Shown here in pieces: positions 1-64,000 of a stretch of 64,000 nucleotides of DNA. This DNA comes from an uncultured Pseudomonadota bacterium (lineage in GTDB: Bacteria; Pseudomonadota; Gammaproteobacteria; Xanthomonadales; Wenzhouxiangellaceae). The stretch's first letter is position 1. Each line of letters begins with the position of its first letter. A program made the translations under genes and the position numbers. The stretch is from positions 1 through 64,000 of the forward strand of contig CAKZPB010000106.1 of the NCBI GenBank assembly GCA_937138395.1, written 5' to 3'. The notes beneath the pieces are model-generated. The model was not told the DNA's origin. It ran no database searches and saw nothing but the letters and a program-made list of their open reading frames with translations.

Positions 1-30
1 CGTCGCGTTGTGAGCAGAGCCGATCAGAGG

Positions 31-110
31 CTCCTAACTTTTTGTCGCAAGACACAAAAAAGTACCTCGCATCAGCCGCCGAAGGCGAGCGGCGAAACCG
101 CCTTTGACGT
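31..110. repeat. Intergenic imperfect palindrome, possible dispersed repeat
   Basis: A hairpin-capable sequence runs from 37 to 63: a T-rich arm ending GTC, a GCAA tetraloop, then GAC and an A-rich arm, with small bulges. It is followed by a GC-rich stretch to about 110 with short inverted GCCG/CGGC pieces. The pattern of ACTTTTT and AAAAAAGT arms followed by a GC-rich tail resembles intergenic repeats often seen in Xanthomonadales and pseudomonads, but only one copy is in this window. The rest of 1-195 shows no reading frame I can support. Confidence 0.3.
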
Positions 111-195
111 TGTAACTAGTCAATAAAAACCAGTCTTTAGCCGGCGTAGCCATGCGCGAAAATCCTTGGATTTTCTTCAAAATTGAAAAAACCAA

Positions 196-981
196 TCACA
201 TATTCAGCATACGCCCGCCGTCGACGGCAAGAACTTGGCCCGTGATGTAGGGTGCATCCAGCGCCATGAAACAGACTGCGCCGGCGATGTCTTGTGCTGT
301 TCCGGAGCGTGCCAGCGGCACTTTGGAAAGAATCTCGAGCTTATCCTTTTCCGATTGGGCCGCTTCACCCTCGGGCCAGAGAATCGAGCCCGGGGCAATC
401 CCGTTCACGCGCACTCGTGGAGCCAGGTCCTTGGCCAACGCACGGGTTTGCATGATCAGACCCGCTTTGGCCTGGCTGTAGATCAAATGATCTTTCAGCG
501 GCACCAGGCCGTGGATATCGACCAGATTGACGATGCTGCCGGCCTGGTCTCCCAGCGCCCGGGCAAAGGCCAGTGATAACCACATCGGTGCGCGCAGGTT
601 ACTGTCGATCAGCGGCGCCCAGTCGGACGGCTGGACCGTGTCAATCGGAGTCGGGAAAAAACTGGAGGCGTTATTGACCAGTACATGAACCTGTCCGAAC
701 GCATTGATGGCGGCCTGGATGATTTTTTCAGGCGCCTCGTCGTCGGCCAGGTCGGCCTGCACGACCTCGGCTGAGTGGGCCCGCTGTTGATTGAGTAAAG
801 CACTCAGTTCCTGGGCTTCCGCAGTCGAGTTACGACAGTGAATCAGAATATTCAGGCCGCGTCGATGCAGGTAACGAATGATTTCCGCACCGATCCGGCG
901 TGCGCCACCGGTCACGATGGCCGTGCGCTTTGCCGGTAGGCTATGCATCTGCCCGTCTTGGTCTTGTTGCTGCTCTGTCAT
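196..981 (-). CDS. Pteridine reductase-type short-chain dehydrogenase (FolM-like)
   Basis: Predicted cytosolic NADPH-dependent reductase of the pteridine/dihydrofolate group of short-chain dehydrogenases, 261 residues. Visible motifs are the TGGARRIG cofactor loop (residues 24-31; the arginine pair is typical of pteridine reductases), NNAS at 103-106, the YSQAK catalytic Tyr168/Lys172 pair, and APGSILWPEG in the substrate loop, which is characteristic of this subgroup. The start at 981 is preceded by AAGGA at good spacing; an in-frame ATG at 948 is a weaker alternative. Its start codon lies in the same CATG as the start of the divergent methyltransferase. FolM makes tetrahydromonapterin in E. 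coli; the exact pterin substrate here is inferred. Confidence 0.8.
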   Translation of the reverse strand: MTEQQQDQDGQMHSLPAKRTAIVTGGARRIGAEIIRYLHRRGLNILIHCRNSTAEAQELSALLNQQRAHSAEVVQADLADDEAPEKIIQAAINAFGQVHVLVNNASSFFPTPIDTVQPSDWAPLIDSNLRAPMWLSLAFARALGDQAGSIVNLVDIHGLVPLKDHLIYSQAKAGLIMQTRALAKDLAPRVRVNGIAPGSILWPEGEAAQSEKDKLEILSKVPLARSGTAQDIAGAVCFMALDAPYITGQVLAVDGGRMLNM

Positions 982-2149
982 GGTCGATCCTTCACTGAAT
1001 TTGCCCGAACCACCGCCGGAACTGGCCGCGTTGAGCCAGCGATTGTGCACCAGAATCGTCAATGAAATCGAACAGCACGGCCCGATCGGGCTGGACCACT
1101 ACATGCGCATGGCCCTGTATGAGCCTGGATTGGGGTACTACTCGAATGGCCTGTTGAAATTTGGTGCTGACGGCGATTTTGTCACTGCGCCTGAGCAGGG
1201 GCGATTATTCGCGGAGAGTTTGGCTGGCATCGTCATGGTTGTTGCCAATCGATTGAACACCGGTTTCGACGTGCTTGAGCTCGGCCCCGGGTCGGGTGCG
1301 CTCGCGCGTGATCTGCTGATGACGTTGAACCCCTTACCCGAACGTTACCTGATGCTCGAAACCAGCGCTACGCTGAGGCAGGTGCAGCAAGAAACGCTGG
1401 CCGCCTTGCCAGCGCCCGTTGCGCAGCGGGTTGAATGGATCGATCAACCTCCCGCATCGGGCTTTTCCGGCGTCATTGTCGGGAATGAAGTGATCGATGC
1501 ACTGCCAGTCTGTAGCTTTGAAGTGCAAGCTGATGGCCTGATGGAGCGTGCAGTCGCACTCGATGCATCGCGTTTCGGCTGGCAGTTGCGACCACCTTCG
1601 GACCGGCTCGCGAGCGCCTATCAAAAGCTATCGACCGATCTTGATGAACCATTGCCGAACGGCTATTGCAGTGAAATCTGCGTTGACCTGCCGGACTGGT
1701 TCGGCAGCGTGACGCAATCGTTGGATCAGGGCCTGGTGCTGATGATCGATTACGGATATCCGCGGCGCGAGTATTACCATCCCGACCGCGCGGCTGGCAC
1801 CTTGGTGGCACATTATCGCCATCGGGCGCATTTTGACCCGTTTGTCTGGCCGGGCTTGTCGGATTTGTCCGCGTTTGTTGATTTCACGGCCTTGGCCGAT
1901 GCCGGGCTGGCTCAGGGCTTCGAGTTGGCTGGCTTTACCACTCAGGCCGGCTTGCTGTTGGGCTCCGATATCCTACAGTCCATTGAAACGATCGCGAATG
2001 ACCGCGAACGGCTTGCCTTGGCCGGCGAATTGAAGCGCCTGATGTTGCCGGGTGAAATGGGTGAGAAATTCAAGGTCATGGCGTTGACGCGAGGTCTTGA
2101 GCTGAACTCATCGGCATTCCAATTCAGCGATCAGCGCGGTCGGTTGTAA
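980..2149 (+). CDS. MidA-family SAM-dependent methyltransferase
   Basis: Class I SAM methyltransferase of the MidA/NDUFAF7 family (DUF185), 389 residues. The mitochondrial relative methylates an arginine of a complex I subunit; bacterial substrates are mostly unknown. Seen here: GPIGLDHYMRMALYEPGLGY near the N terminus, GADGDFVTAPE at about 62-72, and the SAM-binding LELGPGSG at about 99-106. The ATG at 980 gives a normal family length but has no clear ribosome-binding site, and the codon overlaps the divergent reductase start by two bases. An alternative initiation slightly downstream, for example the GTG in the RLCTRIV region, cannot be excluded. Function confidence is high for the family and low for the substrate. 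Confidence 0.85.
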   Translation: MVDPSLNLPEPPPELAALSQRLCTRIVNEIEQHGPIGLDHYMRMALYEPGLGYYSNGLLKFGADGDFVTAPEQGRLFAESLAGIVMVVANRLNTGFDVLELGPGSGALARDLLMTLNPLPERYLMLETSATLRQVQQETLAALPAPVAQRVEWIDQPPASGFSGVIVGNEVIDALPVCSFEVQADGLMERAVALDASRFGWQLRPPSDRLASAYQKLSTDLDEPLPNGYCSEICVDLPDWFGSVTQSLDQGLVLMIDYGYPRREYYHPDRAAGTLVAHYRHRAHFDPFVWPGLSDLSAFVDFTALADAGLAQGFELAGFTTQAGLLLGSDILQSIETIANDRERLALAGELKRLMLPGEMGEKFKVMALTRGLELNSSAFQFSDQRGRL

Positions 2150-2250
2150 CCGTTAGACCGGATTCGGGCCCGGTCGCAGCAGGCGTCATTCAGGGTTACA
2201 CTCAGCATTTGTTTTGTGACGGGTTCGTGCTGCAGGCCTGTTTATTGTGA

Positions 2251-4386
2251 ATGCTGCAGCAATATCTACGACAGGACTATTGCAGGACTATTGAGGGAAT
2301 GGGCGTTCATCCAGCAGAAATCGTGATTGCGATACAGGCTATCCAGGCGATCGGCAGCCTGGTGCTGGCCTATTTGCTGATGTATTTCTATCGCACGCAG
2401 CCGCGCGCATTCCTGCGCCACTGGGCACGCAGCCTGGCTGCGTTGGCGCTGTACATGCTGACATCGGCCAGTTCACTGGGGTTGTTTATTGCCGGTGAAC
2501 CCAGCCCGACCCTGCGCCTGGTCTTTTCCATAGTCTCGCTGGCTGCAGCCTATCTGCACGTGGTCTGGTTGTTGCTGGGCGCTTATGAAGCGGCCTATGA
2601 GCGGACTGTCGCGATAGGACATCAGCGCGCCTGGCTGCTGCTGGCTTCGGTGTTTGGGGTTGTGACCGCCTTGATCGACCCGTTTGACCCCGATCAGGCC
2701 ACGCTCAGGACCCTGCTTCGGTTTGACTTGAGGTACCTGATCACCGGTCTGGCCTTCTTTGTCGCCGCCTGGATGCTTTGGCGCATGCAGCGCGTTCAGC
2801 ATTTGATCGGTATCCGGATTGGCGTGCTTGGTTTTGCGCTGTACGGCCTGCAGTTGCTGCACGTGCTGGCCGTCAGCCTGTGGCAGGGCTATTTCGGTAG
2901 TGCGGTGTTCTACCAGCCCTATATTGGTCTTCTGGAGCTGTTGTCGACCAGCATCATCGCGATGGGTATTGTGATCTGGCTGCTCGAAACGCAGCGCATC
3001 CGGACTGATATTGCCCAATCCGAACTGGCTTTTGCGCGCACGCACGACCCCACCACTCGTCTGCCCAATCGACGATTGCTGATTCGTCAGCTCGAGCAGA
3101 TGCTGGAGCAGCCTGAGGTCAAGCAGGTTGCCGTCATTTCCCTGCACGTCAAACGCTTCGCCGTTGTTCATCGGGCCTTTGGCTGGCGACAGGCCGAGCA
3201 GTTGATGGCCAGAATTTCGAATCGCATACGTTCCAATCTGCACAGTCGCTGCGTGATTGGCCGCATTGCGGAACGTGATTTCATGATTTTGCGGCCAACG
3301 CTGGATGAGCCGGATCATGTGCGTGCCTGGTGCGAAGAATTCCTGAAAAAAGTGTCCCGCCCCATCTCCATTCAAGATCGGGAGTTTGTCGTGGGTCTGA
3401 ACGCCGGTGTCAGTCTGTTTCCAATGGATGCCCAGCATGCTGAGCCACTGATGCAGAAAAGTCAGCGGGCCCTGACCCAGTCGACACAGTTCGGTCGGGG
3501 CGTGGTGTTGCATCACTTGATTGACAGCATGAGTCCATTGGCCGACGAGTCGTCGATTCAAATCGAGGGCGAACTGAGCAAAGCGATCGAACAAAACCAG
3601 TTTGTGTTGCATTATCAGCCCATCATCTGCACGACCAGCGGCAACGTCGAACGCTTTGAAGCCCTGGCGCGCTGGAATCATCCGCGGCGTGGTCTGCTCG
3701 GGCCTGAAGCGTTCATGCAAGAGGCGCTGGAGCTGGGCCTGCTGGGTGCGTTCGAGGACCTGGTCATGGATCTTGCGCTGGGTCAATTGAAGCGTTGGCA
3801 CAAGGCCCTGTCTCGGCGGACCAGTGCTCACGCCCCCGGTCAAGCGGCGAACGGGGACAGCCGGTTGCCCGGGATGGCGCTGAATCTATCGGCCCAGCGC
3901 TTTCAGCAACAGGATGTGGTCGAGCGGATCGAGCGGGCCTGCAGACAGCATGCAATCAGTCCGGAGTTCGTGGAGCTGGAGATCACCGAAGACATTGCAA
4001 TCCGGGATTTCGAGCGCGGGCTGACCATCATTCGCGAATTGCGTCAATTCGGCGTACAGATCGCGCTGGATGATTTCGGTACCGGGTACAGCAGCCTGGC
4101 CCACTTACAGGAGCTGAACGTTCATACCATCAAGCTGGATCGTGGTTTTTTGCGTGGAACGCCTGGCGATGCACGCCAGCGCAAGCTGGTTGCCGCGGTC
4201 ATCGATTTGTGTCACGAGATTGATATGCGGGTGGTTGCCGAAGGCGTCGAGACCATGGATCAACTGGATTTCCTGGTTTACAGTGGCTGCGATCTACTGC
4301 AGGGGTTTTTGCTGCAGAAACCCAGGCCGGCCAATGAATGTCCGCTGGATTTCGACTTATCTACGATCACGAGCCATCGAAATTGA
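2251..4386 (+). CDS. Membrane protein with degenerate GGDEF and EAL domain
   Basis: Likely c-di-GMP phosphodiesterase anchored in the inner membrane, 711 residues. About seven hydrophobic helices span residues 20-245, a MASE-like sensor. A GGDEF-fold region follows (about 265-420) in which the GGDEF signature reads AERDF, so cyclase activity is probably lost. The C-terminal EAL domain (about 440-700) keeps FEALARWNHP, the ENxT-type segment and DDFGTGYSSL, so hydrolysis is plausible. An in-frame ATG at 2299 is an alternative start; a GAGGGA there lies too close to be ideal. The gene stands alone between midA-like and an NAD-binding gene. The degenerate GGDEF may act as a GTP-sensing regulator of EAL, as in PdeA-type proteins; this is inference. 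Confidence 0.85.
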   Translation: MLQQYLRQDYCRTIEGMGVHPAEIVIAIQAIQAIGSLVLAYLLMYFYRTQPRAFLRHWARSLAALALYMLTSASSLGLFIAGEPSPTLRLVFSIVSLAAAYLHVVWLLLGAYEAAYERTVAIGHQRAWLLLASVFGVVTALIDPFDPDQATLRTLLRFDLRYLITGLAFFVAAWMLWRMQRVQHLIGIRIGVLGFALYGLQLLHVLAVSLWQGYFGSAVFYQPYIGLLELLSTSIIAMGIVIWLLETQRIRTDIAQSELAFARTHDPTTRLPNRRLLIRQLEQMLEQPEVKQVAVISLHVKRFAVVHRAFGWRQAEQLMARISNRIRSNLHSRCVIGRIAERDFMILRPTLDEPDHVRAWCEEFLKKVSRPISIQDREFVVGLNAGVSLFPMDAQHAEPLMQKSQRALTQSTQFGRGVVLHHLIDSMSPLADESSIQIEGELSKAIEQNQFVLHYQPIICTTSGNVERFEALARWNHPRRGLLGPEAFMQEALELGLLGAFEDLVMDLALGQLKRWHKALSRRTSAHAPGQAANGDSRLPGMALNLSAQRFQQQDVVERIERACRQHAISPEFVELEITEDIAIRDFERGLTIIRELRQFGVQIALDDFGTGYSSLAHLQELNVHTIKLDRGFLRGTPGDARQRKLVAAVIDLCHEIDMRVVAEGVETMDQLDFLVYSGCDLLQGFLLQKPRPANECPLDFDLSTITSHRN

Positions 4387-4517
4387 TGGCCAGCAGGCGG
4401 TGCCCGTTGAGATCGTGCAGGCGGATCGTTCAGTCGAGTCAAGGACAATCCATGCTCATGTCAAGCCTGCCTGCATTAGGCAAAATACGTGCAGGATTTC
4501 AAGTTGGTTGCTGAATA

Positions 4518-5456
4518 ATGAACATTCTGATTCTTGGCGGTTCCGGCTTTGTTGGCGGCCATTTGTGCCATCGATTGTCCGAGCATCACCAGATTACGGT
4601 GGCCACCCGCTACAAGCCAGCAGCCAAACACCTGGCCCTGATTCCGAACACGCGGCTCTGTCAACTCGATCCGTACCGGCCCGATGAATTGAGCGAAGCG
4701 CTGAGCCAGCACCAGGCGTTGATCAATCTGGTCGGCATTCTGAATGAGCGTGGCTTCAGTGGAAAAGGATTCCACAGGGCCCATGTCGAACTGGTTGAAA
4801 TCGCGATTGCGGCCTGCAAGCAGGCTGGCGTTCGACGGTTTCTGCAGATGAGTGCGCTGAAAGCCGGCGAGGGTCAAAGCCGGTATCTACAGTCACGCGG
4901 TGAAGGCGAACAACGCGTCCGTGAATCCGGTCTTGACTGGACCCTGTATCGACCCTCGACCATTTTTGGGCCTGATGACAGTTTTCTGAACCGCTTTGCC
5001 AGCCTGCTGGCGCTTTCTCCGGTCATGCCACTGGCGCGGCCCGGGGCCAGGTTTGCGCCGGTCTACGTCAAGGACGTTGTCGAAGCCATGGCCGCTACGC
5101 TGGAGAACAACGCCAGCTACGGGCAGACCTATGAACTGTGTGGCGCCGAAATCTGGGAGCTCAAGGCCCTGGTAGAGTGGGTCGCAGAACAACGTCGACT
5201 GAAACGCGCTGTTATCGGTCTGCCCGATGTGCTGGGTCGCCTGCAGGGCCTGATCTTCAACCTGGTGCCAGGCAAGCCGTTTTCGTCCGATAACTTCAAG
5301 TCACTGCTGACCGATAGCGTATGCAGCCAGTCCGGTTTCGAAGCCCTCGGCCTGAAGCCCTGGGCGATGAGTGAAAAGGCGCCGCATTGGTTAAATCCTG
5401 AAGATGGTCGACAATCCCGCTATCAGCGCTTTCGCAGTAAGGCGGGCCGTCATTAA
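4518..5456 (+). CDS. NDUFA9-like atypical SDR, NAD(P)-binding protein
   Basis: Extended/atypical short-chain dehydrogenase of the complex I NDUFA9 subunit-like family, 312 residues. The N terminus carries the Rossmann signature ILGGSGFVGGHL, the middle has LVGILNE and a QMSALKAG segment, and PSTIFGPDD follows the RGEGEQRVRESGLDWTLYRP stretch, all usual for this group. The catalytic Tyr-x3-Lys of classical SDRs is not evident (YLQSRGE replaces it), as in many atypical members, so a redox or structural NAD(P)-binding role is more likely than a defined catalytic one. It lies 25 bases upstream of cca and is probably co-transcribed with it, an arrangement I regard as common in gammaproteobacteria. 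Confidence 0.8.
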   Translation: MNILILGGSGFVGGHLCHRLSEHHQITVATRYKPAAKHLALIPNTRLCQLDPYRPDELSEALSQHQALINLVGILNERGFSGKGFHRAHVELVEIAIAACKQAGVRRFLQMSALKAGEGQSRYLQSRGEGEQRVRESGLDWTLYRPSTIFGPDDSFLNRFASLLALSPVMPLARPGARFAPVYVKDVVEAMAATLENNASYGQTYELCGAEIWELKALVEWVAEQRRLKRAVIGLPDVLGRLQGLIFNLVPGKPFSSDNFKSLLTDSVCSQSGFEALGLKPWAMSEKAPHWLNPEDGRQSRYQRFRSKAGRH

Positions 5457-5481
5457 ATTGATCAATACCGGGTTGGACTGA

Positions 5482-6789
5482 ATGGCCGAGCTTCCGCATC
5501 GAGCTTTGAATTGGGCTCAGGACCCTGTGCTTGACGGTCTCGAGGTCTATCGCGTGGGCGGGGCCATTCGCGACGAACGGCTGGGTTTGACGCCCAACGA
5601 GCATGACTTTGTGGTCGTCGGCGCAGATCCAGACCAGATGCTGGCGCGTGGCTTTCGTGCCGTCGGCCGTGATTTTCCGGTGTTTCTTCATCCGGTTCAT
5701 GCAGCCGAATTTGCGCTGGCCAGGACCGAACGCAAATCGGCGCCAGGCTACCGCGGCTTTCAGTTTCATGCCGGCCCAGACGTGACGCTCGAGCAGGACC
5801 TGCTGCGGCGTGACCTGACCATCAATGCAATTGCCGAAGACCGTCAGGGCCAGCTGATTGATCCGTTTCGCGGGCTTCGCGATATTGATGATCGTACGCT
5901 GCGCCACGTGTCGCCGGCCTTTAGTGAAGATCCTGTGCGACTGCTGCGCCTGGCTCGATTTGCGACCCGCTTTCAGCAGTTCGGAGTTGCTGAGGACACG
6001 CTGAACCTGTGTCGGGACATGGTGGCGCAGGGTGAAGTGGATGCGCTGGTGCCGGAGCGCATCTGGCAGGAAATGCAGCGGGCGTTGGGCCATGCGCGAC
6101 CGGATCGCTTCTTTCGCCTGCTGCGCAAGACCGGAGCACTGGAAAAAATTCTGCCCGAGTTGGACGTGCTGTTCGGCATCCCGCAGAATCCGGAGTATCA
6201 CCCTGAAGTGGATAGCGGTGAGCACGTCATGCAGGTGCTGAATCAAGCGGCGCGTTTGAATGTGCCGGTGGCGACGCGTTTTGCCTGCCTGGTGCATGAC
6301 CTCGGCAAGGGCCTGACGCCCGAGCGCGAGTGGCCATCTCATCGCAAACACGAACACACCGGACTGCCGCTGGTGCGGGCGGTATCGGAGCGCCTGCGCG
6401 TACCGAAGGAGTATCAGCAACTGGCGCTGCTGGTCTGTGCACATCACCTGAAGGTGCATCAGGCCTTGACCTTGCGTGCCAGCACCGTTGTTGATTTGAT
6501 TCAGGCGCTTGACGGTTGGCGCCGACCGGAACGATTCGACCAGGTGCTGCTGGCCTGCAAGGCCGACCTGCTGGGCCGAAGTGATATGCCTGACGATGAA
6601 TCCTGTGCAGCGCCATTCGATTCAGCCGCACTGGATTACCTGAGCCAGGCCCGGCAGCGGACGGAGCAGGTCGACGTCAAAGCCTGGACTACGGCCGGCA
6701 TCGAAGGCAAAGCGCTGGCCGACAGGATTCGTCAGCACCGCATCGAGCGGGTTCAAGCGCTGAAACAGCAGTTCAAGCCAACGCGCTAA
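5482..6789 (+). CDS. cca: CCA tRNA nucleotidyltransferase with HD domain
   Basis: Adds or repairs the 3'-CCA end of tRNAs in the cytosol; 435 residues, matching the multifunctional class II enzymes of gammaproteobacteria. Seen: VGGAIRD at residues 25-31, VGRDFPVFLHP, RRDLTINAIA, HVSPAFSEDPVRLLRLARFA, and an HD phosphohydrolase domain with FACLVHDLGKGLTP (His272/Asp273). The metal-binding pair that is normally DxD in the DRDWVVVG-type motif reads E40-H-D42 here, so the first aspartate is replaced by glutamate. Everything else looks intact, so I expect an active enzyme with an unusual ligand. The stop codon overlaps the stop of the convergent slt gene (shared CTAA at 6786-6789). Confidence 0.93.
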   Translation: MAELPHRALNWAQDPVLDGLEVYRVGGAIRDERLGLTPNEHDFVVVGADPDQMLARGFRAVGRDFPVFLHPVHAAEFALARTERKSAPGYRGFQFHAGPDVTLEQDLLRRDLTINAIAEDRQGQLIDPFRGLRDIDDRTLRHVSPAFSEDPVRLLRLARFATRFQQFGVAEDTLNLCRDMVAQGEVDALVPERIWQEMQRALGHARPDRFFRLLRKTGALEKILPELDVLFGIPQNPEYHPEVDSGEHVMQVLNQAARLNVPVATRFACLVHDLGKGLTPEREWPSHRKHEHTGLPLVRAVSERLRVPKEYQQLALLVCAHHLKVHQALTLRASTVVDLIQALDGWRRPERFDQVLLACKADLLGRSDMPDDESCAAPFDSAALDYLSQARQRTEQVDVKAWTTAGIEGKALADRIRQHRIERVQALKQQFKPTR

Positions 6790-8813
6790 TCTGCGCTTGC
6801 AGTTGCCGCTGCAACGATGTTCTTCTGACAGGCAAAGCCGGGATTTTCAACCGGGCCACCGAGCACGTGATCAGCAATGACCCGGGGCTCGCGCTGGAGT
6901 CGATATTCATACACGGTGGCAAAGGCCAGCACGCGCGGTACGTAGTCACGCGTTTCAAAAAAAGGCAGCGTCTCGAGCCAGATGTCGGTCGGAAGATCAG
7001 GTCGTGCGGTCTGCCAGCGAGTGGCCGCTGTAATGCCGGCATTGTAGGCTGCGGCCACGCGCGTCCAGTCGCCGCCAAAGCGCTGCTGAAGCTCGCCGAG
7101 ATGAGCAATGCCGAGCGGCAAGTTGATGGCCGGGTTGTACAGGCTGGCTGCACCGTCGTACGGCAAATTCTGACGACGCGCGACCTCGCGCGCAGTACTG
7201 CTGATCAATTGCAGCAGTCCCCGTGCATTGGCGCCTGATCGTGCATCGGGCTGCATCGCCGACTCTGCCCGCATCAGGCCGAACACCAGTGCAGGATCAA
7301 CCTGGTAGCGCTCGGCATAGCGTTCGACCCGCTCACGCTCGATGATCGGGAAGCGCCAGGCATAGGCATCCATTGCGCCGGCGTTGCCCAGCGCAAAAAT
7401 GGCGCGATCATACCAACCGCGGCCGGCAGCCAGCAGCGCGGCCTGAATCAGTTCGGTATTGCTCAATCGCCGACTGACCTGCTGCCAGGTACTGCGGGCA
7501 TGTGAGCGGAGGCCGACGCCGTACAACTCCAGGGCCCGCTCGAATTCCGCGTCGCGCAACAAGCGCAGTTGGACCGGTCCATCGGCCGCCAGCTCGCGAC
7601 TGCATAATGTCAGCGGCTGACTGGTGCGGAATGCGGCCAGGAAGCCGTAGAAATGCGGTTCCGTGGCCAGGGTTGCATACAGCAGGCCGGCTTCGGGTCT
7701 TTGCAGTTCTGCCAGCGCCCGTGCGCGCCAGTAGCGCCATCGGCCGCGGACCTGTTCTTCTGCGCTCATGGCGGCAATACTGCTGACCACATTGGGCCAG
7801 TCAGCCTGGATCAGGCTGACGCGCAGCCGCCATTCCAGCATTTGTTGATCGACCTGGTTCGAGGGCAGATTGTCGATCGCGCTGATCGCGTCGCGATCCA
7901 GATCAACGGCTTGAAACAGTGCCGCCCGGCGTTTGACTGCGTCCAGATCCTGCTCGGCATAGTCAAAACGGGCTTCGAATCGTTCGATCAGCTGCTGAGC
8001 TCGCTGCCAGTCGCGACTGGCCAGTCGATACAGTCCCCAGCGAATCAGCTGACGACTGCGCTCGGCATCCGGCCATTCCAATGCGGCACTCAAGCCGCTA
8101 TTGAGGCGCTGAGCCATCTGCAGCCAGCCGTTGGCCAGAAGCAGGTCGCGTTCATCCAGATAGCGGCGCAAATAGCGAGCCAGACCCAGTTCGTCTGCTT
8201 CAATTGCAAGCCCGAATCGCGTCCAGGCATCATCAACGCCTGGATTGCCCTGGTTGCGCCACCAGCGAAACAGCGGATCACAGGCGCGCGGTTGGGATCG
8301 CCCGTTCAGCCACAGTGTTCGGACAGCCGACTGCATGTTTCCGTTCTGGCCCCGTTCGTTACGTGCCAGCAGGAGCCTGCACTGGACTTCGGCTTGTGAT
8401 GAGGTTTCAACGAAGCGGATCAGCGCAGTGGCGTCGGACCGTCTGGCAAGGTTGCGATGCCAGGCACGTTCCAGCCGATTGGCGAATGACCAGTCGCGGT
8501 AGCGTGCCAGGAAGCGTTCGATCTCGACGTCGGGATCCAGGCCCATGCGCTGCCGATAGCGTTCAAATTCAAGATAGGGACGAAGCGGATAGTCCTGGAG
8601 TTCCTGCAGCGCGGCATCAACAGCCGCCAGGTCACCGCGACCTGCGGCTGCCCAGGCGCTCTGAAAGAGGGCGCGCTGCTGCTGTTGACCTGCGCTGTCA
8701 GCAGTTTGTGCCGCATTCGGTCCAGCCCACAGCAGAGCCAGCCAGAGCACCAGCAGGACTGACATCCAGCGTAGACGGGTCGGTTGTTTGTTGACTGCCA
8801 AAAGAGGATTCAT
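6786..8813 (-). CDS. slt: Soluble lytic murein transglycosylase
   Basis: Periplasmic exolytic transglycosylase of the Slt70 type that cleaves peptidoglycan glycan strands to anhydromuropeptides; 675 residues. A signal peptide occupies about residues 1-35 (basic start, then VLLVLWLALLWA, cleavage near AAQ). A long superhelical alpha region follows. The C-terminal lysozyme-like domain has GLMRAESAM with predicted catalytic Glu517, then SGANARGLLQLISSTA and AAYNAG motifs. The family usually has M-Q in the GLMQL segment, here GLLQL. The gene is convergent with cca, sharing overlapping stop codons, and there is no room for a terminator between them. Confidence 0.92.
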   Translation of the reverse strand: MNPLLAVNKQPTRLRWMSVLLVLWLALLWAGPNAAQTADSAGQQQQRALFQSAWAAAGRGDLAAVDAALQELQDYPLRPYLEFERYRQRMGLDPDVEIERFLARYRDWSFANRLERAWHRNLARRSDATALIRFVETSSQAEVQCRLLLARNERGQNGNMQSAVRTLWLNGRSQPRACDPLFRWWRNQGNPGVDDAWTRFGLAIEADELGLARYLRRYLDERDLLLANGWLQMAQRLNSGLSAALEWPDAERSRQLIRWGLYRLASRDWQRAQQLIERFEARFDYAEQDLDAVKRRAALFQAVDLDRDAISAIDNLPSNQVDQQMLEWRLRVSLIQADWPNVVSSIAAMSAEEQVRGRWRYWRARALAELQRPEAGLLYATLATEPHFYGFLAAFRTSQPLTLCSRELAADGPVQLRLLRDAEFERALELYGVGLRSHARSTWQQVSRRLSNTELIQAALLAAGRGWYDRAIFALGNAGAMDAYAWRFPIIERERVERYAERYQVDPALVFGLMRAESAMQPDARSGANARGLLQLISSTAREVARRQNLPYDGAASLYNPAINLPLGIAHLGELQQRFGGDWTRVAAAYNAGITAATRWQTARPDLPTDIWLETLPFFETRDYVPRVLAFATVYEYRLQREPRVIADHVLGGPVENPGFACQKNIVAAATASAD

Positions 8814-8852
8814 AGTAGGCTTGAAGTGTAACCAGCAATTGGCCGTAGCCGC

Positions 8853-9641
8853 GTGATTGAAATTGCAATTCTGATGCTGATCGGCATTCTGGCCGGCCTG
8901 CTGGCCGGGTTGTTCGGCATCGGCGGCGGTCTGGTCATTGTGCCTGGCCTGACCTGGTTGCTGTTGTCACAAGGCATGATGCTGGACTTCGCGATGCCAA
9001 TTGCGGTTGCCAGTGCGTTGGGCTCCATGGTCTTGACTTCGGCCAGCAGTGCGTTGGCCCACGCCCGTAAACAGGCCCTGGACTGGCCTTCGGTGTGGCG
9101 TCTTGCGCCGACCCTGGCATTGGGTGCACTGCTGGGCGCCTGGTTGGCCGTCAGGCTTTCCGGCCAGTGGCTGAGCTGGATCTTTGCGCTGTTCGCCGCC
9201 TGGATCGGGGTGCGCATGATATTCGGTGTCGGACAGGAAAAAGCCGCGGACCGATCGCCGCGCGCGCGCGGCTGGTGGCTGTTTGGACCGCTGATTGGGG
9301 CACTATCGGCAATGCTCGGGATTGGCGGCGCCAGTTTCAATGTACCGTACCTGACCCGAAACGGGTTCAGCGCCATCCAGGCAGTGGCTATTGCAGCCGC
9401 CTGTGGCTGGTTTCTGGCGCTGGCTGGCAGCCTCGGCTTCATGCTGCAGACATCGTCGGGTGCGCACGGGCCTGGGCTGTTGGGTTACTGGTACTGGCCT
9501 GCCGTGCTGATCATAGGCATCGTCGGCATGCTGACAGCGCCACTTGGGGCGTCGCTCGCCCATCGCATCGGTTCCTTGCGCCTAGCGCAATGGTTTGGAT
9601 TCCTGCTGTTGATCGTTGCCATGCGCATGGCGATGCAGTGA
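8853..9641 (+). CDS. TSUP-family permease (TauE/SafE)
   Basis: Inner-membrane transporter of the TauE/SafE/TSUP family, 262 residues with about eight hydrophobic helices. The two half-repeats are visible: GLLAGLFGIGGGLVIVPGL near the N terminus and GALSAMLGIGGASFNVPYL in the middle, the paired glycine-rich motifs of this family. Members export small anions such as sulfite, sulfoacetate or other organosulfur compounds; the substrate cannot be read from sequence. Translation seems to begin at GTG 8853, which gives the normal N terminus. Its last 60 bases overlap, tail to tail, the end of the convergent phosphodiesterase-fold gene. Confidence 0.88.
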   Translation: MIEIAILMLIGILAGLLAGLFGIGGGLVIVPGLTWLLLSQGMMLDFAMPIAVASALGSMVLTSASSALAHARKQALDWPSVWRLAPTLALGALLGAWLAVRLSGQWLSWIFALFAAWIGVRMIFGVGQEKAADRSPRARGWWLFGPLIGALSAMLGIGGASFNVPYLTRNGFSAIQAVAIAAACGWFLALAGSLGFMLQTSSGAHGPGLLGYWYWPAVLIIGIVGMLTAPLGASLAHRIGSLRLAQWFGFLLLIVAMRMAMQ

Positions 9642-10400
9642 TACCCCGTCCGGCAACCGGATCGACATGGCCAGCGGGCAATGATCCGACAAGGTGCAGG
9701 GCAGGACCTCGAGCGATTGAATATCGACATCGGGAGACACCAGAATATGATCGATGGCACGGCGTGGTTGCCAGCTCGGATACGTCAACAGGCTTCGATC
9801 TGGCACGAGCAGTCCGGCCTGCTCACAAAATTCGATGACCTCCCGGCTATCGGCGCCAGTATTCAGGTCGCCCATGACAATCAGATTCGGTTGATGCGCG
9901 ATCCGATGAGCAACGTACTGTAATTGCTGCATGCGCGCTCGACGGCCGAGCGCAAGATGCAGCACGATGATCCACAGTGATTGCTCACCGCTGCCGAACT
10001 GCAGCAGCAGAGCGCCACGACCCGGAATCGCGCCTGGCAGGCGATGGTCTTCGATCTGATCGGGAACGAATCGACTCAGCACACCGTTGCCGGCATGGGC
10101 CAGCATGCCGACCTTGCGATTGCCCTGATCAGTCCACCATGGGAAATCGGCATGGCGTGACAGGTATTTGGCCTGATTCAGAAATCCGGAGCGCAGGCTG
10201 CCGCAGTCGACTTCCTGCAGAGCAACCACGTCATAGTCCGATACCAGCCGGGCAATGGCATCCAGGTTATTCATGCGCTGATTGTTGGGCAGGACCTGAC
10301 GCCAGCTGCGGGTCACGTACTCGCGATAGTTGGCCGTGCTGGTGCCGGCCTGAATATTGAAGCTGATCAGCTTGAGTTCAGCCGGGTGCGACGGATCCAT
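9582..10400 (-). CDS. Endonuclease/exonuclease/phosphatase-fold protein
   Basis: DNase I-like (EEP) superfamily hydrolase of 272 residues, cytosolic since no signal peptide is seen. Catalytic landmarks are FNIQAG near the start, ALQEVDCG (metal-binding Glu), IVLHLALGRRAR (His), MGDLNTGAD (Asp/Asn), IDHILVSPDV and the terminal LSDHCPLAMSI (Asp-His pair). The fold cleaves phosphodiester or phosphoester bonds in nucleic acids, phospholipids or small molecules, and the substrate is unknown. The 3' end overlaps the end of the TSUP permease gene by 60 bases, so the C-terminal residues after the SDH motif (low complexity, His/Gln rich) may be dispensable. Confidence 0.85.
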   Translation of the reverse strand: MDPSHPAELKLISFNIQAGTSTANYREYVTRSWRQVLPNNQRMNNLDAIARLVSDYDVVALQEVDCGSLRSGFLNQAKYLSRHADFPWWTDQGNRKVGMLAHAGNGVLSRFVPDQIEDHRLPGAIPGRGALLLQFGSGEQSLWIIVLHLALGRRARMQQLQYVAHRIAHQPNLIVMGDLNTGADSREVIEFCEQAGLLVPDRSLLTYPSWQPRRAIDHILVSPDVDIQSLEVLPCTLSDHCPLAMSIRLPDGVSLHRHAHGNDQQQESKPLR

Positions 10401-10461
10401 GGTCCAGTCGAACTAGACCAGCCCGGGCACAGCCGGTGCCCGAGCGGGTCCAGAATGAAGG

Positions 10462-11142
10462 TTATTGGCCAGCGGAGTCCGCGTTGACATCTGCAGTGTC
10501 TGCAGCCGCGCCTATGTCAGCCAGCTCCTGGGCAATCAAAAAATCTGCAATGGCGAGTACTTCCTCGAACGAGCCGCCGCGCCGAGGGCTGACTCGATAC
10601 TTGTTGTTGATGACCAGCGTCGGCGTTGATCGCACGCCCCACTTGGCCAGGTCGGCATCGCCGGAACGCATGCGGGACTGTACGGCAAACGATTCAGCGG
10701 TGGATTCGAAGCGATCCGCGTCGACATCGAATCCGGCATGGAAATCGGCCAGATCTGCCATCGACCGAATGGGACGACGGTTCGTATGCAGTGCAGTAAA
10801 CAGCGCTTCGTGGGATTGATCCAGGATGCCAAGCACTTCAGCGGTGTAATAGGCCTGGGCAAAGGCACGCCACGACGGGTTGAATGAAACCGGCACACGT
10901 CGAAACGATGTGCTTTCCGGCAGGTCTTTTTCCCATGGACCGACATAGGGTTGGAAGGTGCTGCAGTGCGGACACAGATAACTGAAGACTTCGACCACTT
11001 CGACATGGTCTGCCGTTGAATCAATCGGCGGACCTTCAATGCGCTCGTAGTGCATGCCCTCTTCGAACTGGGACCAGGCCGGTGATGTGATCACGGCCAG
11101 AATGAGTGTCAGGACAACGCTAATTAGGGTTGAAATTTTCAT
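10462..11142 (-). CDS. dsbA: Thiol:disulfide interchange protein DsbA
   Basis: Periplasmic dithiol oxidase that introduces disulfides into secreted proteins; 226 residues. A signal peptide covers residues 1-24 (MKISTLISVVLTLILAVITS, then PAWS). The thioredoxin-fold active site is CPHC at residues 57-60 in FSYLCPHCSTF, the classical DsbA dipeptide PH, and the cis-proline loop appears in RSTPTLVINNKY. An upstream in-frame start exists, but ATG 11142 is preceded by AAGGA at 7 bases and begins the signal peptide, so I use it. Downstream lies the cytochrome c4 gene in the same direction further along the strand order; c-type cytochrome genes near dsbA are common. Upstream DNA holds repeats described separately. 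Confidence 0.93.
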   Translation of the reverse strand: MKISTLISVVLTLILAVITSPAWSQFEEGMHYERIEGPPIDSTADHVEVVEVFSYLCPHCSTFQPYVGPWEKDLPESTSFRRVPVSFNPSWRAFAQAYYTAEVLGILDQSHEALFTALHTNRRPIRSMADLADFHAGFDVDADRFESTAESFAVQSRMRSGDADLAKWGVRSTPTLVINNKYRVSPRRGGSFEEVLAIADFLIAQELADIGAAADTADVNADSAGQ

Positions 11143-11223
11143 GATTGGATCCTTGCAAGTCAAACAAACAACGCTCGTTCAGTTTGAATTCTAAGTCCCG
11201 GGTCTGAATACGGGCTGAACTGT

Positions 11224-11278
11224 AGGAGACCGTCTCCTGCCAAAGTGGTTCCCTGTTCAAACAATCCTGTTCAAACAA
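11224..11278. repeat. Palindrome plus tandem 13-base direct repeat upstream of dsbA
   Basis: Between dsbA and cytochrome c4, the 7-base arms AGGAGAC and GTCTCCT flank a single C (11224-11238). Next, CCTGTTCAAACAA occurs twice in direct orientation (11252-11264 and 11266-11278), a 14-base period. The gap between the palindrome arms is too short for an RNA hairpin, so a protein-binding site is a better guess. The region lies upstream of dsbA and downstream of the cytochrome gene. Confidence 0.4.
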
Positions 11279-11297
11279 CGATGACCGTTCAGACGAT

Positions 11298-11933
11298 TCA
11301 TTGCGCTCGATGCAGTCCCTCGATGTAGGAGCTGACGGCGTTGATCTCGTCATCGGTCAGGTTCGCAGCAATGCCAACCATCATCTTGCTGTAGGGATCG
11401 TCATCGCCATTGGTGACGCCATCACGGTACCGGCGCAGGCGGTCAGCCGTGTAGTCGGCATGTTGTCCCGAGAGCATTGGGTAGCCCATGTTGGGGATGC
11501 CGGCACCGCCGGGTCCGTGACAGGCCATGCAGGCCGGCACGCCGGAGTCATGATTGCCGCCATGATAGATCTTGCTGCCCAGCTCGACCAGGGCATCATC
11601 GGCCACGCCCATCTGGATGGTCTGTTGCGCATACCAGGCCGAAATATCAGCAATGTCCTGGTCAGACAGATTCATGACCAGCGGATACATGGTGGGCACT
11701 TCCCGCTGCTGATCGCGCACCATGCGCGTTTGACGCGCCAGATAGTCTTCATGTTGACCTGCAATCTTGGGCCAGATCGTGACCTGGCTGTTGCCGTCCA
11801 TGCCGTGACAGGCGGCACAGGTTGCCGCTTTCTGCTGACCGGCTTCAGGATCGCCTGCCTGGGCCGAGACGGCAGATGCCGTAGCAATGAAGAGTGTGGC
11901 TACTGCAGTCATTAATGCGAAACGTTTCAACAT
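11298..11933 (-). CDS. Cytochrome c4, di-heme c-type cytochrome
   Basis: Exported di-heme cytochrome c of 211 residues that likely carries electrons from the bc1 complex to terminal oxidases. A signal peptide covers about residues 1-26 (ending ASAVSAQA). Two heme-binding sites are CAACH at 39-43 and CMACH at 135-139, each heading a homologous half with AGQHEDYLARQ and SGQHADYTADR. Candidate axial methionines follow in TMYPLVM and in GYPMLSGQ. ATG 11933 begins the signal peptide and is preceded by AGGA; an upstream extension lacks coding character. The gene is divergent from engB, a neighbourhood I recognise as conserved in many gammaproteobacteria. Confidence 0.92.
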   Translation of the reverse strand: MLKRFALMTAVATLFIATASAVSAQAGDPEAGQQKAATCAACHGMDGNSQVTIWPKIAGQHEDYLARQTRMVRDQQREVPTMYPLVMNLSDQDIADISAWYAQQTIQMGVADDALVELGSKIYHGGNHDSGVPACMACHGPGGAGIPNMGYPMLSGQHADYTADRLRRYRDGVTNGDDDPYSKMMVGIAANLTDDEINAVSSYIEGLHRAQ

Positions 11934-12068
11934 GTTCCTGATTCCATCCTTTTCAATCGACTTTACCCTTGATGTCGGGCAATCCAAGTGCTCAATCAAA
12001 CGAAACCCGGGCAGGCCGGGCGGGGGCAGCCTGATATTATCGCTGTTTCCGACCACCGGTACCAGCGC

Positions 12069-12668
12069 TTGAGCAAAATACATCATCTGCTTAATCAAGC
12101 AGAATACCTGAACAGCGTCCACAATCGATCACAATTGCCGCCCGACCAGGGTTTCGAGGTCGCGATTGCAGGCCGCTCCAATGCCGGCAAATCGAGCTTG
12201 ATCAATCGCCTGTGTCGCATCAATGCCTTGGCCAGAACCAGTAAAACGCCGGGCCGTACTCGTCAGCTGGTATTTTTCCAGCTGGACGCTCAGCGTCATA
12301 TTGTCGATCTGCCGGGCTATGGTTATGCGGCGGTCAGTGCCGATTTGAAAAAACACTGGCAGGGCCTGATCCAGGGTTACCTGGAGCGACGCCAGGCGCT
12401 GGCAGGGCTGGTCATCGTCATGGACATTCGGCATCCGCTCAAGTCCACCGACGTCCAGCTGGCTGAGTTTGCACTGGCGCGGGGTTTGCCGATGCATGCA
12501 GTGCTGACCAAAGCCGACAAGCTGGGGCGCGGCAAGCAAATGGATGCGGTCCGCAAGGTTGAACAATCGCTTCAGGGCCATGCCTCAGTTCAGCCCTTTT
12601 CTGCCACTAGCGGCCTGGGCCTGGAAACCCTCGAGCAAGTCATGGGTGGCTGGTTCGGTCTCGGCTGA
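12069..12668 (+). CDS. engB: Ribosome biogenesis GTPase EngB (YihA/YsxC)
   Basis: Small GTPase needed for 50S subunit assembly, 199 residues from TTG 12069. G-motifs are present: G1 AGRSNAGKSS, the switch segment TSKTPGRTRQ, G3 DLPGYGYA, G4 LTKADK and G5 FSATSG. The TTG start is chosen because LLNQAEYLNSV then begins as in family members; a GTG at 11988 would add 27 residues unlike EngB. Neither start has a convincing ribosome-binding site, so the N terminus is the uncertain part. Transcribed divergently from cytochrome c4. Confidence 0.9.
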   Translation: MSKIHHLLNQAEYLNSVHNRSQLPPDQGFEVAIAGRSNAGKSSLINRLCRINALARTSKTPGRTRQLVFFQLDAQRHIVDLPGYGYAAVSADLKKHWQGLIQGYLERRQALAGLVIVMDIRHPLKSTDVQLAEFALARGLPMHAVLTKADKLGRGKQMDAVRKVEQSLQGHASVQPFSATSGLGLETLEQVMGGWFGLG

Positions 12669-13727
<1,059 letters not shown>

Positions 13728-13752
13728 GTACAGGCGCAGTGGGCGTGCTGCA

Positions 13753-14586
13753 ATGACTGCACACACCTGCTACCAGCTGGCGGTGTTCGGCCAGCCCGTG
13801 CACAACAGCCTGTCGCCTGCCATCCATCACCGGTTTGCCCGAGCGATGGGCTTGAACGTCGAGTACCAGGCCATTGAATGCCCTGCTGGCGAATTGGCCG
13901 GGCAGCTCGATACGTTTCGAAAGCGCGGCGGTACTGGCTGCAACGTGACCTTGCCGCTCAAACATGAAGCGCTGGACTGTGCGGTTGCAGTGGCTGCGTG
14001 TGCCAGCGCGGCCGGTGCAGCCAATACGCTGGTCTGGGAAAATACCGGTTGGCACGCCTTCAATACGGATGGCGCAGGCCTGGTCGCTGACCTGAAGCGC
14101 AATCACTGCGCACTGTCCGATCACCGCATTTTGATCGTTGGCGCCGGCGGCGCCGTTGCGGGCATCCTGCCAGCATTGATCGAGCACCAGCCTGCAGGAC
14201 TGGATCTGAGCAACCGGAATCGCGACAAGGCAGATCGGCTAAGGGACCATTGGCGAAATCGCTTCGACTTGGGTGTGATTGATGCGACGACTTCGGTTGC
14301 TGCCTACGATTTGATTATTCAGGCGACCAGCCTGGGCCATCGGGGCCTGGTGCCGAAGCTGTCGGACCATTGGTTGCACGAAGAAACCATACTCTACGAT
14401 CTCAACTACGGCCCGGCGCACCAGCCCTTGCAACACTGGGCCGAGCAGCGGGGTGTTGCAAGCATTGACGGACTTGGCATGCTGGTGGAGCAGGCCGCCA
14501 GCGCATTTGCACGATTTACCGGGTGTCGCCCTGAAAGCCAGCCCGTACTGGACTGGCTTCAAGCCAGGCTGAATTCGCGGCCATGA
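13753..14586 (+). CDS. aroE: Shikimate dehydrogenase
   Basis: NADPH-dependent reduction of 3-dehydroshikimate to shikimate in the chorismate pathway; 277 residues. Motifs seen: FGQPVHNSLSPAIHHRFA (substrate serines), NVTLPLKHEAL with catalytic Lys70, NTDGAGLVADL with the catalytic Asp near 106, the nucleotide loop VGAGGAVAGILPAL, SNRNRDKA for NADP phosphate recognition, and GLGMLVEQAA at the C terminus. The family glycine-alanine pattern GAGGAAR has V for the usual A and A for R, a small departure. It follows hemB closely. Confidence 0.94.
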   Translation: MTAHTCYQLAVFGQPVHNSLSPAIHHRFARAMGLNVEYQAIECPAGELAGQLDTFRKRGGTGCNVTLPLKHEALDCAVAVAACASAAGAANTLVWENTGWHAFNTDGAGLVADLKRNHCALSDHRILIVGAGGAVAGILPALIEHQPAGLDLSNRNRDKADRLRDHWRNRFDLGVIDATTSVAAYDLIIQATSLGHRGLVPKLSDHWLHEETILYDLNYGPAHQPLQHWAEQRGVASIDGLGMLVEQAASAFARFTGCRPESQPVLDWLQARLNSRP

Positions 14587-14640
14587 ACCCTGGCAAACCA
14601 ACATCTACAAGCTTGCCTGACGCGTTCTGCGCGTATCAAA

Positions 14641-15057
14641 CTACCACTCGAACAGACGCCAATACACGGGTTTGACCGGCTCAAACGTGTCGTGTTTCAT
14701 ATCCAGCAGGCCGTCGCCGGTCGTATCGATCATGTAGTAAGGCTGCCCGATATCCGGCACGATTCGCACCATGTGCACCTGCCCATTGCGGCGATATTCC
14801 TCGACGATGCGACCCTCTTCCTGGCGGATCACGACCTCCTGGTCGAGCGGATCTTCCGATTGCTGCACCTTCGGTGGCAATGGCTCGCGGATCGGTGGCG
14901 GTGGGGGCGCTTCAGTTTGACCCCAGGCCATCGATGCCATTATCAGTCCGCCGGCCAGGACTGTCAGCGTGACGTGGCAATGCCGAAGATCTGCACGATT
15001 GCGGTGATTTGTAAGCCCCTTGAAGACGCGCCCGATCAGGTTCGACTGATTCTTCAT
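14641..15057 (-). CDS. DUF2782 domain protein, exported
   Basis: Small protein of 138 residues with the DUF2782 pattern, commonly found beside polA in gammaproteobacteria; function unknown. A hydrophobic segment (VTLTVLAGGLIMASMAWG, about residues 28-46) acts as signal peptide or anchor. It is followed by a proline-rich linker and a beta-rich domain with VVIRQEEGRIVEEYRRNG, MVRIVPDIG and PYYMIDTTGDG. ATG 15057 has AGGAG six bases upstream, which decides it over the TTG two codons earlier. The N-terminal region before the hydrophobic segment is longer than a typical signal n-region. Divergent from polA. Confidence 0.82.
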   Translation of the reverse strand: MKNQSNLIGRVFKGLTNHRNRADLRHCHVTLTVLAGGLIMASMAWGQTEAPPPPPIREPLPPKVQQSEDPLDQEVVIRQEEGRIVEEYRRNGQVHMVRIVPDIGQPYYMIDTTGDGLLDMKHDTFEPVKPVYWRLFEW

Positions 15058-15221
15058 GACCAACTCCTGTTATCGACAGGTGATGCAACAATGGATTCAT
15101 CATAGCAAATCAAATGTGCACTGCTCCAGCTGCTGTTGATTCGCTTGTGCGACAAGTGCGCAAACCGATTGCACAGCGCAGTGGATATGATAGCGCTCTA
15201 CTTTTTTTGTCGGCGACCGCC

Positions 15222-17918
15222 ATGACTGAACCAGCTTCCAATCAAACTGTTTGCCTGATCGATGGATCGTCCTATCTGTATCGGGCGTTCCATGCGTTGC
15301 CCAGCCTGACCAGCGGCGACGGCAAGCCCACCGGCGCTCTATTTGGCGTGGCCAATATGATCCGACGCTTGCTCGAGACCCATCAGCCCGATGGCGTGGT
15401 GGTTGTTTTTGATGCTCCGGGCAAGAATTTCCGGCATGAATTGTTCGCTGAATACAAGGCCAATCGGCCGCGGATGCCCGATGAGTTGCGTGAGCAGATC
15501 GAGCCATTGAAAGCGCTGATCGACGCACTTGGCGTGCATCAGATCAGTGTCGATGGTGTCGAGGCCGATGACGTCATTGCAACGCTGGCCGCGCAGGCCG
15601 AGCGGGCGCGCTGCAAGGTGCTGATTTCATCGGGCGATAAAGATCTGGCACAGCTGGTTAACGATCGCGTAGTGCTGGAAGACAGCATGCAGGACAAGCG
15701 CTACGACGCCGCTGCGGTTGAACAGAAGTTCGGTGTCGGTCCGGACCGGGTTGGTGACTGGCTGGCGCTGACCGGTGACGCCTCGGACAACATCCCGGGG
15801 GTTGAAAAGGTCGGTCCCAAGACCGCCAGCAAATGGCTGGCGAAGTACGACTCGCTGCAGGGTGTAATCGATCACGCCGATGAGGTCGGGGGTAAAGTCG
15901 GTGAAAATCTACGATCTGCACTCGAACAGCTGCCAACGTCTCGTAAATTGGTCGAACTCAAGCGAGACGTCGAGCTGCAGGTCACGCTCGACCAGATCCC
16001 TCCGGCACAGCCTGAATTGGAGCGACTGACCGAGCTCTTGCGGCAACACGGCTTTTCAACCTGGCTGCGGCAGTTGGAGGATTCGCCGGAAACCGGCGCT
16101 GAACCTGCTGACTTGCCGCTGGAGGTCAGCACGGTCACCAGCCGGGCAGCGCTTGAATCGTTGCTCGAACAACTCAGGCAGGCCGAGGTGATTGCCTTTG
16201 ATACCGAGACGACCAGCCTTGAACCGCTGGATGCCGAATTGGTTGGGTTTTCATTCGCTGTTGAACCGCACCAGGCGTTTTACGTGCCGCTGCGGCACGT
16301 TGATCAAGTGACCGAATTTGATGCAGAGGAGGCCATTGGCATCCTCAAGCCATTACTCGAAGACGCACAACGGCCCAAGCTGGCCCAGCACACAAAATAT
16401 GATCTGAACGTGCTGGCCCAGGCTGGCATCCAGCTTGCTGGAGTGGCTCATGACAGCATGCTGCAATCGTATTGTTTCAACGCAACGGCCACCCGCCACG
16501 ATCTGGATTCGCTGGCCAATCGCTATCTTGGCCGCAGCACGACCAGCTATGAACAGGTCGCCGGCAAGGGCAAGCAGCAGGTCACCTTCGACCAGGTCAG
16601 TGTCGACGTCGCAGCGGAGTACGCCGGCGAGGATGCCGAGGTCTGCCTGGCGCTACATCACAAGCTGTGGCCGGAGATTCAGCGCTACCCGGGCGTGAAA
16701 ATGGTCTATGAAACGCTCGAAATTCCGCTGATTCAGGTGCTGGCCAGGATGGAGCGAACCGGCGTCATGATCGATGCCGAGCGGCTCGCCCAGCACAGCG
16801 AAGAGCTGGCGGGGCGCTTGCAGACCATCGAGCAGGACGCCTGGCAGGAAGCCGGTGGGGAATTCAATCTTGGATCACCCAAACAGCTGCAGGAAATTCT
16901 GTTCGAGCGACTGGATATCCCGGTCGTGCGCAAAACGCCGAAGGGGCAACCATCTACGGCCGAAGACGTGCTGCAGGAGCTTGCGGGAGACTATGCGCTT
17001 CCGCGACTGATTCTTGAGCATCGCAGTCTGTCGAAATTGAAAAGCACCTATACCGACCGCCTGCCTGAAAAAATTCATCCACGCACGGGACGGATTCACA
17101 CGCACTACCATCAGGCCGTTGCGGCGACTGGCCGCTTGTCATCTGCGGATCCGAACCTGCAGAACATCCCGATCCGGACCGAGCAGGGTCGCCGTATCCG
17201 TAAAGCGTTCGTAGCGCCTGAAGGCTGGACGCTGCTGGCGGCAGACTACTCGCAAATCGAGTTACGCATCATGGCGCATCTGTCCGGCGACGAGCGATTG
17301 CTCGACGCTTTCAGCCAGGGTGAAGATGTGCACCAGGCGACTGCAGCCGAGGTCTTCGGCGTCCAGCCCGACCAGGTCAGCTCCGATCAGCGTCGCGCTG
17401 CCAAGGCCATCAACTTCGGTTTGATGTATGGCATGAGCGCCTGGGGCCTGGCCAAACAGCTCGAAACGGATCGTGATCAGGCGGCTGAATATATCGAGCG
17501 CTACTTTCAGCGCTACCCGGGCGTCCGTGCCTTCATGGACAAAACCCGCAAGATCGCCCATGACCAGGGTTTTGTCGAAACGCTGTTTGGCCGGCGCTTG
17601 TGGCTGCAGGAAATCAAGTCGCGCAATCGACAGCGTCAGCAGGCAGCCGAGCGTGCCGCCATCAACGCGCCGCTGCAGGGCACCGCCGCAGACATCATCA
17701 AGCGCGCCATGATCGACGTGGATGATTGGATTCAGGCCGACGGTGTGGCCGCGCGACTGGTGATGCAGGTGCATGATGAACTGGTGCTGGAAGTGCGTGA
17801 TGATGCGCTGGAATCGGTTCAGCAGGGCGTGATCGAGCGCATGGCAGCCGCAGCCGAGCTGGATGTCGAATTATTGGTCGAGGCCGGCACTGGGCAGGAT
17901 TGGGATAGCGCGCACTGA
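15222..17918 (+). CDS. polA: DNA polymerase I
   Basis: Repair and Okazaki-fragment processing polymerase, 898 residues. The N-terminal 5'-nuclease domain (about 1-290) shows LIDGSSYLYRAFHAL, VFDAPGKNFRHE, DGVEADDVIATLA and GDKDLAQLV. The 3'-5' exonuclease domain keeps IAFDTETTSLEPLD near residue 327, so proofreading appears intact. The polymerase domain (about 500-898) has SSADPNLQNIPIRTEQGRRI, the motif A core DYSQIELRIMAHLSGDE near 675, RRAAKAINFGLMYGMS and the motif C HDELVLEV near 851. ATG 15222 starts the family N terminus; 36 additional upstream codons lack similarity. The ribosome-binding site is weak. Confidence 0.96.
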   Translation: MTEPASNQTVCLIDGSSYLYRAFHALPSLTSGDGKPTGALFGVANMIRRLLETHQPDGVVVVFDAPGKNFRHELFAEYKANRPRMPDELREQIEPLKALIDALGVHQISVDGVEADDVIATLAAQAERARCKVLISSGDKDLAQLVNDRVVLEDSMQDKRYDAAAVEQKFGVGPDRVGDWLALTGDASDNIPGVEKVGPKTASKWLAKYDSLQGVIDHADEVGGKVGENLRSALEQLPTSRKLVELKRDVELQVTLDQIPPAQPELERLTELLRQHGFSTWLRQLEDSPETGAEPADLPLEVSTVTSRAALESLLEQLRQAEVIAFDTETTSLEPLDAELVGFSFAVEPHQAFYVPLRHVDQVTEFDAEEAIGILKPLLEDAQRPKLAQHTKYDLNVLAQAGIQLAGVAHDSMLQSYCFNATATRHDLDSLANRYLGRSTTSYEQVAGKGKQQVTFDQVSVDVAAEYAGEDAEVCLALHHKLWPEIQRYPGVKMVYETLEIPLIQVLARMERTGVMIDAERLAQHSEELAGRLQTIEQDAWQEAGGEFNLGSPKQLQEILFERLDIPVVRKTPKGQPSTAEDVLQELAGDYALPRLILEHRSLSKLKSTYTDRLPEKIHPRTGRIHTHYHQAVAATGRLSSADPNLQNIPIRTEQGRRIRKAFVAPEGWTLLAADYSQIELRIMAHLSGDERLLDAFSQGEDVHQATAAEVFGVQPDQVSSDQRRAAKAINFGLMYGMSAWGLAKQLETDRDQAAEYIERYFQRYPGVRAFMDKTRKIAHDQGFVETLFGRRLWLQEIKSRNRQRQQAAERAAINAPLQGTAADIIKRAMIDVDDWIQADGVAARLVMQVHDELVLEVRDDALESVQQGVIERMAAAAELDVELLVEAGTGQDWDSAH

Positions 17919-18092
17919 AGCAGCGCTTGGCAGGACCGGCAAGCATTTTCAGGCCTTTTTGAATGCAACGCTGCTGAAAGCGCGACCGCACTGACGGTGG
18001 CTGTCGTGGTCCAGGCCCGCTGTTGACCTGCAGTACCGCTCCAACAAACCAGGGCGAATGGCACTTTTCGAGCGCCATTTTTTCCGACAAGC

Positions 18093-18115
18093 TGTAACCC
18101 ATCCACCCCTTCGTA
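18093..18115 (+). promoter_or_regulatory. Possible ECF-sigma promoter upstream of the sigma gene
   Basis: TGTAACC at 18093-18099, a 12-base spacer and CGTA at 18112-18115 lie just before the ECF sigma start at 18128. The AAC core and CGT element are typical for promoters used by many ECF sigma factors, so autoregulation is plausible. This is pattern recognition only. Confidence 0.35.
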
Positions 18116-18127
18116 CGTATACCGGGT

Positions 18128-18652
18128 ATGCAGCAGCCCTTCGAGCAGATGATTGACCGCTACGGCAGCCGATTGCGCCACCTGGCGCTGATGTTGCTTG
18201 GCCGCGGTGATGAAGCTGATGACGTGGTGCAGGACACACTGATCAAGCTCTGGCATCGGGGCGATGATGTGCGCCGCGATGACGCCCTGCCTTGGTTGCT
18301 GACCTGTACCCGAAATGCCTGTCTGGACCGACTGCGTCACCGACAGCGGACCCAGTCGCTAACGCTGAAGCTGGTCGGTGAACAGTCGGTGCAGGCCGAC
18401 GTTCAATCCACATTGAATCCGGATGAGGCGATCGACGTGCAGCGCCGTCGTGGCCTGCTGCTGGCGGCACTGGCCGAAATGCCGGAACCCGGTCGCAGCC
18501 TGCTGATCTTACGGGACATGCAGGAACTGGACGTCGCCCAGACGGCGAAAACGCTCGAGCTCAGCCGAACCCAGGTCAAGGTCTACACCTTTCGCGCTCG
18601 ACGGTTACTGCGCAAAAAGATCGAGGAGGAACTGCATGAACAAGTCGCCTGA
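18128..18652 (+). CDS. ECF RNA polymerase sigma factor
   Basis: Group 4 (ECF) sigma factor, 174 residues. Region 2 has FEQMIDRYGSRLRHLALMLL, then DEADDVVQDTLIKLW, a classic region 2.2-2.4 signature, followed by LPWLLTCTRNACLDRLRHR. Region 4 contains LAEMPEPGRSLLILRDMQEL and an HTH ending LSRTQVKVYTFRARRLLRK. The next gene, a membrane protein, overlaps its end by 17 bases and is probably its anti-sigma factor, and a DUF4252 protein follows. The regulon is not deducible beyond likely self-regulation. Confidence 0.9.
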   Translation: MQQPFEQMIDRYGSRLRHLALMLLGRGDEADDVVQDTLIKLWHRGDDVRRDDALPWLLTCTRNACLDRLRHRQRTQSLTLKLVGEQSVQADVQSTLNPDEAIDVQRRRGLLLAALAEMPEPGRSLLILRDMQELDVAQTAKTLELSRTQVKVYTFRARRLLRKKIEEELHEQVA

Positions 18653-19166
18653 TTGGACCGATCCAGCGGTGTTGGAGTCTGCGGCCGGCTTGGAAGACCG
18701 GTTACGCGCACTCGAACATCCGCCAGCCGATCCGGAACTCGCTGCAGACTGGGCCTTGCGCAAGGAATTGCGTCGCCTGAAGCCTGAACCGCTGCCTGCC
18801 GAACTTGCTGATCGCTGGAAGCATATGCTGCGGCCGCGAGGCCGGGGATTGCACAGCGCTTGGGGATTCGCAATTGCTGCCAGTCTGGTACTTGCACTGA
18901 GCCTGACGCTGCTGATGCCAATCAATGAGCCGGAACCAGATCCAACTGCAATTCAGGACTTCCGTTTGGCGATGCAAACCGTAAACACGACCTCCCGCAA
19001 GGCGCTGAGCATTACCGGGCGCGAGCTGAATGAACACCTTCAATGGCCATCGATCGAACTGGAGCCATTGCCTTACAGCCGACTGGTTCGCGCAATCGCG
19101 CAACCCCAACGGATCAATGTAGAAACTCAAGATCCCATGAATGATCTTCAAACCAACCAGGAGTAA
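18636..19166 (+). CDS. Probable membrane-bound anti-sigma factor
   Basis: Unannotated-type protein of 176 residues with one transmembrane segment (AWGFAIAASLVLALSLTLLM, about residues 70-90), a cytosolic N-terminal half and an external C-terminal half. There is no zinc-binding HxxxCxxC motif, so it is not a ZAS-type anti-sigma. The inference of anti-sigma function rests on topology and on the 17-base overlap with the ECF sigma gene, with a strong GAGGAGG ribosome-binding site inside the sigma gene. Sequence alone does not identify a named family. Confidence 0.6.
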   Translation: MNKSPDWTDPAVLESAAGLEDRLRALEHPPADPELAADWALRKELRRLKPEPLPAELADRWKHMLRPRGRGLHSAWGFAIAASLVLALSLTLLMPINEPEPDPTAIQDFRLAMQTVNTTSRKALSITGRELNEHLQWPSIELEPLPYSRLVRAIAQPQRINVETQDPMNDLQTNQE

Positions 19167-19170
19167 ACCA

Positions 19171-19719
19171 ATGAAACAATGGACTCAAGCCATCCTTATT
19201 CTGTCAGTCCTGCTTTCGCAGTCCGCGCTGGCCCAGACCATGCTGTCAGGCCAGGTTGACCTGCGCCCGATACAGCAATCCATCAATGCTACACCGGAAG
19301 TGAATCTGAATTTTGGTAATGCCATCATTCAGGGCTTTGCTGAAGGCTTGCGCGGCTCGAATGACAATCTTGCCGACGTGCTGAGCACGGTGGCGGGCCT
19401 GCGTGTCATGGTGTATGACGATATCGAGTCGGATGTCATGCTGCCGCTGTATAACGAAACTCTTTCGCAACTGGCTTTCGAGGGATGGACGGCAGCGATC
19501 GAGATTCGCGATGATGACGATCAGGTCGATGTCTACATCAAGGAGTCGGTCGATTTCGTTGATGGCATCATGGTCATGGTCAATGAACAGAACGGCGACC
19601 TGGTGTTCGTCAACATCTATGGCGCGCTTGATCCGGTATTTATCGGTCAGGTCATCAGCAGCGGCATCAACTTCGGCGATCTGGACCTGGACGATTTGAA
19701 GGACCTGGCACAGCAGTAA
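19171..19719 (+). CDS. DUF4252 domain protein, exported
   Basis: Exported protein of 182 residues matching the DUF4252 type. A signal peptide lies at residues 1-22 (MKQWTQAILILSVLLSQS, then ALAQ). The mature part is acidic and rich in short hydrophobic strands (VNLNFGNAIIQGFAEGL, MVYDDIES, DDDQVDVYIKES, IMVMVNEQNGDLVFVNIYG). AGGAG precedes ATG 19171, and the anti-sigma gene ends 4 bases before the start. DUF4252 proteins commonly sit with ECF sigma operons; their function is unknown, and a target or sensor role in the envelope is inference. The C-terminal DLDLDDLKDLAQ is strikingly regular. Confidence 0.8.
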   Translation: MKQWTQAILILSVLLSQSALAQTMLSGQVDLRPIQQSINATPEVNLNFGNAIIQGFAEGLRGSNDNLADVLSTVAGLRVMVYDDIESDVMLPLYNETLSQLAFEGWTAAIEIRDDDDQVDVYIKESVDFVDGIMVMVNEQNGDLVFVNIYGALDPVFIGQVISSGINFGDLDLDDLKDLAQQ

Positions 19720-19755
19720 ACCCATCGTTCACCACTGAAATCGATTTCTTTGCTG

Positions 19756-19780
19756 AAGGGGGCCACGCGCCCCCTTTTTT
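19756..19780 (+). terminator. Intrinsic terminator after the ECF operon
   Basis: An 8-base stem (AAGGGGGC with GCCCCCTT) around a 5-base loop is followed by a run of T at 19775-19780. The T tract runs into the stop codon of the convergent zapE gene, and the A-rich left flank gives some bidirectional potential. Confidence 0.85.
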
Positions 19781-20897
19781 ATGACCGATGTGCTTGAGCC
19801 AGATAGGGTTTGGTCTGCATTTCCGTCAAACGTGACCGCGTTCGCTCGAATTCCTGCGCCAGTCGTCGTCCGGTGTAGATCCCGTCAATCGGCGCATTGG
19901 CGGAGGCAATCATTTTGACGGCACGGTCATAACAGGCATCGATCAGGTGAATGAAGCGTTTGGCTGCGTTGTTATCGTCATCGTCCATCTGGGGGATATC
20001 GCTGAGCAACAGCGTGGAGTAGCGTTGCGTCAGGTCGATATAGTCGCGACTGGATCGGGGTTGCTCACACAAATCGCTGAACCGCGTCCACAGCACGGTC
20101 GATGCGCTGGCCTGAATAGTCAGCGTCCGACCCCTTAACAGTACAGAATCATCCGCAATTCGTCCTTGCGGGCAAAGATCACTGAATTCCTGCTCCAGCA
20201 AGGTTTCGGTCTTCGCGTTATGAGGATGTAGCCAGGTCGGGTGGCGCTCGAGTTGCCGCAGGCGATAATCTTCGGGCGAAGTCAATTCGACGATATCGCA
20301 GTAGCGATGGATATTCCGTATGGCCGGTTCGAAGCGCTGCCGCTGAAGGCCATCGGCATACAGATCATCCGGCGCGGTGTTGCTGGTCGCAATCAGGGTC
20401 AGGCCCTGGTCAAACCAGTGTCGAGTCAGTTCGCCAAGCAGCATGGCATCGGCAATATCGTCGACGTGGAATTCATCGAAACACAGCACGCGTGCCTGTT
20501 GATTGAGGCGTTCGGCAACCCGTTTCAGCGGATTGCGCTGCGACTTCAAGGTGTCCAGCTGTTGATGTATATCGTTCATGAAGCGGTGGAAATGTTGCCG
20601 AATGACGGCAATGCCGGCTTCTTCAAGGCTCTGCGCAAAGAGATCCATCAGCATGGTCTTGCCGCGCCCGACGCCACCGTGAATGTAAAGCCCGGGGATC
20701 AGCATTGATTTGCGGAAGCGCTTCCGTTTGCGGCCAAGGACTTCATAGCGCTGATCGAGTAGCTGGATGATCTGTAGCTGGCTTGGGTCTTTGGTCAACT
20801 TGCCGGATTGGCAAAGTGCTTGATAGCGCTCGGCCGGCCCGCCCGGGCCGGGCTTCGGCTCGACAATCGATGTTGAATGTCCGGCCAGTTGGACCAT
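19779..20897 (-). CDS. zapE: AFG1-like ATPase ZapE
   Basis: AFG1/LACE1-family AAA ATPase of 372 residues, linked in E. coli to FtsZ ring constriction. Walker A is GGVGRGKT at 74-81, Walker B is RVLCFDEFHVDDIADAM, and the sensor segment LIATSNTAPDDLY follows. RFIHLIDACYDRAVKMIASA and the FERTRSRLTEMQ C terminus are also family-typical. The gene is 11 bases downstream of an alpha/beta hydrolase on the same strand, so the two are probably co-transcribed. Confidence 0.92.
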   Translation of the reverse strand: MVQLAGHSTSIVEPKPGPGGPAERYQALCQSGKLTKDPSQLQIIQLLDQRYEVLGRKRKRFRKSMLIPGLYIHGGVGRGKTMLMDLFAQSLEEAGIAVIRQHFHRFMNDIHQQLDTLKSQRNPLKRVAERLNQQARVLCFDEFHVDDIADAMLLGELTRHWFDQGLTLIATSNTAPDDLYADGLQRQRFEPAIRNIHRYCDIVELTSPEDYRLRQLERHPTWLHPHNAKTETLLEQEFSDLCPQGRIADDSVLLRGRTLTIQASASTVLWTRFSDLCEQPRSSRDYIDLTQRYSTLLLSDIPQMDDDDNNAAKRFIHLIDACYDRAVKMIASANAPIDGIYTGRRLAQEFERTRSRLTEMQTKPYLAQAHRS

Positions 20898-20908
20898 AGC
20901 GATCGGAG

Positions 20909-21640
20909 TCAGGGCAGGTGTTTTTGCACTGCGTTCTTGAGCAGGCCGCGCAGGTCCATCAAGCGTCGGTGAAAGAAATGTCCGCTGCCTTCCATAACGA
21001 CCAGCTCGGGCGCAGGCTCGAGGCTTTGAGCCCAGCTGATGACTGCATCGGCGGAAACCACCTCATCTTCGTCACCCTGGACCACCAGCCACGGCGCCAT
21101 CGGTGGCTGCAGATCGGCAAATCCGTAGCGCTCGACCGGCGGCGCAATGCTGATCAGCATGCGGACAGGCGCATGCTGTGCGGCTTTCAGCGATACCCAG
21201 GCACCAAATGAAAAGCCGGCCAGCCATAGGTCGGTGTCGGGCCGCGTTCGCTGAACCCATTCAATGACGCAGTACAAATCCTCCAGCTCGCCGGTGCCAT
21301 CGGCGAATTCGCCTTCGCTTTCGCCGGTCGCGCGAAAGTTGAAGCGCACAGTGGCCAGCCCAATTTCGCGCAAGCTGCGCTCCATGATGGTCACGACCTT
21401 GTTGCGCATGGTGCCACCGTGCTGGGGATGCGGATGACACAGGATGGCAGTCGCGGCGCGCGCAATATCCGGTTCGGGCTGGTCCGAGATGCACTCGAGC
21501 CGACCGGCTGGGCCGCTCAAGAAAAACGCCTGTTGCTCGTCCGGAAACGTCTCGGGATCCACAATCGGGCGCTGTTGCGGCGATGGATCAGCTGCTGCTG
21601 GCGTATGCTTGGACTCGGTTTCTGGCTTGTCCGCGGTCAT
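20909..21640 (-). CDS. Alpha/beta hydrolase (COG2945-like)
   Basis: Cytosolic serine hydrolase of the alpha/beta fold, 243 residues. CHPHPQHGGTM (about 69-79) and FNFRATGESEG are typical of the COG2945/YtrH-like group, and the nucleophile elbow is GFSFGA with Ser144. The acid lies in the VQGDEDEVV segment and the base in EGSGHFFHRRL near the C terminus. The first ~35 residues are polar and low complexity. The substrate is unknown. It is upstream of zapE with 11 bases between. Confidence 0.85.
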   Translation of the reverse strand: MTADKPETESKHTPAAADPSPQQRPIVDPETFPDEQQAFFLSGPAGRLECISDQPEPDIARAATAILCHPHPQHGGTMRNKVVTIMERSLREIGLATVRFNFRATGESEGEFADGTGELEDLYCVIEWVQRTRPDTDLWLAGFSFGAWVSLKAAQHAPVRMLISIAPPVERYGFADLQPPMAPWLVVQGDEDEVVSADAVISWAQSLEPAPELVVMEGSGHFFHRRLMDLRGLLKNAVQKHLP

Positions 21641-21807
21641 CGCGTTGTCTGGAGTGAAGTGCTTAGAGCAATGATAACTCAGGATCTGCCGTTCGTTCGC
21701 AGCAGCGCGAAGGCGGTTTTGATGGTCACACTGGCAGTACTGTATTCAGCTGTAGTGGATTCAATGGATTGGATCTGTGCCCTCTGCCATCTGGCGCAGA
21801 CAAGCCG

Positions 21808-22404
21808 ATGAATTACCTGGCTCATCTGATCCTGGCCGGACCACATCCCGACCACCGCCTGGGAGCACTCCTCGGAGACCATCTGAAGGGCCTGCAGGTG
21901 CTCGACACCCTTCGACCCGAGCTGCGGCGGGGCGTGCTGCTGCACCGACGTATCGACGGCTGGTCAGATCGACATGCAGTGGTCACAGCCTTCACATCCA
22001 AGTTGAATGTCCCCTGGCGGCGCTATGCGGGCATCATGCTTGACGTGCTGTTCGATCACCTGCTGAGCCAACAGTGGACCGACTACAGCGATCAACCCCT
22101 ATCGGAATTTGCCGCTGATACTGAACGACTATTGGCCGACCATCGGCACGAACTACCAGACCGGCTGCGGCGTTTCACCCGCTGGGCCGAACAAGCGTCG
22201 CTGTGGACCCGAATGCATGATCGGCAAATGATTCAAACCATCTTCGATCTGATTGCCCTGCGACATGGACAGGCGTCGCCGCTCAAACAGGGTCTGGATT
22301 TTTTTGATCAGTATCCGGATCAGATCCAGCATGCGTTTGACCACTTGATGCCGGACCTGATGAAGCAGGCCCGCACGTTCCGGTCCATCGGTCCATCAAC
22401 TTGA
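21808..22404 (+). CDS. Acyl carrier protein phosphodiesterase (AcpH, DUF479)
   Basis: AcpH-like phosphodiesterase of 198 residues that in E. coli removes the 4'-phosphopantetheine arm from holo-ACP. Family marks are MNYLAHLILAG, LGALLGDHLKG, GVLLHRRIDGWSDRH and MLDVLFDHLLSQQW, with several histidines and aspartates spaced as in the HD-like fold. ATG 21808 is the family start; a further 13 codons upstream are unsupported. Divergent from the hydrolase. It is followed 33 bases later by the ATP-grasp gene. Confidence 0.83.
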   Translation: MNYLAHLILAGPHPDHRLGALLGDHLKGLQVLDTLRPELRRGVLLHRRIDGWSDRHAVVTAFTSKLNVPWRRYAGIMLDVLFDHLLSQQWTDYSDQPLSEFAADTERLLADHRHELPDRLRRFTRWAEQASLWTRMHDRQMIQTIFDLIALRHGQASPLKQGLDFFDQYPDQIQHAFDHLMPDLMKQARTFRSIGPST

Positions 22405-22437
22405 AATTTTCGCTCAAACGTGTAGCGTAGTAGGGCT

Positions 22438-23880
22438 ATGGATTTAAGTAATTATTCAAGTACCGGTTTCTACGACGAACTGGTAACCGATGCCGGTCGG
22501 CCGCGCGCGGCTGCCCGGGCATTGTGGAAATACCTGAAAAACCTGGATCAGGACGAGTTGAACGAACGCAAGGCCGCCTGCGAAATTGCGGCCCTGGTCG
22601 CTGGAATTACATTTCGTGTCTATTTCGAAGACACCGGCATCGATCGCGCCATGCCATTTGACCTGATTCCGCGCGTCATCCCGAAAAAGGAATGGGACCA
22701 GGTTTCGGCCGGTCTTGAGCAGCGAGTTCGCGCACTGAATCTGTTCATTGATGATTTGTACAACGACCAGCGCATTATCAAGGACGGCGTATTTCCGGCT
22801 GAGCTGTTGAAGGATTCCGAAAATTTCCGCAAACAGTGCAAAGGGTTTTCGCCTCCGCTGGGTATCTGGGCCCACATCTGCGGCTCCGACCTGGTGCGGG
22901 ATGACCGGGGTGAGCTGCTGGTGCTCGAAGACAACCTCCGCATTCCGTCCGGCGTCTCCTACATGCTGGAAAACCGTCAAGTGATGAAGCGGGTGTTTCC
23001 TGAGCTGTTTGACGACAGCGGCATCCAGCCGGTGGATGAATATCCGGCTCAGCTGTTCGACACGCTGGCCTCGTTATCACCCCGGCCGTTGGAAAACCCG
23101 AATGTTGTCGTACTGACGCCCGGTGCGTTCAACTCTGCCTATTTCGAGCATGCCTATCTGGCCCAGATGATGGGCGTCGAGCTGGTTGAAGGTCGCGACC
23201 TGATCGTCGACGATCAGGATCAGGTCTTTATGCAGACCATCGACGGACTCGAGCGCGTGGACGTGATCTATCGTCGTATCGACGACGCGTTTCTGGACCC
23301 GGAAGTGTTTCGCAAGGACTCCTTGCTGGGTGTGCCCGGACTGATGCGGGCCTGGCGTGCCGGCAATGTCGCCCTGGCCAATGCGCCTGGTGCCGGCGTC
23401 GCCGACGACAAGGTGGTGTATGCCTACGTACCTGAAATCATTAAATATTATCTGGATGAAGAGCCTGGTATTGCGAATGTTCCAACCTGGAAATGTGGCA
23501 ATCCGGATGAACGGGCCTACGTGCTGGCGCATCTAGATGAACTGGTCGTCAAGCCAGCGAACGAGTCGGGTGGCTACGGCATGTTGATTGGTCCGCATTC
23601 GACCCAGAAAGAGCAGCGCAAATTTGCGCGTTTGATCAAGGATGATCCACGAAACTACATTGCCCAGCCGACGCTGGCCATTTCAACCGCGCCGACTTAC
23701 GTGTCCGGGCGTGCGGCCCCACGGCACGTGGATCTGAGGCCGTTCATTCTGTCGGGCCTGCAAACGCACGTGACGACCGGCGGCCTGACCCGCGTGGCCA
23801 TGAAGGCCGGCTCGCTGGTGGTCAATTCGTCCCAGGGCGGGGGCAGCAAGGACACCTGGATCGTGGATACGGAGCGCTAG
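22438..23880 (+). CDS. Circularly permuted ATP-grasp protein (DUF404/DUF407)
   Basis: Circularly permuted ATP-grasp type 2 protein, 480 residues. Landmarks are RALNLFIDDLYNDQRII, LLVLEDNLRIPSGVSYMLENR, the permuted ATP-binding segment ELVVKPANESGGYGML and a C-terminal DLRPFILSG with GGLTRVA and SQGGGSKDTW. Family proteins are predicted to form peptide or amide bonds; their substrates are not established. ATG 22438 is three bases before alpha-E gene linkage begins at its other end: its stop is separated from the alpha-E start by 3 bases, so the two are translationally linked. No transglutaminase or Anbu-type peptidase is visible next to it. Confidence 0.88.
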   Translation: MDLSNYSSTGFYDELVTDAGRPRAAARALWKYLKNLDQDELNERKAACEIAALVAGITFRVYFEDTGIDRAMPFDLIPRVIPKKEWDQVSAGLEQRVRALNLFIDDLYNDQRIIKDGVFPAELLKDSENFRKQCKGFSPPLGIWAHICGSDLVRDDRGELLVLEDNLRIPSGVSYMLENRQVMKRVFPELFDDSGIQPVDEYPAQLFDTLASLSPRPLENPNVVVLTPGAFNSAYFEHAYLAQMMGVELVEGRDLIVDDQDQVFMQTIDGLERVDVIYRRIDDAFLDPEVFRKDSLLGVPGLMRAWRAGNVALANAPGAGVADDKVVYAYVPEIIKYYLDEEPGIANVPTWKCGNPDERAYVLAHLDELVVKPANESGGYGMLIGPHSTQKEQRKFARLIKDDPRNYIAQPTLAISTAPTYVSGRAAPRHVDLRPFILSGLQTHVTTGGLTRVAMKAGSLVVNSSQGGGSKDTWIVDTER

Positions 23881-23883
23881 ACC

Positions 23884-24819
23884 ATGTTATCGAGGCTTGC
23901 AGAGAATATCTACTGGCACGGCCGCTACCTGGAGCGGGCCGAGGGCCTGGCGCGTCTGATCAACGTCAATGCCAATCTGAATCTGGATCTGCCCGGAAAG
24001 CTGGCGCCCGGATGGGATCCGCTGGTGCGCATTACCGGCCACTCTGAGCTGTTTTCCGAGCTCTACGGTGAGAGCCGAAGCGAGCGACAGGTCGTCAAAT
24101 TTCTGATGTCCGATGAGCGCAACGGTGCATCGATCAAGAGCTCGCTGGAGTTTGCGCGTGAAAACATGCGATCGGCGCGAGATCTGTTGCCAAGAGAGGT
24201 CTGGGAGCAGATGAACGCGCTGTATCTGGATGCCAGTGAGCAGTTCAAGGGCAACCAATCCAAGCGCAAGCAGCATGAATGGCTCGACCAGATGATTCAC
24301 GATTGCCAGCGCATTGCCGGCATGCTGATGGGGACGATGAGCCAGGACCATGCCTATGATTTCATCCTGATCGGCCGGTACCTGGAACGGGCCGATATGA
24401 CGACCCGGATTATCGATGTACGTGCCGATGATCTACTGCCGGAAGAACTCGAAGAGCTGCCGCCGTTTGAATCGATCCAATGGATGAGCGTGCTGAAATC
24501 GCTGTCGGCCTATCAAATGTATCGCCGTCATGTTCGCGTTCGGGTCAGTGGACCCTCCGTGCTGGCTTTCCTGCTCAAGGATGCTCAGTTTCCCCGATCC
24601 GTGCAATTCTGTCTGCTGGCGCTGGAATCAAGATTGAATGCATTGCCGGGTGAAGACGACCAGGCGCTGCGTCATGTGGTGCAGTTAATGCGTCAGGTCA
24701 ACCAAGCGCCCAGCACCAGGCTGAAAGATCAACCGCTGAGTGAATTCATGGATGATCTGCAGATCGAGTTGGCCGAGGTGGGCCGGTTGATCGGCCAGAC
24801 CTGGTTTCCTTCGAAGTGA
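23884..24819 (+). CDS. Alpha-E domain protein (DUF403)
   Basis: Mostly helical DUF403/alpha-E protein of 311 residues, the usual partner of the permuted ATP-grasp protein. Seen: MLSRLAENIYWHGRYLERAEG with its Trp-Glu-rich start, ARDLLPREVWEQMNALYL, DFILIGRYLERADMTTRIIDV, and RSVQFCLLALESRLNALPG. The repeated RYLERA motif in two halves suggests internal duplication. Function unknown. Translation follows the ATP-grasp gene after 3 bases. Confidence 0.87.
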   Translation: MLSRLAENIYWHGRYLERAEGLARLINVNANLNLDLPGKLAPGWDPLVRITGHSELFSELYGESRSERQVVKFLMSDERNGASIKSSLEFARENMRSARDLLPREVWEQMNALYLDASEQFKGNQSKRKQHEWLDQMIHDCQRIAGMLMGTMSQDHAYDFILIGRYLERADMTTRIIDVRADDLLPEELEELPPFESIQWMSVLKSLSAYQMYRRHVRVRVSGPSVLAFLLKDAQFPRSVQFCLLALESRLNALPGEDDQALRHVVQLMRQVNQAPSTRLKDQPLSEFMDDLQIELAEVGRLIGQTWFPSK

Positions 24820-25135
24820 ATGACTTGCGAAGTGAATGATGAATACCCCGGTTTGATATCGAGCCTGTTGTTGCATCAGCCTGGTTCTTGTCATTGAACC
24901 TGGCTGAATCAATACAATGCAGGCTGCGTGTTAACCTGACATCGGATTTTTAATCGAAAACCTGCGTCGGCCAAGCATGCAGGCAGATCAATACTTGTAA
25001 CGTCGCCGCAGTCGCTCCATATTGTTGTTTGTCCTACCAGCGAATTGGCACCAATCCAGGATTCATTCGTCCAGATTGGATTAATCCATGATCAGTATGT
25101 TGCGGCTTCTGATTCAGAGGGTGTAAATCGAGCTC
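24820..25135. other. Intergenic stretch with a hairpin
   Basis: No gene is supported in these 316 bases. A duplicated GCGAAGTGAATGA flanks the alpha-E stop. At 24877-24906 an inverted repeat of CAGCCTGGTTC and GAACCTGGCTG (one mismatch, 8-base loop) could fold, but no T-run follows, so it is not a convincing terminator. The rest is AT-richer and probably carries the promoter of the metallopeptidase gene. Confidence 0.45.
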
Positions 25136-26185
25136 ATGAAAAAATTTCAGTGTACGTGCGGCAATACTGTCTTCTTCGAAAATACAAGCTGTATGGAGTG
25201 TGGCCGCAAGCTGGGGTTTCTGCCCGATGTATTGGAACTATCGGCGCTGGAGCCAGCCAGCAATGGCCGCTGGCTGGCGCTTACGCCCTCGGCACAGGGC
25301 ACGCACTATCACCAGTGCCGGCATTACTCACAAGATGATGCTTGCAACTGGATGGTGCCGGTCGAGGATCCCGAACCATTTTGCATCGCCTGTCGATTGA
25401 ATCAAGTGATTCCCAATCTGAACAAGCCGGGCAATCGCGAGCTTTGGCTGCGTATTGAACGCCGTAAACGGCGGCTGGTGTATGACCTGCGCAGGCATCA
25501 TTTGCCGGTATTCAGTCGTCAGGTCGATTACGAGCGAGGCCTGGCGTTTGCGTTTCTTGAAGACGAACCGAGCGACCTGGAGTTTAACCACCTGGATCAG
25601 GGCAATCAGATCATGACCGGCCATGCCAATGGTCTGATCACGATCAATATTGCCGAGGCTGATGATGTCGAACGTGAGCGCATGCGCATTCAGATGAACG
25701 AGCAGCAGCGGACCCTGCTTGGCCACTTCAGGCATGAAAGTGGTCATTACTACTGGGATTTGCTGGTTCGCGACGGTCCCTTGCTCGATCGCGTGCGTAC
25801 GCTGTTCGGTGACGAACGACAGGATTATTCGTCCGCTCTTCAGAACTATTACGACAAAGGCCCGCCACCCGACTGGCAGCAGCAGTGGGTCAGCGCCTAC
25901 GCCAGCTCGCATCCATGGGAGGACTGGGCCGAGTGCTGGGCGCACCTACTGCAGATCGTCGATACGCTGGAAACCGCCGTAGCCATTGGCATGGCACCCG
26001 TTGAGGCGATCAGTGACGATATGGACGTGCGCATTGAGCACTGGGTTCAACTCGCAATGCATATCAACCTGCTCAACCGCAGCCTTGATCAACCCGATCC
26101 GTACCCGTTCGTGCTCACACCTAAAGTGGTTGAAAAGCTCAAGCTGGTCAATGAGGTAATTGGCTTGAGTGGCTATAGCCACTAG
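25136..26185 (+). CDS. Zinc-ribbon putative metallopeptidase (DUF2248-like)
   Basis: Predicted zinc-binding metallopeptidase of 349 residues with no signal peptide. An N-terminal zinc-ribbon uses Cys6, Cys8, Cys19 and Cys22, and four more cysteines (61, 70, 83, 86) may bind a second zinc. The catalytic motif is H200-E-S-G-H204 within LLGHFRHESGHYYWDLL, an HExxH. Downstream, HPWEDWAECWAHLLQIVDTLETA carries a likely third ligand region. Proteins of this type are often encoded near permuted ATP-grasp/alpha-E genes, and this gene follows that pair after 316 bases. A role in cleaving or maturing a tagged peptide is inference. Confidence 0.82.
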   Translation: MKKFQCTCGNTVFFENTSCMECGRKLGFLPDVLELSALEPASNGRWLALTPSAQGTHYHQCRHYSQDDACNWMVPVEDPEPFCIACRLNQVIPNLNKPGNRELWLRIERRKRRLVYDLRRHHLPVFSRQVDYERGLAFAFLEDEPSDLEFNHLDQGNQIMTGHANGLITINIAEADDVERERMRIQMNEQQRTLLGHFRHESGHYYWDLLVRDGPLLDRVRTLFGDERQDYSSALQNYYDKGPPPDWQQQWVSAYASSHPWEDWAECWAHLLQIVDTLETAVAIGMAPVEAISDDMDVRIEHWVQLAMHINLLNRSLDQPDPYPFVLTPKVVEKLKLVNEVIGLSGYSH

Positions 26186-26328
26186 GGAAAGGGCGCGCAG
26201 CGGATGCGCTCGGGCCGATTGAGGCCGCGCTGGAAACGCCTGCTCGGCGTGGACTTGCTTGGTTTGACTGTAAAAAGGATAGGCGAGTCAAGGGCTTGTT
26301 GTTCAACGATCCAATCCCAAGCTGGCTC

Positions 26329-27006
26329 TTAAGCACGAGCCAGCACCCAGATATCGACGCGTTGCGAACCATGACGCTTCACCACCCGGGCGCATTCGTT
26401 CAGCGTGGCCCCTGTGGTCATGACGTCGTCGATCAACGCAACATGTTTGGGCACCTGATTGACGCGACAGCGAAAGGCCCTGGCCACGTTGCCGGTTCGA
26501 CTGCGGGCAGGCAGCTCGGACTGTGTCGGTGTGTGCCGGGTTCGTTGCAGTGCAGACTGCCAGGGAATTTTCAGCGTTCCGGACAAGTCTCGCGCGATCA
26601 GCTCGGCCTGATTGAAGCCTCGGCGCCACTGGCGACGCCAGTGCAGCGGTACCGGAATCATCAGCTCGGGTCGGGGACCGGTCAGTTGACTTTCGAGATG
26701 CTCGGCGTACAGCTCGGCCAGCAGACGACCCGCTGCCAGATCGCCTGAAAACTTGAAACGCTGGATCAGGCCGGTGACTGGATTTTGATACGTCCACGCC
26801 GCCAGGCTGCGGTCATAGGCCGGATCGGTTTTCAAGCAACGACCACAAGCCAGCACAGCACTTGGCAGCTCCATCGCGCAACGCTGGCAAGCCGACTCAA
26901 TGGTCGGCAGTGCCTGCCTGCATACCGAGCATATTTCGATGGACTGCTCACTGGCGCAGCCACACAAGCGACAGCCGACGGGCCAGAATGAAAATACACG
27001 GTTCAC
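26329..27006 (-). CDS. comF: ComF-family phosphoribosyltransferase-like protein
   Basis: ComF-like protein with a cysteine-rich N terminus (CRLCG, ICSVC, CQRC, CGRC) and a C-terminal PRTase fold, 225 residues from GTG 27006. The PRPP loop VALIDDVMTTGATLNE is clear, as are IPVPLHWRRQWRRGFNQAELIA and RHTPTQSELPARSR. ComF is required for DNA uptake in several bacteria, but the biochemical step is not settled. The start is uncertain: longer in-frame ATGs at 27120 and 27123 exist, the latter overlapping the bioC start. I prefer 27006 because ComF proteins start shortly before the CRLCG motif. Divergent comF-bioC order is common. Confidence 0.82.
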   Translation of the reverse strand: MNRVFSFWPVGCRLCGCASEQSIEICSVCRQALPTIESACQRCAMELPSAVLACGRCLKTDPAYDRSLAAWTYQNPVTGLIQRFKFSGDLAAGRLLAELYAEHLESQLTGPRPELMIPVPLHWRRQWRRGFNQAELIARDLSGTLKIPWQSALQRTRHTPTQSELPARSRTGNVARAFRCRVNQVPKHVALIDDVMTTGATLNECARVVKRHGSQRVDIWVLARA

Positions 27007-27121
27007 GATACGCCAGTTCCCCAACGGCCAGCTATGATCATCACATGCGGGCTTCAAGCTGGCAAGTATGGTGTTTATCAGCCTATTGTCGAGCCACCTG
27101 TGCGATCGTATCCAGACCATC

Positions 27122-27943
27122 ATGTTTCCATTTCGAACGTCATCCAAGCCAGAAACGCCGCAATCGGTTCTGCAGACTGAAGTCGCTTCGCGCCTGATGG
27201 AGCGTCTGGACGGCTTGAAGTTGCAGCCGGCCACCATCCTTGATCTGGGTTGCGGCGAGGGTCGTCAAGCGGCCGGGTTGAAACAGCGCTACCCAGAGGC
27301 CCAGGTGGTTGCGGTTGATCATTCGATGTCGCGTCTGGATCAATCACGAGCCCAGCGTGGGCGCTGGCGTAAGTCCTTTGATTTGCTGTGTGCCGATGCC
27401 AATCGACTATCGCTGGCTGAGGCATCAGTCGATCTGCTGTTTTCCAGCCTGATGCTGCCGTTCTGTACCGATTTGCAGGCGGTTTTGAATGGCTTTCGCC
27501 GTGTTCTGAAGCCCGGTGGTTTCGCGCTGTTTTCCACGCTCGGGCCCGATAGCCTGACGGCGTTGCGTGCAGGATTATCCGAACATGACCAGGCGCGTTA
27601 TCCGCAGGTATTGACCGATGTGCAGACCGTCGGCAACCTGCTGATGCGCACCGGTTTCACCGAGCCCGTACTGGATACTGACTGGCTGGACCTGAACTAC
27701 CGCAACACCAGCGATCTGCTGAAGGAGCTGCGCGTACTCGATCCGACGATCGACTTCGAGGTCAGCCGTGATGTTCTCAGACAGTTCAAGCGACAGCAGC
27801 AGGGACCAACGCACGCCCATGCACGCTGGGAAGTGATTTATGCCTCGGCCTGGGCGCCGGAAGACGGCACACCGATGCGCGATGATTCAGGTGGCGAAGT
27901 CGCCAGTATTTCGATCGATCAGATTGGCCGCCGACAGCGCTGA
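27122..27943 (+). CDS. bioC: Malonyl-ACP O-methyltransferase (BioC-like)
   Basis: SAM-dependent methyltransferase, 273 residues, likely methylating malonyl-ACP to start biotin pimeloyl synthesis. SAM motif I is ILDLGCGEGR, followed by VVAVDHSMSRLDQSR, LLCADANRLSLAEASVDLLFSSLML and FRRVLKPGGFALFSTLGPDSL, which match BioC proteins. The C-terminal HARWEVIYASAWAPE is also typical. ATG 27122 has a weak ribosome-binding site; a start at 27068 would add 18 codons. No other biotin gene is in the window, so the neighbourhood support is only comF. Function call is good but other methyltransferases of this class are possible. Confidence 0.8.
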   Translation: MFPFRTSSKPETPQSVLQTEVASRLMERLDGLKLQPATILDLGCGEGRQAAGLKQRYPEAQVVAVDHSMSRLDQSRAQRGRWRKSFDLLCADANRLSLAEASVDLLFSSLMLPFCTDLQAVLNGFRRVLKPGGFALFSTLGPDSLTALRAGLSEHDQARYPQVLTDVQTVGNLLMRTGFTEPVLDTDWLDLNYRNTSDLLKELRVLDPTIDFEVSRDVLRQFKRQQQGPTHAHARWEVIYASAWAPEDGTPMRDDSGGEVASISIDQIGRRQR

Positions 27944-28023
27944 GGCCGATTGTTCGATGCCAGTTGCGGGCTTTCTGCTCGTCGACCCGTCGTTTTGGCC
28001 GTTGTTCCAGCCAGGCATCGCGG

Positions 28024-28680
28024 TTACTGCTTGAGCCGATTTTCCAGTTCGGCCAGGCGCTGTTCGACGGCTTCCAGTCGCTGGATCAGGTCATCCATCG
28101 CCGGCGCAGCAGGGCTATCGCTGGAGCCTGGCTTCGGATCGGGTGCCTGGTTGGTTTCAGCGCCAGTTTCAGCCAGGCGCTGAGCAAAGCGAGCCTCGCG
28201 CTGACCCGGCAGGCGCGACAATTCTTCGGTCAGCGAATGCTGCGCCAGTCGTTCGAGCTGAAAACGCAGGTCGTCGACATCATCAAACGAATGCATGCGT
28301 TCAGTACGGACGAGTAATTCGTTCAGCGTTTGAGGTCCGCGCAACAGCAGCAGGCCCATGAGTACCCGCTGCGCTGCGGTCAGTCTAAGGGTTTGATCCA
28401 TCCGATGGCCCCAGCGCTCGGCTCGAGCGCCATGCTGACGCTCGACCCACCGACGTTGCTCCAGCTGGCGAAGTGCCTGGCCAACCTTGCCTGACTCGAG
28501 CTGCAGCACTGGGTTGCGGCTGGTTTTCTGATTGCAGGCCGTGACCAGGGCGTTGAGCGTTAGCGGGTAGTTTTCAGGTGTAGTGGCTTGTTTTTCAATC
28601 AGGCAGCCGATGACGCGGGCTTCGATCGCGTTCAGCCTGGGGTTGGACACGTCGTCCTGTTGGGTGTGATCGTCGCTCAT
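28024..28680 (-). CDS. YceH-family protein (DUF480)
   Basis: DUF480/YceH protein of 218 residues with two winged-helix-like halves. LNAIEARVIGCLIEKQATTPENYPLTLNAL and ACNQKTSRNPV mark the first half, and LTAAQRVLMGLLLLRGPQTLNELLVR the second. The C-terminal tail is a coiled-coil-like MDDLIQRLEAVEQRLAELENRLK. The role is unknown, and a DNA-binding regulator is plausible from the fold. AAGGG lies four bases before ATG 28680, which decides the start. Confidence 0.85.
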   Translation of the reverse strand: MSDDHTQQDDVSNPRLNAIEARVIGCLIEKQATTPENYPLTLNALVTACNQKTSRNPVLQLESGKVGQALRQLEQRRWVERQHGARAERWGHRMDQTLRLTAAQRVLMGLLLLRGPQTLNELLVRTERMHSFDDVDDLRFQLERLAQHSLTEELSRLPGQREARFAQRLAETGAETNQAPDPKPGSSDSPAAPAMDDLIQRLEAVEQRLAELENRLKQ

Positions 28681-28949
28681 GATGCCCTTGATGGAATGGA
28701 TGACTTTTGGTCCATGCATTATGCGTTGAGCTGGTCAATAATCCAATGAATTGTTTCGATAACACCGGGCTTGAAGGGTTGGCTCGTCGAAACAATAATG
28801 GAATCGAAGTGCTAGATTGCAATGAGGACTCCATATGAATTTCGTTCCAACTCAATAGCTTGGATTCAATGCATGAATTTTTGAAACTTTTTTTGAATTT
28901 GGACGGTCTATTCAACTAATCGGCAGCGCTAGTGGTCCGATCATCGCTT
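28681..28949. other. AT-rich intergenic region with a 10-base inverted repeat
   Basis: No gene is supported. ATTGTTTCGA at 28750-28759 and TCGAAACAAT at 28787-28796 are perfect inverted copies 27 bases apart. The rest is AT-rich, including a T-run near 28890, and probably holds the promoter for the structured RNA candidate; a weak TTGAAT and TAATCG pair with an 18-base spacer is the best match I can see. Confidence 0.4.
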
Positions 28950-29062
28950 AACAGGTTTCGGTCGTCTCCCTCCCTAGACGACCGGAAGGATTCGGTAACG
29001 TCCCCAAACCGGATCCAACCCCGAAGGCCCCGGGTTCTCCCTCTCCCGGGGCCTTCACTTTT
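28950..29062 (+). ncRNA. Candidate structured small RNA, three hairpins
   Basis: Three consecutive near-perfect hairpins lie between yceH and glmU. H1 (28959-28984) pairs CGGTCGTCT with AGACGACCG around loop CCCTCCCT. H2 (28988-29016) pairs GGATTCGGT with ACCGGATCC, including one U-G pair, around an 11-base loop containing TCCCC. H3 (29023-29056) has a perfect 12-base stem and loop TTCTCCCTCT, followed by ACTTTT. All three loops are C-rich with CCC, the pattern of small RNAs that pair with Shine-Dalgarno sequences. The limits are approximate. It could instead be part of a glmU leader. No family is recognised by me. Confidence 0.55.
29023..29060 (+). terminator. Strong GC-rich terminator-like stem (H3)
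   Basis: A 12-base perfect stem (GAAGGCCCCGGG with CCCGGGGCCTTC) and 10-base loop is followed by ACTTTTCTG. The tail is not a continuous U-run, so the call as terminator is moderate. It would end the RNA candidate or a glmU upstream transcript. Confidence 0.6.
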
Positions 29063-29157
29063 CTGTTCCTGACAGACCTGAGCGTCTGCAACAGGCCATC
29101 GCCCACGCTATGCTGGGCATTCCTGAATCTTTCGCGATGTTATCGAGGGGATGGTCC

Positions 29158-30564
29158 GTGAGCGGTAAATTGATCCATGTCGTCGTGCTGGCTGCCGGTG
29201 AAGGCAAACGCATGCAGTCCAAGCGCGCCAAGGTGCTGCAGCCCGTCGGTGGCCGATCCATGCTGTGGCACGGACTTGCCTCGGTCGTCGAACTGAAGCC
29301 CGACGCCATTCATGTCGTGGTTGGGCACGATGCGGAATCAGTTCAGCGGGAGGTCGAGCGGTTTGGTCAGCACCATCCCGAGCTAACCCTGAATTGTGTT
29401 CAACAGACCGAACGTCTCGGCACGGGTCACGCCGTGCAGCAGGCCATGCCCAACGTGCCAGACGATGCCACGGTGCTGGTCATGCCCGGTGATATGCCGC
29501 TGATTCGAGCGTCCAGCCTGCAATCATTGCAGGCCCATTTTGCGTCCAGCCAGGCCGTGTTGTCCGTGCTCAGTTTCTTTGCGCAGGACCCGACCGGCTA
29601 TGGTCGTATTCTTCGCGATGCGCAGGGCCAGGTGACCGGCATCCGGGAACAAGTCGATGCCAGCGCAGAGGAGTTGGCCGTTGACGAGGTCAACAGCGGC
29701 GTTCTGATGGTTGAAGCCGGGCAGCTCAATGACTGCTTGGGCCAATTAAGCAACGACAATCAACAGCAGGAATATTATCTGACGGACTGCATCGGTCTGA
29801 CGGTAGAAGGGGGGCTGGCCGTAACCGCTGAGGTCTGTCAGGATTCAAACGAACTGCTGGGTGCCAATGATCCGCTACAACTCGCCACGATCGAGGCTCA
29901 CTGGCAACACCGCTGCGTCATTGCCTTGATGGAACAGGGTGCGCGCTTGGCGATGCCGCAGTCCCTCCAGATTCGAGGCAGGGTTCAGGTAGGGCGGGAT
30001 GTCTGGATTGATCGGGACGTTATATTCGAAGGCGAAGTCGTGTTGCATGACGACGTCAGCATCGGCGCGGGTTCGATTCTGCGCGACTGTGTGCTGGCTG
30101 CCGGCACCAGGATTGAACCTTACTGCGTGCTGGAAAGTACGCGCACGCATGGCGCCTGTCAGATCGGTCCCTTTGCCCGGCTGCGGCCGGGTACCGAAAT
30201 CGGCCCGGACTGCAAGGTCGGAAATTTCGTCGAGGTCAAGAATGCGGTGTTCGAAGCCGGCGCCAAGGCCAGTCACTTGAGCTACATCGGCGACGCGTCG
30301 ATCGGTGCTGCAGCCAATATTGGCGCTGGCACGATCACCTGCAATTACGATGGCGTCGCCAAACACCGCACGGAGATCGGTGAACAGGCGTTTATTGGCT
30401 CCAATTCATCCCTGGTTGCTCCGGTTCGTATCGGTCACCGCGCCACAATCGGTGCCGGCAGCGTGGTCACGAAGGAAGCCCCGGACGATGCGCTGACCCT
30501 GACGCGCGCCAGCCAGACCAGTATTTCGGACTGGCATCAGCGCAAGCGCACGGACAAAAAATAA
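29158..30564 (+). CDS. glmU: Bifunctional UDP-N-acetylglucosamine synthesis enzyme
   Basis: Acetylates glucosamine-1-phosphate and then uridylylates it to UDP-GlcNAc for cell wall and LPS; 468 residues. The uridyltransferase half has LAAGEGKRMQSKRAKVLQPV near residue 11 (the family GxGTRM with K for T, as I recall for Xanthomonas) and VMPGDMPLI. The C-terminal left-handed beta-helix has HLSYIGDASIGAAANIGAGT and NYDGVAKHRTEIG. GTG 29158 is preceded by GAGGGG at good spacing; an ATG at 29137 is a longer alternative. Confidence 0.94.
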   Translation: MSGKLIHVVVLAAGEGKRMQSKRAKVLQPVGGRSMLWHGLASVVELKPDAIHVVVGHDAESVQREVERFGQHHPELTLNCVQQTERLGTGHAVQQAMPNVPDDATVLVMPGDMPLIRASSLQSLQAHFASSQAVLSVLSFFAQDPTGYGRILRDAQGQVTGIREQVDASAEELAVDEVNSGVLMVEAGQLNDCLGQLSNDNQQQEYYLTDCIGLTVEGGLAVTAEVCQDSNELLGANDPLQLATIEAHWQHRCVIALMEQGARLAMPQSLQIRGRVQVGRDVWIDRDVIFEGEVVLHDDVSIGAGSILRDCVLAAGTRIEPYCVLESTRTHGACQIGPFARLRPGTEIGPDCKVGNFVEVKNAVFEAGAKASHLSYIGDASIGAAANIGAGTITCNYDGVAKHRTEIGEQAFIGSNSSLVAPVRIGHRATIGAGSVVTKEAPDDALTLTRASQTSISDWHQRKRTDKK

Positions 30565-30641
30565 CCGATCGGCTTTGCAAGCGGTCGGTGGCTGGGGTAT
30601 TCTGCGTGTCTGATTGTTGAATCCATTGAGTATTTTCTATC

Positions 30642-31043
30642 ATGCGTAGACGTAACCGCCCCGAGGATGAAGCCGAAATCAACATTACTCCGATGTTGGA
30701 CATCGTGTTCATCATGCTGATCTTTTTCATCGTGACGACGTCGTTCGTGCGTGAAAAGGGGCTGGATATTTCGCGTCCGCAGCAGAGTGAACAGCAGGTT
30801 CAGCAGGAAGATACTGGCCAGATTGTGGTTCGCATCGACTCGACCAGCCAGATTACGATCAACGATCGCTCGGTCGATGAGCGGGCGGTTCGAGCCAATC
30901 TGGAGCGTGAATATGCGCGGGCGCCCAAAGCGCCGCTGATCATTGCCTCGCACCCGGACGCGGATACCAATTCGCTGGTGGTTGTGCTCGATTCGGCCAA
31001 TGTGGTCGGCATCGACAACATCAGCGTGGCAACGACGCGCTGA
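30642..31043 (+). CDS. ExbD/TolR-family biopolymer transport protein
   Basis: Inner-membrane proton-channel subunit of the ExbD/TolR family, 133 residues. A cytosolic N terminus with INITPMLDIVFIMLIFFIV contains the conserved Asp20 in the single membrane helix, followed by a periplasmic domain with IDSTSQITINDRSVDE. Family partners ExbB/TolQ and TonB are not adjacent here, so the complex cannot be named. 77 bases downstream of glmU and 45 upstream of a DUF4870 gene. Confidence 0.88.
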   Translation: MRRRNRPEDEAEINITPMLDIVFIMLIFFIVTTSFVREKGLDISRPQQSEQQVQQEDTGQIVVRIDSTSQITINDRSVDERAVRANLEREYARAPKAPLIIASHPDADTNSLVVVLDSANVVGIDNISVATTR

Positions 31044-31088
31044 GCGTCTTTTTTTCCTCATCAGATTTCATCCAGGCAGGCATTTGAC

Positions 31089-31439
31089 ATGGAAGATTCC
31101 AAAGAGCTGAAAACATGGTCGCTGATTCTGCATTTGTCGCTGCTGGCCGGTTTGGTGATTCCGCTGGGCGGCTTGATTGTGCCGGTCGTCATCTACATAT
31201 TGAAAAAAGACGAACTGCCCGGGCTCGAGCCGCACTGGCATGTCGTCATCAACTGGATTATCAGCGCCATCATCTACGCTTTCATCTGTCTGTTGCTGTC
31301 GCTGATTGTGATCGGTATTTTCCTGTTCTGGATTCTTGCCCTGCTGGGCCTGGTCTTCCCAATCATCGGGGCGATCAAGGCCAATGATGGCATTGTCTGG
31401 CCCTATCCGCTGTCGATCCAGTTCTTCGGTCGCGGTTGA
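31089..31439 (+). CDS. DUF4870 small membrane protein
   Basis: Small membrane protein of 116 residues with about three helices, DUF4870-like. WSLILHLSLLAGLVIPLGGLIVPVVIYILKKDE at the N terminus and a long central helix are typical, and the NWIISAIIYAF stretch matches the second half. Function unknown. It lies in line with exbD and 47 bases before the desaturase start. Confidence 0.78.
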   Translation: MEDSKELKTWSLILHLSLLAGLVIPLGGLIVPVVIYILKKDELPGLEPHWHVVINWIISAIIYAFICLLLSLIVIGIFLFWILALLGLVFPIIGAIKANDGIVWPYPLSIQFFGRG

Positions 31440-31486
31440 ATCTAAATCGGCTGTTTCGGCGCCGTGCATTTCGAGGACTCATCGCT

Positions 31487-32626
31487 ATGACAGCCATTGA
31501 CAAACCCGCATTGGTTCGGTCTTCTGCAATCTTTTTTGGCCTGACCAACCTGGCGGCCCTGACTCTGGTCCCGCTATGGGGCTGGATGAACGGCTACAGC
31601 CTGGCCGCTTGGATCAGCATGATTGTGCTGCTGATGCTGGGCGGCATCAGTATTACGACCGGCTATCATCGATTGTGGTCGCACCGGACGTTCAAGGCGC
31701 GCTGGCCTGCGCGGGTTTTTCTCGCGCTATTTGGCGGGATGGCGATTCAAAACAGCATCTATATATGGGCTGCGCGCCACCGGGTACATCATCGCCACGT
31801 GGATGAAGTTGATCGCGACCCGCACTCAATCAAGACTGGATTCTGGCATGCGCATATCGGCTGGATGTTGCGTGCCTGGCCGACCAGTGAAGTGGATTTT
31901 TCCGAGGTCCAGGATCTGGAAAAAGACTGGGTGGTGATGTGGCAGCATCGGATTTACTGGCCGCTGGTCTGGACCATGAACCTGGGGATTCCGATTGTGC
32001 TGGGTCTGATTTTCAACGACCTGATCGGCATGCTGCTACTGGCCGGTGTGTTGCGTTTGGTACTGAGCCATCATCTCACTTTTTTCATCAACTCTTTGGC
32101 GCATACCTGGGGACGCCGGCCATACAGCGAAGACAACACGGCGGTTGACAATGCCTGGATCGCGCTGCTGACCTGGGGCGAGGGATATCACAATTATCAT
32201 CATGCGTTTCAGGCGGATTATCGAAACGGTGTGCGCTGGTGGCAGTATGACCCGTCCAAGTGGCTGATCAATGCCATGGCCTGGACGGGGCTGGTCTACG
32301 ATCGCAAGAAAGTGCCGTATTTTCGCATTCAGCGAGCGCGTCTGGCCATGGAATTTCAGCGGCTCAATCATCAGCTTGCTACCCACGCAGGCGCGCAGGC
32401 GCGCTGGCGTACACAGCTTGAAAGTGAATATCACCAGTTTCGTGAGACGGTATCGGCCTGGCAGGCCCTTCAGATGCGCAAGCTCGAGGCCGGCAAGGAC
32501 GCGTTACGAGATCGCTGGGTCAAAACGGAACTGCGTTGTGCGATCAAGGAGCTTGATTATCGACTGAAGCTTCAGCACAAACGACTTCGAATCCTGGCCG
32601 AGCGACTGCAGCCACAGCCAGTCTGA
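31487..32626 (+). CDS. Acyl-CoA desaturase (delta-9 type)
   Basis: Membrane di-iron fatty acid desaturase of 379 residues, likely introducing a delta-9 double bond. Three histidine boxes are present: HRLWSH (61-66), HRVHHRH (98-104) and HNYHH (about 234-238), plus TWGEGYHNYHHAF. About four membrane helices are seen. The C-terminal ~85 residues are charged and helical, not part of the core. ATG 31487 begins the family-like N terminus, while an upstream TTG start lacks support. The stop abuts the convergent tatD stop with no gap. Confidence 0.88.
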   Translation: MTAIDKPALVRSSAIFFGLTNLAALTLVPLWGWMNGYSLAAWISMIVLLMLGGISITTGYHRLWSHRTFKARWPARVFLALFGGMAIQNSIYIWAARHRVHHRHVDEVDRDPHSIKTGFWHAHIGWMLRAWPTSEVDFSEVQDLEKDWVVMWQHRIYWPLVWTMNLGIPIVLGLIFNDLIGMLLLAGVLRLVLSHHLTFFINSLAHTWGRRPYSEDNTAVDNAWIALLTWGEGYHNYHHAFQADYRNGVRWWQYDPSKWLINAMAWTGLVYDRKKVPYFRIQRARLAMEFQRLNHQLATHAGAQARWRTQLESEYHQFRETVSAWQALQMRKLEAGKDALRDRWVKTELRCAIKELDYRLKLQHKRLRILAERLQPQPV

Positions 32627-33433
32627 TCAGGCGTCAGGGTTCAAACCGAAAAACTGACGTGCATTGCAGGTGGTCTGTTCGGCCAGTTCAGCAGGCGAAC
32701 AATTTCGTAGGGCTGCCACAGCTCCGCCGATCCACGGCAACCACTGCGGTTCATTCCGATGCGTCTTGACTTTGGGGCGGATGTTGCGTGGTTTCAGATA
32801 GGGTGCATCGGTTTCCAGCATCAGGCGATTGGCTGGGATATGCGGGACCAATTCTTTCAGCCCAAGGCCGCGGCGTTCATCGCAAACCCAGCCGGTGATG
32901 CCGATGTGGCAATCCAGGTCCAGATAGTCAAACAGCGCCCGTTTTGAATCGGTAAAGCAGTGCACGACCACCGGCCCCAACCGGTCTCGAACCGGCTTCA
33001 GGATGGCCATGAAATCATCATGTGATTCCCGTTGATGAAGAAACAAGGGCTTGCTGGCTTCAATGGCCAGTTCAAGCTGTCCTTCGAAGGCTCGATGCTG
33101 CGCCGGCCTGGGGCTGAAATCGCGAAAATAGTCCAGTCCGCATTCGCCGACAGCCACGACCTGAGGGTTGCGATGCAGCGCTTGCAGTTGCTGAGCGGCT
33201 TCGGCATTGAAATCTTCGGCCTGATGCGGATGAATCCCTGCGGTGGCCGTCAATTCACCAGGGCGCTGCCGGGCCAATTCAAGTGCGCGCAGACTGCCTT
33301 CAACCGAGGCACCGGTCAACACCAGTTGCACAACCCCGTGGTCCTGGGCGCGGTCAACCACCTCGCTCCAGTCGTCGTCAAAGCTGTCGTGGCTCAGATT
33401 GCAGCCGATGTCGATCCATTGCATGGCGGCCAT
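32627..33433 (-). CDS. tatD: TatD-family 3'-5' exonuclease
   Basis: Metal-dependent DNase of the amidohydrolase fold, 268 residues. Unlike YcfH/YjjV, the N terminus reads WIDIGCNLSHDSF, with asparagine in place of the usual HxH, which is also the case in E. coli TatD, so it belongs to the true TatD branch. GECGLDYFRDFS, VVHCFTDSKRA, GITGWVCDERRGLGLKELV and ETDAPYLKPR match. The start is either ATG 33433 or 33424, with no clear ribosome-binding site. It is zero-gap convergent with the desaturase. Confidence 0.9.
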   Translation of the reverse strand: MAAMQWIDIGCNLSHDSFDDDWSEVVDRAQDHGVVQLVLTGASVEGSLRALELARQRPGELTATAGIHPHQAEDFNAEAAQQLQALHRNPQVVAVGECGLDYFRDFSPRPAQHRAFEGQLELAIEASKPLFLHQRESHDDFMAILKPVRDRLGPVVVHCFTDSKRALFDYLDLDCHIGITGWVCDERRGLGLKELVPHIPANRLMLETDAPYLKPRNIRPKVKTHRNEPQWLPWIGGAVAALRNCSPAELAEQTTCNARQFFGLNPDA

Positions 33434-33460
33434 TGTAGTGGAGCGCTGCAGTGAAACGGG

Positions 33461-33892
33461 TTATGCATCCGAAGTTGGGCTGCCCCGTTGCTGGGTCAAA
33501 TTCTGGTTCACTCGTCCGGCGAGCCAGGCGCCAGTGGCAGCAGCGATTAGCGGGTTGATGGTAAATAACGCCGCGGTCGTCGTCTGTTCTGCAAAACTGA
33601 CCTGGGCCAGCATCAGCGCGGGCAACATCAGCAGCACGCCGGCGACGCAGCCCGTGGTCAGACTGTGCCCGATCAGACTGGCCATCAGTCCGGCAGACAG
33701 GCCACCGATAAACCAGCACGCCAGGATAATGGCTGTAAGCCCCGGCATTGGCTCCAGACCGATAATCGCGGCGTTCAGGCTGATTTGTGGCGTCAGGATA
33801 TCTGCGATCCCCAGCAGTATCTCCTGAAGGATCAGGCCGACAAACAGGCCAAGCGTCAGTGCCGGTAGTTGATGTGAGATGCGAAGCGCCAT
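33461..33892 (-). CDS. Small membrane protein, unknown function
   Basis: Membrane protein of 143 residues with about four helices (LTLGLFVGLILQEILLGIADI, AIILACWFIGGLSAGLMASLI, CVAGVLLMLPALMLA, TINPLIAAATGAWLA). I do not recognise a family. The start at ATG 33892 begins right before the first helix; no ribosome-binding site is seen there. It lies upstream of tatD on the same strand and divergent from the GGDEF-EAL gene. Confidence 0.65.
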   Translation of the reverse strand: MALRISHQLPALTLGLFVGLILQEILLGIADILTPQISLNAAIIGLEPMPGLTAIILACWFIGGLSAGLMASLIGHSLTTGCVAGVLLMLPALMLAQVSFAEQTTTAALFTINPLIAAATGAWLAGRVNQNLTQQRGSPTSDA

Positions 33893-34051
33893 CAGTACAG
33901 TGTAGCGAGATCGACGACATGAATCGGCTGAAAGCACTGCATGGCAGATTGATGCTGCAATCGCTATACTGACCGATCAACAAGCGGGAGGGCCCACGGA
34001 AAAAGCATTGTTCAACGGGGCCACGCTTTTTCCAGCGAAGGGGTATGGATT

Positions 34052-36358
34052 GTGACAACCGCTACTAACCCACACGTGTCATCGGCGCAAAGGCTACGGC
34101 CTGGATTTCGCTCTGCGCTGCTTGCACTGCTGTTTCTGGCGTTATTGCTGACCGCCACGATCTACCTCTATCGCGTGTTGGATCAGGGCGAGCAAGATTA
34201 CATTGATCGTCACCTGTACAACATTGTTACCCATATCCAGAGCGATATCGAACGAGGCGCGGTCCGACATCAGTTCGTGCAGTCGCGCATGGCTGCACGG
34301 TTGGCCTTGGGTAATGTCAGTAACCGGCCGCTCTGGGCACAGGATGTGCAGCGCTTGTTTCAGGAGTACCCCTCTTATTTGCTGGTTGCGGTGCTCGATA
34401 GCGATCTCAACACGCTTTGGGTCGAGTCGCGCGACGCACTGAATATCGTCGAGGGGGATCCATTTCCGATCCGTCCTGAAGCCAGGCGCATGCTGGCCGA
34501 CATGCCGCTCGATGCTCGTGCACGCATCCTCGAGCCCACACCCGGGATTTACCTCGGACAGGAAGCGGCCATGACCGTGGTCACACCGGTGGTCGACGAA
34601 CAACAGATTACCCACTGGCTGGCGGTGATCAATCAGCCATCGGTATCCATCACCAATATGCTGTCCGATTTTTACCTTGAAGAAGTGTTGATCTCGGTAC
34701 GAATCGCTGATGATGAATTCGTCATTTCACCTGACCGGGACGCGCTCAGTGATGTCAGTCCCCTGAGCGGATCGTTGGTCATGCCGTTCACGAACGGACA
34801 GGGCCAGATCGAATTTGACGTCAGCCTGTTGGAATCCATTCGGCAACAGATGCACAGTGAACTGCCGATTATCGTATTGGTTCTGGGTAGTCTGCTGTCG
34901 TTTCTGGTTGTGCTTGCGGCGTGGTTGGGTATGTCCAGCAGCCAACAAGCGCGCGAGCTGAGCCTTTCGAATGCATCGCTGCAGAGCGAAATCATGGAAC
35001 GCGAATTGGCCGAACAGGAACTGGAGGCATTGCTAACGCACGATTCCCTGACCGGTTTGCTGAATCGCAAGGGCGTCTTGCAGCACTTGCAGGACCGGCT
35101 GGGATATGAACAGTTGGAGCCGGTTACTGCGGTCATGCTGATCGATCTGGACCGGTTCAAGGATATCAACGAAACCCTGGGCCACCAGTTTGGCGATGAG
35201 CTTCTGATGCGCGTGCCGGATCGGCTTTACCAGGATTTGCACAAGCATGACGAGCTGTCGCGTCTGGGCGGGGATGAGTTTCTGGTCGTGGCATCGCGCA
35301 GTCACGCTGATCAGATTCATCGCCTGGCCAAGACCTTGCTGGCGTCGTTGGAGCAGGCCTTCGAAGTTGATGATCGCCAGCTATTTATCACCGCAAGCGT
35401 CGGCATTGCGCTCCTGGAAACCTCATCGACTGATGCATCGGAGTTGATTCAGAATGCCGATATGGCGCTGTACAAAGCCAAGCAATCGGGGCGCAATCAA
35501 TATGCCTTTTTCAGTCCGGAAATGTTTGCCCAGGTCGAATATCGATTGAACTTGAGCCGTGATCTACGCGAGGCGATGAATAACGGCGAATTCGAAATGG
35601 CCTATCAGCCGGTCGTCAACCTGAAGGATTTGAGCCTGTGTGGACTCGAGGCGCTGCTGCGGTGGCCGCATAAGGATGGCTACAAGGTACCGCCAGCCGA
35701 TTTTGTGCGGGCAGCTGAAGAGACCGGCATGATGCATCAGCTCAATCAGTTCGCGCTCGAGCAAAGCCTGCACGACCTGAAGCACTGGCATCAGCTGACG
35801 TCCCAGCCGCCTTGGGTTGCAATCAATATTTCGGGCGTCCAGTTCAACGAGCCGGACTTCGTGCGCGAGCTGAGCATGCTGTTGCATCAGCATCGATTGG
35901 ACCCCGGCTGTATTCACCTTGAAATAACCGAGCGGATCCTGATCGAGAACATGGCGCGCAACCGCTCCATTCTCGAGCAACTGGATCAGATTGGTATTCC
36001 GATCGTGATTGATGACTTCGGCGTCGGCTATTCTTCACTGGCTTATATCAAGAACTTCCCGATCTCCACGGTGAAGATCGATCGCGGGTTTTTACGCACG
36101 ATCGAAACCGATCCCGAGGACCAGGCCATCACGCGGGCCATTATCAATCTTTCGTCGGATCTTGGGCTCGGCACCGTCGCCGAAGGTATTGAACATCCTG
36201 AACAGTTGAAGCGCTTGCGTGCTTACGGTTGCACGTATGGGCAGGGATTCCTGTTCATGCCACCAGCCGATGCTGCGACCATTGCCAAGTTATTGACCCA
36301 ACCGCCGCCGTGGGCTGATCTCGAATCGTCCGGTCCACGACTGGTTCAGCCTGGCTGA
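34052..36358 (+). CDS. Membrane GGDEF-EAL protein with periplasmic sensor
   Basis: Dual c-di-GMP protein of 768 residues. A helix at about 19-40 and another at about 275-295 (IIVLVLGSLLSFLVVLAAWLG) bracket a periplasmic CACHE/CHASE-like sensor. A coiled segment leads into a GGDEF domain with intact RLGGDEF and FKDINETLGH. The inhibitory RxxD site reads HKHD, so product feedback is likely lost. EAL follows with GLEALLRWP and IDDFGVGYSSL. GTG 34052 has AAGGGG upstream and is preferred. Whether synthase, hydrolase or both cannot be told. Confidence 0.88.
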   Translation: MTTATNPHVSSAQRLRPGFRSALLALLFLALLLTATIYLYRVLDQGEQDYIDRHLYNIVTHIQSDIERGAVRHQFVQSRMAARLALGNVSNRPLWAQDVQRLFQEYPSYLLVAVLDSDLNTLWVESRDALNIVEGDPFPIRPEARRMLADMPLDARARILEPTPGIYLGQEAAMTVVTPVVDEQQITHWLAVINQPSVSITNMLSDFYLEEVLISVRIADDEFVISPDRDALSDVSPLSGSLVMPFTNGQGQIEFDVSLLESIRQQMHSELPIIVLVLGSLLSFLVVLAAWLGMSSSQQARELSLSNASLQSEIMERELAEQELEALLTHDSLTGLLNRKGVLQHLQDRLGYEQLEPVTAVMLIDLDRFKDINETLGHQFGDELLMRVPDRLYQDLHKHDELSRLGGDEFLVVASRSHADQIHRLAKTLLASLEQAFEVDDRQLFITASVGIALLETSSTDASELIQNADMALYKAKQSGRNQYAFFSPEMFAQVEYRLNLSRDLREAMNNGEFEMAYQPVVNLKDLSLCGLEALLRWPHKDGYKVPPADFVRAAEETGMMHQLNQFALEQSLHDLKHWHQLTSQPPWVAINISGVQFNEPDFVRELSMLLHQHRLDPGCIHLEITERILIENMARNRSILEQLDQIGIPIVIDDFGVGYSSLAYIKNFPISTVKIDRGFLRTIETDPEDQAITRAIINLSSDLGLGTVAEGIEHPEQLKRLRAYGCTYGQGFLFMPPADAATIAKLLTQPPPWADLESSGPRLVQPG

Positions 36359-36434
36359 GCTCGCGATGGGCTTCAAGCCAGCTGCAGATTCATTGCTGCT
36401 TGTCGCGAATCGTAAACTGTGGCAAAGTCAGGTC

Positions 36435-36527
36435 ATGCTTCATGAGTACTCCATCACTTGGCCCGAACGCCTTTTTCCCGAACGGATGTTACGACGATCC
36501 GGCCTGCCCTTTCTGCTCGATGGTTGA
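36435..36527 (+). CDS. Candidate arginine-rich leader peptide
   Basis: Short reading frame of 30 codons starting ATG 36435 and ending TGA 36527, just upstream of the arginine cluster. Its middle, residues 11-21, reads ERLFPERMLRR, so four Arg codons (CGC, CGG, CGA, CGA) occur at positions 12, 17, 20 and 21. The stop codon region overlaps the strand that could pair with the terminator stem (see next entries). The ribosome-binding site is weak (CAGG three bases upstream). Conventional gene finding would miss it. Function as a leader peptide is inferred from position, Arg content and downstream structure. Confidence 0.55.
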   Translation: MLHEYSITWPERLFPERMLRRSGLPFLLDG

Positions 36528-36564
36528 TGTCATGCAAGATCTGAATGCAGACTATCCAGCCATT
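36519..36564 (+). promoter_or_regulatory. Possible antiterminator pairing
   Basis: GATGGTTG at 36519-36526 can pair with CAGCCATT at 36557-36564 (8 base pairs, two of them G-U). The second strand is the left arm and loop of the terminator, so the two structures exclude each other. The first strand contains the leader peptide's stop codon, so a ribosome finishing the leader would cover it and favour termination, and one stalled at the Arg codons would leave it free. Confidence 0.5.
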
Positions 36565-36579
36565 GGGCTGGTTTTTTTT
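36556..36579 (+). terminator. Attenuator-type intrinsic terminator before argF'
   Basis: A perfect 6-base stem (CCAGCC with GGCTGG) around ATTG is followed by eight T at 36572-36579. It ends only 10 bases before the carbamoyltransferase start at 36590. A terminator so close before the first gene of a biosynthetic cluster is best read as an attenuator. Confidence 0.75.
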
Positions 36580-36589
36580 GGATGATGAA

Positions 36590-37591
36590 ATGAAACACTT
36601 CCTGTCGACCACGGACTACTCGCGCACTGAATTACAGCATTTGCTGGACCAGTCCGCAGCCTTGAAGCAACACCCGGTTTCCGACGTGTTGGCCGGCAAA
36701 ACCATTGCCTTGATGTTTTTGAATCCATCGCTGAGGACCCGGACCTCGTTTGAAATCGCATCCTTTCAGCTGGGGGCCCACGCCGTTGTGCTTGAGCCCG
36801 GCAAGGGCGCTTGGGGGATCGAGTTCGAGCCCGGAGTGGTCATGGACGGCGATGCCGAAGAGCACATCGTCGAGGTTGCAGGCGTGTTGTCACGCTACTG
36901 CGATGCCATTGCCTTGCGGGCGTTCCCGCAGTTCAAGGATTGGTCCGTAGATCGCGAAGACCGGGTCATCCGGTCGCTGGCGCAGCACGCCAGCGTCCCG
37001 GTGATCAATATGGAAACCATTGTTCACCCCTGTCAGGAACTGGCCATGATGCGCACTATCCAGGACCATCTGGGAGAGCCGGACCAACGCAAGTTGCTGG
37101 TGACCTGGACCTGGCATCCGCGGCCGCTGAATACGGCGGTGGCAAATTCTGCGCTGTTGATGGCCAGCCAGTTTGGCATGGATATCACCCTGCTGATTCC
37201 GGATGAAGCCTACCGCCTGGACCCGCAGTTCATGCAGCAGGCAGAATCTCAGGCTGCCAGGTCGGGCGGTCGTATCCAGGTCAGCCAGGATATTGAGCAG
37301 GCCTATCGCGACGCGGACTGGGTCTACGCCAAGAGCTGGGGTGCTTTGCCTCTCTACGGCCAGCCCGCGCAAGAGGCCAGGCTACGCGCACCGTTCAAGC
37401 ATTTCATGGTTGATGAAGCCAAGATGGCGCTGACGCGCAATGCGCGCTTCAGTCATTGCCTGCCGCTGCGGCGCAATGTCAAGGCGACTGATGGAGTAAT
37501 GGACTCGAACGACTGCGTGGCGCTGGACGAGGCCGAGAACCGGCTGCACACGCAGAAAGCACTGCTGCTTGAATTACTGGGAGGACAATGA
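36590..37591 (+). CDS. argF': N-acetylornithine carbamoyltransferase (AOTCase)
   Basis: Transfers a carbamoyl group to N-acetylornithine giving N-acetylcitrulline; 333 residues. The carbamoyl phosphate site is FLNPSLRTRTSFE instead of the STRTR of ordinary OTCase, and the segment WGIEFEPGVVMDGDAEEH is the AOTCase hallmark. HPCQELAMM and HCLPLRRNVKATDGVMD complete the active site. The first gene of the arginine cluster, 10 bases after an intrinsic terminator. The neighbouring argE and argG are consistent with an acetylated pathway; substrate assignment comes from the motif. Confidence 0.92.
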   Translation: MKHFLSTTDYSRTELQHLLDQSAALKQHPVSDVLAGKTIALMFLNPSLRTRTSFEIASFQLGAHAVVLEPGKGAWGIEFEPGVVMDGDAEEHIVEVAGVLSRYCDAIALRAFPQFKDWSVDREDRVIRSLAQHASVPVINMETIVHPCQELAMMRTIQDHLGEPDQRKLLVTWTWHPRPLNTAVANSALLMASQFGMDITLLIPDEAYRLDPQFMQQAESQAARSGGRIQVSQDIEQAYRDADWVYAKSWGALPLYGQPAQEARLRAPFKHFMVDEAKMALTRNARFSHCLPLRRNVKATDGVMDSNDCVALDEAENRLHTQKALLLELLGGQ

Positions 37592-37592
37592 C

Positions 37593-38795
37593 ATGAGCAA
37601 GCCAGGCATCGTGCTCGCGTTTTCGGGCGGGCTGGATACCAGTTACTGCGTGCTCGCGCTGAAACAGCAGGGGTATGACGTGCATACCGCGTTTGTCGAT
37701 ACCGGCGGCGTCGATCAGAAACAGAGAGAGTGGATTGCACAGCGCGCGCGGACGTTGGGTGCGGTCGAGCACCATCAGTTGGAGGCTGGCGACGCGCTTT
37801 GGGATCAATTCGTGGTGCCGTTACTGTGGTCCGGTGCGCGCATGCTCGACCAGTATCCAATGCTCTGCTCGGATCGCTATGTCATTGTCGAGCGCTGTTT
37901 GCAGTTGGCCGATCAAATCGGCACTACACATTTTGCGCATGGCTGCACCGGCATGGGCAATGATCAGCTGCGGTTTGACCAGTCGGTACGAAGTCTTGGC
38001 GATTACACGATCCATGCACCCATTCGTGATCTGCAGCGTCAGACCACCAACGTGCGGGCACACGAGTTGGAGCTGATGCAGCAAGCCGGCATTGAGGTGC
38101 CCGAGTCAAACAGCCGTTATTCGATCAATGAAAATCTGCTGGGTGTCACGCTGTCGGGACAGGAAGTCGATGCGTTCGAGGCACCGGCCGACGATACTCG
38201 GGTGTGGTGTCGGCCACGATCCGAGTGGCCCGAAGGCCCAACGGATTGGCTGATTGGTTTCGAGCGTGGGCGAGCAGTTTCGCTTGATGGCGAGGCCTTG
38301 CCCGGGCCGAGCATGCTGGCACGCATGAATGAAGCGCTGGGCGCGTACGGTGTGGGTCGGCATTTGTACACCGGTGATGTTTCGATTGGGTTGAAGGGGC
38401 GCATCGTGTTCGAGTGTCCCGGAATCGCTGGTCTGATGACGGCGCATCGGGCATTGATGGATGCCGTCAATACGCGACTGCAGAATCAGTTCCGGCACTT
38501 GATTGCCGCGCGTTGGGCCGAGTTGGTCTACACCGGCTTTTTCTTCGAGCCACACAAGCGCGATCTGGAGGCCTATCTTCAAAGTGCGAACCAGTTCGTG
38601 ACCGGCCAGGTCCGCATCCGGACCGAAGGTGGCAACGTGATGGCGGTTGCGGTGAAATCCGACTACGTGCTTCGCGATGCCGAATCGGTCTATGCGCAGT
38701 CGGCTTCGTGGACGCCGGAACAGGCCGAAGGCTTTGTCAAATTGCTAGGCCAGAGCTCGACGCTGGCTCAGCGCGTGCGGTCCAAACCACAGTGA
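37593..38795 (+). CDS. argG: Argininosuccinate synthase
   Basis: ATP-dependent ligation of citrulline and aspartate, 400 residues. The nucleotide loop LAFSGGLDTSYC (PP-loop), HGCTGMGNDQLRFDQSV, IHAPIRDLQ and GRHLYTGDVSIGLKGR are visible. The start ATG 37593 lies in the GGAGGacaatgac leader directly after the argF' stop (1-base gap). The family of long-type ArgG seen in Xanthomonadales fits. Substrate citrulline is produced by the ArgE-like deacetylase next door. Confidence 0.94.
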   Translation: MSKPGIVLAFSGGLDTSYCVLALKQQGYDVHTAFVDTGGVDQKQREWIAQRARTLGAVEHHQLEAGDALWDQFVVPLLWSGARMLDQYPMLCSDRYVIVERCLQLADQIGTTHFAHGCTGMGNDQLRFDQSVRSLGDYTIHAPIRDLQRQTTNVRAHELELMQQAGIEVPESNSRYSINENLLGVTLSGQEVDAFEAPADDTRVWCRPRSEWPEGPTDWLIGFERGRAVSLDGEALPGPSMLARMNEALGAYGVGRHLYTGDVSIGLKGRIVFECPGIAGLMTAHRALMDAVNTRLQNQFRHLIAARWAELVYTGFFFEPHKRDLEAYLQSANQFVTGQVRIRTEGGNVMAVAVKSDYVLRDAESVYAQSASWTPEQAEGFVKLLGQSSTLAQRVRSKPQ

Positions 38796-39889
38796 ATGGC
38801 AGGGTGATTACTGAACGCATCATTGCCCACCTGTCTGCGCTGGTTGCCTGCGACAGCCAGAACCCGCCGCGTGCGCTATCAGCGACCAGCCCGATGTTCA
38901 GCTACATCCAGGACCAGCTCGGCGCGAACTTCGAGTTTGACCTGGTCGACCACGGCGACGGCCATGTCACGTTGCTGGCCGAACGGGGTCGAACCACGAC
39001 GCTATTCAATTGTCACCTGGATACCGTGCCGGCCGGCGCGGGCTGGTCGCATTCACCGCTTGAGTTGATCGTGCGCAATGAGCGCGCCTATGGCCGGGGC
39101 AGTTGCGATATCAAGGGTGCAGCAGCGGTCTTGATCGCGCTCAGTCAAGCATCCGAAGCGCCGATGGCACTGTTGTTTACGACCGACGAAGAAGGCGCCG
39201 GCGGTTGCTGCGTTCAGCGTTTTCTGGAATCCAGCCACGCACAACGCTATGAGCGCGTGGTCGTATGTGAGCCGACTGCCTGTCGCGCCGTGCTGTCGCA
39301 CAGGGGCTTTCTTTCAGTCAAGGGCCAGTTTTTTGGCGCTGCCGGCCATTCATCAGAATCACGCGCGTTGACCGACAATGCAATTCATCGCTTCGCAAAC
39401 TGGTTGGCCGCCGCATTGACCTATTGCAGCGCCGAGGCGGAAGCCGGGCGCGAAACCTGTTTCAATGTCGGCACCGTGGATGGCGGCATCAAGAGCAATG
39501 TGATCGCTGATCATCTGGACGTGCACTGGTCCGCTCGCTTATTGCCGGGCCAGGATAACCAGCAATTGCTTGAAACGCTGAAAGGGCTCAGCAGTCCAGC
39601 AGATGCCGAGTGGCTGGTGCCGTTCTCAGGGCCCTCGTTTCCTTCATCTTGTGTGGATTCGGAATCGGCGCGCCAGTGGATGAATCAGCACCGTGTGCCG
39701 ATGATCGAGGCCGTTGACTTCTGGACCGAAGCGTCGTTGTTTTCAGCCGCAGGCAAAGACGCCGTCGTGCTGGGGCCCGGCCATATCGAGCAGGCGCATA
39801 CCGTCGACGAATGGGTCGCGATTGATCAGCTGAACGAGGCCATCGAGGTGTATGCGCGGCTGCTGGCGGAGCCCCAGCAGGATGACTGA
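38792..39889 (+). CDS. argE': Acetylcitrulline/acetylornithine deacetylase (ArgE-like)
   Basis: M20-family zinc deacetylase of 365 residues. Zinc ligand motifs are FNCHLDTVPAG and GRGSCDIKGAAAV, then TTDEEGAGG with the catalytic Glu. The dimerisation segment HSSESRALTDNA and C-terminal HTVDEWVAID complete the fold. With AOTCase next door the natural substrate is most likely N-acetylcitrulline, as in Xanthomonas; specificity is not visible in the sequence. The GTG start at 38792 overlaps the argG stop (GTGA), implying translational coupling. Confidence 0.9.
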   Translation: MNGRVITERIIAHLSALVACDSQNPPRALSATSPMFSYIQDQLGANFEFDLVDHGDGHVTLLAERGRTTTLFNCHLDTVPAGAGWSHSPLELIVRNERAYGRGSCDIKGAAAVLIALSQASEAPMALLFTTDEEGAGGCCVQRFLESSHAQRYERVVVCEPTACRAVLSHRGFLSVKGQFFGAAGHSSESRALTDNAIHRFANWLAAALTYCSAEAEAGRETCFNVGTVDGGIKSNVIADHLDVHWSARLLPGQDNQQLLETLKGLSSPADAEWLVPFSGPSFPSSCVDSESARQWMNQHRVPMIEAVDFWTEASLFSAAGKDAVVLGPGHIEQAHTVDEWVAIDQLNEAIEVYARLLAEPQQDD

Positions 39890-41246
39890 GATTCGTCCTA
39901 TCGTGACCGAGCTGCTTGGTCAACTCGGCTCATCTCGCGAGGCACGACAATATCTGGAGCAGTTCTCGCGCGTCAGCGAAACCCGCTTTGCCGTCATCAA
40001 GGTTGGCGGTGGCGTGTTGGCCGACGAGCTCAACGAGCTGGCCGCTGCGCTGGCTTTTTTGCACCGGCTGGGTTTGCATCCAATCGTATTGCACGGTGCC
40101 GGGCCACAACTGGATCAGGCGCTGGACGACGCCGGCGTTGTGACCGAGAAAAAAGACGGGCTTCGAGTCACGACCGAACAGGTCATGGCCGTGGCGCGCC
40201 CGGTGATCTATCGTGCAAATGCACGCCTGGTTGATGCGCTCGAGCGGATGGGCGTACGCGCTCGTGGTTTGCAGCACGGTGTGTTCGAGTGTGGATTCGA
40301 GGACCGCGAACAGCTCGGGCTGGTAGGCCGAATCGAAGCCGTCGAGCTGGAATCGATCCAGGCCGCAGTGGCCTCGGGCCAGATGCCGGTGGTGGCCTGT
40401 CTCGGCGAAACACGCTCCGGCCAGGTACTGAATATCAACGCGGATGTTGCAACCCGCGAGCTGGTCTGGAAGCTTGAGCCGTTCAAGGTGATCTTTCTGA
40501 CGCCGACCGGCGGGCTGCTGGACGCGCACCAACAGATCATCTCGGCCATCAGCCTGAATCAGGATTATGACGATCTGATGGATCAACCCTGGGTTCACTC
40601 CGGCATGCAGCTGAAGCTGAAACAGATTCACGCCATGCTGGAGCCATTGGCGCCATCGGCTTCAGTGTCGATTACATCGTCGTCGCAGTTGACTCGGGAA
40701 CTGTTTACGCATACCGGTGCAGGCACACTGATTCGTAAAGGCGAGCGCATTGACTGGTTCGACCAGCCCGGTGCCGAGCAATGGCAACGGCTCGAGCCCT
40801 TGCTGGAAGCCAGTTTCGGTCGCCGCCTGCACCCAGACTGGCTGGACGACCGCGAGATCGAAGGCCTGCTGCTGGCCGAAAGCGGACGGGCAGCGGCACT
40901 GATCGTTCGTGGTCGAGGCGACATCGCCTATCTGGACAAGATCGTGGTGACACCTGAAGCCCGTGGCGAAGGTCTTGGGGCTGCACTGTGGCAGTCCCTG
41001 CGTCAGCGTTTTCCCAGCATGTATTGGCGGGCCCGGATCGGCAACCCGATCGCTGGCTGGTATTTCCAGCAAGCCCGCACTTCGCACCGCGACGAGCCGT
41101 GGGTGGTATTTACGACTGGCGTCGAAGATGATGCGCTGGTCAGTCAGCTTGTGTCCGATGCATCAGCGCGCGATTCAGGCTGGACTGAAAATCCAGGGTT
41201 TGAACACGGCCCACAGATTGACACTGATCGATTCAAGGGCGAATGA
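39882..41246 (+). CDS. argB: Fused N-acetylglutamate kinase / N-acetylglutamate synthase
   Basis: Two-domain protein of 454 residues. The N-terminal amino-acid kinase domain has VIKVGGGVLADEL, LHGAGPQLDQALDDAG, MPVVACLGETRSGQVLNINAD and ELVWKLEPFKVIFLTPTGGLL. The C-terminal GNAT domain has AYLDKIVVTPEARGEGLGAA and WRARIGNPIAGWYFQ, the acetyl-CoA loop being EARGEGLG. It supplies both the first (synthase) and second (kinase) step of arginine synthesis, as in the NAGS/K fusions known from Xanthomonadales. ATG 39882 overlaps the argE' end by 8 bases. Confidence 0.9.
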   Translation: MTEIRPIVTELLGQLGSSREARQYLEQFSRVSETRFAVIKVGGGVLADELNELAAALAFLHRLGLHPIVLHGAGPQLDQALDDAGVVTEKKDGLRVTTEQVMAVARPVIYRANARLVDALERMGVRARGLQHGVFECGFEDREQLGLVGRIEAVELESIQAAVASGQMPVVACLGETRSGQVLNINADVATRELVWKLEPFKVIFLTPTGGLLDAHQQIISAISLNQDYDDLMDQPWVHSGMQLKLKQIHAMLEPLAPSASVSITSSSQLTRELFTHTGAGTLIRKGERIDWFDQPGAEQWQRLEPLLEASFGRRLHPDWLDDREIEGLLLAESGRAAALIVRGRGDIAYLDKIVVTPEARGEGLGAALWQSLRQRFPSMYWRARIGNPIAGWYFQQARTSHRDEPWVVFTTGVEDDALVSQLVSDASARDSGWTENPGFEHGPQIDTDRFKGE

Positions 41247-41331
41247 TGACAAGGGTTGAATAGATGATGCATTCAGATCTTTATTATCGGTGTTCACGCG
41301 TGTATATCGGTGGACCGTTCGGGCGTTGCAC

Positions 41332-42309
41332 ATGACCTTACAACCTCCAAAACGGATGGTGTTGATCGGTGCACGCGGCTATGTTGGGCAGGAATTGCTG
41401 CAGTTGATTGCGCAGCATGAGCACATCGACCTGCTGCTGGCCAGCTCCAGCACCCAGTCGGGCCAGCCGATTGCGTCGCTCCTGCCGGAATGGCCGGATG
41501 AACAGTGCTTCGTAAAGCTGAAGCAAGAAGAGGTGCGTGGGCTCGATGCCGATGTATGGGTGCTGGCGGTCCCGAATGAGCAGAGCCGGGCGTGGGCCGA
41601 GGTCATCCGTCAGGCTCACCCGGATTGCGTCATCCTGGATCTCGGTGCTGACTTTCGATTCGAGCCGGATTGGGTATATGGCCTGACCGAATGGAATCGA
41701 GCCGCGCTGTCGAGCGCGAAGTCGATCGCCAACCCGGGTTGCTACGCGACGGGCGCTCAGCTGGGCTTGATGCCGATTCGGGAACTGCTGGCCTCGCCAC
41801 CGGTGATTTTTGGCGTCTCGGGCTATAGCGGCGCGGGCCGCACGCCTTCGCCGCGAAATGATCCGGAGCGCCTGGCCGACAATCTGATTCCGTATGCCTT
41901 GGGTGGTCACGTCCATGAGCGCGAAATCAGTCAGCATCTTGGTCGAATGGTGCGGTTTTATCCGCACGTAGCAGGTTTTTTCCGCGGCCTGACACTGACC
42001 ATCGCGGTGCGCTTGACCGAGCCGGTGGATCAGGCCGATCTGCTGCAGCGCTTCGAGCATGTCTATGGGAATGAGCCGCTGATTCATACGGCCGAGAAAA
42101 TTCCCGAAATCAGGGATCTACAGCCACGCGTTACTGTTCGGATCGGCGGCTTCAGCGTCGATGGGCGCGATGCGCATCGCGCCTGCTTTGTGGTTGTACT
42201 GGATAACCTGCTCAAAGGTGCTGCGTCTCAGGCCCTGCAGAACATCAATCTGGCGCTTGGGTATGATGAACTTCATGCGGTCCTACATTCCAACGAGTTG
42301 ACATCATGA
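41332..42309 (+). CDS. argC: N-acetyl-gamma-glutamyl-phosphate reductase
   Basis: NADPH-dependent reductase, 325 residues. GARGYVGQELL at the N terminus is the NADP loop, LDLGADFRFE follows, and the catalytic Cys is in IANPGCYATGAQLGL. VSGYSGAGRTPSPRN and FYPHVAGFFRGLTLTIAV are family marks. The ATG 41332 gives the normal start. An 85-base gap to the upstream gene is the longest inside the cluster and might hold an internal promoter. The stop overlaps argH (ATGA). Confidence 0.94.
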   Translation: MTLQPPKRMVLIGARGYVGQELLQLIAQHEHIDLLLASSSTQSGQPIASLLPEWPDEQCFVKLKQEEVRGLDADVWVLAVPNEQSRAWAEVIRQAHPDCVILDLGADFRFEPDWVYGLTEWNRAALSSAKSIANPGCYATGAQLGLMPIRELLASPPVIFGVSGYSGAGRTPSPRNDPERLADNLIPYALGGHVHEREISQHLGRMVRFYPHVAGFFRGLTLTIAVRLTEPVDQADLLQRFEHVYGNEPLIHTAEKIPEIRDLQPRVTVRIGGFSVDGRDAHRACFVVVLDNLLKGAASQALQNINLALGYDELHAVLHSNELTS

Positions 42310-43628
42310 GTGATCCGATCTGGAAGAAATCCGGTCAGCAGCCGGTGCCAGAACACATCATGCAGTTCCTGGCCGGTGATGACGTCGAGCTGGATCGTGA
42401 GCTGTTTGTTTTCGATATTCGTGCCAGCCGGGCACATGCGCGCGGCCTGGCCCGAATCAACGTGTTGTCGACCGAGGATGCCGAAGCGCTGGTCAAATCC
42501 CTCGATCGACTGCGCGCGGCATTTTTGAGCGGTGAGTTTGTGCTCGATCAGCGATTCGAGGATGGTCATTCCGCCATTGAGCACTGGCTGGTCGACCAGC
42601 TTGGAGAACTTGGTCTCAGGATTCACGCCGGGCGAAGCCGCAATGATCAGGTTGCGGTTGCCATCCGGCTGTATTTGAAAGATCGGCTCGAAACGCTGGC
42701 CGAACAGTGCGCGGCCATTGCGGACCTGTGTCTCGAGCGGGCCGAGGCCGAAGCGATGGTGCCGATTCCAGGCCATACCCATTTGCAGCAAGCCATGCCC
42801 AGCTCACTGGGCCTATGGTGGGCAGGGCACGCTGAGGGTTTTGTCGACAATCTGGAGTTGACGCTTGCGATCCACTGCTGGCTGAACGCCAGCCCGTTGG
42901 GCACGGCATCCGGTTTTGGCGTGAACTTCCCGCTCGATCGGGATAGCGTTGCCGATGCGCTGGGTTTCGATCGCCTGGTGGTCAATCCACAGAATGCCCA
43001 GGCTGGTCGCGGCAAGGTCGAGCTGCGCGCACTGGATGCGTTGTCGGCAGCGACCTCGGATCTGCGTCGGCTGTGCTGGGACCTGAGCCTGTTTGCCAGC
43101 CAGGAGTTCGGCTATGCGCAGCTTGGCGATGTGTTCTGCACGGGATCTTCAATCATGCCGAACAAACACAATCCGGACAGCGTCGAGCTGTTGCGCGCGT
43201 TGCATGCAACGGTGGTCGCTGCGCGAGTCGAGTTGGAATCCATTCTGAGCTTGCCGTCCGGTTATCAGCGCGACCTGCAGGACACCAAGCCGCCGGTATT
43301 GCGTGCTTTCCGTAAAGCACTGGCGGGTCTGGCGCTGGTGCCTGCGATGTTGTCCAGCGTGCGTTGGAATACCGAGCGCATGCGCGAGGCCATTGGTCCG
43401 GCGATGTTCGCCACTGACCGGGCGAACCAGCGGGTCGCCGAAGGTCAGAGTTTCCGCGAGGCCTATCGCGCCGTTGCCACTGAAATCGCCGAGTTGGGTC
43501 AACCATCGGCTGACCAAAGCCTGGCTGATCGAGTATCACCGGGCGCGTGTGGCCAACTGATGCTTGATCGAATTCGGCAGCGGTTGACCGAGGCCCGAGC
43601 CAGCCATCCATCATTGACTCAGGAGTAA
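42306..43628 (+). CDS. argH: Argininosuccinate lyase
   Basis: Final step of arginine synthesis, splitting argininosuccinate to arginine and fumarate; 440 residues. Fumarase-superfamily motifs GRSRNDQVAVAIRLYLKD and the signature GSSIMPNKHNPDSVELLR are visible, with ELDREL and HTHLQQAMPSSLG. ATG 42306 overlaps the argC stop by 4 bases. The last gene of the arginine run; a lipoprotein gene follows after 3 bases. Confidence 0.94.
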   Translation: MSDPIWKKSGQQPVPEHIMQFLAGDDVELDRELFVFDIRASRAHARGLARINVLSTEDAEALVKSLDRLRAAFLSGEFVLDQRFEDGHSAIEHWLVDQLGELGLRIHAGRSRNDQVAVAIRLYLKDRLETLAEQCAAIADLCLERAEAEAMVPIPGHTHLQQAMPSSLGLWWAGHAEGFVDNLELTLAIHCWLNASPLGTASGFGVNFPLDRDSVADALGFDRLVVNPQNAQAGRGKVELRALDALSAATSDLRRLCWDLSLFASQEFGYAQLGDVFCTGSSIMPNKHNPDSVELLRALHATVVAARVELESILSLPSGYQRDLQDTKPPVLRAFRKALAGLALVPAMLSSVRWNTERMREAIGPAMFATDRANQRVAEGQSFREAYRAVATEIAELGQPSADQSLADRVSPGACGQLMLDRIRQRLTEARASHPSLTQE

Positions 43629-43631
43629 CGC

Positions 43632-44099
43632 ATGATCAAATCTTGTCAAGGCGTATTGTGCTGCACACTATTGCTGTTGTTGACCGGCTGCGCCAGCCTG
43701 AATCCCGACTACCAGCAGCCGATTGTCAACGTACAGTCTTTTCGCGCACTGCCTGGCCAGAGTGCCGGTCTGCCGGAATTCGAGATCGGCCTGCAGGTGC
43801 TCAATCCAAATCCGGAGCCACTGAACCTGGAGGGCGTGTTTTATTCCATCAGCCTGCAGGGGCAGGATCTGATCAGCGGGGTATCGAATGATCTGCCCGT
43901 CATCGAGGGCTACGGCGATGGCGTGATCAATTTGAAAGCTTCAGTCAGCGTGCTGGGTGGCATTCGCCTGATTCAGCGCTTGATGAACCAACCCCGGGAT
44001 CAGGTTGAGTATCGATTGACGGCACGACTCGATCCGGCTGGTTTTGGCCGTACCGTGCGCGTGGAAGAGTCGGGCGTTATCTCGCTGACCGGGCAGTAA
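43632..44099 (+). CDS. LEA14-like lipoprotein
   Basis: Predicted lipoprotein of 155 residues with signal peptide and lipobox LTGC (Cys near 20). The mature part is a WHy/LEA type 2-like beta-sandwich: FEIGLQVLNPNPEPLNLEGVFYSISLQGQDLISG. Family members are thought to stabilise or bind in the envelope, without a defined role. It follows argH after 3 bases but is unlikely to share its function. Confidence 0.8.
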   Translation: MIKSCQGVLCCTLLLLLTGCASLNPDYQQPIVNVQSFRALPGQSAGLPEFEIGLQVLNPNPEPLNLEGVFYSISLQGQDLISGVSNDLPVIEGYGDGVINLKASVSVLGGIRLIQRLMNQPRDQVEYRLTARLDPAGFGRTVRVEESGVISLTGQ

Positions 44100-44246
44100 G
44101 TTTTCCAAGGCTGACCTCGTCACAGACTGGTGTTCGAACGGGCGCATTCAGCAATCCAGTGTCATTGGATTCAAAGCCACAGCCTGCAATCGGGTAAAGT
44201 GAGAGGCTATGACGGTGTTCCAGTAATCGGCCATGATTGACCAGTT

Positions 44247-46085
44247 GTGAACAGTGGACTGACCCTGACCGGGGATATGTTGCTGGTCCTGATGCTGCTT
44301 GGCTTGACCATCGGCCTGTTCATATCCGAGCTCGTACGGATTGATATTGCAGCGATTTCCGTGCTCGTGCTGCTGGGCCTGTTTGGTCTGGTTCCATCCG
44401 ACCAGCTGTTCAATGGCTTTGCGTCCAATGCAGTTATTTCAGTCATTGCGGTCATGATTATTGGCGCAGGGCTGGATCGAACCGGCGTCATGAATACCGT
44501 TGCAGCCTGGATTGTGCGCTATGGCGGACGATCCGAGCAGCGGATTGTATCGATGATTTCCTCGACCGTCGGTGTGACCTCCAGCTTTATGCAGAACACG
44601 GGTGCTACGGCACTTTTTCTGCCGGTGGTCGGCCGCATATCCAGCCGGCTGGACCTTCCGCTGTCCAGGCTGCTGATGCCCATGGGCTTTTGTGCGATTG
44701 TCGGCGGCACCATCACGATGGTTGGTTCTTCGCCGCTGATTCTGCTGAATGATCTGATCGAGACGTCGAATCGCTCGCTGCCGCCCGGAGCCGAGTCGAT
44801 GCAGCCGTTCAATCTTTTTTCGGTCACGCCCATCGGGCTGTCGCTGCTGGCGGCAGGCCTGATCTATTTTCTGTTGGTCGGTCGCCTGTTGCTGCCTTTG
44901 ACCACGACCAGCAAAGCGGCATCGCCGGGTCGGACCAAGAACTATTTCGCCAATGTCTATGGCATTGAAGGCGATGTGCATGAACTGCTGGTCACGGTGG
45001 ATTCACCATTGGTCGGCATGCGCGTGTCCGAGGCCGAAATGCTGGATGATGCGCCGCTGTTGCTGGCCATTCAAAATACCGACAAACCGCGGCTCGCACC
45101 ACCTGCAGACGAAATGATCTGGGTTGGCACAGTGCTCGGCGTCATGGGCACTCGTCAGCAGGTCGGACAATTTGCCGTCAACAATCAGCTGCGTCTTCAG
45201 CCGCGATTGCGCACCTTCGGTCGTCTGTTCGACCCAAGTCGTGCCGGCGTGTCCGAGGTCGTGATCCCGCCGGGCTCCAATCTGATTGGACAGACCATTG
45301 GCGAAGCCATGCTGCGCTCGCGTCTGGGTGTTTCGGTGTTGGCGATCAACCGTGGCAATCAGATCATTCGTTCCGGTCTGCGCGAAGAAGAGCTGAGAGT
45401 TGGCGATTGCCTGGTGTCTCATTCGACCTGGCGTGACCTGTCCAACGTCGCCCGTGATAAGGACTTCATTGTTGCAACCGACATCCCGAAAGAAGAACAA
45501 CGACCGCAGAAAGTGGGTTGGGCGCTGGCGTTTTTTGCCCTGGCCATGGGACTGATCCTGTTTACCGATTTCCGTCTGTCGATTGCACTGATGACCGGAG
45601 CAGTCGGCATGGTGCTGACCGGCGTGCTGAGCATGGATGAGGCCTACCAGTCCGTCAGCTGGAAAACCGTGTTCTTGATGGCCAGCCTGATCCCGCTGGG
45701 CTTTGCCATGGAACTGACCGGTACCGCGGCCTGGCTGGTGCAGCAGATGCTGTCGATCGTCGGCGATGTCAGTGATATCTGGATGCAGATTGCACTGGCC
45801 CTGCTGGCCACGGCGTTTACGCTGATCATGTCGAATGTCGGTGCAACCGTTTTGCTGGTGCCAATTGCAATCAATATTGCGCTGGCCACCGGTGCCAATC
45901 CAGCCGTCTATGCGCTGATCATTGCGCTGGGCACATCCAATGCATTCATCCTGCCCACTCACCCGGTCAACGCCCTGATCATGGGGCCGGGTGGCTACAA
46001 GGTCAAAGACTTTGTCCGCGTGGGCGGTGGCATGAGCGTGCTCTTTTTGGTTGTCACGTTGACTGTTGTGAATCTGATCTATTAA
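44247..46085 (+). CDS. SLC13-family permease with RCK_C domains
   Basis: Ion-coupled anion transporter, 612 residues with about twelve helices. N-terminal MLLVLMLLGLTIGLFISEL leads into helices with SSFMQNTGATALFLPVVGR and GGTITMVGSSPLILLNDL. Two TrkA-C/RCK_C domains occupy about residues 220-390 (VDSPLVGMRVSEAEML, IPPGSNLIGQTIGEAMLRS), and the second membrane half ends TSNAFILPTHPVNALIMGPGG. Substrates may be sulfate or dicarboxylate; not resolved. GTG 44247 is used; ATG 44277 is an alternative. Confidence 0.87.
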   Translation: MNSGLTLTGDMLLVLMLLGLTIGLFISELVRIDIAAISVLVLLGLFGLVPSDQLFNGFASNAVISVIAVMIIGAGLDRTGVMNTVAAWIVRYGGRSEQRIVSMISSTVGVTSSFMQNTGATALFLPVVGRISSRLDLPLSRLLMPMGFCAIVGGTITMVGSSPLILLNDLIETSNRSLPPGAESMQPFNLFSVTPIGLSLLAAGLIYFLLVGRLLLPLTTTSKAASPGRTKNYFANVYGIEGDVHELLVTVDSPLVGMRVSEAEMLDDAPLLLAIQNTDKPRLAPPADEMIWVGTVLGVMGTRQQVGQFAVNNQLRLQPRLRTFGRLFDPSRAGVSEVVIPPGSNLIGQTIGEAMLRSRLGVSVLAINRGNQIIRSGLREEELRVGDCLVSHSTWRDLSNVARDKDFIVATDIPKEEQRPQKVGWALAFFALAMGLILFTDFRLSIALMTGAVGMVLTGVLSMDEAYQSVSWKTVFLMASLIPLGFAMELTGTAAWLVQQMLSIVGDVSDIWMQIALALLATAFTLIMSNVGATVLLVPIAINIALATGANPAVYALIIALGTSNAFILPTHPVNALIMGPGGYKVKDFVRVGGGMSVLFLVVTLTVVNLIY

Positions 46086-46088
46086 CGC

Positions 46089-46125
46089 TGAACACGTCGA
46101 TCAATTTTGGATATATAAGCCTATG
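46089..46125 (+). promoter_or_regulatory. Possible promoter giving a leaderless TIR-TPR transcript
   Basis: TATATA at 46112-46117 and TGAACA at 46089-46094 are 17 bases apart and would place the start site at about 46123-46125, where the TIR gene's ATG is. There is no Shine-Dalgarno before that ATG. The -35 hexamer matches consensus at four of six. Confidence 0.35.
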
Positions 46126-47904
46126 CAGAGACATTACCGGGCGTTCATCAGCTATAGCCATGTCGATGAGAAATGGGCGTCCTGGCTCCACCGGAGTCTT
46201 GAGCGTTTTCGCGTACCGCGCAAACTGGAAGCCGGACACAATTTGCAGGGCAAGCGCCTGGCACCCGTTTTCCGAGATCGTGATGAGTTATCGAGTTCGT
46301 CCAGCCTGAGTGCTGAAATCGAAGCAGCTTTGGAGGCATCCGACTATCTGCTCGTGGTCTGCTCCCGATCTGCAGCTCAATCGCACTGGGTTAACGAAGA
46401 AGTGCTGACCTTTAAATCGTTGGGACGACACGATCGCATACTCTGTCTGATTGTGGACGGTAAAGACGGCGAATACTTTCCTCCAGCGCTCAAAAATGAC
46501 GAACCACTAGGCGCTGATGTCCGCACTGGCGCTGACGGCAAGCAGAATGCGAAGCTTAAAATTATTGCTCGAATGCTGGGCGTTCGCTTTGCGGAACTGA
46601 ACGATCGTCAGGCCCGACGTCGCAACCAGGTATTCGGATTTGCAGCAGCCGGATCCCTGGCCATTGCCGGGGTCATGTCCGCACTGGCGATCAATGCAGT
46701 CATCGCGGGTCGCGAAGCCGAACAAAGTCGGGTTATGGCAACGGAAGCACTGGCCGAGGCCGAGCAGGTGGCCGGTTTCTTATCGAGTATGCTGGCCGAA
46801 ATTGATCCAGAAGCGATGGGGCAAACCATCCTGGAGGATATCCGTAAACAGGCGCCAAGCGCTTCGCTTCCGGTATCCATCAGCAGTACGGATACAGCAC
46901 GTCGATTACTCGACCAGCATTTGCTGAGTGGCGCCACGAATACTGTGCGTGAGCAATTTGCCAATCGCCCTTCGATTAACGCGCGTCTTGAGCGTTCGAT
47001 CGGTGATTCCTACCACGCGATCGGCCTGTATTCCAAAGCAGTTGAAGTTGGCACCACGGCCGCTCAGCGCTATCGCGAAGTGTATGGGCCGTTTGATGAG
47101 CGTACGCTTAGTGCTGACTATGCGTTGGCCTTGTCGCGTATTTACGAAGGACAGCTCGAGCAGGCTATTACGGAACTGGAGCAAAACCTGGCTTCCGTTC
47201 AAAGAGAGCTTGGGCCAGACCACGAACAAACGGCATTGACAATGACCGGGCTTGCCATTGGCTATTTGGATATCGGCCGGAACCAGGATGCGCGCGATTT
47301 GCTGGAAAAGGCCGAAGCAGTGTATGCAAACCAACAGGATATAGAAAGCGAGATCTTGCTCAGCATACAAGGAAGCCTGGCGTGGGCGCTCTACTTATTG
47401 GAAGATTATGCTGCAGCAGAACAATTGAATCTTGAATTGTTGTCCGCTCAACGCCAAACACTGGGGCCCGAGTCTGTAGAAGAGTTGAACACTTTGAATA
47501 ATCTAGCGCTGGTTTATCGCCAGACCGGACGCTATGAACAAGCCGAGCAGATGCATCAGAAAGAGCTGACGATTGCACGTAGGGTGATGGGCTCGGATCA
47601 TCCGGAAGTGCTGATTTCGATGTTGAATCTTAGCCGGGTGCTTAATCAGCTAGAGCGATTGACAGAAGCCCATGCACTCTTGTACGAGGCCTACGAAACG
47701 GCAGCCAGCGTATTGCCTGAAACTCACCCGTTACGCGCTGCCATTACCTTTGCCTATGCCGATAGCACGCTAAGCAATGGTGATACTGATCAGGCGCTCA
47801 GGCTTTATCGCATCGCGCGTTCTATTTACGAGCAATTGTTCGAGCCCGATCACCCGGTGTTTTCGAGGCTGGACGAACAAATGACTGCGCTTGAGACCCA
47901 ATAG
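46123..47904 (+). CDS. TIR domain, transmembrane helix, TPR repeat protein
   Basis: Protein of 593 residues with three parts. The N-terminal TIR domain (1-155) has YRAFISYSHVDEKWASWL, RLAPVFRDRDEL, ASDYLLVVCSRSAAQSHWV and NEEVLTF; the acidic pair Glu92/Glu93 after W89 lies where TIR NADases carry their catalytic Glu. A helix follows at about 170-193. The C-terminal half (about 330-590) is TPR of the kinesin light-chain type, with GPDHEQTALTMTGLAIGYLDIGR, LNNLALVYRQTGRYEQAEQMHQKEL and PEVLISMLNLSRVL. TIR-TPR proteins of this shape are in bacterial signalling or immune loci. Codon use in the TPR part looks AT-richer than neighbours. Downstream is a decayed SLOG-like gene. Confidence 0.85.
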   Translation: MQRHYRAFISYSHVDEKWASWLHRSLERFRVPRKLEAGHNLQGKRLAPVFRDRDELSSSSSLSAEIEAALEASDYLLVVCSRSAAQSHWVNEEVLTFKSLGRHDRILCLIVDGKDGEYFPPALKNDEPLGADVRTGADGKQNAKLKIIARMLGVRFAELNDRQARRRNQVFGFAAAGSLAIAGVMSALAINAVIAGREAEQSRVMATEALAEAEQVAGFLSSMLAEIDPEAMGQTILEDIRKQAPSASLPVSISSTDTARRLLDQHLLSGATNTVREQFANRPSINARLERSIGDSYHAIGLYSKAVEVGTTAAQRYREVYGPFDERTLSADYALALSRIYEGQLEQAITELEQNLASVQRELGPDHEQTALTMTGLAIGYLDIGRNQDARDLLEKAEAVYANQQDIESEILLSIQGSLAWALYLLEDYAAAEQLNLELLSAQRQTLGPESVEELNTLNNLALVYRQTGRYEQAEQMHQKELTIARRVMGSDHPEVLISMLNLSRVLNQLERLTEAHALLYEAYETAASVLPETHPLRAAITFAYADSTLSNGDTDQALRLYRIARSIYEQLFEPDHPVFSRLDEQMTALETQ

Positions 47905-47955
47905 TGAACGCAGGAGTGGGCGATATCGTCCGCCAAGCTTCCGTCGGCAGTTGCC

Positions 47956-48361
47956 GTGACTGGCCATCGTGATCTGATGACCGAGGAGGTGCTGCACATA
48001 CGAGCTGCTGTAGGGATACTGTTGAGCAGTTATTGGATCAATATGGATCGGCAACTGCAATTGCTGGCGCCATTGGCTCAAGGTTCAGATCAGCCGGCTT
48101 TCGATATAGCCCATAAGCTTGGTTTTGAAGCTATTGACATATTGCCAATGAGTTTAAACACCGATCGTGCGGATTTTCCCGGGCAAGAGCGCACGGTTGC
48201 GCATCGATCGCAAAAAAAGCGTGCATGAGCAGCGTCAAACCCTACGCGCATTACACCGTGCTGCGCTGGATGAGCATAGCGAATGGCTGGATATGCACCA
48301 GAGCCAATTCGTTGATCAATGCGATATATGGAGGATGAGCAACCTGGGGTCCTCTGAATGA
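47956..48361 (+). pseudogene. Decayed VTGHRD/SLOG-like gene
   Basis: A GTG start at 47956 opens a 90-codon frame beginning VTGHRDLMTEEVLHIRAAVG, then LLAPLAQGSDQPAFDIAHKLGF and IDILPMSL, ending at a stop at 48228. This resembles the N terminus of SLOG-like proteins that start with VAVTGHRD and are much longer. From 48167 another frame continues with a segment whose HQSQFVDQCDIW resembles the later QFVVDQCDILIAVWDG motif of the same family, shifted by one base. I read it as one gene with a frameshift and a truncated C terminus. The in-frame upstream sequence (LPSAVA) is also coding-like without a start. Confidence 0.6.
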
Positions 48362-48572
48362 ATTCATCGCGCGAAAGAAGAATGATCCGGAGGTTCTCTA
48401 GTACAAACTGATGGCGCGAATGAATTGGTTATGAGCGCATTGCAAAGGGGCCACACGCTTGTTCAATTCAGTGCCTGATTACACTGCACACCTTTGCAAT
48501 GGATGCAAAGATGGCCCTGAGAAAACATAATCTGTTCGTGGTTCTCGGACGATAGGCAAAGTCAGTCGAGTA
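48362..48572. other. Intergenic, no gene supported
   Basis: About 210 bases downstream of the decayed SLOG-like gene, in which I see no convincing frame, hairpin or known element. It may hold further remnants of the lost C terminus (a short NEFIARKKNDPEVL stretch is readable) but this is weak. Confidence 0.3.
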
Positions 48573-49283
48573 TTACCAGAAATCAAGATCGGCTGCAGGT
48601 TCAGGTGGCGCGACGACCAACAGCCACCAGGTCAATACGATGACCAGCACGATGACTACGACTGCCAGCAAACTGCGGGAACCTGGAATGCTGGCTGACG
48701 CTGGCACCCGGCTGTTAGGCTTTTTGCCGGTGATCATGGCGCTGGTGAGTCGATACCCTTTGTAATAACGGTACGCCAGAATGGCGAGGATATGCAGACC
48801 AATCAATACAATGATCGGCCAGCCCAGTTGGTGATGAATACTACTGAACCAGTCCGCTGTATCGGCGCTGACCGCTGGAAACCAGGGGCCTTCATACAGA
48901 ATGTCGTCGCTGATAAACAGGCCGCTGACGGACTGCAGCGTCAGCACAGCAAGAAAGGCGATCACTGACAGGGCAGCGAGAGGACTATGCCCGGCGCTTT
49001 CGGGAGCCGTGCGCTCAGGCAAGGTTCGCAGATAGGCCCACAGCCGCCTCGGGCCGGTAATGAAATGATGAAACCGGGCATGGCGCGGACCAACAATTCC
49101 CCAAACCAGCCGAAAAATCAACAGGCCAACCACCGATTGACCGAACCAGAAGTGCCACTGGCGCCAGTCGAAGCCACCCCATTGCCCTGTGATCCAGGCG
49201 CCAACAACGGCAATGGCAAACAGCCAGTGCCACAGTCGGGTCGGCCAATCCCAGATCAGCCGTTGTTGATTCGATTCAGGCAC
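48573..49283 (-). CDS. Cytochrome b561-like membrane protein
   Basis: Di-heme cytochrome b561/YceJ-type protein of 236 residues with about five helices. WDWPTRLWHWLFAIAVVGAW carries the first His, HFWFGQSVVGLLIFRLVWGIVG the second, and SIHHQLGWPIIVLIGLHILAILAYRYYKG others for two hemes. Typical electron donor for c-type cytochromes. The gene is upstream of none but downstream of a cytochrome c' gene on the same strand, with 97 bases between. The last helix (LLAVVVIVLVIVLTWWLLVV) is an extra C-terminal segment. Confidence 0.87.
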   Translation of the reverse strand: MPESNQQRLIWDWPTRLWHWLFAIAVVGAWITGQWGGFDWRQWHFWFGQSVVGLLIFRLVWGIVGPRHARFHHFITGPRRLWAYLRTLPERTAPESAGHSPLAALSVIAFLAVLTLQSVSGLFISDDILYEGPWFPAVSADTADWFSSIHHQLGWPIIVLIGLHILAILAYRYYKGYRLTSAMITGKKPNSRVPASASIPGSRSLLAVVVIVLVIVLTWWLLVVAPPEPAADLDFW

Positions 49284-49380
49284 GCTGCCAGAACAACAGA
49301 TCCAGGCTGATGCGCAGCGGCTGGTGATGCACTGACGGCATGCACGATTGCATCACCATCCAGCGCATCAGCTCGTGAAT

Positions 49381-49845
49381 TCAATCATCCAGTCGAAAGT
49401 CATCGTGACAGCTACCGCAGGTACTGCCCAGTCGCCCAATGGCCTGCTTGATGTCACCTTCGTCGCCGGTGGCGGCAACCGCGACCAGAGCATTGCTGGC
49501 ATCGATATTGTCCTGTAGCTTGGCGGCGAACGCATCCGGCTGTTCCCAAATCACATCCAATGCTTCGGTGGCAAGCGTGTTTGCACGAGTATCCGGTTTG
49601 AATGCATCGCCCAGCATTTCGGATAGCGCAACCAGCCGCGTGGCATTGATTTCAACGCGTTCGCCGTTGAATTCGATGCGGTCACGAGCCATGGCACCGA
49701 GAGGAGCCATATTCCAAGCCATCAATTTCAATACCGACTGACGGGTCTCTAGCGCACGCTCGGCCTGATCGTCATTCAGCGCCGCGGCGACCGTTCCGAC
49801 GACCGCTAATACAGCACAACACAGCAAGATAACGAACTTGTTCAT
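49381..49845 (-). CDS. Cytochrome c' (class II)
   Basis: Exported four-helix cytochrome c of 154 residues with signal peptide (MNKFVILLCCAVLAVVGTVA, cleavage near AAALN). The heme site is at the C terminus, CGSCH at 143-147 followed by DDFR, and the helical body contains RQSVLKLMAWNM. Class II cytochromes c' bind NO or CO. Adjacent b561 and c' genes commonly form a pair, so electron transfer to the c' is inferred. Confidence 0.88.
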   Translation of the reverse strand: MNKFVILLCCAVLAVVGTVAAALNDDQAERALETRQSVLKLMAWNMAPLGAMARDRIEFNGERVEINATRLVALSEMLGDAFKPDTRANTLATEALDVIWEQPDAFAAKLQDNIDASNALVAVAATGDEGDIKQAIGRLGSTCGSCHDDFRLDD

Positions 49846-49914
49846 GGTTAACGCTCCTTCGATAGGGTTGTTCGATTCAGCACATCAACTGGTAATGGGC
49901 GTGTCAGCAAGATC

Positions 49915-52470
49915 TTATGCATCGTCAAATAGTTGACTCCACAGCCTTTCACAGTCCGCAACGCTCTTTGCGTCGGGTACTTGATCATACCCGCGTTTCA
50001 GATAATGCCAGTCTCTTATTTCAATCGCCTCGCCCTGAATCGCCAGCAGGCGATTGGCGTCATCCTGACAGAGCCAGCCAATTTCGGCCAATTGTTCCAG
50101 CTGATCGTCGGTTGCGCGATGGTTGATCAGCTCAGGCTCCTTTCTTGCGTTCAGCAGCACACCGAGCTCGGCAATGAACTGAATGTCATTCAACAGTTTT
50201 TTCTCCGGCATTTCATGCCGGCCTTGTTGTTGCTGCCGTCGCATCGTTTGAAGTGATTGGCGCGTCTCGTTCGGGTCTCGATCCTTGCACAGGGCGCGTC
50301 GACGAATGGCCTCGAAGGCTTTCTGATCATCGCACCCGCCGTCGATGCAGCGCGCGCGAATGAGTGACTGGTGTTCCCACAGCCAGGCTTTGTGTTGCTG
50401 GTAGTCGGCGAAACCATCAAAGGTTGAAACCAGCATGCCCGAACGGCCATTAGGTCTCAGACGGGTATCGATTTCATACAGCCTGCCGCCAACCTGGGGC
50501 AATTGCATCGCGCTGATCAGGCGCTGTATCGGGCGCAGCGGCATGCTGTCGTCGTGATGCAGGAACACCAGGTCGAGGTCGGAATCATAGTGCAGTGACC
50601 GAGCCCCGAGATTGCCATAGCCAATGATTGCGGGTCGTGGCTGTTCTTTTTGCAGGACCAGGTCGAGGGTTGCGCCGACAACGGCCTCGGCGACATGGCT
50701 TAATTGCGTTCGAGCCGATCGCCGATCCAGGCTGTGATCAAGCTGGCCGAGCGCCGTGCGCACAAAGCCGGCCTGACGATAGCGGGCCAATGCCAGCATG
50801 CCGCTTTCAAAATCCTGTTCGGAGTCGATGCTGAGTTCGGGCAAGGCATATCCATTAATCGGGTCGAGCAGATCATCAAGCAGGTTTGGATTGTCGATGA
50901 CCCAACGCGCGACACGTCCAGACTGCCGGAAGACCGATACCATACGGTCCAAGGTGCTGGGACGTTCATACAGCAGCGCCAGATAGGCCGAACGGCGACT
51001 GATGGTCTCGATCAAGGTCAGCATATCGTCCAGGCCGCAATCGGGCAGTTCGTGCTGCAGGACCTGATCCAGAAACACCGGCATCAAGCGGTCGAGACGC
51101 CTTCGTCCTTCAGCCGATTGCTCACGTCGCTCCAGTCGCTCAGCCAGTTGTTCCAGCCGTGTTGCTGATGCCGAAGGATCCGCGAATCCGAGCTGGCTTA
51201 GTTTGGCTTCCAGATCTTTGGCCGGCCATAGCCCGTGATCGGGCACGTGTTCGCCTGCATGACTGTCGAAACTGGCATGGAATATGCGGGCCACGTCCTG
51301 ACGGATGCTGTCAGTCATCCGATCGAGCTCATCCCAATCGCTTCGACCCATCCATCGAGCCAGGCGTTGCTGGAAGTCCGGACTTGCCGGCAGCCTATGG
51401 GTTTGCCGGCCGCTTACGGCCTGCAAGCCATTTTCCAGTTGGCGAAGATAGCGATAGTGATGCTCCAGGTCTATTGCTGAATCGGCTTCGATCAGACGAA
51501 GCTGCCGGGCTGTGCGCAGCGCCGGCAGAAACCCGCTGATGCGCAGCGATGGTTCACGACCGCCGCGCAGCAGCTGCATGCTTTGCACGACAAACTCCAG
51601 TTCTCGAATGCCGCCCGCGCCTCGCTTGATATCGGCAGCCAAATCGTCGCGCCGGCTTTTCAGATCAATCCTCTGGTGCAGATTGCGCAGGCTTTCGAAC
51701 AGGCCGTAATCCAGATAGCGACGGAATACAAAGGGTTGGAGGAGTTGCAGCAGCGCTTGACCAGTGCGGATGTCGCCAGCGATGGGTCGCGCCTTGAGCC
51801 AGGCATAGCGTTCCCACTCGCGGCCTTCATTGACGAAATAGCGCTCCATCGAGCCCAGCGACCAGACCATGCTGCCGGACTGACCAAACGGTCGCAGGCG
51901 GGTATCGATAACCCAGGCTCGGCCCTGTGCGGTAGTCGCTTCCAGCAAGCGGGTCAACTCGACGACAACACGACCAAAGTAGTCGGTCGCTTCAAGCGAT
52001 CGTCGACCGTCACTTCGGCCATCGACGTCGTGGACAAATACCAGGTCAAGATCCGAATTGAAATTCAGCTCATTGCCGCCGAGCTTGCCCAGCGCCATGA
52101 CGCAAAGGCGTGCAGGGTGACCTTCCGAGTTGTTAATACTGCCAAAGCGATCGGCAATGATCCGCTCGGCTTCCTGTAGCGCCTGTTCCGTGCAGTCCTG
52201 CGCCAGCGCAGATAGCGCGATGCCGGTCTCCTCGACATCATGGACGCCTTGCAGTTCACACCAGATGGTGCGCAACGCGCCCAGCTGTCGTTTGCGCCGG
52301 ATCTGTGCATCGACCGCCAGCGTGCGATCATGAATCGGCTGGTCCGTTTCAAACCATTCCGGTTCCAGCCGCCATCGGCGCAGCGCCTCGGCGGCATAGT
52401 CGCTGAGTTGAACAAATTCCCGGGCGCCCGGGGCTTCCGTCAAACGGCTCATTTGCGCGATGCAGACCAT
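49915..52470 (-). CDS. glnE: Glutamine synthetase adenylyltransferase/deadenylyltransferase
   Basis: Bifunctional nitrogen regulator that adds and removes AMP on glutamine synthetase; 851 residues, about 100 shorter than E. coli GlnE, mainly at the N terminus. The N-terminal nucleotidyltransferase has ALGKLGGNELNFNSDLDLVF. The second has GYGNLGARSLHYDSDLDLVF, where family members carry K in place of N and GG in place of GA. Both keep the SDLDL core that binds the metals. Start 52470 or an ATG at 52452; no strong ribosome-binding site. Confidence 0.92.
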   Translation of the reverse strand: MVCIAQMSRLTEAPGAREFVQLSDYAAEALRRWRLEPEWFETDQPIHDRTLAVDAQIRRKRQLGALRTIWCELQGVHDVEETGIALSALAQDCTEQALQEAERIIADRFGSINNSEGHPARLCVMALGKLGGNELNFNSDLDLVFVHDVDGRSDGRRSLEATDYFGRVVVELTRLLEATTAQGRAWVIDTRLRPFGQSGSMVWSLGSMERYFVNEGREWERYAWLKARPIAGDIRTGQALLQLLQPFVFRRYLDYGLFESLRNLHQRIDLKSRRDDLAADIKRGAGGIRELEFVVQSMQLLRGGREPSLRISGFLPALRTARQLRLIEADSAIDLEHHYRYLRQLENGLQAVSGRQTHRLPASPDFQQRLARWMGRSDWDELDRMTDSIRQDVARIFHASFDSHAGEHVPDHGLWPAKDLEAKLSQLGFADPSASATRLEQLAERLERREQSAEGRRRLDRLMPVFLDQVLQHELPDCGLDDMLTLIETISRRSAYLALLYERPSTLDRMVSVFRQSGRVARWVIDNPNLLDDLLDPINGYALPELSIDSEQDFESGMLALARYRQAGFVRTALGQLDHSLDRRSARTQLSHVAEAVVGATLDLVLQKEQPRPAIIGYGNLGARSLHYDSDLDLVFLHHDDSMPLRPIQRLISAMQLPQVGGRLYEIDTRLRPNGRSGMLVSTFDGFADYQQHKAWLWEHQSLIRARCIDGGCDDQKAFEAIRRRALCKDRDPNETRQSLQTMRRQQQQGRHEMPEKKLLNDIQFIAELGVLLNARKEPELINHRATDDQLEQLAEIGWLCQDDANRLLAIQGEAIEIRDWHYLKRGYDQVPDAKSVADCERLWSQLFDDA

Positions 52471-52541
52471 GTCTTGTGCTGGCCGACCAGCTTAGCCGAA
52501 GCATGGCCTGGTCGTCAGCCGGGAATCACGCTCATCACAAC

Positions 52542-55004
52542 TCAGTTGATGCGCTCGAAGCCGTCGGCAAATAGCCGGTCGGTCGTCAGGCGTTCAATAA
52601 GTACGACCCAATCCTGGTTGGCATTGTCGGGTGGGGAACCCAGTGAAATGGTGGCGCCAGCGGTGAACTCGGTCTCGGACGCAAACGCGCAGTTGCGCGG
52701 GTCGAACCAGCGCTGTCGGTAGGTTTCGCCCGGGCTGTTGACAGCGAGCGTGCCCGATGGGCTGGCGTCCGGCAGATACACGGCATAGCGTTCATCCTGT
52801 GCGCTGGTGGCTGTGCGGAAGACCTCACCGCCATCGAAGCTGGTGGACTCGCCGGTCAGTCGATCATCCTCGGGCAGCATGCGCCAGAACGGCAGTTCGT
52901 CTTGAATCAGATTGCGTGCGCAGCCCATGGCTGTCCACATGGCCTCGCGCGTGCGGAAATCTTCCAGCGTGATATCGCCGCCGATATTGTCCGGAGGGCG
53001 CGGAAAGTAGCCGGCATACCACTCGATATTGCCACCGCTGAAATACACGTCATACAGCACGCGCTTGCGAAGATTATCGGCGTTGCTGTCATTCAGTCCG
53101 GAGTTGGCCGGGTTGTTTTCGTCCATGTCCAGTACCCATGGCCGCCCGGCGGCGGCTGACTGGGCGCGCCAGTTCTCGACGTGCCCGCCAGCCAGGTCCG
53201 GGTTGTATTGGATCGATGTGGTGCTGATGCGCGGATCGCCGAGCAGGTTGTCGTAATCGCGGAAGTTATTCGGCTTGGTGTGGACGGTAATCGGATGCGC
53301 TCGTTCATCCTGTGCCAGGATGTAGTCGGCGAACTGACGCAGTTCAGCCACCGAAAAATCATTCTCTTCGCTCAGGTTCCACTTGATGGCCAGGTGATGG
53401 CCGAATCGTGCAATGAGTTCACGATAGAACAAACGGCGTTCGAGACCAAGATTGCCGTTGTCCAGCCAGTTTTCATTCGGACCCTCGGTCTCGTTCAGCA
53501 CGAAATGCAGCGCGATGGACTTGCGCTGGGCGTGCTCAAACACGATGTTCCATTGACGCAGCTTGCTGATGTCGTACTGAAGGTTCGCCGGGCTGCCGCC
53601 ATTGGGGCTCAGAAACGGATAGGTGTCCTGACCATCGCCGCCGAGATTCATCGGCAAGAAGTAGATCGAGTTGACGTCGACCGACGACAGATAATTCAGC
53701 GCGCCGATAATGCCGCGCCCATCCTGGTTGCCCCAGTCGGGATCGCCCGGCTGCCAGTTGACGATATGCGGCTCATAGGCATGCAGGAAGTCACCGCCTG
53801 GCGGCAGATTGCCCTGGTCTTCGGTATTGTCAAAGCCCTGGTAGGCCATGAAATTTTCCGGGCTGTCGGTACCGCCCTTGATCCAGTAGTCGCCGTCGGC
53901 AAACTGAAGATAATGCTGACCGACATAGGCCAGCCGACCCTTACCGAGGAAGCCCGGCGCATCGGCCGTGGTCGGGTTGATTTCAAACGAGCCGCTGGCA
54001 CCGGAAAAATCACTGGCGCTGCCGGCGGCCGGATCGAGTGCGACGGACACCTCGCTGCCGCTGCGAAAACCGGCGACATAGTGCCAGGTGCCCGATAGGT
54101 TCGGGCTCAATCGGACCCGCCAGGTATTGCCCGTGCCATTGCCGCTACCGTTCCCGTCAAAGAAACCGGGTCGGAGCCAGACGCTGCCATCGGGCGCGCG
54201 CAGCCAGACTTGCAACCGATGATCGACAAACGGGCTGGGGTTGAGGTCGGATTCGTCAAAGTTGGGGCCTGAAAAATCCAGGCTGAGCGGGTGCCACGGA
54301 CGCGCCGTGCCCGACAGGCTTGCCCCGTTGCCATTCGGATCGGCCACGGCAATCACTACGCGATCGCTGCCGGCTGCGCCGGCGTTCAGCTCGAAAACGT
54401 AATAGCCGGCGGTCAAACCGCTAACCGGCGTCTGTGCTTGGCCCGGCAGGTCAATCACGGCCGCATTCGGGCCCTCAAGCTGGCTCCAGATCAACGAAGC
54501 CGCGCCGGCGGCCTGACCCGACAGCATGACTGAATTATCCGGCAATACGACAAACTGATCCGGTCCCGCATCAACTGCGCTTGCGCCAGCTTCAATCAGC
54601 TCAAATGAGAGACCGGCCGAACCACCGGCGCTGCCGCTGCCGTTCGTGCCGCTGAAGGCCGTGGCCGTTAGCTGATAGTTTCCCGGGCCAAGACTCAGGC
54701 TGTTGTAATCACCGCTGTTGTCCCCGGCCAGCGCATACGGCGCGACGTTTTCGGTCGCGAACACGCTGCCGTTCAGTTCAAACACCACGCTGCCAACGCT
54801 GCCGGACACATTGGCCTCGATATTGATCTGGGGCGTGCTGTCCAGATTGATGACCGAAGGATCCGGTATCGGATCAAAACCGGGCATTGGCTGGTCGGAG
54901 GCCGCATTGATCAGCGTGAAATCATCAACGGTCTGTGCAGCCGCTGCCAGAGAGAAAAGAACAGACGCGAGAAGCCCGATCAAGGCACTGCAAAGGTGAC
55001 GCAT
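52542..55004 (-). CDS. Secreted DUF5060-containing glycosidase-like protein
   Basis: Large exported protein of 820 residues. A signal peptide (about 1-23) is followed by Ig-like sheets, a PKD-like region (about 143-222, VDAGPDQFVVLPDNSVMLSG), DUF5060 (about 225-325), a TIM-barrel-like core in which NLSEEN at 543-548 may hold the catalytic Glu, and a C-terminal beta domain of the collagen-binding-2 kind (RWFDPRNCAFASE, then SPPDNANQDWVVLIE). The very C terminus ends LFADGFERIN, a motif I have seen in exported proteins of this bacterial group. Polysaccharide degradation is a plausible role, unproven. Confidence 0.8.
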   Translation of the reverse strand: MRHLCSALIGLLASVLFSLAAAAQTVDDFTLINAASDQPMPGFDPIPDPSVINLDSTPQINIEANVSGSVGSVVFELNGSVFATENVAPYALAGDNSGDYNSLSLGPGNYQLTATAFSGTNGSGSAGGSAGLSFELIEAGASAVDAGPDQFVVLPDNSVMLSGQAAGAASLIWSQLEGPNAAVIDLPGQAQTPVSGLTAGYYVFELNAGAAGSDRVVIAVADPNGNGASLSGTARPWHPLSLDFSGPNFDESDLNPSPFVDHRLQVWLRAPDGSVWLRPGFFDGNGSGNGTGNTWRVRLSPNLSGTWHYVAGFRSGSEVSVALDPAAGSASDFSGASGSFEINPTTADAPGFLGKGRLAYVGQHYLQFADGDYWIKGGTDSPENFMAYQGFDNTEDQGNLPPGGDFLHAYEPHIVNWQPGDPDWGNQDGRGIIGALNYLSSVDVNSIYFLPMNLGGDGQDTYPFLSPNGGSPANLQYDISKLRQWNIVFEHAQRKSIALHFVLNETEGPNENWLDNGNLGLERRLFYRELIARFGHHLAIKWNLSEENDFSVAELRQFADYILAQDERAHPITVHTKPNNFRDYDNLLGDPRISTTSIQYNPDLAGGHVENWRAQSAAAGRPWVLDMDENNPANSGLNDSNADNLRKRVLYDVYFSGGNIEWYAGYFPRPPDNIGGDITLEDFRTREAMWTAMGCARNLIQDELPFWRMLPEDDRLTGESTSFDGGEVFRTATSAQDERYAVYLPDASPSGTLAVNSPGETYRQRWFDPRNCAFASETEFTAGATISLGSPPDNANQDWVVLIERLTTDRLFADGFERIN

Positions 55005-55391
55005 ATCACAATCTCCTCAAATTATGCTTGGCGGCCCCTGGTTGATCGACGTTAGCAGCCCATCGGTTAGAAAAGAATTAAACACCAGCCTCCGTTTCAG
55101 GCTGATCATGATATGGCGACTTCAGACTGTATTTAGCCTTTCGATTGGTTGGTGCGTCCAGGTTGATTTCACCGTTGACTGTACCGACGTCCAATGCCTA
55201 CTCGACCTTACCGCCTACTGAATACATCGATGCCTTGTGTCTGGGTGGCGTTGAATGACCAGATCAAGCGGCAGTGGAATGCCACGCATGAAGAACTGCT
55301 GATAGCGGTCTCAGGTCACAGGTGATTGGGCATTATCAAAGGCCTGGTGATCCAGTACACTGAATCATTGAGTCTGGTCAGGTTGTATGTA
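55005..55391. other. Intergenic between DUF5060 gene and membrane protein
   Basis: About 390 bases with no supported gene. A short frame near 55024-55221 lacks family resemblance and a ribosome-binding site. The region should hold the promoters for the divergent secreted-protein gene and the membrane gene at 55392, but I see no clear consensus. Confidence 0.4.
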
Positions 55392-55778
55392 ATGGACGCG
55401 ATTCGCAGTATCTTGTTGTTGGTACCAGGGGTCATCCACCTATTGCCGATTACCGGCGTGCTCGGCGGCCCCCGCTTGGCTGCCCTGTACGGGATCGGGA
55501 TTTCCGACAATAACCTGCTGATCCTGATGCAGCATCGAGCCATTCTGCTGGGCATTCTCGGCCTGTTCCTGATCGTGGCGGCCTTTCGTAGCGCACTGCA
55601 GCCTTTGGCTATTGCTGCCGGGCTGATCAGCACCCTGTCCTACACGGCACTGGCAGCGTTCAACGGCCAGTTCAACGATTCCCTGCAGCGTGTCCTGTAC
55701 GTTGATATTTTTGCCATCATCTGTTTGTTGATCGCTGCTGCCCTCGTGCTCTGGCAGCCCACCTCGAAGCGAGCTTGA
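55392..55778 (+). CDS. Small membrane protein, unknown function
   Basis: Membrane protein of 128 residues with about four helices: AIRSILLLVPGVIHLLPITGVLG, ILMQHRAILLGILGLFLIVAAF, LAIAAGLISTLSYTALAAF and VLYVDIFAIICLLIAAALVLW. HLLPITGVLGG and LMQHRAILLGI are distinctive blocks which I recall from small gammaproteobacterial membrane proteins, without a function. The ATG at 55392 is preferred over a longer form because the extra codons are polar and unlike a signal. Confidence 0.68.
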   Translation: MDAIRSILLLVPGVIHLLPITGVLGGPRLAALYGIGISDNNLLILMQHRAILLGILGLFLIVAAFRSALQPLAIAAGLISTLSYTALAAFNGQFNDSLQRVLYVDIFAIICLLIAAALVLWQPTSKRA

Positions 55779-55886
55779 TGGCGTGCGCCTGTACCTTCAG
55801 CATGGCTGTACTGGCCCGACCCACCTGAGTTGTCTGCCAGTGCGTGGTCTTGTTCCAATCAGTCCTGTCACTGCCGCGCACTGCTG

Positions 55887-56399
55887 ATGCAGCTCCATTC
55901 CGACCTCACGATCGGCAATAAGAAATACCACAAGGGCGATTTCGTGCCCTGGTATTACGTGTATCCGTTTTTTCTGGTCCACATGGGCGCGTTCGGATTT
56001 TCCGGCTTTGCCATGGCCTACATGGACGACGGGCCGAATCTTTTATTTCTTTTCTTGCATGGCGGCTTTGCCTGTTTGATCTATGTGCTGTTTTATTTCG
56101 GGATTTTCGGTGTTGATCGCGTCAAGTGGATGTTTACCAACGCGGCACTGGGCCTGTTTGGCATCTATGCACAGATTGGCTGGATACTGGAACGGTTTGG
56201 AAAAGAGGTGTCTGATTACTCAGCTATCCGCCACGTGATTCCATTTTTCTATTACGTGCTATACACCTTCCTGCTGCACCAGATGATCCTGGATATCACC
56301 GGTTCGCGCAATAAGCCGGTGCGCAGAAAGTTGGTCAATGGACTGTATGTAGGCGGCTCCATGATGGCCTATGGATCCATCTGGATGGCGCAGCATTAG
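55887..56399 (+). CDS. Membrane protein, unknown function
   Basis: Membrane protein of 170 residues with four to five helices: YYVYPFFLVHMGAFGFSGFAM, LLFLFLHGGFACLIYVLFYFGIFG, TNAALGLFGIYAQIGWILE, HVIPFFYYVLYTFLLHQMILD, LYVGGSMMAYGSIW. I do not recognise a family. It lies 108 bases after another small membrane protein, possibly the same transcript. The start at ATG 55887 excludes a cysteine-rich upstream stretch. Confidence 0.68.
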   Translation: MQLHSDLTIGNKKYHKGDFVPWYYVYPFFLVHMGAFGFSGFAMAYMDDGPNLLFLFLHGGFACLIYVLFYFGIFGVDRVKWMFTNAALGLFGIYAQIGWILERFGKEVSDYSAIRHVIPFFYYVLYTFLLHQMILDITGSRNKPVRRKLVNGLYVGGSMMAYGSIWMAQH

Positions 56400-56479
56400 T
56401 CGTCAAGATGCTTTTCAAGAAAATACCGGGGAGCCATGCGGCGAAAGGCTTGGCACTTTCATCTTTTTAACGCATTATT

Positions 56480-58102
56480 TCAAGCTGCCTGCGATATCCG
56501 CTCGACTTCAGCGACCAGCGGTGCCTCGCCCAGCATCATCGCGGCGGCTTTTTCGGCGATCATGATGGTCGGGGCGTTGGTGTTGCCGCCAATCAGCTTC
56601 GGCATGACCGATGCATCGATGACGCGCAAGCCTTCGAGACCGCGGACGCGCAATTCGGTATCGACCACGGCCTGGTCATCGCTGCCCATGCGGCAGGTGC
56701 CGACCGGGTGATAGATCGATTCAGCCTTGTCGCGAATAAAGCCGAGTAGCCCGGCGCGGTCTTGCACGTCGCCACCAGGGTGAATCTCGTGGCCGCGGAA
56801 TGGTTTGAAGGCAGGCTGCGACAGAATCTCGCGAGAATGACGCACACACTCCAGCATCATTTCAACATCCTCGGCTTCGGACAGGTAGTTGGCGTGAATC
56901 GCGATCGGCGATCGGGGGTCGTTCGAGCGCAGGGCCAGGTGTCCGCGGCTTTCCGGTCTGAGGTTGCAGGCATGCAGCGTATAGCCATCGCCCGGCAGAC
57001 GATTGCGGCCATGGTCATCGAGTAGCGCGGGCACAAAATGGAACTGGATATCGGGCCGGCTGTGCTTGGAACGGCCGCTCGAGCTGAAGCCACCGGCCTC
57101 GGCAATGTTCGAGGTGCCGATGCCCTCGTGGTACAGGTAGTAGCGCAGGCCAACCATCAGTTCGTTCAAGTGGTCATAGGTGACTGGCTGCGAGCAGCGC
57201 GTCAGCGTCATGACGTCCAGGTGGTCCTGCAGATTCTGACCGACCTGGTTGAGCTCATGCCGAACCACTACGCCGGCCCGTTCAAGCATGTGAGCCGGCC
57301 CGATCCCGGACAGCATCAACAGCTGCGGCGAGTTGATGGCGCCGCCGCACAATAGTACGTCGCGTTCGGCGGTTACGGTCCGGCTGATGCCGCGCTTGCT
57401 GTAGCGCACACCGGTGACCCGGTCGCCATTGAACGTCAGCGACTGGGTCAGCGCACGCGTGCGCACGGTCAGATTCTTGCGCGATCGAATCGGCTTCAGA
57501 TAGCCACGCGCCGCACTGCAGCGACGGCCATCGCGTTGCGTGACCTGATACAGCCCGAAGCCGCGCTGGACCGCGCCGTTGAAGTTGACGTTGCGATACA
57601 GCTCGGCCTGTTCGGCGGCCTGGATGAATACGCGGCTCAAATCGTTGACGTGCTGTAGGTCGGATACGCCGAGCGGCCCGCCGACGCCGTGGTGGTCCGA
57701 TTCGCCACGTTCCTGATCTTCGGCGCGCATGAAATACGGCAAGACGTCTTCATAGCCCCAGCCCGGGTTACCCAGGTCGCGCCAGTCGTCATAGTCTGAG
57801 GCATGGCCGCGGATGTAACACATGGCGTTGATGGAACTGGAGCCACCCAGCACGCGACCGCGCGGCCAGTACAAGCGGCGATTGTTCAGGTGCGGCTCAG
57901 GCTCGGTTTCATAGCCCCAGTTGATCGACTTGAAGCTGACCAGCCGGGCCAGGCCGGCCGGCATGTGAATGAATGGATTCCAGTCTCGCGGGCCGGCTTC
58001 AAGCAGCAGTACCTTGCAATTGGGATCGGCACTCAAGCGGTTGGCCATGACACAACCGGCCGAGCCTGCGCCTACGATGACGTAATCAAACACTTCTTGC
58101 AT
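56480..58102 (-). CDS. GMC-family FAD oxidoreductase (choline dehydrogenase-like)
   Basis: FAD-dependent alcohol dehydrogenase of the GMC family, 540 residues. The N-terminal YVIVGAGSAGCVMANRL loop and VLGGSSSINAMCYIRGHASDYD segment bind FAD. The catalytic pair lies in IYHPVGTCRMG and GGNTNAPTIMIAEKAA. Substrates range from choline to long-chain alcohols; this cannot be resolved. AGGA seven bases before ATG 58102 sets the start. No betaine genes are near, so BetA-type function is not supported by context. Confidence 0.87.
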   Translation of the reverse strand: MQEVFDYVIVGAGSAGCVMANRLSADPNCKVLLLEAGPRDWNPFIHMPAGLARLVSFKSINWGYETEPEPHLNNRRLYWPRGRVLGGSSSINAMCYIRGHASDYDDWRDLGNPGWGYEDVLPYFMRAEDQERGESDHHGVGGPLGVSDLQHVNDLSRVFIQAAEQAELYRNVNFNGAVQRGFGLYQVTQRDGRRCSAARGYLKPIRSRKNLTVRTRALTQSLTFNGDRVTGVRYSKRGISRTVTAERDVLLCGGAINSPQLLMLSGIGPAHMLERAGVVVRHELNQVGQNLQDHLDVMTLTRCSQPVTYDHLNELMVGLRYYLYHEGIGTSNIAEAGGFSSSGRSKHSRPDIQFHFVPALLDDHGRNRLPGDGYTLHACNLRPESRGHLALRSNDPRSPIAIHANYLSEAEDVEMMLECVRHSREILSQPAFKPFRGHEIHPGGDVQDRAGLLGFIRDKAESIYHPVGTCRMGSDDQAVVDTELRVRGLEGLRVIDASVMPKLIGGNTNAPTIMIAEKAAAMMLGEAPLVAEVERISQAA

Positions 58103-58298
58103 TGCATATCCTGTACGAATGGGCATTAGCCAGCGGGTTGGATCGCCGCTCTGGGAGCGGTCTGAACCAAGCCGAGCGGCAGATGCGAGCGCTGAGCTGG
58201 CCTTCTGCTGTAGTTAGCACTTCTACCCCGAAGCACAGAACCTATACGATACCGCAGATATTACCGCCGAATGTCGACGGGCTTGATCCTGATTGGTA

Positions 58299-60371
58299 TC
58301 AGGAGCCGCCGCCGGCACCCGGAGTGGCGAAGCGCTCTACCCATTCACGCACCTGTCCGTACCAGTACAGTGAATTGTTCGGCTTCAGAATCCAGTGATT
58401 TTCGTCCGGATAGTAGATCAGCCGCGATTCAACGCCGCGGGTCTGCAGCGTGCGAAACAGCTCGAACGCCTGGCCGACCGGCACGCGCAGGTCCCACTGG
58501 CCGTGAATGATCAGGCTTGGCGTGTTGAAGTTCTCGGCAAAGTAGTGCGGCGAAATCGAGCGGTAAATGTCCGGGTTTTCCCAATACTCTCCAAAGCGTA
58601 TGCCGTGTACCGAGAAGTCGGCCGCCATCTGCGAGTACATGTTGTAGACGGCCGCGTGAATAACCAGCGCATTGAACGGGTGCTCACGGCCAAGCAGAAT
58701 GCTCGACAGGTAACCACCATAGCTGCCGCCACCGGCCACCATGCGCTCTTCATCGATCCAGGGCTTTTCGGCAAACCAGTCGGCAGCCGCAATCGTGTCC
58801 TGGTAGGGCTTGGTCAGCCAGTCCGGATTGATCGAGTCGGTAAATTCCTGGCCAAAGCCGGACGATCCATGAAAATTATGCCAGGCCGTTACATAGCCCC
58901 ACGAGGCAAACGTCTGCGCATTCCAGCGGAAGTGGAACTGGTCGCCGATGGCGCCGTGAGGCCCGCCGTGAATCAGCAGGAACAGCGGATATTCCTGATC
59001 CGGATCGAAGCCCGGCGGATAGTGCACCCACATCTGGATATCGGCGCCGTCGGCACCGGTATAGGTCACGGATTCATAGGTGCCAAGATCCACGGTGCTC
59101 AGCAATTCATCGTTGAAGGTGTCGAGCCGCGTCGTTTCGCGTGTCTCCGGATCGATGCGTACAACCCGGGGAGGATAGAGAAAGCTCTGGTTGGCCGCGA
59201 CCAGCGTGCCATCTTCGGCAATCGAGAGACTGCCGTAGCTGGTGTCGGTGGTAATGGCGACCGGGTCGGAGCTGCTCAATGGAAGAAAATACACGCGTCG
59301 GGTGGCTTCGTCATCGATCGCGCCAAACAGCCCGGCCGAATCAGGCGACCACACCAGGCCGTCGGCGGAGCGATCCCACTCATCGTGCAGCAGTCGCGTG
59401 TCGCTATTTGCAAGGTCATGCACCATCAGGAAACGGGTGTCACCATAAAAGCCCGGAATATGCTGGCGATTGAAGGCCAGCATGCGGCCATCGGGTGAAA
59501 ACATCGGGTTCGCGTCCGTACCGGCGTTGCCCTGGGTCAGGTTCACGCCGTCATCGCTGCCACCGTTATCATTCAGCTCGATCAGGAACACGTCCATATC
59601 GGGCCGAGTGCCCGAATTTGCGCTATCCGAAACAATGGCCAGCTGCGATTCGTCTGGCGCCACATCGTAGCTGGCGCTACTCTGGCTCGAACGCGACAGC
59701 TGCAGGCCGGAAGCCAGCGTCAGGTTCTGAACCACGCCACCCTCTGCCGGAATACGGAACACATGAGCCTGGCGGTCTTCATCGATCCAGTGGTCGAAGA
59801 AAGAGTACGGCAGCGCGTTCCAGGTATGCGCCGAGAGGTGGCTGTCCTTGTCTTCCTTGATCTGCTCGGCCATCTGGTCAAAATCCATGTCCGGCCAGAT
59901 GCTGGAAATGAAATAGATGTGCCCGCCGACCCACTTCAGCGAACCGCTACCCGTAGGCACGTCGGAAAGCCGGGTTGCTTCCCCGGGTTCTGTCATCGGC
60001 AGCAAATAGATCTGACCGGCTTCATCATCATCGCGTGAGCTGACAAACGCCAGCTGTTGTCCGTCCGGTGAAAAAACCGGGGAGGAGACCGACAGGCCTT
60101 CTCCGGTCAGGGGGCGTTGCGGTTCATGACCGCCTTCGCCATCCGAAGACATTAACCAAAGACGCGTCGAAGGTTCATCGGTTTCAACGTCATACCCTGT
60201 CACCGGGACAACCACCTGGCTGCCGTCCGGTGAAATAACCGGTGAGCCGACCCGGTCCATCTGCCACAGGACGTCGGCTGACAGCGGCGTGCGTTCCTGG
60301 ACGGTTTCACCTTCCTGGGCCAACGCGAACGGCGCGATCAGTACTAAAACAATCAACAGTATGCGGTTCAT
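58299..60371 (-). CDS. S9-family prolyl oligopeptidase-like peptidase
   Basis: Exported serine peptidase of 690 residues with signal peptide (MNRILLIVLVLIAPFA, then LAQE). A beta-propeller (WD40-like PD40 repeats, e.g. FSPDGQQLAFVSSRDD and FSPDGRMLAFNRQ) is followed by the alpha/beta hydrolase core. The nucleophile is in GGGSYGGYLSS, the acid in HGQWDLRVPV and the base in DENHWI. Acylaminoacyl- or dipeptidyl-peptidase are equally possible. The start M follows an upstream GAGA. Confidence 0.87.
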   Translation of the reverse strand: MNRILLIVLVLIAPFALAQEGETVQERTPLSADVLWQMDRVGSPVISPDGSQVVVPVTGYDVETDEPSTRLWLMSSDGEGGHEPQRPLTGEGLSVSSPVFSPDGQQLAFVSSRDDDEAGQIYLLPMTEPGEATRLSDVPTGSGSLKWVGGHIYFISSIWPDMDFDQMAEQIKEDKDSHLSAHTWNALPYSFFDHWIDEDRQAHVFRIPAEGGVVQNLTLASGLQLSRSSQSSASYDVAPDESQLAIVSDSANSGTRPDMDVFLIELNDNGGSDDGVNLTQGNAGTDANPMFSPDGRMLAFNRQHIPGFYGDTRFLMVHDLANSDTRLLHDEWDRSADGLVWSPDSAGLFGAIDDEATRRVYFLPLSSSDPVAITTDTSYGSLSIAEDGTLVAANQSFLYPPRVVRIDPETRETTRLDTFNDELLSTVDLGTYESVTYTGADGADIQMWVHYPPGFDPDQEYPLFLLIHGGPHGAIGDQFHFRWNAQTFASWGYVTAWHNFHGSSGFGQEFTDSINPDWLTKPYQDTIAAADWFAEKPWIDEERMVAGGGSYGGYLSSILLGREHPFNALVIHAAVYNMYSQMAADFSVHGIRFGEYWENPDIYRSISPHYFAENFNTPSLIIHGQWDLRVPVGQAFELFRTLQTRGVESRLIYYPDENHWILKPNNSLYWYGQVREWVERFATPGAGGGS

Positions 60372-60433
60372 AAGCAATCTCGTGGGTAATTGATGTTGTT
60401 TACAACCAATGCTCGGGATCATCGGTCATTGGG

Positions 60434-60916
60434 TCAATACAGTTCCAATATACTGACATCCATGGTGTAGGCCGATGCAGCAGTTTCGTTTTCGATCTGC
60501 TCGATGTTCAACTGACCTTCCATCCAGTACGCGTCCCAGATATTGATCATCGGCATGGGCTCATTCAGCCGGCCATAGATGATCTGGTTCGCAGGCGGAG
60601 GCGGTAAATGGATGCAGGCGCCAAAGTAAGGCACCAGAAAAAATTCAGTGAGCTCGCCCTCGGCATTGGTCTCGATCGGCACAACAAAACCGGGGATGCG
60701 GACTTGCTGACCGTCCAATTCCGGGATGGTCTTGAACGACTGAAACGGTTCCGGCATGAAGAAGCCTGAGTGGTCGATGCTGGACTGATCATTCAGCCAG
60801 GCCTCGGATTCGGCTTCCGGCATCAGTTCCAACCACTCGATTTCGCGTGGTGCGGCGCTCAGGCAGAGCGGCAACAACAGCAAAAGGACGAGTACGTAAC
60901 GATGTTGAATATTCAT
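60434..60916 (-). CDS. DUF3299 domain protein, exported
   Basis: Exported protein of 160 residues of the DUF3299 type. Signal peptide YVLVLLLLLPLCLSA; the mature part has DGQQVRIPGFVVPIETN, FFLVPYFGACIHLPPPPANQIIYG and MDVSILELY. The C-H-x6-N stretch may bind metal; the role is unknown. It lies close downstream (in transcription upstream: 62 bases from the S9 peptidase start side), sharing the strand. Confidence 0.8.
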   Translation of the reverse strand: MNIQHRYVLVLLLLLPLCLSAAPREIEWLELMPEAESEAWLNDQSSIDHSGFFMPEPFQSFKTIPELDGQQVRIPGFVVPIETNAEGELTEFFLVPYFGACIHLPPPPANQIIYGRLNEPMPMINIWDAYWMEGQLNIEQIENETAASAYTMDVSILELY

Positions 60917-61013
60917 AGGGTCTGAATTGTACAGGCTGCGTGATGTTTGACCGGGTCCAGCCGAACAGTTCCATGGGCACGCGTGGTTTCCATCCTATTC
61001 ACTGGCCACGAAT

Positions 61014-61733
61014 CTAGAGTATGGTCTCAAAATGTTCGCCGGCAATGCGTTCGGACGTGACGTCTACGATGCGATTGCACAGTCCATTCCAGTTCGGCCC
61101 ATCGACCAGGCGCTGGTTGATTTCCAGTTCGAAAGTCATCAGCTTGGCGTCGGGAAAATGCTTGCGATACTGCTGGCCGATGTTGTTCGAGATGCCTCGA
61201 TAGGGCTGGTTCATGTGAATTTTCAATGCTGGAAAGTTGCGCTTCAGCGCTTGGCCATAGCGAAAGCAGAAGGCTTTTTCCGAGGGTCGGGTCGGGTCGT
61301 ACAACAGCCCGATATCGGTCTTTCGCCGGTGCCCATTGAATACCGGCGTAAAGCTGTGGCAGGCGATGTGCAGAATACGGTCCGGCAGTTGATGCAGATG
61401 ATCCTGAAAATCGCGCCAGTGAGGCTGCCACCAGATGCTGGATATCGCCTCGCGTTCTTCGGTGTGCAGATGGCGGGTAAATTCGGAAAAGCGGGCCGAA
61501 TGGCCGCGTGACCGGTTCAGGTCGACCAGCAGACGCGTGTAATCTCCGGTCAACAGCGGTGCATCCAGACGGCTGGCCAACGTACGCGCCAGCTGCAGGG
61601 CGCCGGCGTCCCAACCGCGATGGCTGTTCAGCGTGTCTTCGTGGCCGATAAACAGATGACGGTATTCCTTCGGTACCCGGTTGGCGGCATGCTCACAGGT
61701 AATCAGCACCGAGATCGGGTTGGCCTTGACCAT
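61014..61733 (-). CDS. N-formylglutamate amidohydrolase
   Basis: FGase-family hydrolase of 239 residues. VLITCEHAANRVPKEYR, HRGWDAGALQLARTL, TRLLVDLNRSRGH and IACHSFTPVFNG match. It could remove a formyl group from N-formylglutamate (histidine degradation) or act on a related amide; the pathway context is missing. The start ATG 61733 is 8 bases after the upstream PLP enzyme gene ends, so co-transcription is likely. Confidence 0.82.
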   Translation of the reverse strand: MVKANPISVLITCEHAANRVPKEYRHLFIGHEDTLNSHRGWDAGALQLARTLASRLDAPLLTGDYTRLLVDLNRSRGHSARFSEFTRHLHTEEREAISSIWWQPHWRDFQDHLHQLPDRILHIACHSFTPVFNGHRRKTDIGLLYDPTRPSEKAFCFRYGQALKRNFPALKIHMNQPYRGISNNIGQQYRKHFPDAKLMTFELEINQRLVDGPNWNGLCNRIVDVTSERIAGEHFETIL

Positions 61734-61741
61734 GGATTGGC

Positions 61742-62902
61742 TCAGGAGCTGGCGAGCGCCTGTTCGAGATCCCAAGCCAGGTCGGGCAGGGTTTCGATAC
61801 CGACCGACAGCCGCATCAGATGGGCATCGATCATCAGTCGTTGCTGCTCCGATTCCGACAGTCGGGCGTGGCTGGTGCGGATCGGCTGACAGATCGTGGT
61901 CTCGACGCCACCCAGACTGACCGCCGGCGTGATCCACTGCAGCGCGCTCAGGAAACCATCCGGACTACAGTCCGGTACCAGGCGAAAGCTCAACATACCG
62001 CCGTAGGCCTGCATCTGTCGACTCGCGGTGGTATGAGCCGGGTGGTTGTCAAGACCGGGATAGTAGACGGCAGCGACCCGGTCATGTTCATCCAGCAGCT
62101 GCGCCAGGGCCAGCGCGTTATCGGACTGACGCTCGACGCGCAGGCCGAGCGTTTTCAGCGAGCGTTCGAGCAGCGCCAGGTCCTGGCCGTTCAGGCTCGA
62201 GCCGAGCCGGATGGCCTGGGGCTTGATGCGTGCCATCAGCTCAGCCGAACCGGACACGACGCCGCACAGCAGGTCGGAGTGTCCGGCCAGGTACTTGGTG
62301 CCGGAATGCATGACCAGGTCAAAACCCAGTTCAATCGGCCGCTGCAGAACGGGCGTCGCAAAGGTATTGTCGATGACGCTGATGACCGCGTGCGACCTGA
62401 GCGTTTCGGCGGTCTGGCGCAGGTCGATGACGTTGAGCAGCGGATTGGTCGGTGATTCGACCATGGCCAGGCGCGTGGTTGGTGTGATCAGTGCTTCCAG
62501 CGAGTCGGCCTGGCCGTCCCACAGGCTGAAGTCCAGGCCATAGGGTTTCAACAGGCCTTCGCACAGATCGCTGGTTCCCCCATACAGGCCATCGAGCAGA
62601 ATGGCATGGTCACCTGGCTGCATCAGCCCGATCAGAATGGCACTGATGGCACCCAGTCCGGACGCCGTGACGAGCGCTTCATCAGCACCCTCGAGCGCGG
62701 CCATGCGCTCGGCCACGATGCGGTGATTGGGGGTATTCATGTAGCGCGGATAGCGCACCTCGACATCGCGTGTGTAATCAAACGCAGTCGAGGTCACGAT
62801 CGGATTGGTGATGCCCTGTTCAGGTGTGTGGCTTTCAGGACCGGCATGCAGGCACAGCGTCGCGATGCCGGGGTCTGGCTGTGGTTTTTTTTGATCGCTC
62901 AT
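61742..62902 (-). CDS. Cys/Met metabolism PLP enzyme (trans-sulfuration family)
   Basis: PLP-dependent trans-sulfuration-family enzyme, 386 residues. The PLP lysine is in MHSGTKYLAGHSD. ALVTASGLGAISAIL, PTNPLLNVIDLR and ETTICQPIRTSHARLSE are family segments. It resembles cystathionine gamma-synthase or methionine gamma-lyase; which is not decidable. ATG 62902 gives the family N terminus (DPGIATLCLHAG). Located 19 bases after the proA stop on the same strand. Confidence 0.85.
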   Translation of the reverse strand: MSDQKKPQPDPGIATLCLHAGPESHTPEQGITNPIVTSTAFDYTRDVEVRYPRYMNTPNHRIVAERMAALEGADEALVTASGLGAISAILIGLMQPGDHAILLDGLYGGTSDLCEGLLKPYGLDFSLWDGQADSLEALITPTTRLAMVESPTNPLLNVIDLRQTAETLRSHAVISVIDNTFATPVLQRPIELGFDLVMHSGTKYLAGHSDLLCGVVSGSAELMARIKPQAIRLGSSLNGQDLALLERSLKTLGLRVERQSDNALALAQLLDEHDRVAAVYYPGLDNHPAHTTASRQMQAYGGMLSFRLVPDCSPDGFLSALQWITPAVSLGGVETTICQPIRTSHARLSESEQQRLMIDAHLMRLSVGIETLPDLAWDLEQALASS

Positions 62903-62921
62903 CGTCGAGTGGTTCTGGAAT

Positions 62922-64000
62922 TCATGCTCGCACCTGGCCTTTGCCGCGGACTTGGTATTTGAACGTCGTGAGTTGTTCAACGCCGACCGGGCCGCGTGCG
63001 TGCAGCCGCCCGGTAGCAATGCCGATTTCAGCGCCAAAGCCGAATTCGCCACCATCGGCGAACTGCGTCGAGGCATTGTGCAATACGATCGCGCTGTCGA
63101 CACGATCAAGAAACGCGTTGGCCGTTTGCTCGTTTTCGGTCACGATGCCGTCGGTGTGGCCGGAGCCATACTGCTGGATGTGCGCGATGGCCTGGTCCAG
63201 GCCGTCGACCTGTTTGATGGCCACGATCGCTTCCAGATACTCGGTCGACCAATCCGCTTCGGAGGCGGCTTGAACACGCGCATCCAGCGCCTGAGTGGGG
63301 TCATCACCGCGCACCTGACAGCCGTGTTTGCACAGCGCATCGACCATTGCCGGCACCAGATTTGCACTACGCGCGTCGATCAGGATGGTTTCGAGTGCCC
63401 CGCAGATTCCAGGTCGACGCATTTTTGAATTGACGACCAGCTCGATGGCCTGCTCTCGATCCGCTTCGCGATCAATAAACAGATGATTGTTGCCGTCCAG
63501 ATGCGCAAACACCGGTACCCGTGCATCGGCCTGCACGCGTTCGACCAGCGAACGGCCACCCCGCGGAACGATGACGTCGATGACCCGATGCGCAGCCAGC
63601 ATTGCACCGACCAGTGCGCGGTCCTGGTCAGGCACCATCTGCATGACCTGGGGGGGCATGCTGGCGGATTCCAGCCCTTGATTCATCACGTCGAAAATGG
63701 CTCGATTGCTGTGCACCGCTTCAGTGCCACCACGGAGAATCACGCTGTTGCCCGCTTTCAGACAGAGTGCGGCGGCATCGGCCGTCACATTGGGTCGGCT
63801 CTCGTAGATGACGCCAATCACACCAATTGGCACCGCAACGCGCCGAATGTGCAGTGCGTTCGGTCGTTTCCAGTCAGCCAGCACACGCCCAACCGGGTCC
63901 GGCAGTTCGGCAACCTGTTCGACGGCATCCGCCATGGCTTCGATGCGCGTGGCATTCAACACCAGGCGATCGCGCAGGGCACCGGTAATACCGCGCTGAT
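62922..64000 (-). CDS. proA: Gamma-glutamyl phosphate reductase (partial at window edge)
   Basis: Proline synthesis step, reducing gamma-glutamyl phosphate to glutamate semialdehyde. Only the C-terminal part is in the window; the frame continues to the right edge with codons for [12 protein letters not shown], so the true start lies beyond 64000. [49 protein letters not shown] and the catalytic Cys in [17 protein letters not shown] are visible. Upstream of the PLP enzyme on the same strand. Confidence 0.93.

What the first reader, a model, noticed from the sequence alone, without database searches (positions are those of the whole stretch)
36435..36590. Arginine-codon leader peptide and attenuator before the arginine cluster
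Seen: a 30-codon frame with Arg at positions 12, 17, 20 and 21, a strand GATGGTTG overlapping its stop that can pair with CAGCCATT, and a perfect 6-base stem plus 8 T ending 10 bases before argF'. Established: classical amino acid operon attenuation uses exactly these parts, but arginine operons are usually ruled by ArgR. Inference: low charged tRNA-Arg would stall ribosomes at the Arg codons and allow read-through into argF'. If true, this is an unusual control of arginine synthesis.
Basis: partly seen in the sequence, partly recalled or inferred. Interest (0 to 1): 0.8.

Follow-up and report, generated by a model that had tools for sequence, protein, structure and literature searches.

The report
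Arginine leader-peptide attenuator before argF'
Just upstream of its arginine-making genes, this bacterium carries a tiny arginine-coded reading frame and an RNA switch that very likely turns the genes on when arginine runs low, and many relatives that lack the usual arginine repressor carry the same kind of device.

Summary
Window 36435-36527 encodes a 30-codon peptide with Arg at 12, 17, 20 and 21; a CCAGCC-ATTG-GGCTGG-T8 terminator ends 10 bases before argF', first gene of a six-gene arginine cluster. Alone, the Arg cluster is unremarkable (27% of matched shuffles do as well). The comparative evidence is strong: the leader is in 6 of 6 genomes of the genus searched and in 10 of 12 sampled families of the order. 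In 100 of 104 argF' upstreams with a strong terminator an ORF ends just before it, always with at least 3 Arg in 6 codons. ArgR is missing from 59 of 61 genomes. The window's antiterminator has 21 pairs, not 8, and predicted folding flips sharply with ribosome position; most homologues do not switch fully in equilibrium folding. The leader is probably leaderless. In Xanthomonadaceae-type genomes the same locus is Rfam's unexplained "sRNA" Xoo5 (RF02242), so a short transcript there is on record; its mapped 5' end appears to lie 2 nt before the leader ATG. The mechanism is classical; its use for arginine in a mostly ArgR-less order appears new in my searches. Arginine response is untested.

The parts
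36400..36405 (+). -35-like hexamer TTGTCG (17-nt spacer to the -10)
   Evidence: Read; scored. The consensus scan reports no promoter here (0 found)
36420..36428 (+). extended -10-like box TGG-CAAAGT; predicted transcription start about 36434-36436
   Evidence: TGTGGCA invariant in the 6 aligned genus members; over 94 loci the promoter score peaks 7 nt before the leader ATG
36435..36527 (+). leader peptide ORF, 30 codons, probably leaderless
36492..36497 (+). tandem Arg codons CGA CGA (R20, R21), the predicted stall site
   Evidence: CGA is over-used in leader Arg clusters
36515..36536 (+). antiterminator 5' strand, spanning the last leader codons and the stop codon
   Evidence: pair list
36546..36568 (+). 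antiterminator 3' strand, containing the terminator's 5' arm
36556..36579 (+). intrinsic terminator CCAGCC-ATTG-GGCTGG-T8
36590..37591 (+). argF', N-acetylornithine carbamoyltransferase, first controlled gene
   Evidence: NCBIfam NF003384, 518.7 bits, cut-off 288
37593..43628 (+). rest of the arginine cluster: argG, argE', argA/B fusion (kinase plus NAT domain), argC, argH

Best explanation
A ribosome-mediated transcription attenuator that sets expression of the argF'-argG-argE'-argA/B-argC-argH cluster by the supply of charged tRNA-Arg. Transcription starts at or next to the leader ATG (inferred), so a ribosome loads at the 5' end of the RNA. If Arg-tRNA is scarce it stalls at the Arg codons (CGA CGA, 36492-36497); the strand at the end of the leader ORF stays free, pairs with the terminator's 5' arm, and RNA polymerase reads through. 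[quoted passage not shown] Shown here by computation: ORF, terminator, antiterminator, fold switch of the window, conservation, ArgR absence. Inferred: transcription start, translation, stalling and arginine response.
For: Conservation: 6 of 6 genus members searched carry the leader; 100 of 104 argF' upstreams with a strong terminator have an ORF ending 18-55 nt before it, all 100 with at least 3 Arg in 6 codons, against 26.6% of shuffles that contain an ORF; leaders found in 10 of 12 sampled families. Specificity: Arg is the residue most often in the top 5% of shuffles (47 of 104; next Met 31, Ala 17; these shuffles include ones without an ORF). Geometry: last Arg codon to antiterminator strand, median 19.5 nt; the strand ends 2 nt before the end of the stop codon in 49 of 100. 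Leader end to terminator arm complementarity 19.8 against 13.8 shuffled, top 5% in 63 of 100. Window switch: terminator probability 0.00 with the ribosome at R21, 1.00 at the stop, mean 0.89 with shuffled spacers; it flips between first free base 36517 (0.03) and 36520 (0.95). ArgR not found in 59 of 61 genomes; the two with ArgR have a divergent argF' and neither terminator nor leader. Experiment in a relative: sRNA-Xoo5 lies at this locus.
Against: No arginine-response data exist for it. Equilibrium folding gives a stalled terminator probability under 0.5 in only 14 of 100 loci (mean 0.84 stalled, 0.99 at stop, 0.97 with shuffled spacers), so for most homologues co-transcriptional order must be assumed. 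Within the family 18 of 33 argF' upstreams have neither part and 3 have a terminator without an ORF. The window's Arg cluster is at the low end (3 in 6; 57 of 104 loci score 3). Without a ribosome the antiterminator is the predicted fold, so an untranslated leader would read through. The simple promoter scan finds nothing here. Xoo5's reported sizes (124 nt; about 130 and 100 nt on Northern) are shorter than the 155 nt from its model start to the T-run in L155.
Confidence: 0.87

Rival explanations
1. The leader peptide itself is the sensor: in the nascent chain it arrests the ribosome in response to arginine (as in the fungal arginine attenuator peptide or SpeFL; comparison recalled), and the RNA switch reads that arrest rather than codon-by-codon starvation.
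For: In families f2, f12, f3 and f4 MTSRARR is present in 33 of 33 examined genomes that were taken by argF' alone. In the 51 loci found by that motif, flanking Ala (51/51 twice) and Gly (50/51) are also conserved while third positions vary; inside the motif the Thr and first Arg codons vary at the third base (0.55).
Against: The window and the other families keep only Arg clusters in differing contexts. Some synonymous sites are nearly frozen too (TCG 51/51, an upstream GCC 49/51), pointing to RNA-level constraint as well.
Confidence: 0.08
2. The hairpin is only the 3' terminator of the upstream GGDEF/EAL gene, or a generic intergenic terminator, and the ORF is chance.
For: The upstream gene ends at 36358 on the same strand; GC-rich DNA gives Arg codons easily (26.6% of shuffles); 3 of 33 family members have the terminator without an ORF.
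Against: A promoter-like box is conserved between that gene and the ORF, and ORF, spacing and complementary strand recur at argF' in 10 of 12 sampled families. A RACE-mapped 5' end in Xanthomonas falls at the leader start.
Confidence: 0.03
3. The element acts as a trans-acting small RNA, as its Xanthomonas counterpart (Xoo5, RF02242) is filed, not as a cis attenuator.
For: Rfam types it 'Gene; sRNA'; Northern blots show short RNAs of about 130 and 100 nt.
Against: It sits directly upstream of argF' with an Arg-containing ORF and a terminator. The paper's passages say that none of the seven deletion mutants had an obvious phenotype and name only Xoo1, 2 and 3 as affected by hfq deletion.
Confidence: 0.02

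Closest known systems
Ribosome-mediated attenuators of amino acid operons (trp, his, leu, ilv, thr, phe leaders of proteobacteria; list recalled)
   Same: Short ORF with cognate codons, terminator before the first structural gene, competing antiterminator, stop codon placed so the terminating ribosome masks it
   Different: Senses arginine; leader probably leaderless; in the window no separate protector hairpin is needed, the ribosome at the stop codon masks the strand directly
Rfam RF02242, Xoo5 (Xanthomonadaceae 'sRNA')
   Same: Same place upstream of argF'; the model begins 2 nt before the leader AUG and covers the Arg leader and antiterminator strand
   Different: Filed as an sRNA; the own genome has no match to the model; the 124-nt model stops short of the terminator
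ArgR repression of arg operons (E. coli, Bacillus)
   Same: Controls the same pathway
   Different: DNA-binding repressor; no ArgR domain found in the own genome
speF leader of Salmonella; fungal arginine attenuator peptide
   Same: Arg-containing leader linked to arginine metabolism (PMC6386406 abstract start in the listing; the rest recalled)
   Different: The first controls a polyamine gene, the second works through nascent-chain arrest; here the plain architecture is starvation attenuation of the biosynthetic operon

Membership tests
Ribosome-mediated amino acid attenuators | Short leader ORF with clustered codons for the operon's own amino acid | tested here: met
   Window: 4 Arg in 30 codons, weak alone; 100 of 104 homologous upstreams have such an ORF, each with >=3 Arg in 6 codons, vs 26.6% of shuffles with an ORF
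Ribosome-mediated amino acid attenuators | Rho-independent terminator between leader ORF and first gene | tested here: met
   36556-36579, by sequence only
Ribosome-mediated amino acid attenuators | Mutually exclusive antiterminator masked by the terminating but not by the stalled ribosome | tested here: met
   For the window, in predicted folds: P(term) 0.00 stalled, 1.00 at stop. Across homologues only 14 of 100 switch fully at equilibrium
Ribosome-mediated amino acid attenuators | Leader is translated and operon expression responds to the amino acid | not testable with these tools
   No ribosome profiling or expression data for this organism on hand
Rfam RF02242 (Xoo5) | Match to the covariance model | tested here: not met
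   No match in the own genome at E<=1e-3 (stricter filters), none over gathering in the window, none for L002 at E<=0.5
ArgR regulon | ArgR protein encoded in the genome | tested here: not met
   PF01316 and PF02863: 0 matches in G000 (99.45% complete, 142 contigs); 2 of 61 genomes positive, both f11
T-box riboswitch | T-box covariance model match | tested here: not met
   Rfam scan of the whole window: 0 families at gathering score

The most novel reading that the evidence does not exclude
An order of gammaproteobacteria has largely replaced ArgR with a leaderless arginine attenuator that reads one tRNA-Arg isoacceptor (the one for CGU/CGC/CGA). In Xanthomonadaceae-type genomes this leader has further evolved into a sequence-specific peptide (SAR-x-A-x-GMTSRARR) that itself stalls the ribosome, and its terminated transcript is what has been catalogued as the sRNA Xoo5.
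Probability: 0.25. Interest if true: 0.82.

Novelty: new variant of a known kind. Interest (0 to 1): 0.66.

Why it matters
It would explain how arginine synthesis is controlled in Xanthomonas relatives without ArgR, show that classical attenuation also serves arginine, and turn an orphan Rfam 'sRNA' family into a cis-regulatory element. It also offers a natural series in which promoter box, leader and terminator have been kept, reduced or lost in related genomes, and a directly testable claim about which tRNA-Arg isoacceptor is read.

Tried and rejected
The 47-aa cysteine-containing frame 36442-36585 was considered as a real small protein: no Pfam match, and in 60 related genomes no match at E<=1 at argF'; the only match under 0.01 (G017, elsewhere in that genome) has a stop inside. 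Rejected.

A longer in-frame leader start (53 codons) was rejected because it would lie upstream of the promoter box at 36420-36428.

Whole-leader folding (z -0.75) gave no signal; the signal appears only for the stretch left free by a stalled ribosome. Equilibrium switching as a general test was only partly informative (14 of 100 loci). My first reading of minus-strand loci was in the wrong orientation and was redone. A tRNA family search and a tRNA scan of the window (none found) did not bear on the question. I made no formal covariation count on an alignment; the statement that the arms change together rests on examples.

Rows dropped before counts: of 179 argF' upstreams 2 were too short and 27 were duplicates, leaving 150. 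Of 110 with any hairpin, L015 and L102 fell under the score cut, and I dropped L113, L117, L168 and L186 by hand because their best hairpin was not the one next to argF', leaving 104. L186 does carry the leader. L047 and L171 also carry an Arg leader but failed the terminator rule. Of the 104, L006, L010, L011 and L096 had no ORF in range. In L196 the script picked the wrong frame. The set leans to close relatives, the genome list was printed only in part, and loci are not phylogenetically independent, so shuffle percentages are not probabilities. Family membership of duplicate loci was assigned by me from the duplicate list.

The third-position comparison used 51 loci found by the motif MTSRARR itself, so invariance inside the motif there is by construction; the count without that selection is 33 of 33.

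Literature: 10 searches. In their listings I saw no paper on an arginine leader attenuator in this group. Passages read: PMC3039613 (outline with abstract), PMC2965389 (the word arginine does not occur), PMC1262725 (names T-boxes as the RNA control of arginine genes), PMC8632094, PMC1183508. Subscription papers are largely not held, so this is not proof of absence.

Full report
WHAT IS THERE. The window lies in a 2.84-Mb genome in 142 contigs, 99.45% complete; the best-matching named argF' contigs are mostly Wenzhouxiangella and Wenzhouxiangellaceae. ORF 36435-36527 encodes MLHEYSITWPERLFPERMLRRSGLPFLLDG*. A terminator-like hairpin, CCAGCC[ATTG]GGCTGG followed by eight T, is at 36556-36579, and argF' starts at 36590. 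The downstream genes are argF' (NF003384, 518.7 bits, cut-off 288), argG, argE', an argA/B fusion with kinase and NAT domains, argC and argH. argG is closest to an argininosuccinate synthase model but under its cut-off (558.8 against 603). No Rfam family reaches gathering score anywhere in the window.

CHANCE. One sequence alone is weak evidence: among 10,400 dinucleotide shuffles of such regions that contain an ORF, 26.6% reach 3 Arg in 6 codons, and the window has exactly 3. The whole leader folds no better than shuffles (z -0.75).

RELATIVES. I took argF' upstreams from whole genomes and from named genome contigs: 179 in all, 150 distinct. Of these, 104 have a strong terminator near argF'. 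In 100 of the 104 an ORF of 10 or more codons ends 18-55 nt before it, and in all 100 it holds at least 3 Arg in 6 codons. Arg is the residue most often in the top 5% of shuffles (47 of 104; Met 31, Ala 17; shuffles without an ORF count as zero there). The peptides differ: MKRIASKTRRARPLNPRQRRRNGPYPGWVA in the own genus, VVVRRRRP in Marinicella-type genomes, six Arg in a row in L129, and LTSARMAAGMTSRARRP in Xanthomonadaceae-type genomes. The six genomes of the own genus that were searched all carry it. By family it was found in 10 of 12 sampled families; not in f6 (1 genome examined) or f11 (2 genomes). Against this, of 33 genomes of the own family with an argF', 12 have leader plus terminator, 3 a terminator without an ORF, and 18 neither. 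Some keep a TGGCA-type promoter box without the leader (L016, L018 without a terminator; L006, L010, L011 with one). I read this as repeated loss; no tree was built to test it.

NO ArgR. Neither ArgR domain is found in the own genome; both are found in only 2 of 61 genomes (2 of 48 at 90% completeness or more), both f11. Those two have ArgR about 1 kb from a divergent argF' (39-41% identity) and neither terminator nor leader (L156, L157). The control searches rang in 9 (N-terminal domain) and 8 (C-terminal domain) of 14 reference genomes, E. coli and B. subtilis among them. The exception fits a switch of regulators.

THE SWITCH. Taking the base 13 nt after the first base of the A-site codon as the first free one (an assumption), terminator probability is 0.00 with the ribosome at R21, 1.00 at the stop codon, and on average 0.89 when the spacer is shuffled. 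It flips between first free base 36517 (0.03) and 36520 (0.95). Across 100 loci the median distance from the last Arg codon to the antiterminator strand is 19.5 nt, and the strand most often ends 2 nt before the end of the stop codon (49 of 100), where a terminating ribosome would mask it. The arms differ together between lineages in the examples I saw (GCTGGGT with ACCCAGC; GCCGGGT with ACCCGGC); I made no formal covariation count. Complementarity is in the top 5% of shuffles in 63 of 100. At equilibrium only 14 of 100 fall under 0.5 when stalled, though 46 of 100 have a lower terminator probability than at least 95% of their spacer shuffles; 99 of 100 are above 0.5 at the stop. So for most loci the model needs co-transcriptional order.

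LEADERLESS START. Across 94 loci with an ATG 22-45 codons before the stop, the promoter score peaks when the -10 hexamer ends 7 nt before the ATG (mean 6.69, 52 of 94 at or above 6.5); at 10-44 nt the means are 3.97-5.14 and 7-23 loci reach 6.5. In the window TTGTCG (36400-36405), 17 nt, then CAAAGT (36423-36428) ends 6 nt before the ATG. TGTGGCA is invariant in the genus alignment. The stricter consensus scan finds no promoter. Transcription should start within a base or two of the A of the ATG (inferred).

AN RNA ALREADY SEEN. Scanning relatives against Rfam hit RF02242, Xoo5, on the leader of L155 (126.2 bits) and others; 133 of 298 genomes of the order match at E<=1e-3, 70 over the cut-off, the own genome does not. 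The three best matches (L198-L200) lie upstream of argF' and contain an MTSRARR-type leader followed by a hairpin and T-run. Of the source paper, PMC3039613, I read passages and the outline with abstract. sRNA-Xoo5 of X. oryzae is 124 nt with a 5' end mapped by RACE, lies between PXO_00354 and PXO_00353, and gave two bands early in growth and only the shorter one later. None of the seven sRNA deletion mutants had an obvious phenotype. The paper's protein table names PXO_00353 N-acetylornithine carbamoyltransferase and PXO_00352 argininosuccinate synthase. The passages I saw do not link Xoo5 to arginine, and the word arginine does not occur in the main text. The Rfam model has the paper's length, 124, and begins two bases before AUG; taking its start as the RACE end, the 5' end agrees with a near-leaderless leader. 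The sizes are a misfit: from model start to T-run is 155 nt in L155, so 3' trimming or processing must be assumed.

CODONS. In the Arg clusters only 8 of 354 Arg codons are CGG, AGA or AGG, against about 26% of 822 in the argF' genes of those L045-L124 loci that have a leader; CGA is about 37% against 7% (the two sets of loci overlap only in part). That CGU, CGC and CGA are read by one isoacceptor is recalled. The pattern fits sensing of that isoacceptor's charging; selective charging of Arg isoacceptors is mentioned in PMC1183508 (passages). The window itself has CGC, CGG, CGA, CGA.

PEPTIDE CONSTRAINT. In families f2, f12, f3 and f4 all 33 examined genomes taken by argF' alone have MTSRARR. 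Third positions vary at several of these codons, but TCG and an upstream GCC are nearly frozen. Peptide-level and RNA-level constraint may both act. The window's leader is not of this type.

VERDICT. It works like the ribosome-mediated attenuators and meets each of their defining features that could be tested here. What is new is the amino acid, the apparent leaderless start, the mostly ArgR-free order, and the identity with Xoo5. I put 0.87 on arginine attenuation. No response to arginine has been tested in cells.

Noticed in passing
L155 244-367; L198-L200: Rfam RF02242 (Xoo5, filed as an sRNA) is the arginine leader upstream of argF' in Xanthomonadaceae-type genomes.
   Followed up: yes
Leaders among L078-L197 (families f2, f3, f4, f12): A conserved peptide core SAR-x-A-x-GMTSRARR with variable third codon positions, suggesting selection on the peptide itself.
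   Followed up: partly
L006, L010, L011: Terminator and promoter-like TGGCA box kept upstream of argF' but no Arg leader ORF; L016 and L018 keep only the box.
   Followed up: partly
L156, L157 (G046, G055): The only genomes with ArgR in the 61 searched have it about 1 kb from a divergent argF' with no leader, as if repressor and gene were acquired together.
   Followed up: partly
L113 2851-2964: A SAR86 genome has an ORF ending in RRRRRSI 36 nt before argF', with no terminator seen after it; perhaps a translational version of the same control.
   Followed up: no
window 36442-36585: A 47-codon frame with three Cys (GCYDDPACPFC) overlaps the leader and terminator; no relative found at argF', probably chance.
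   Followed up: yes
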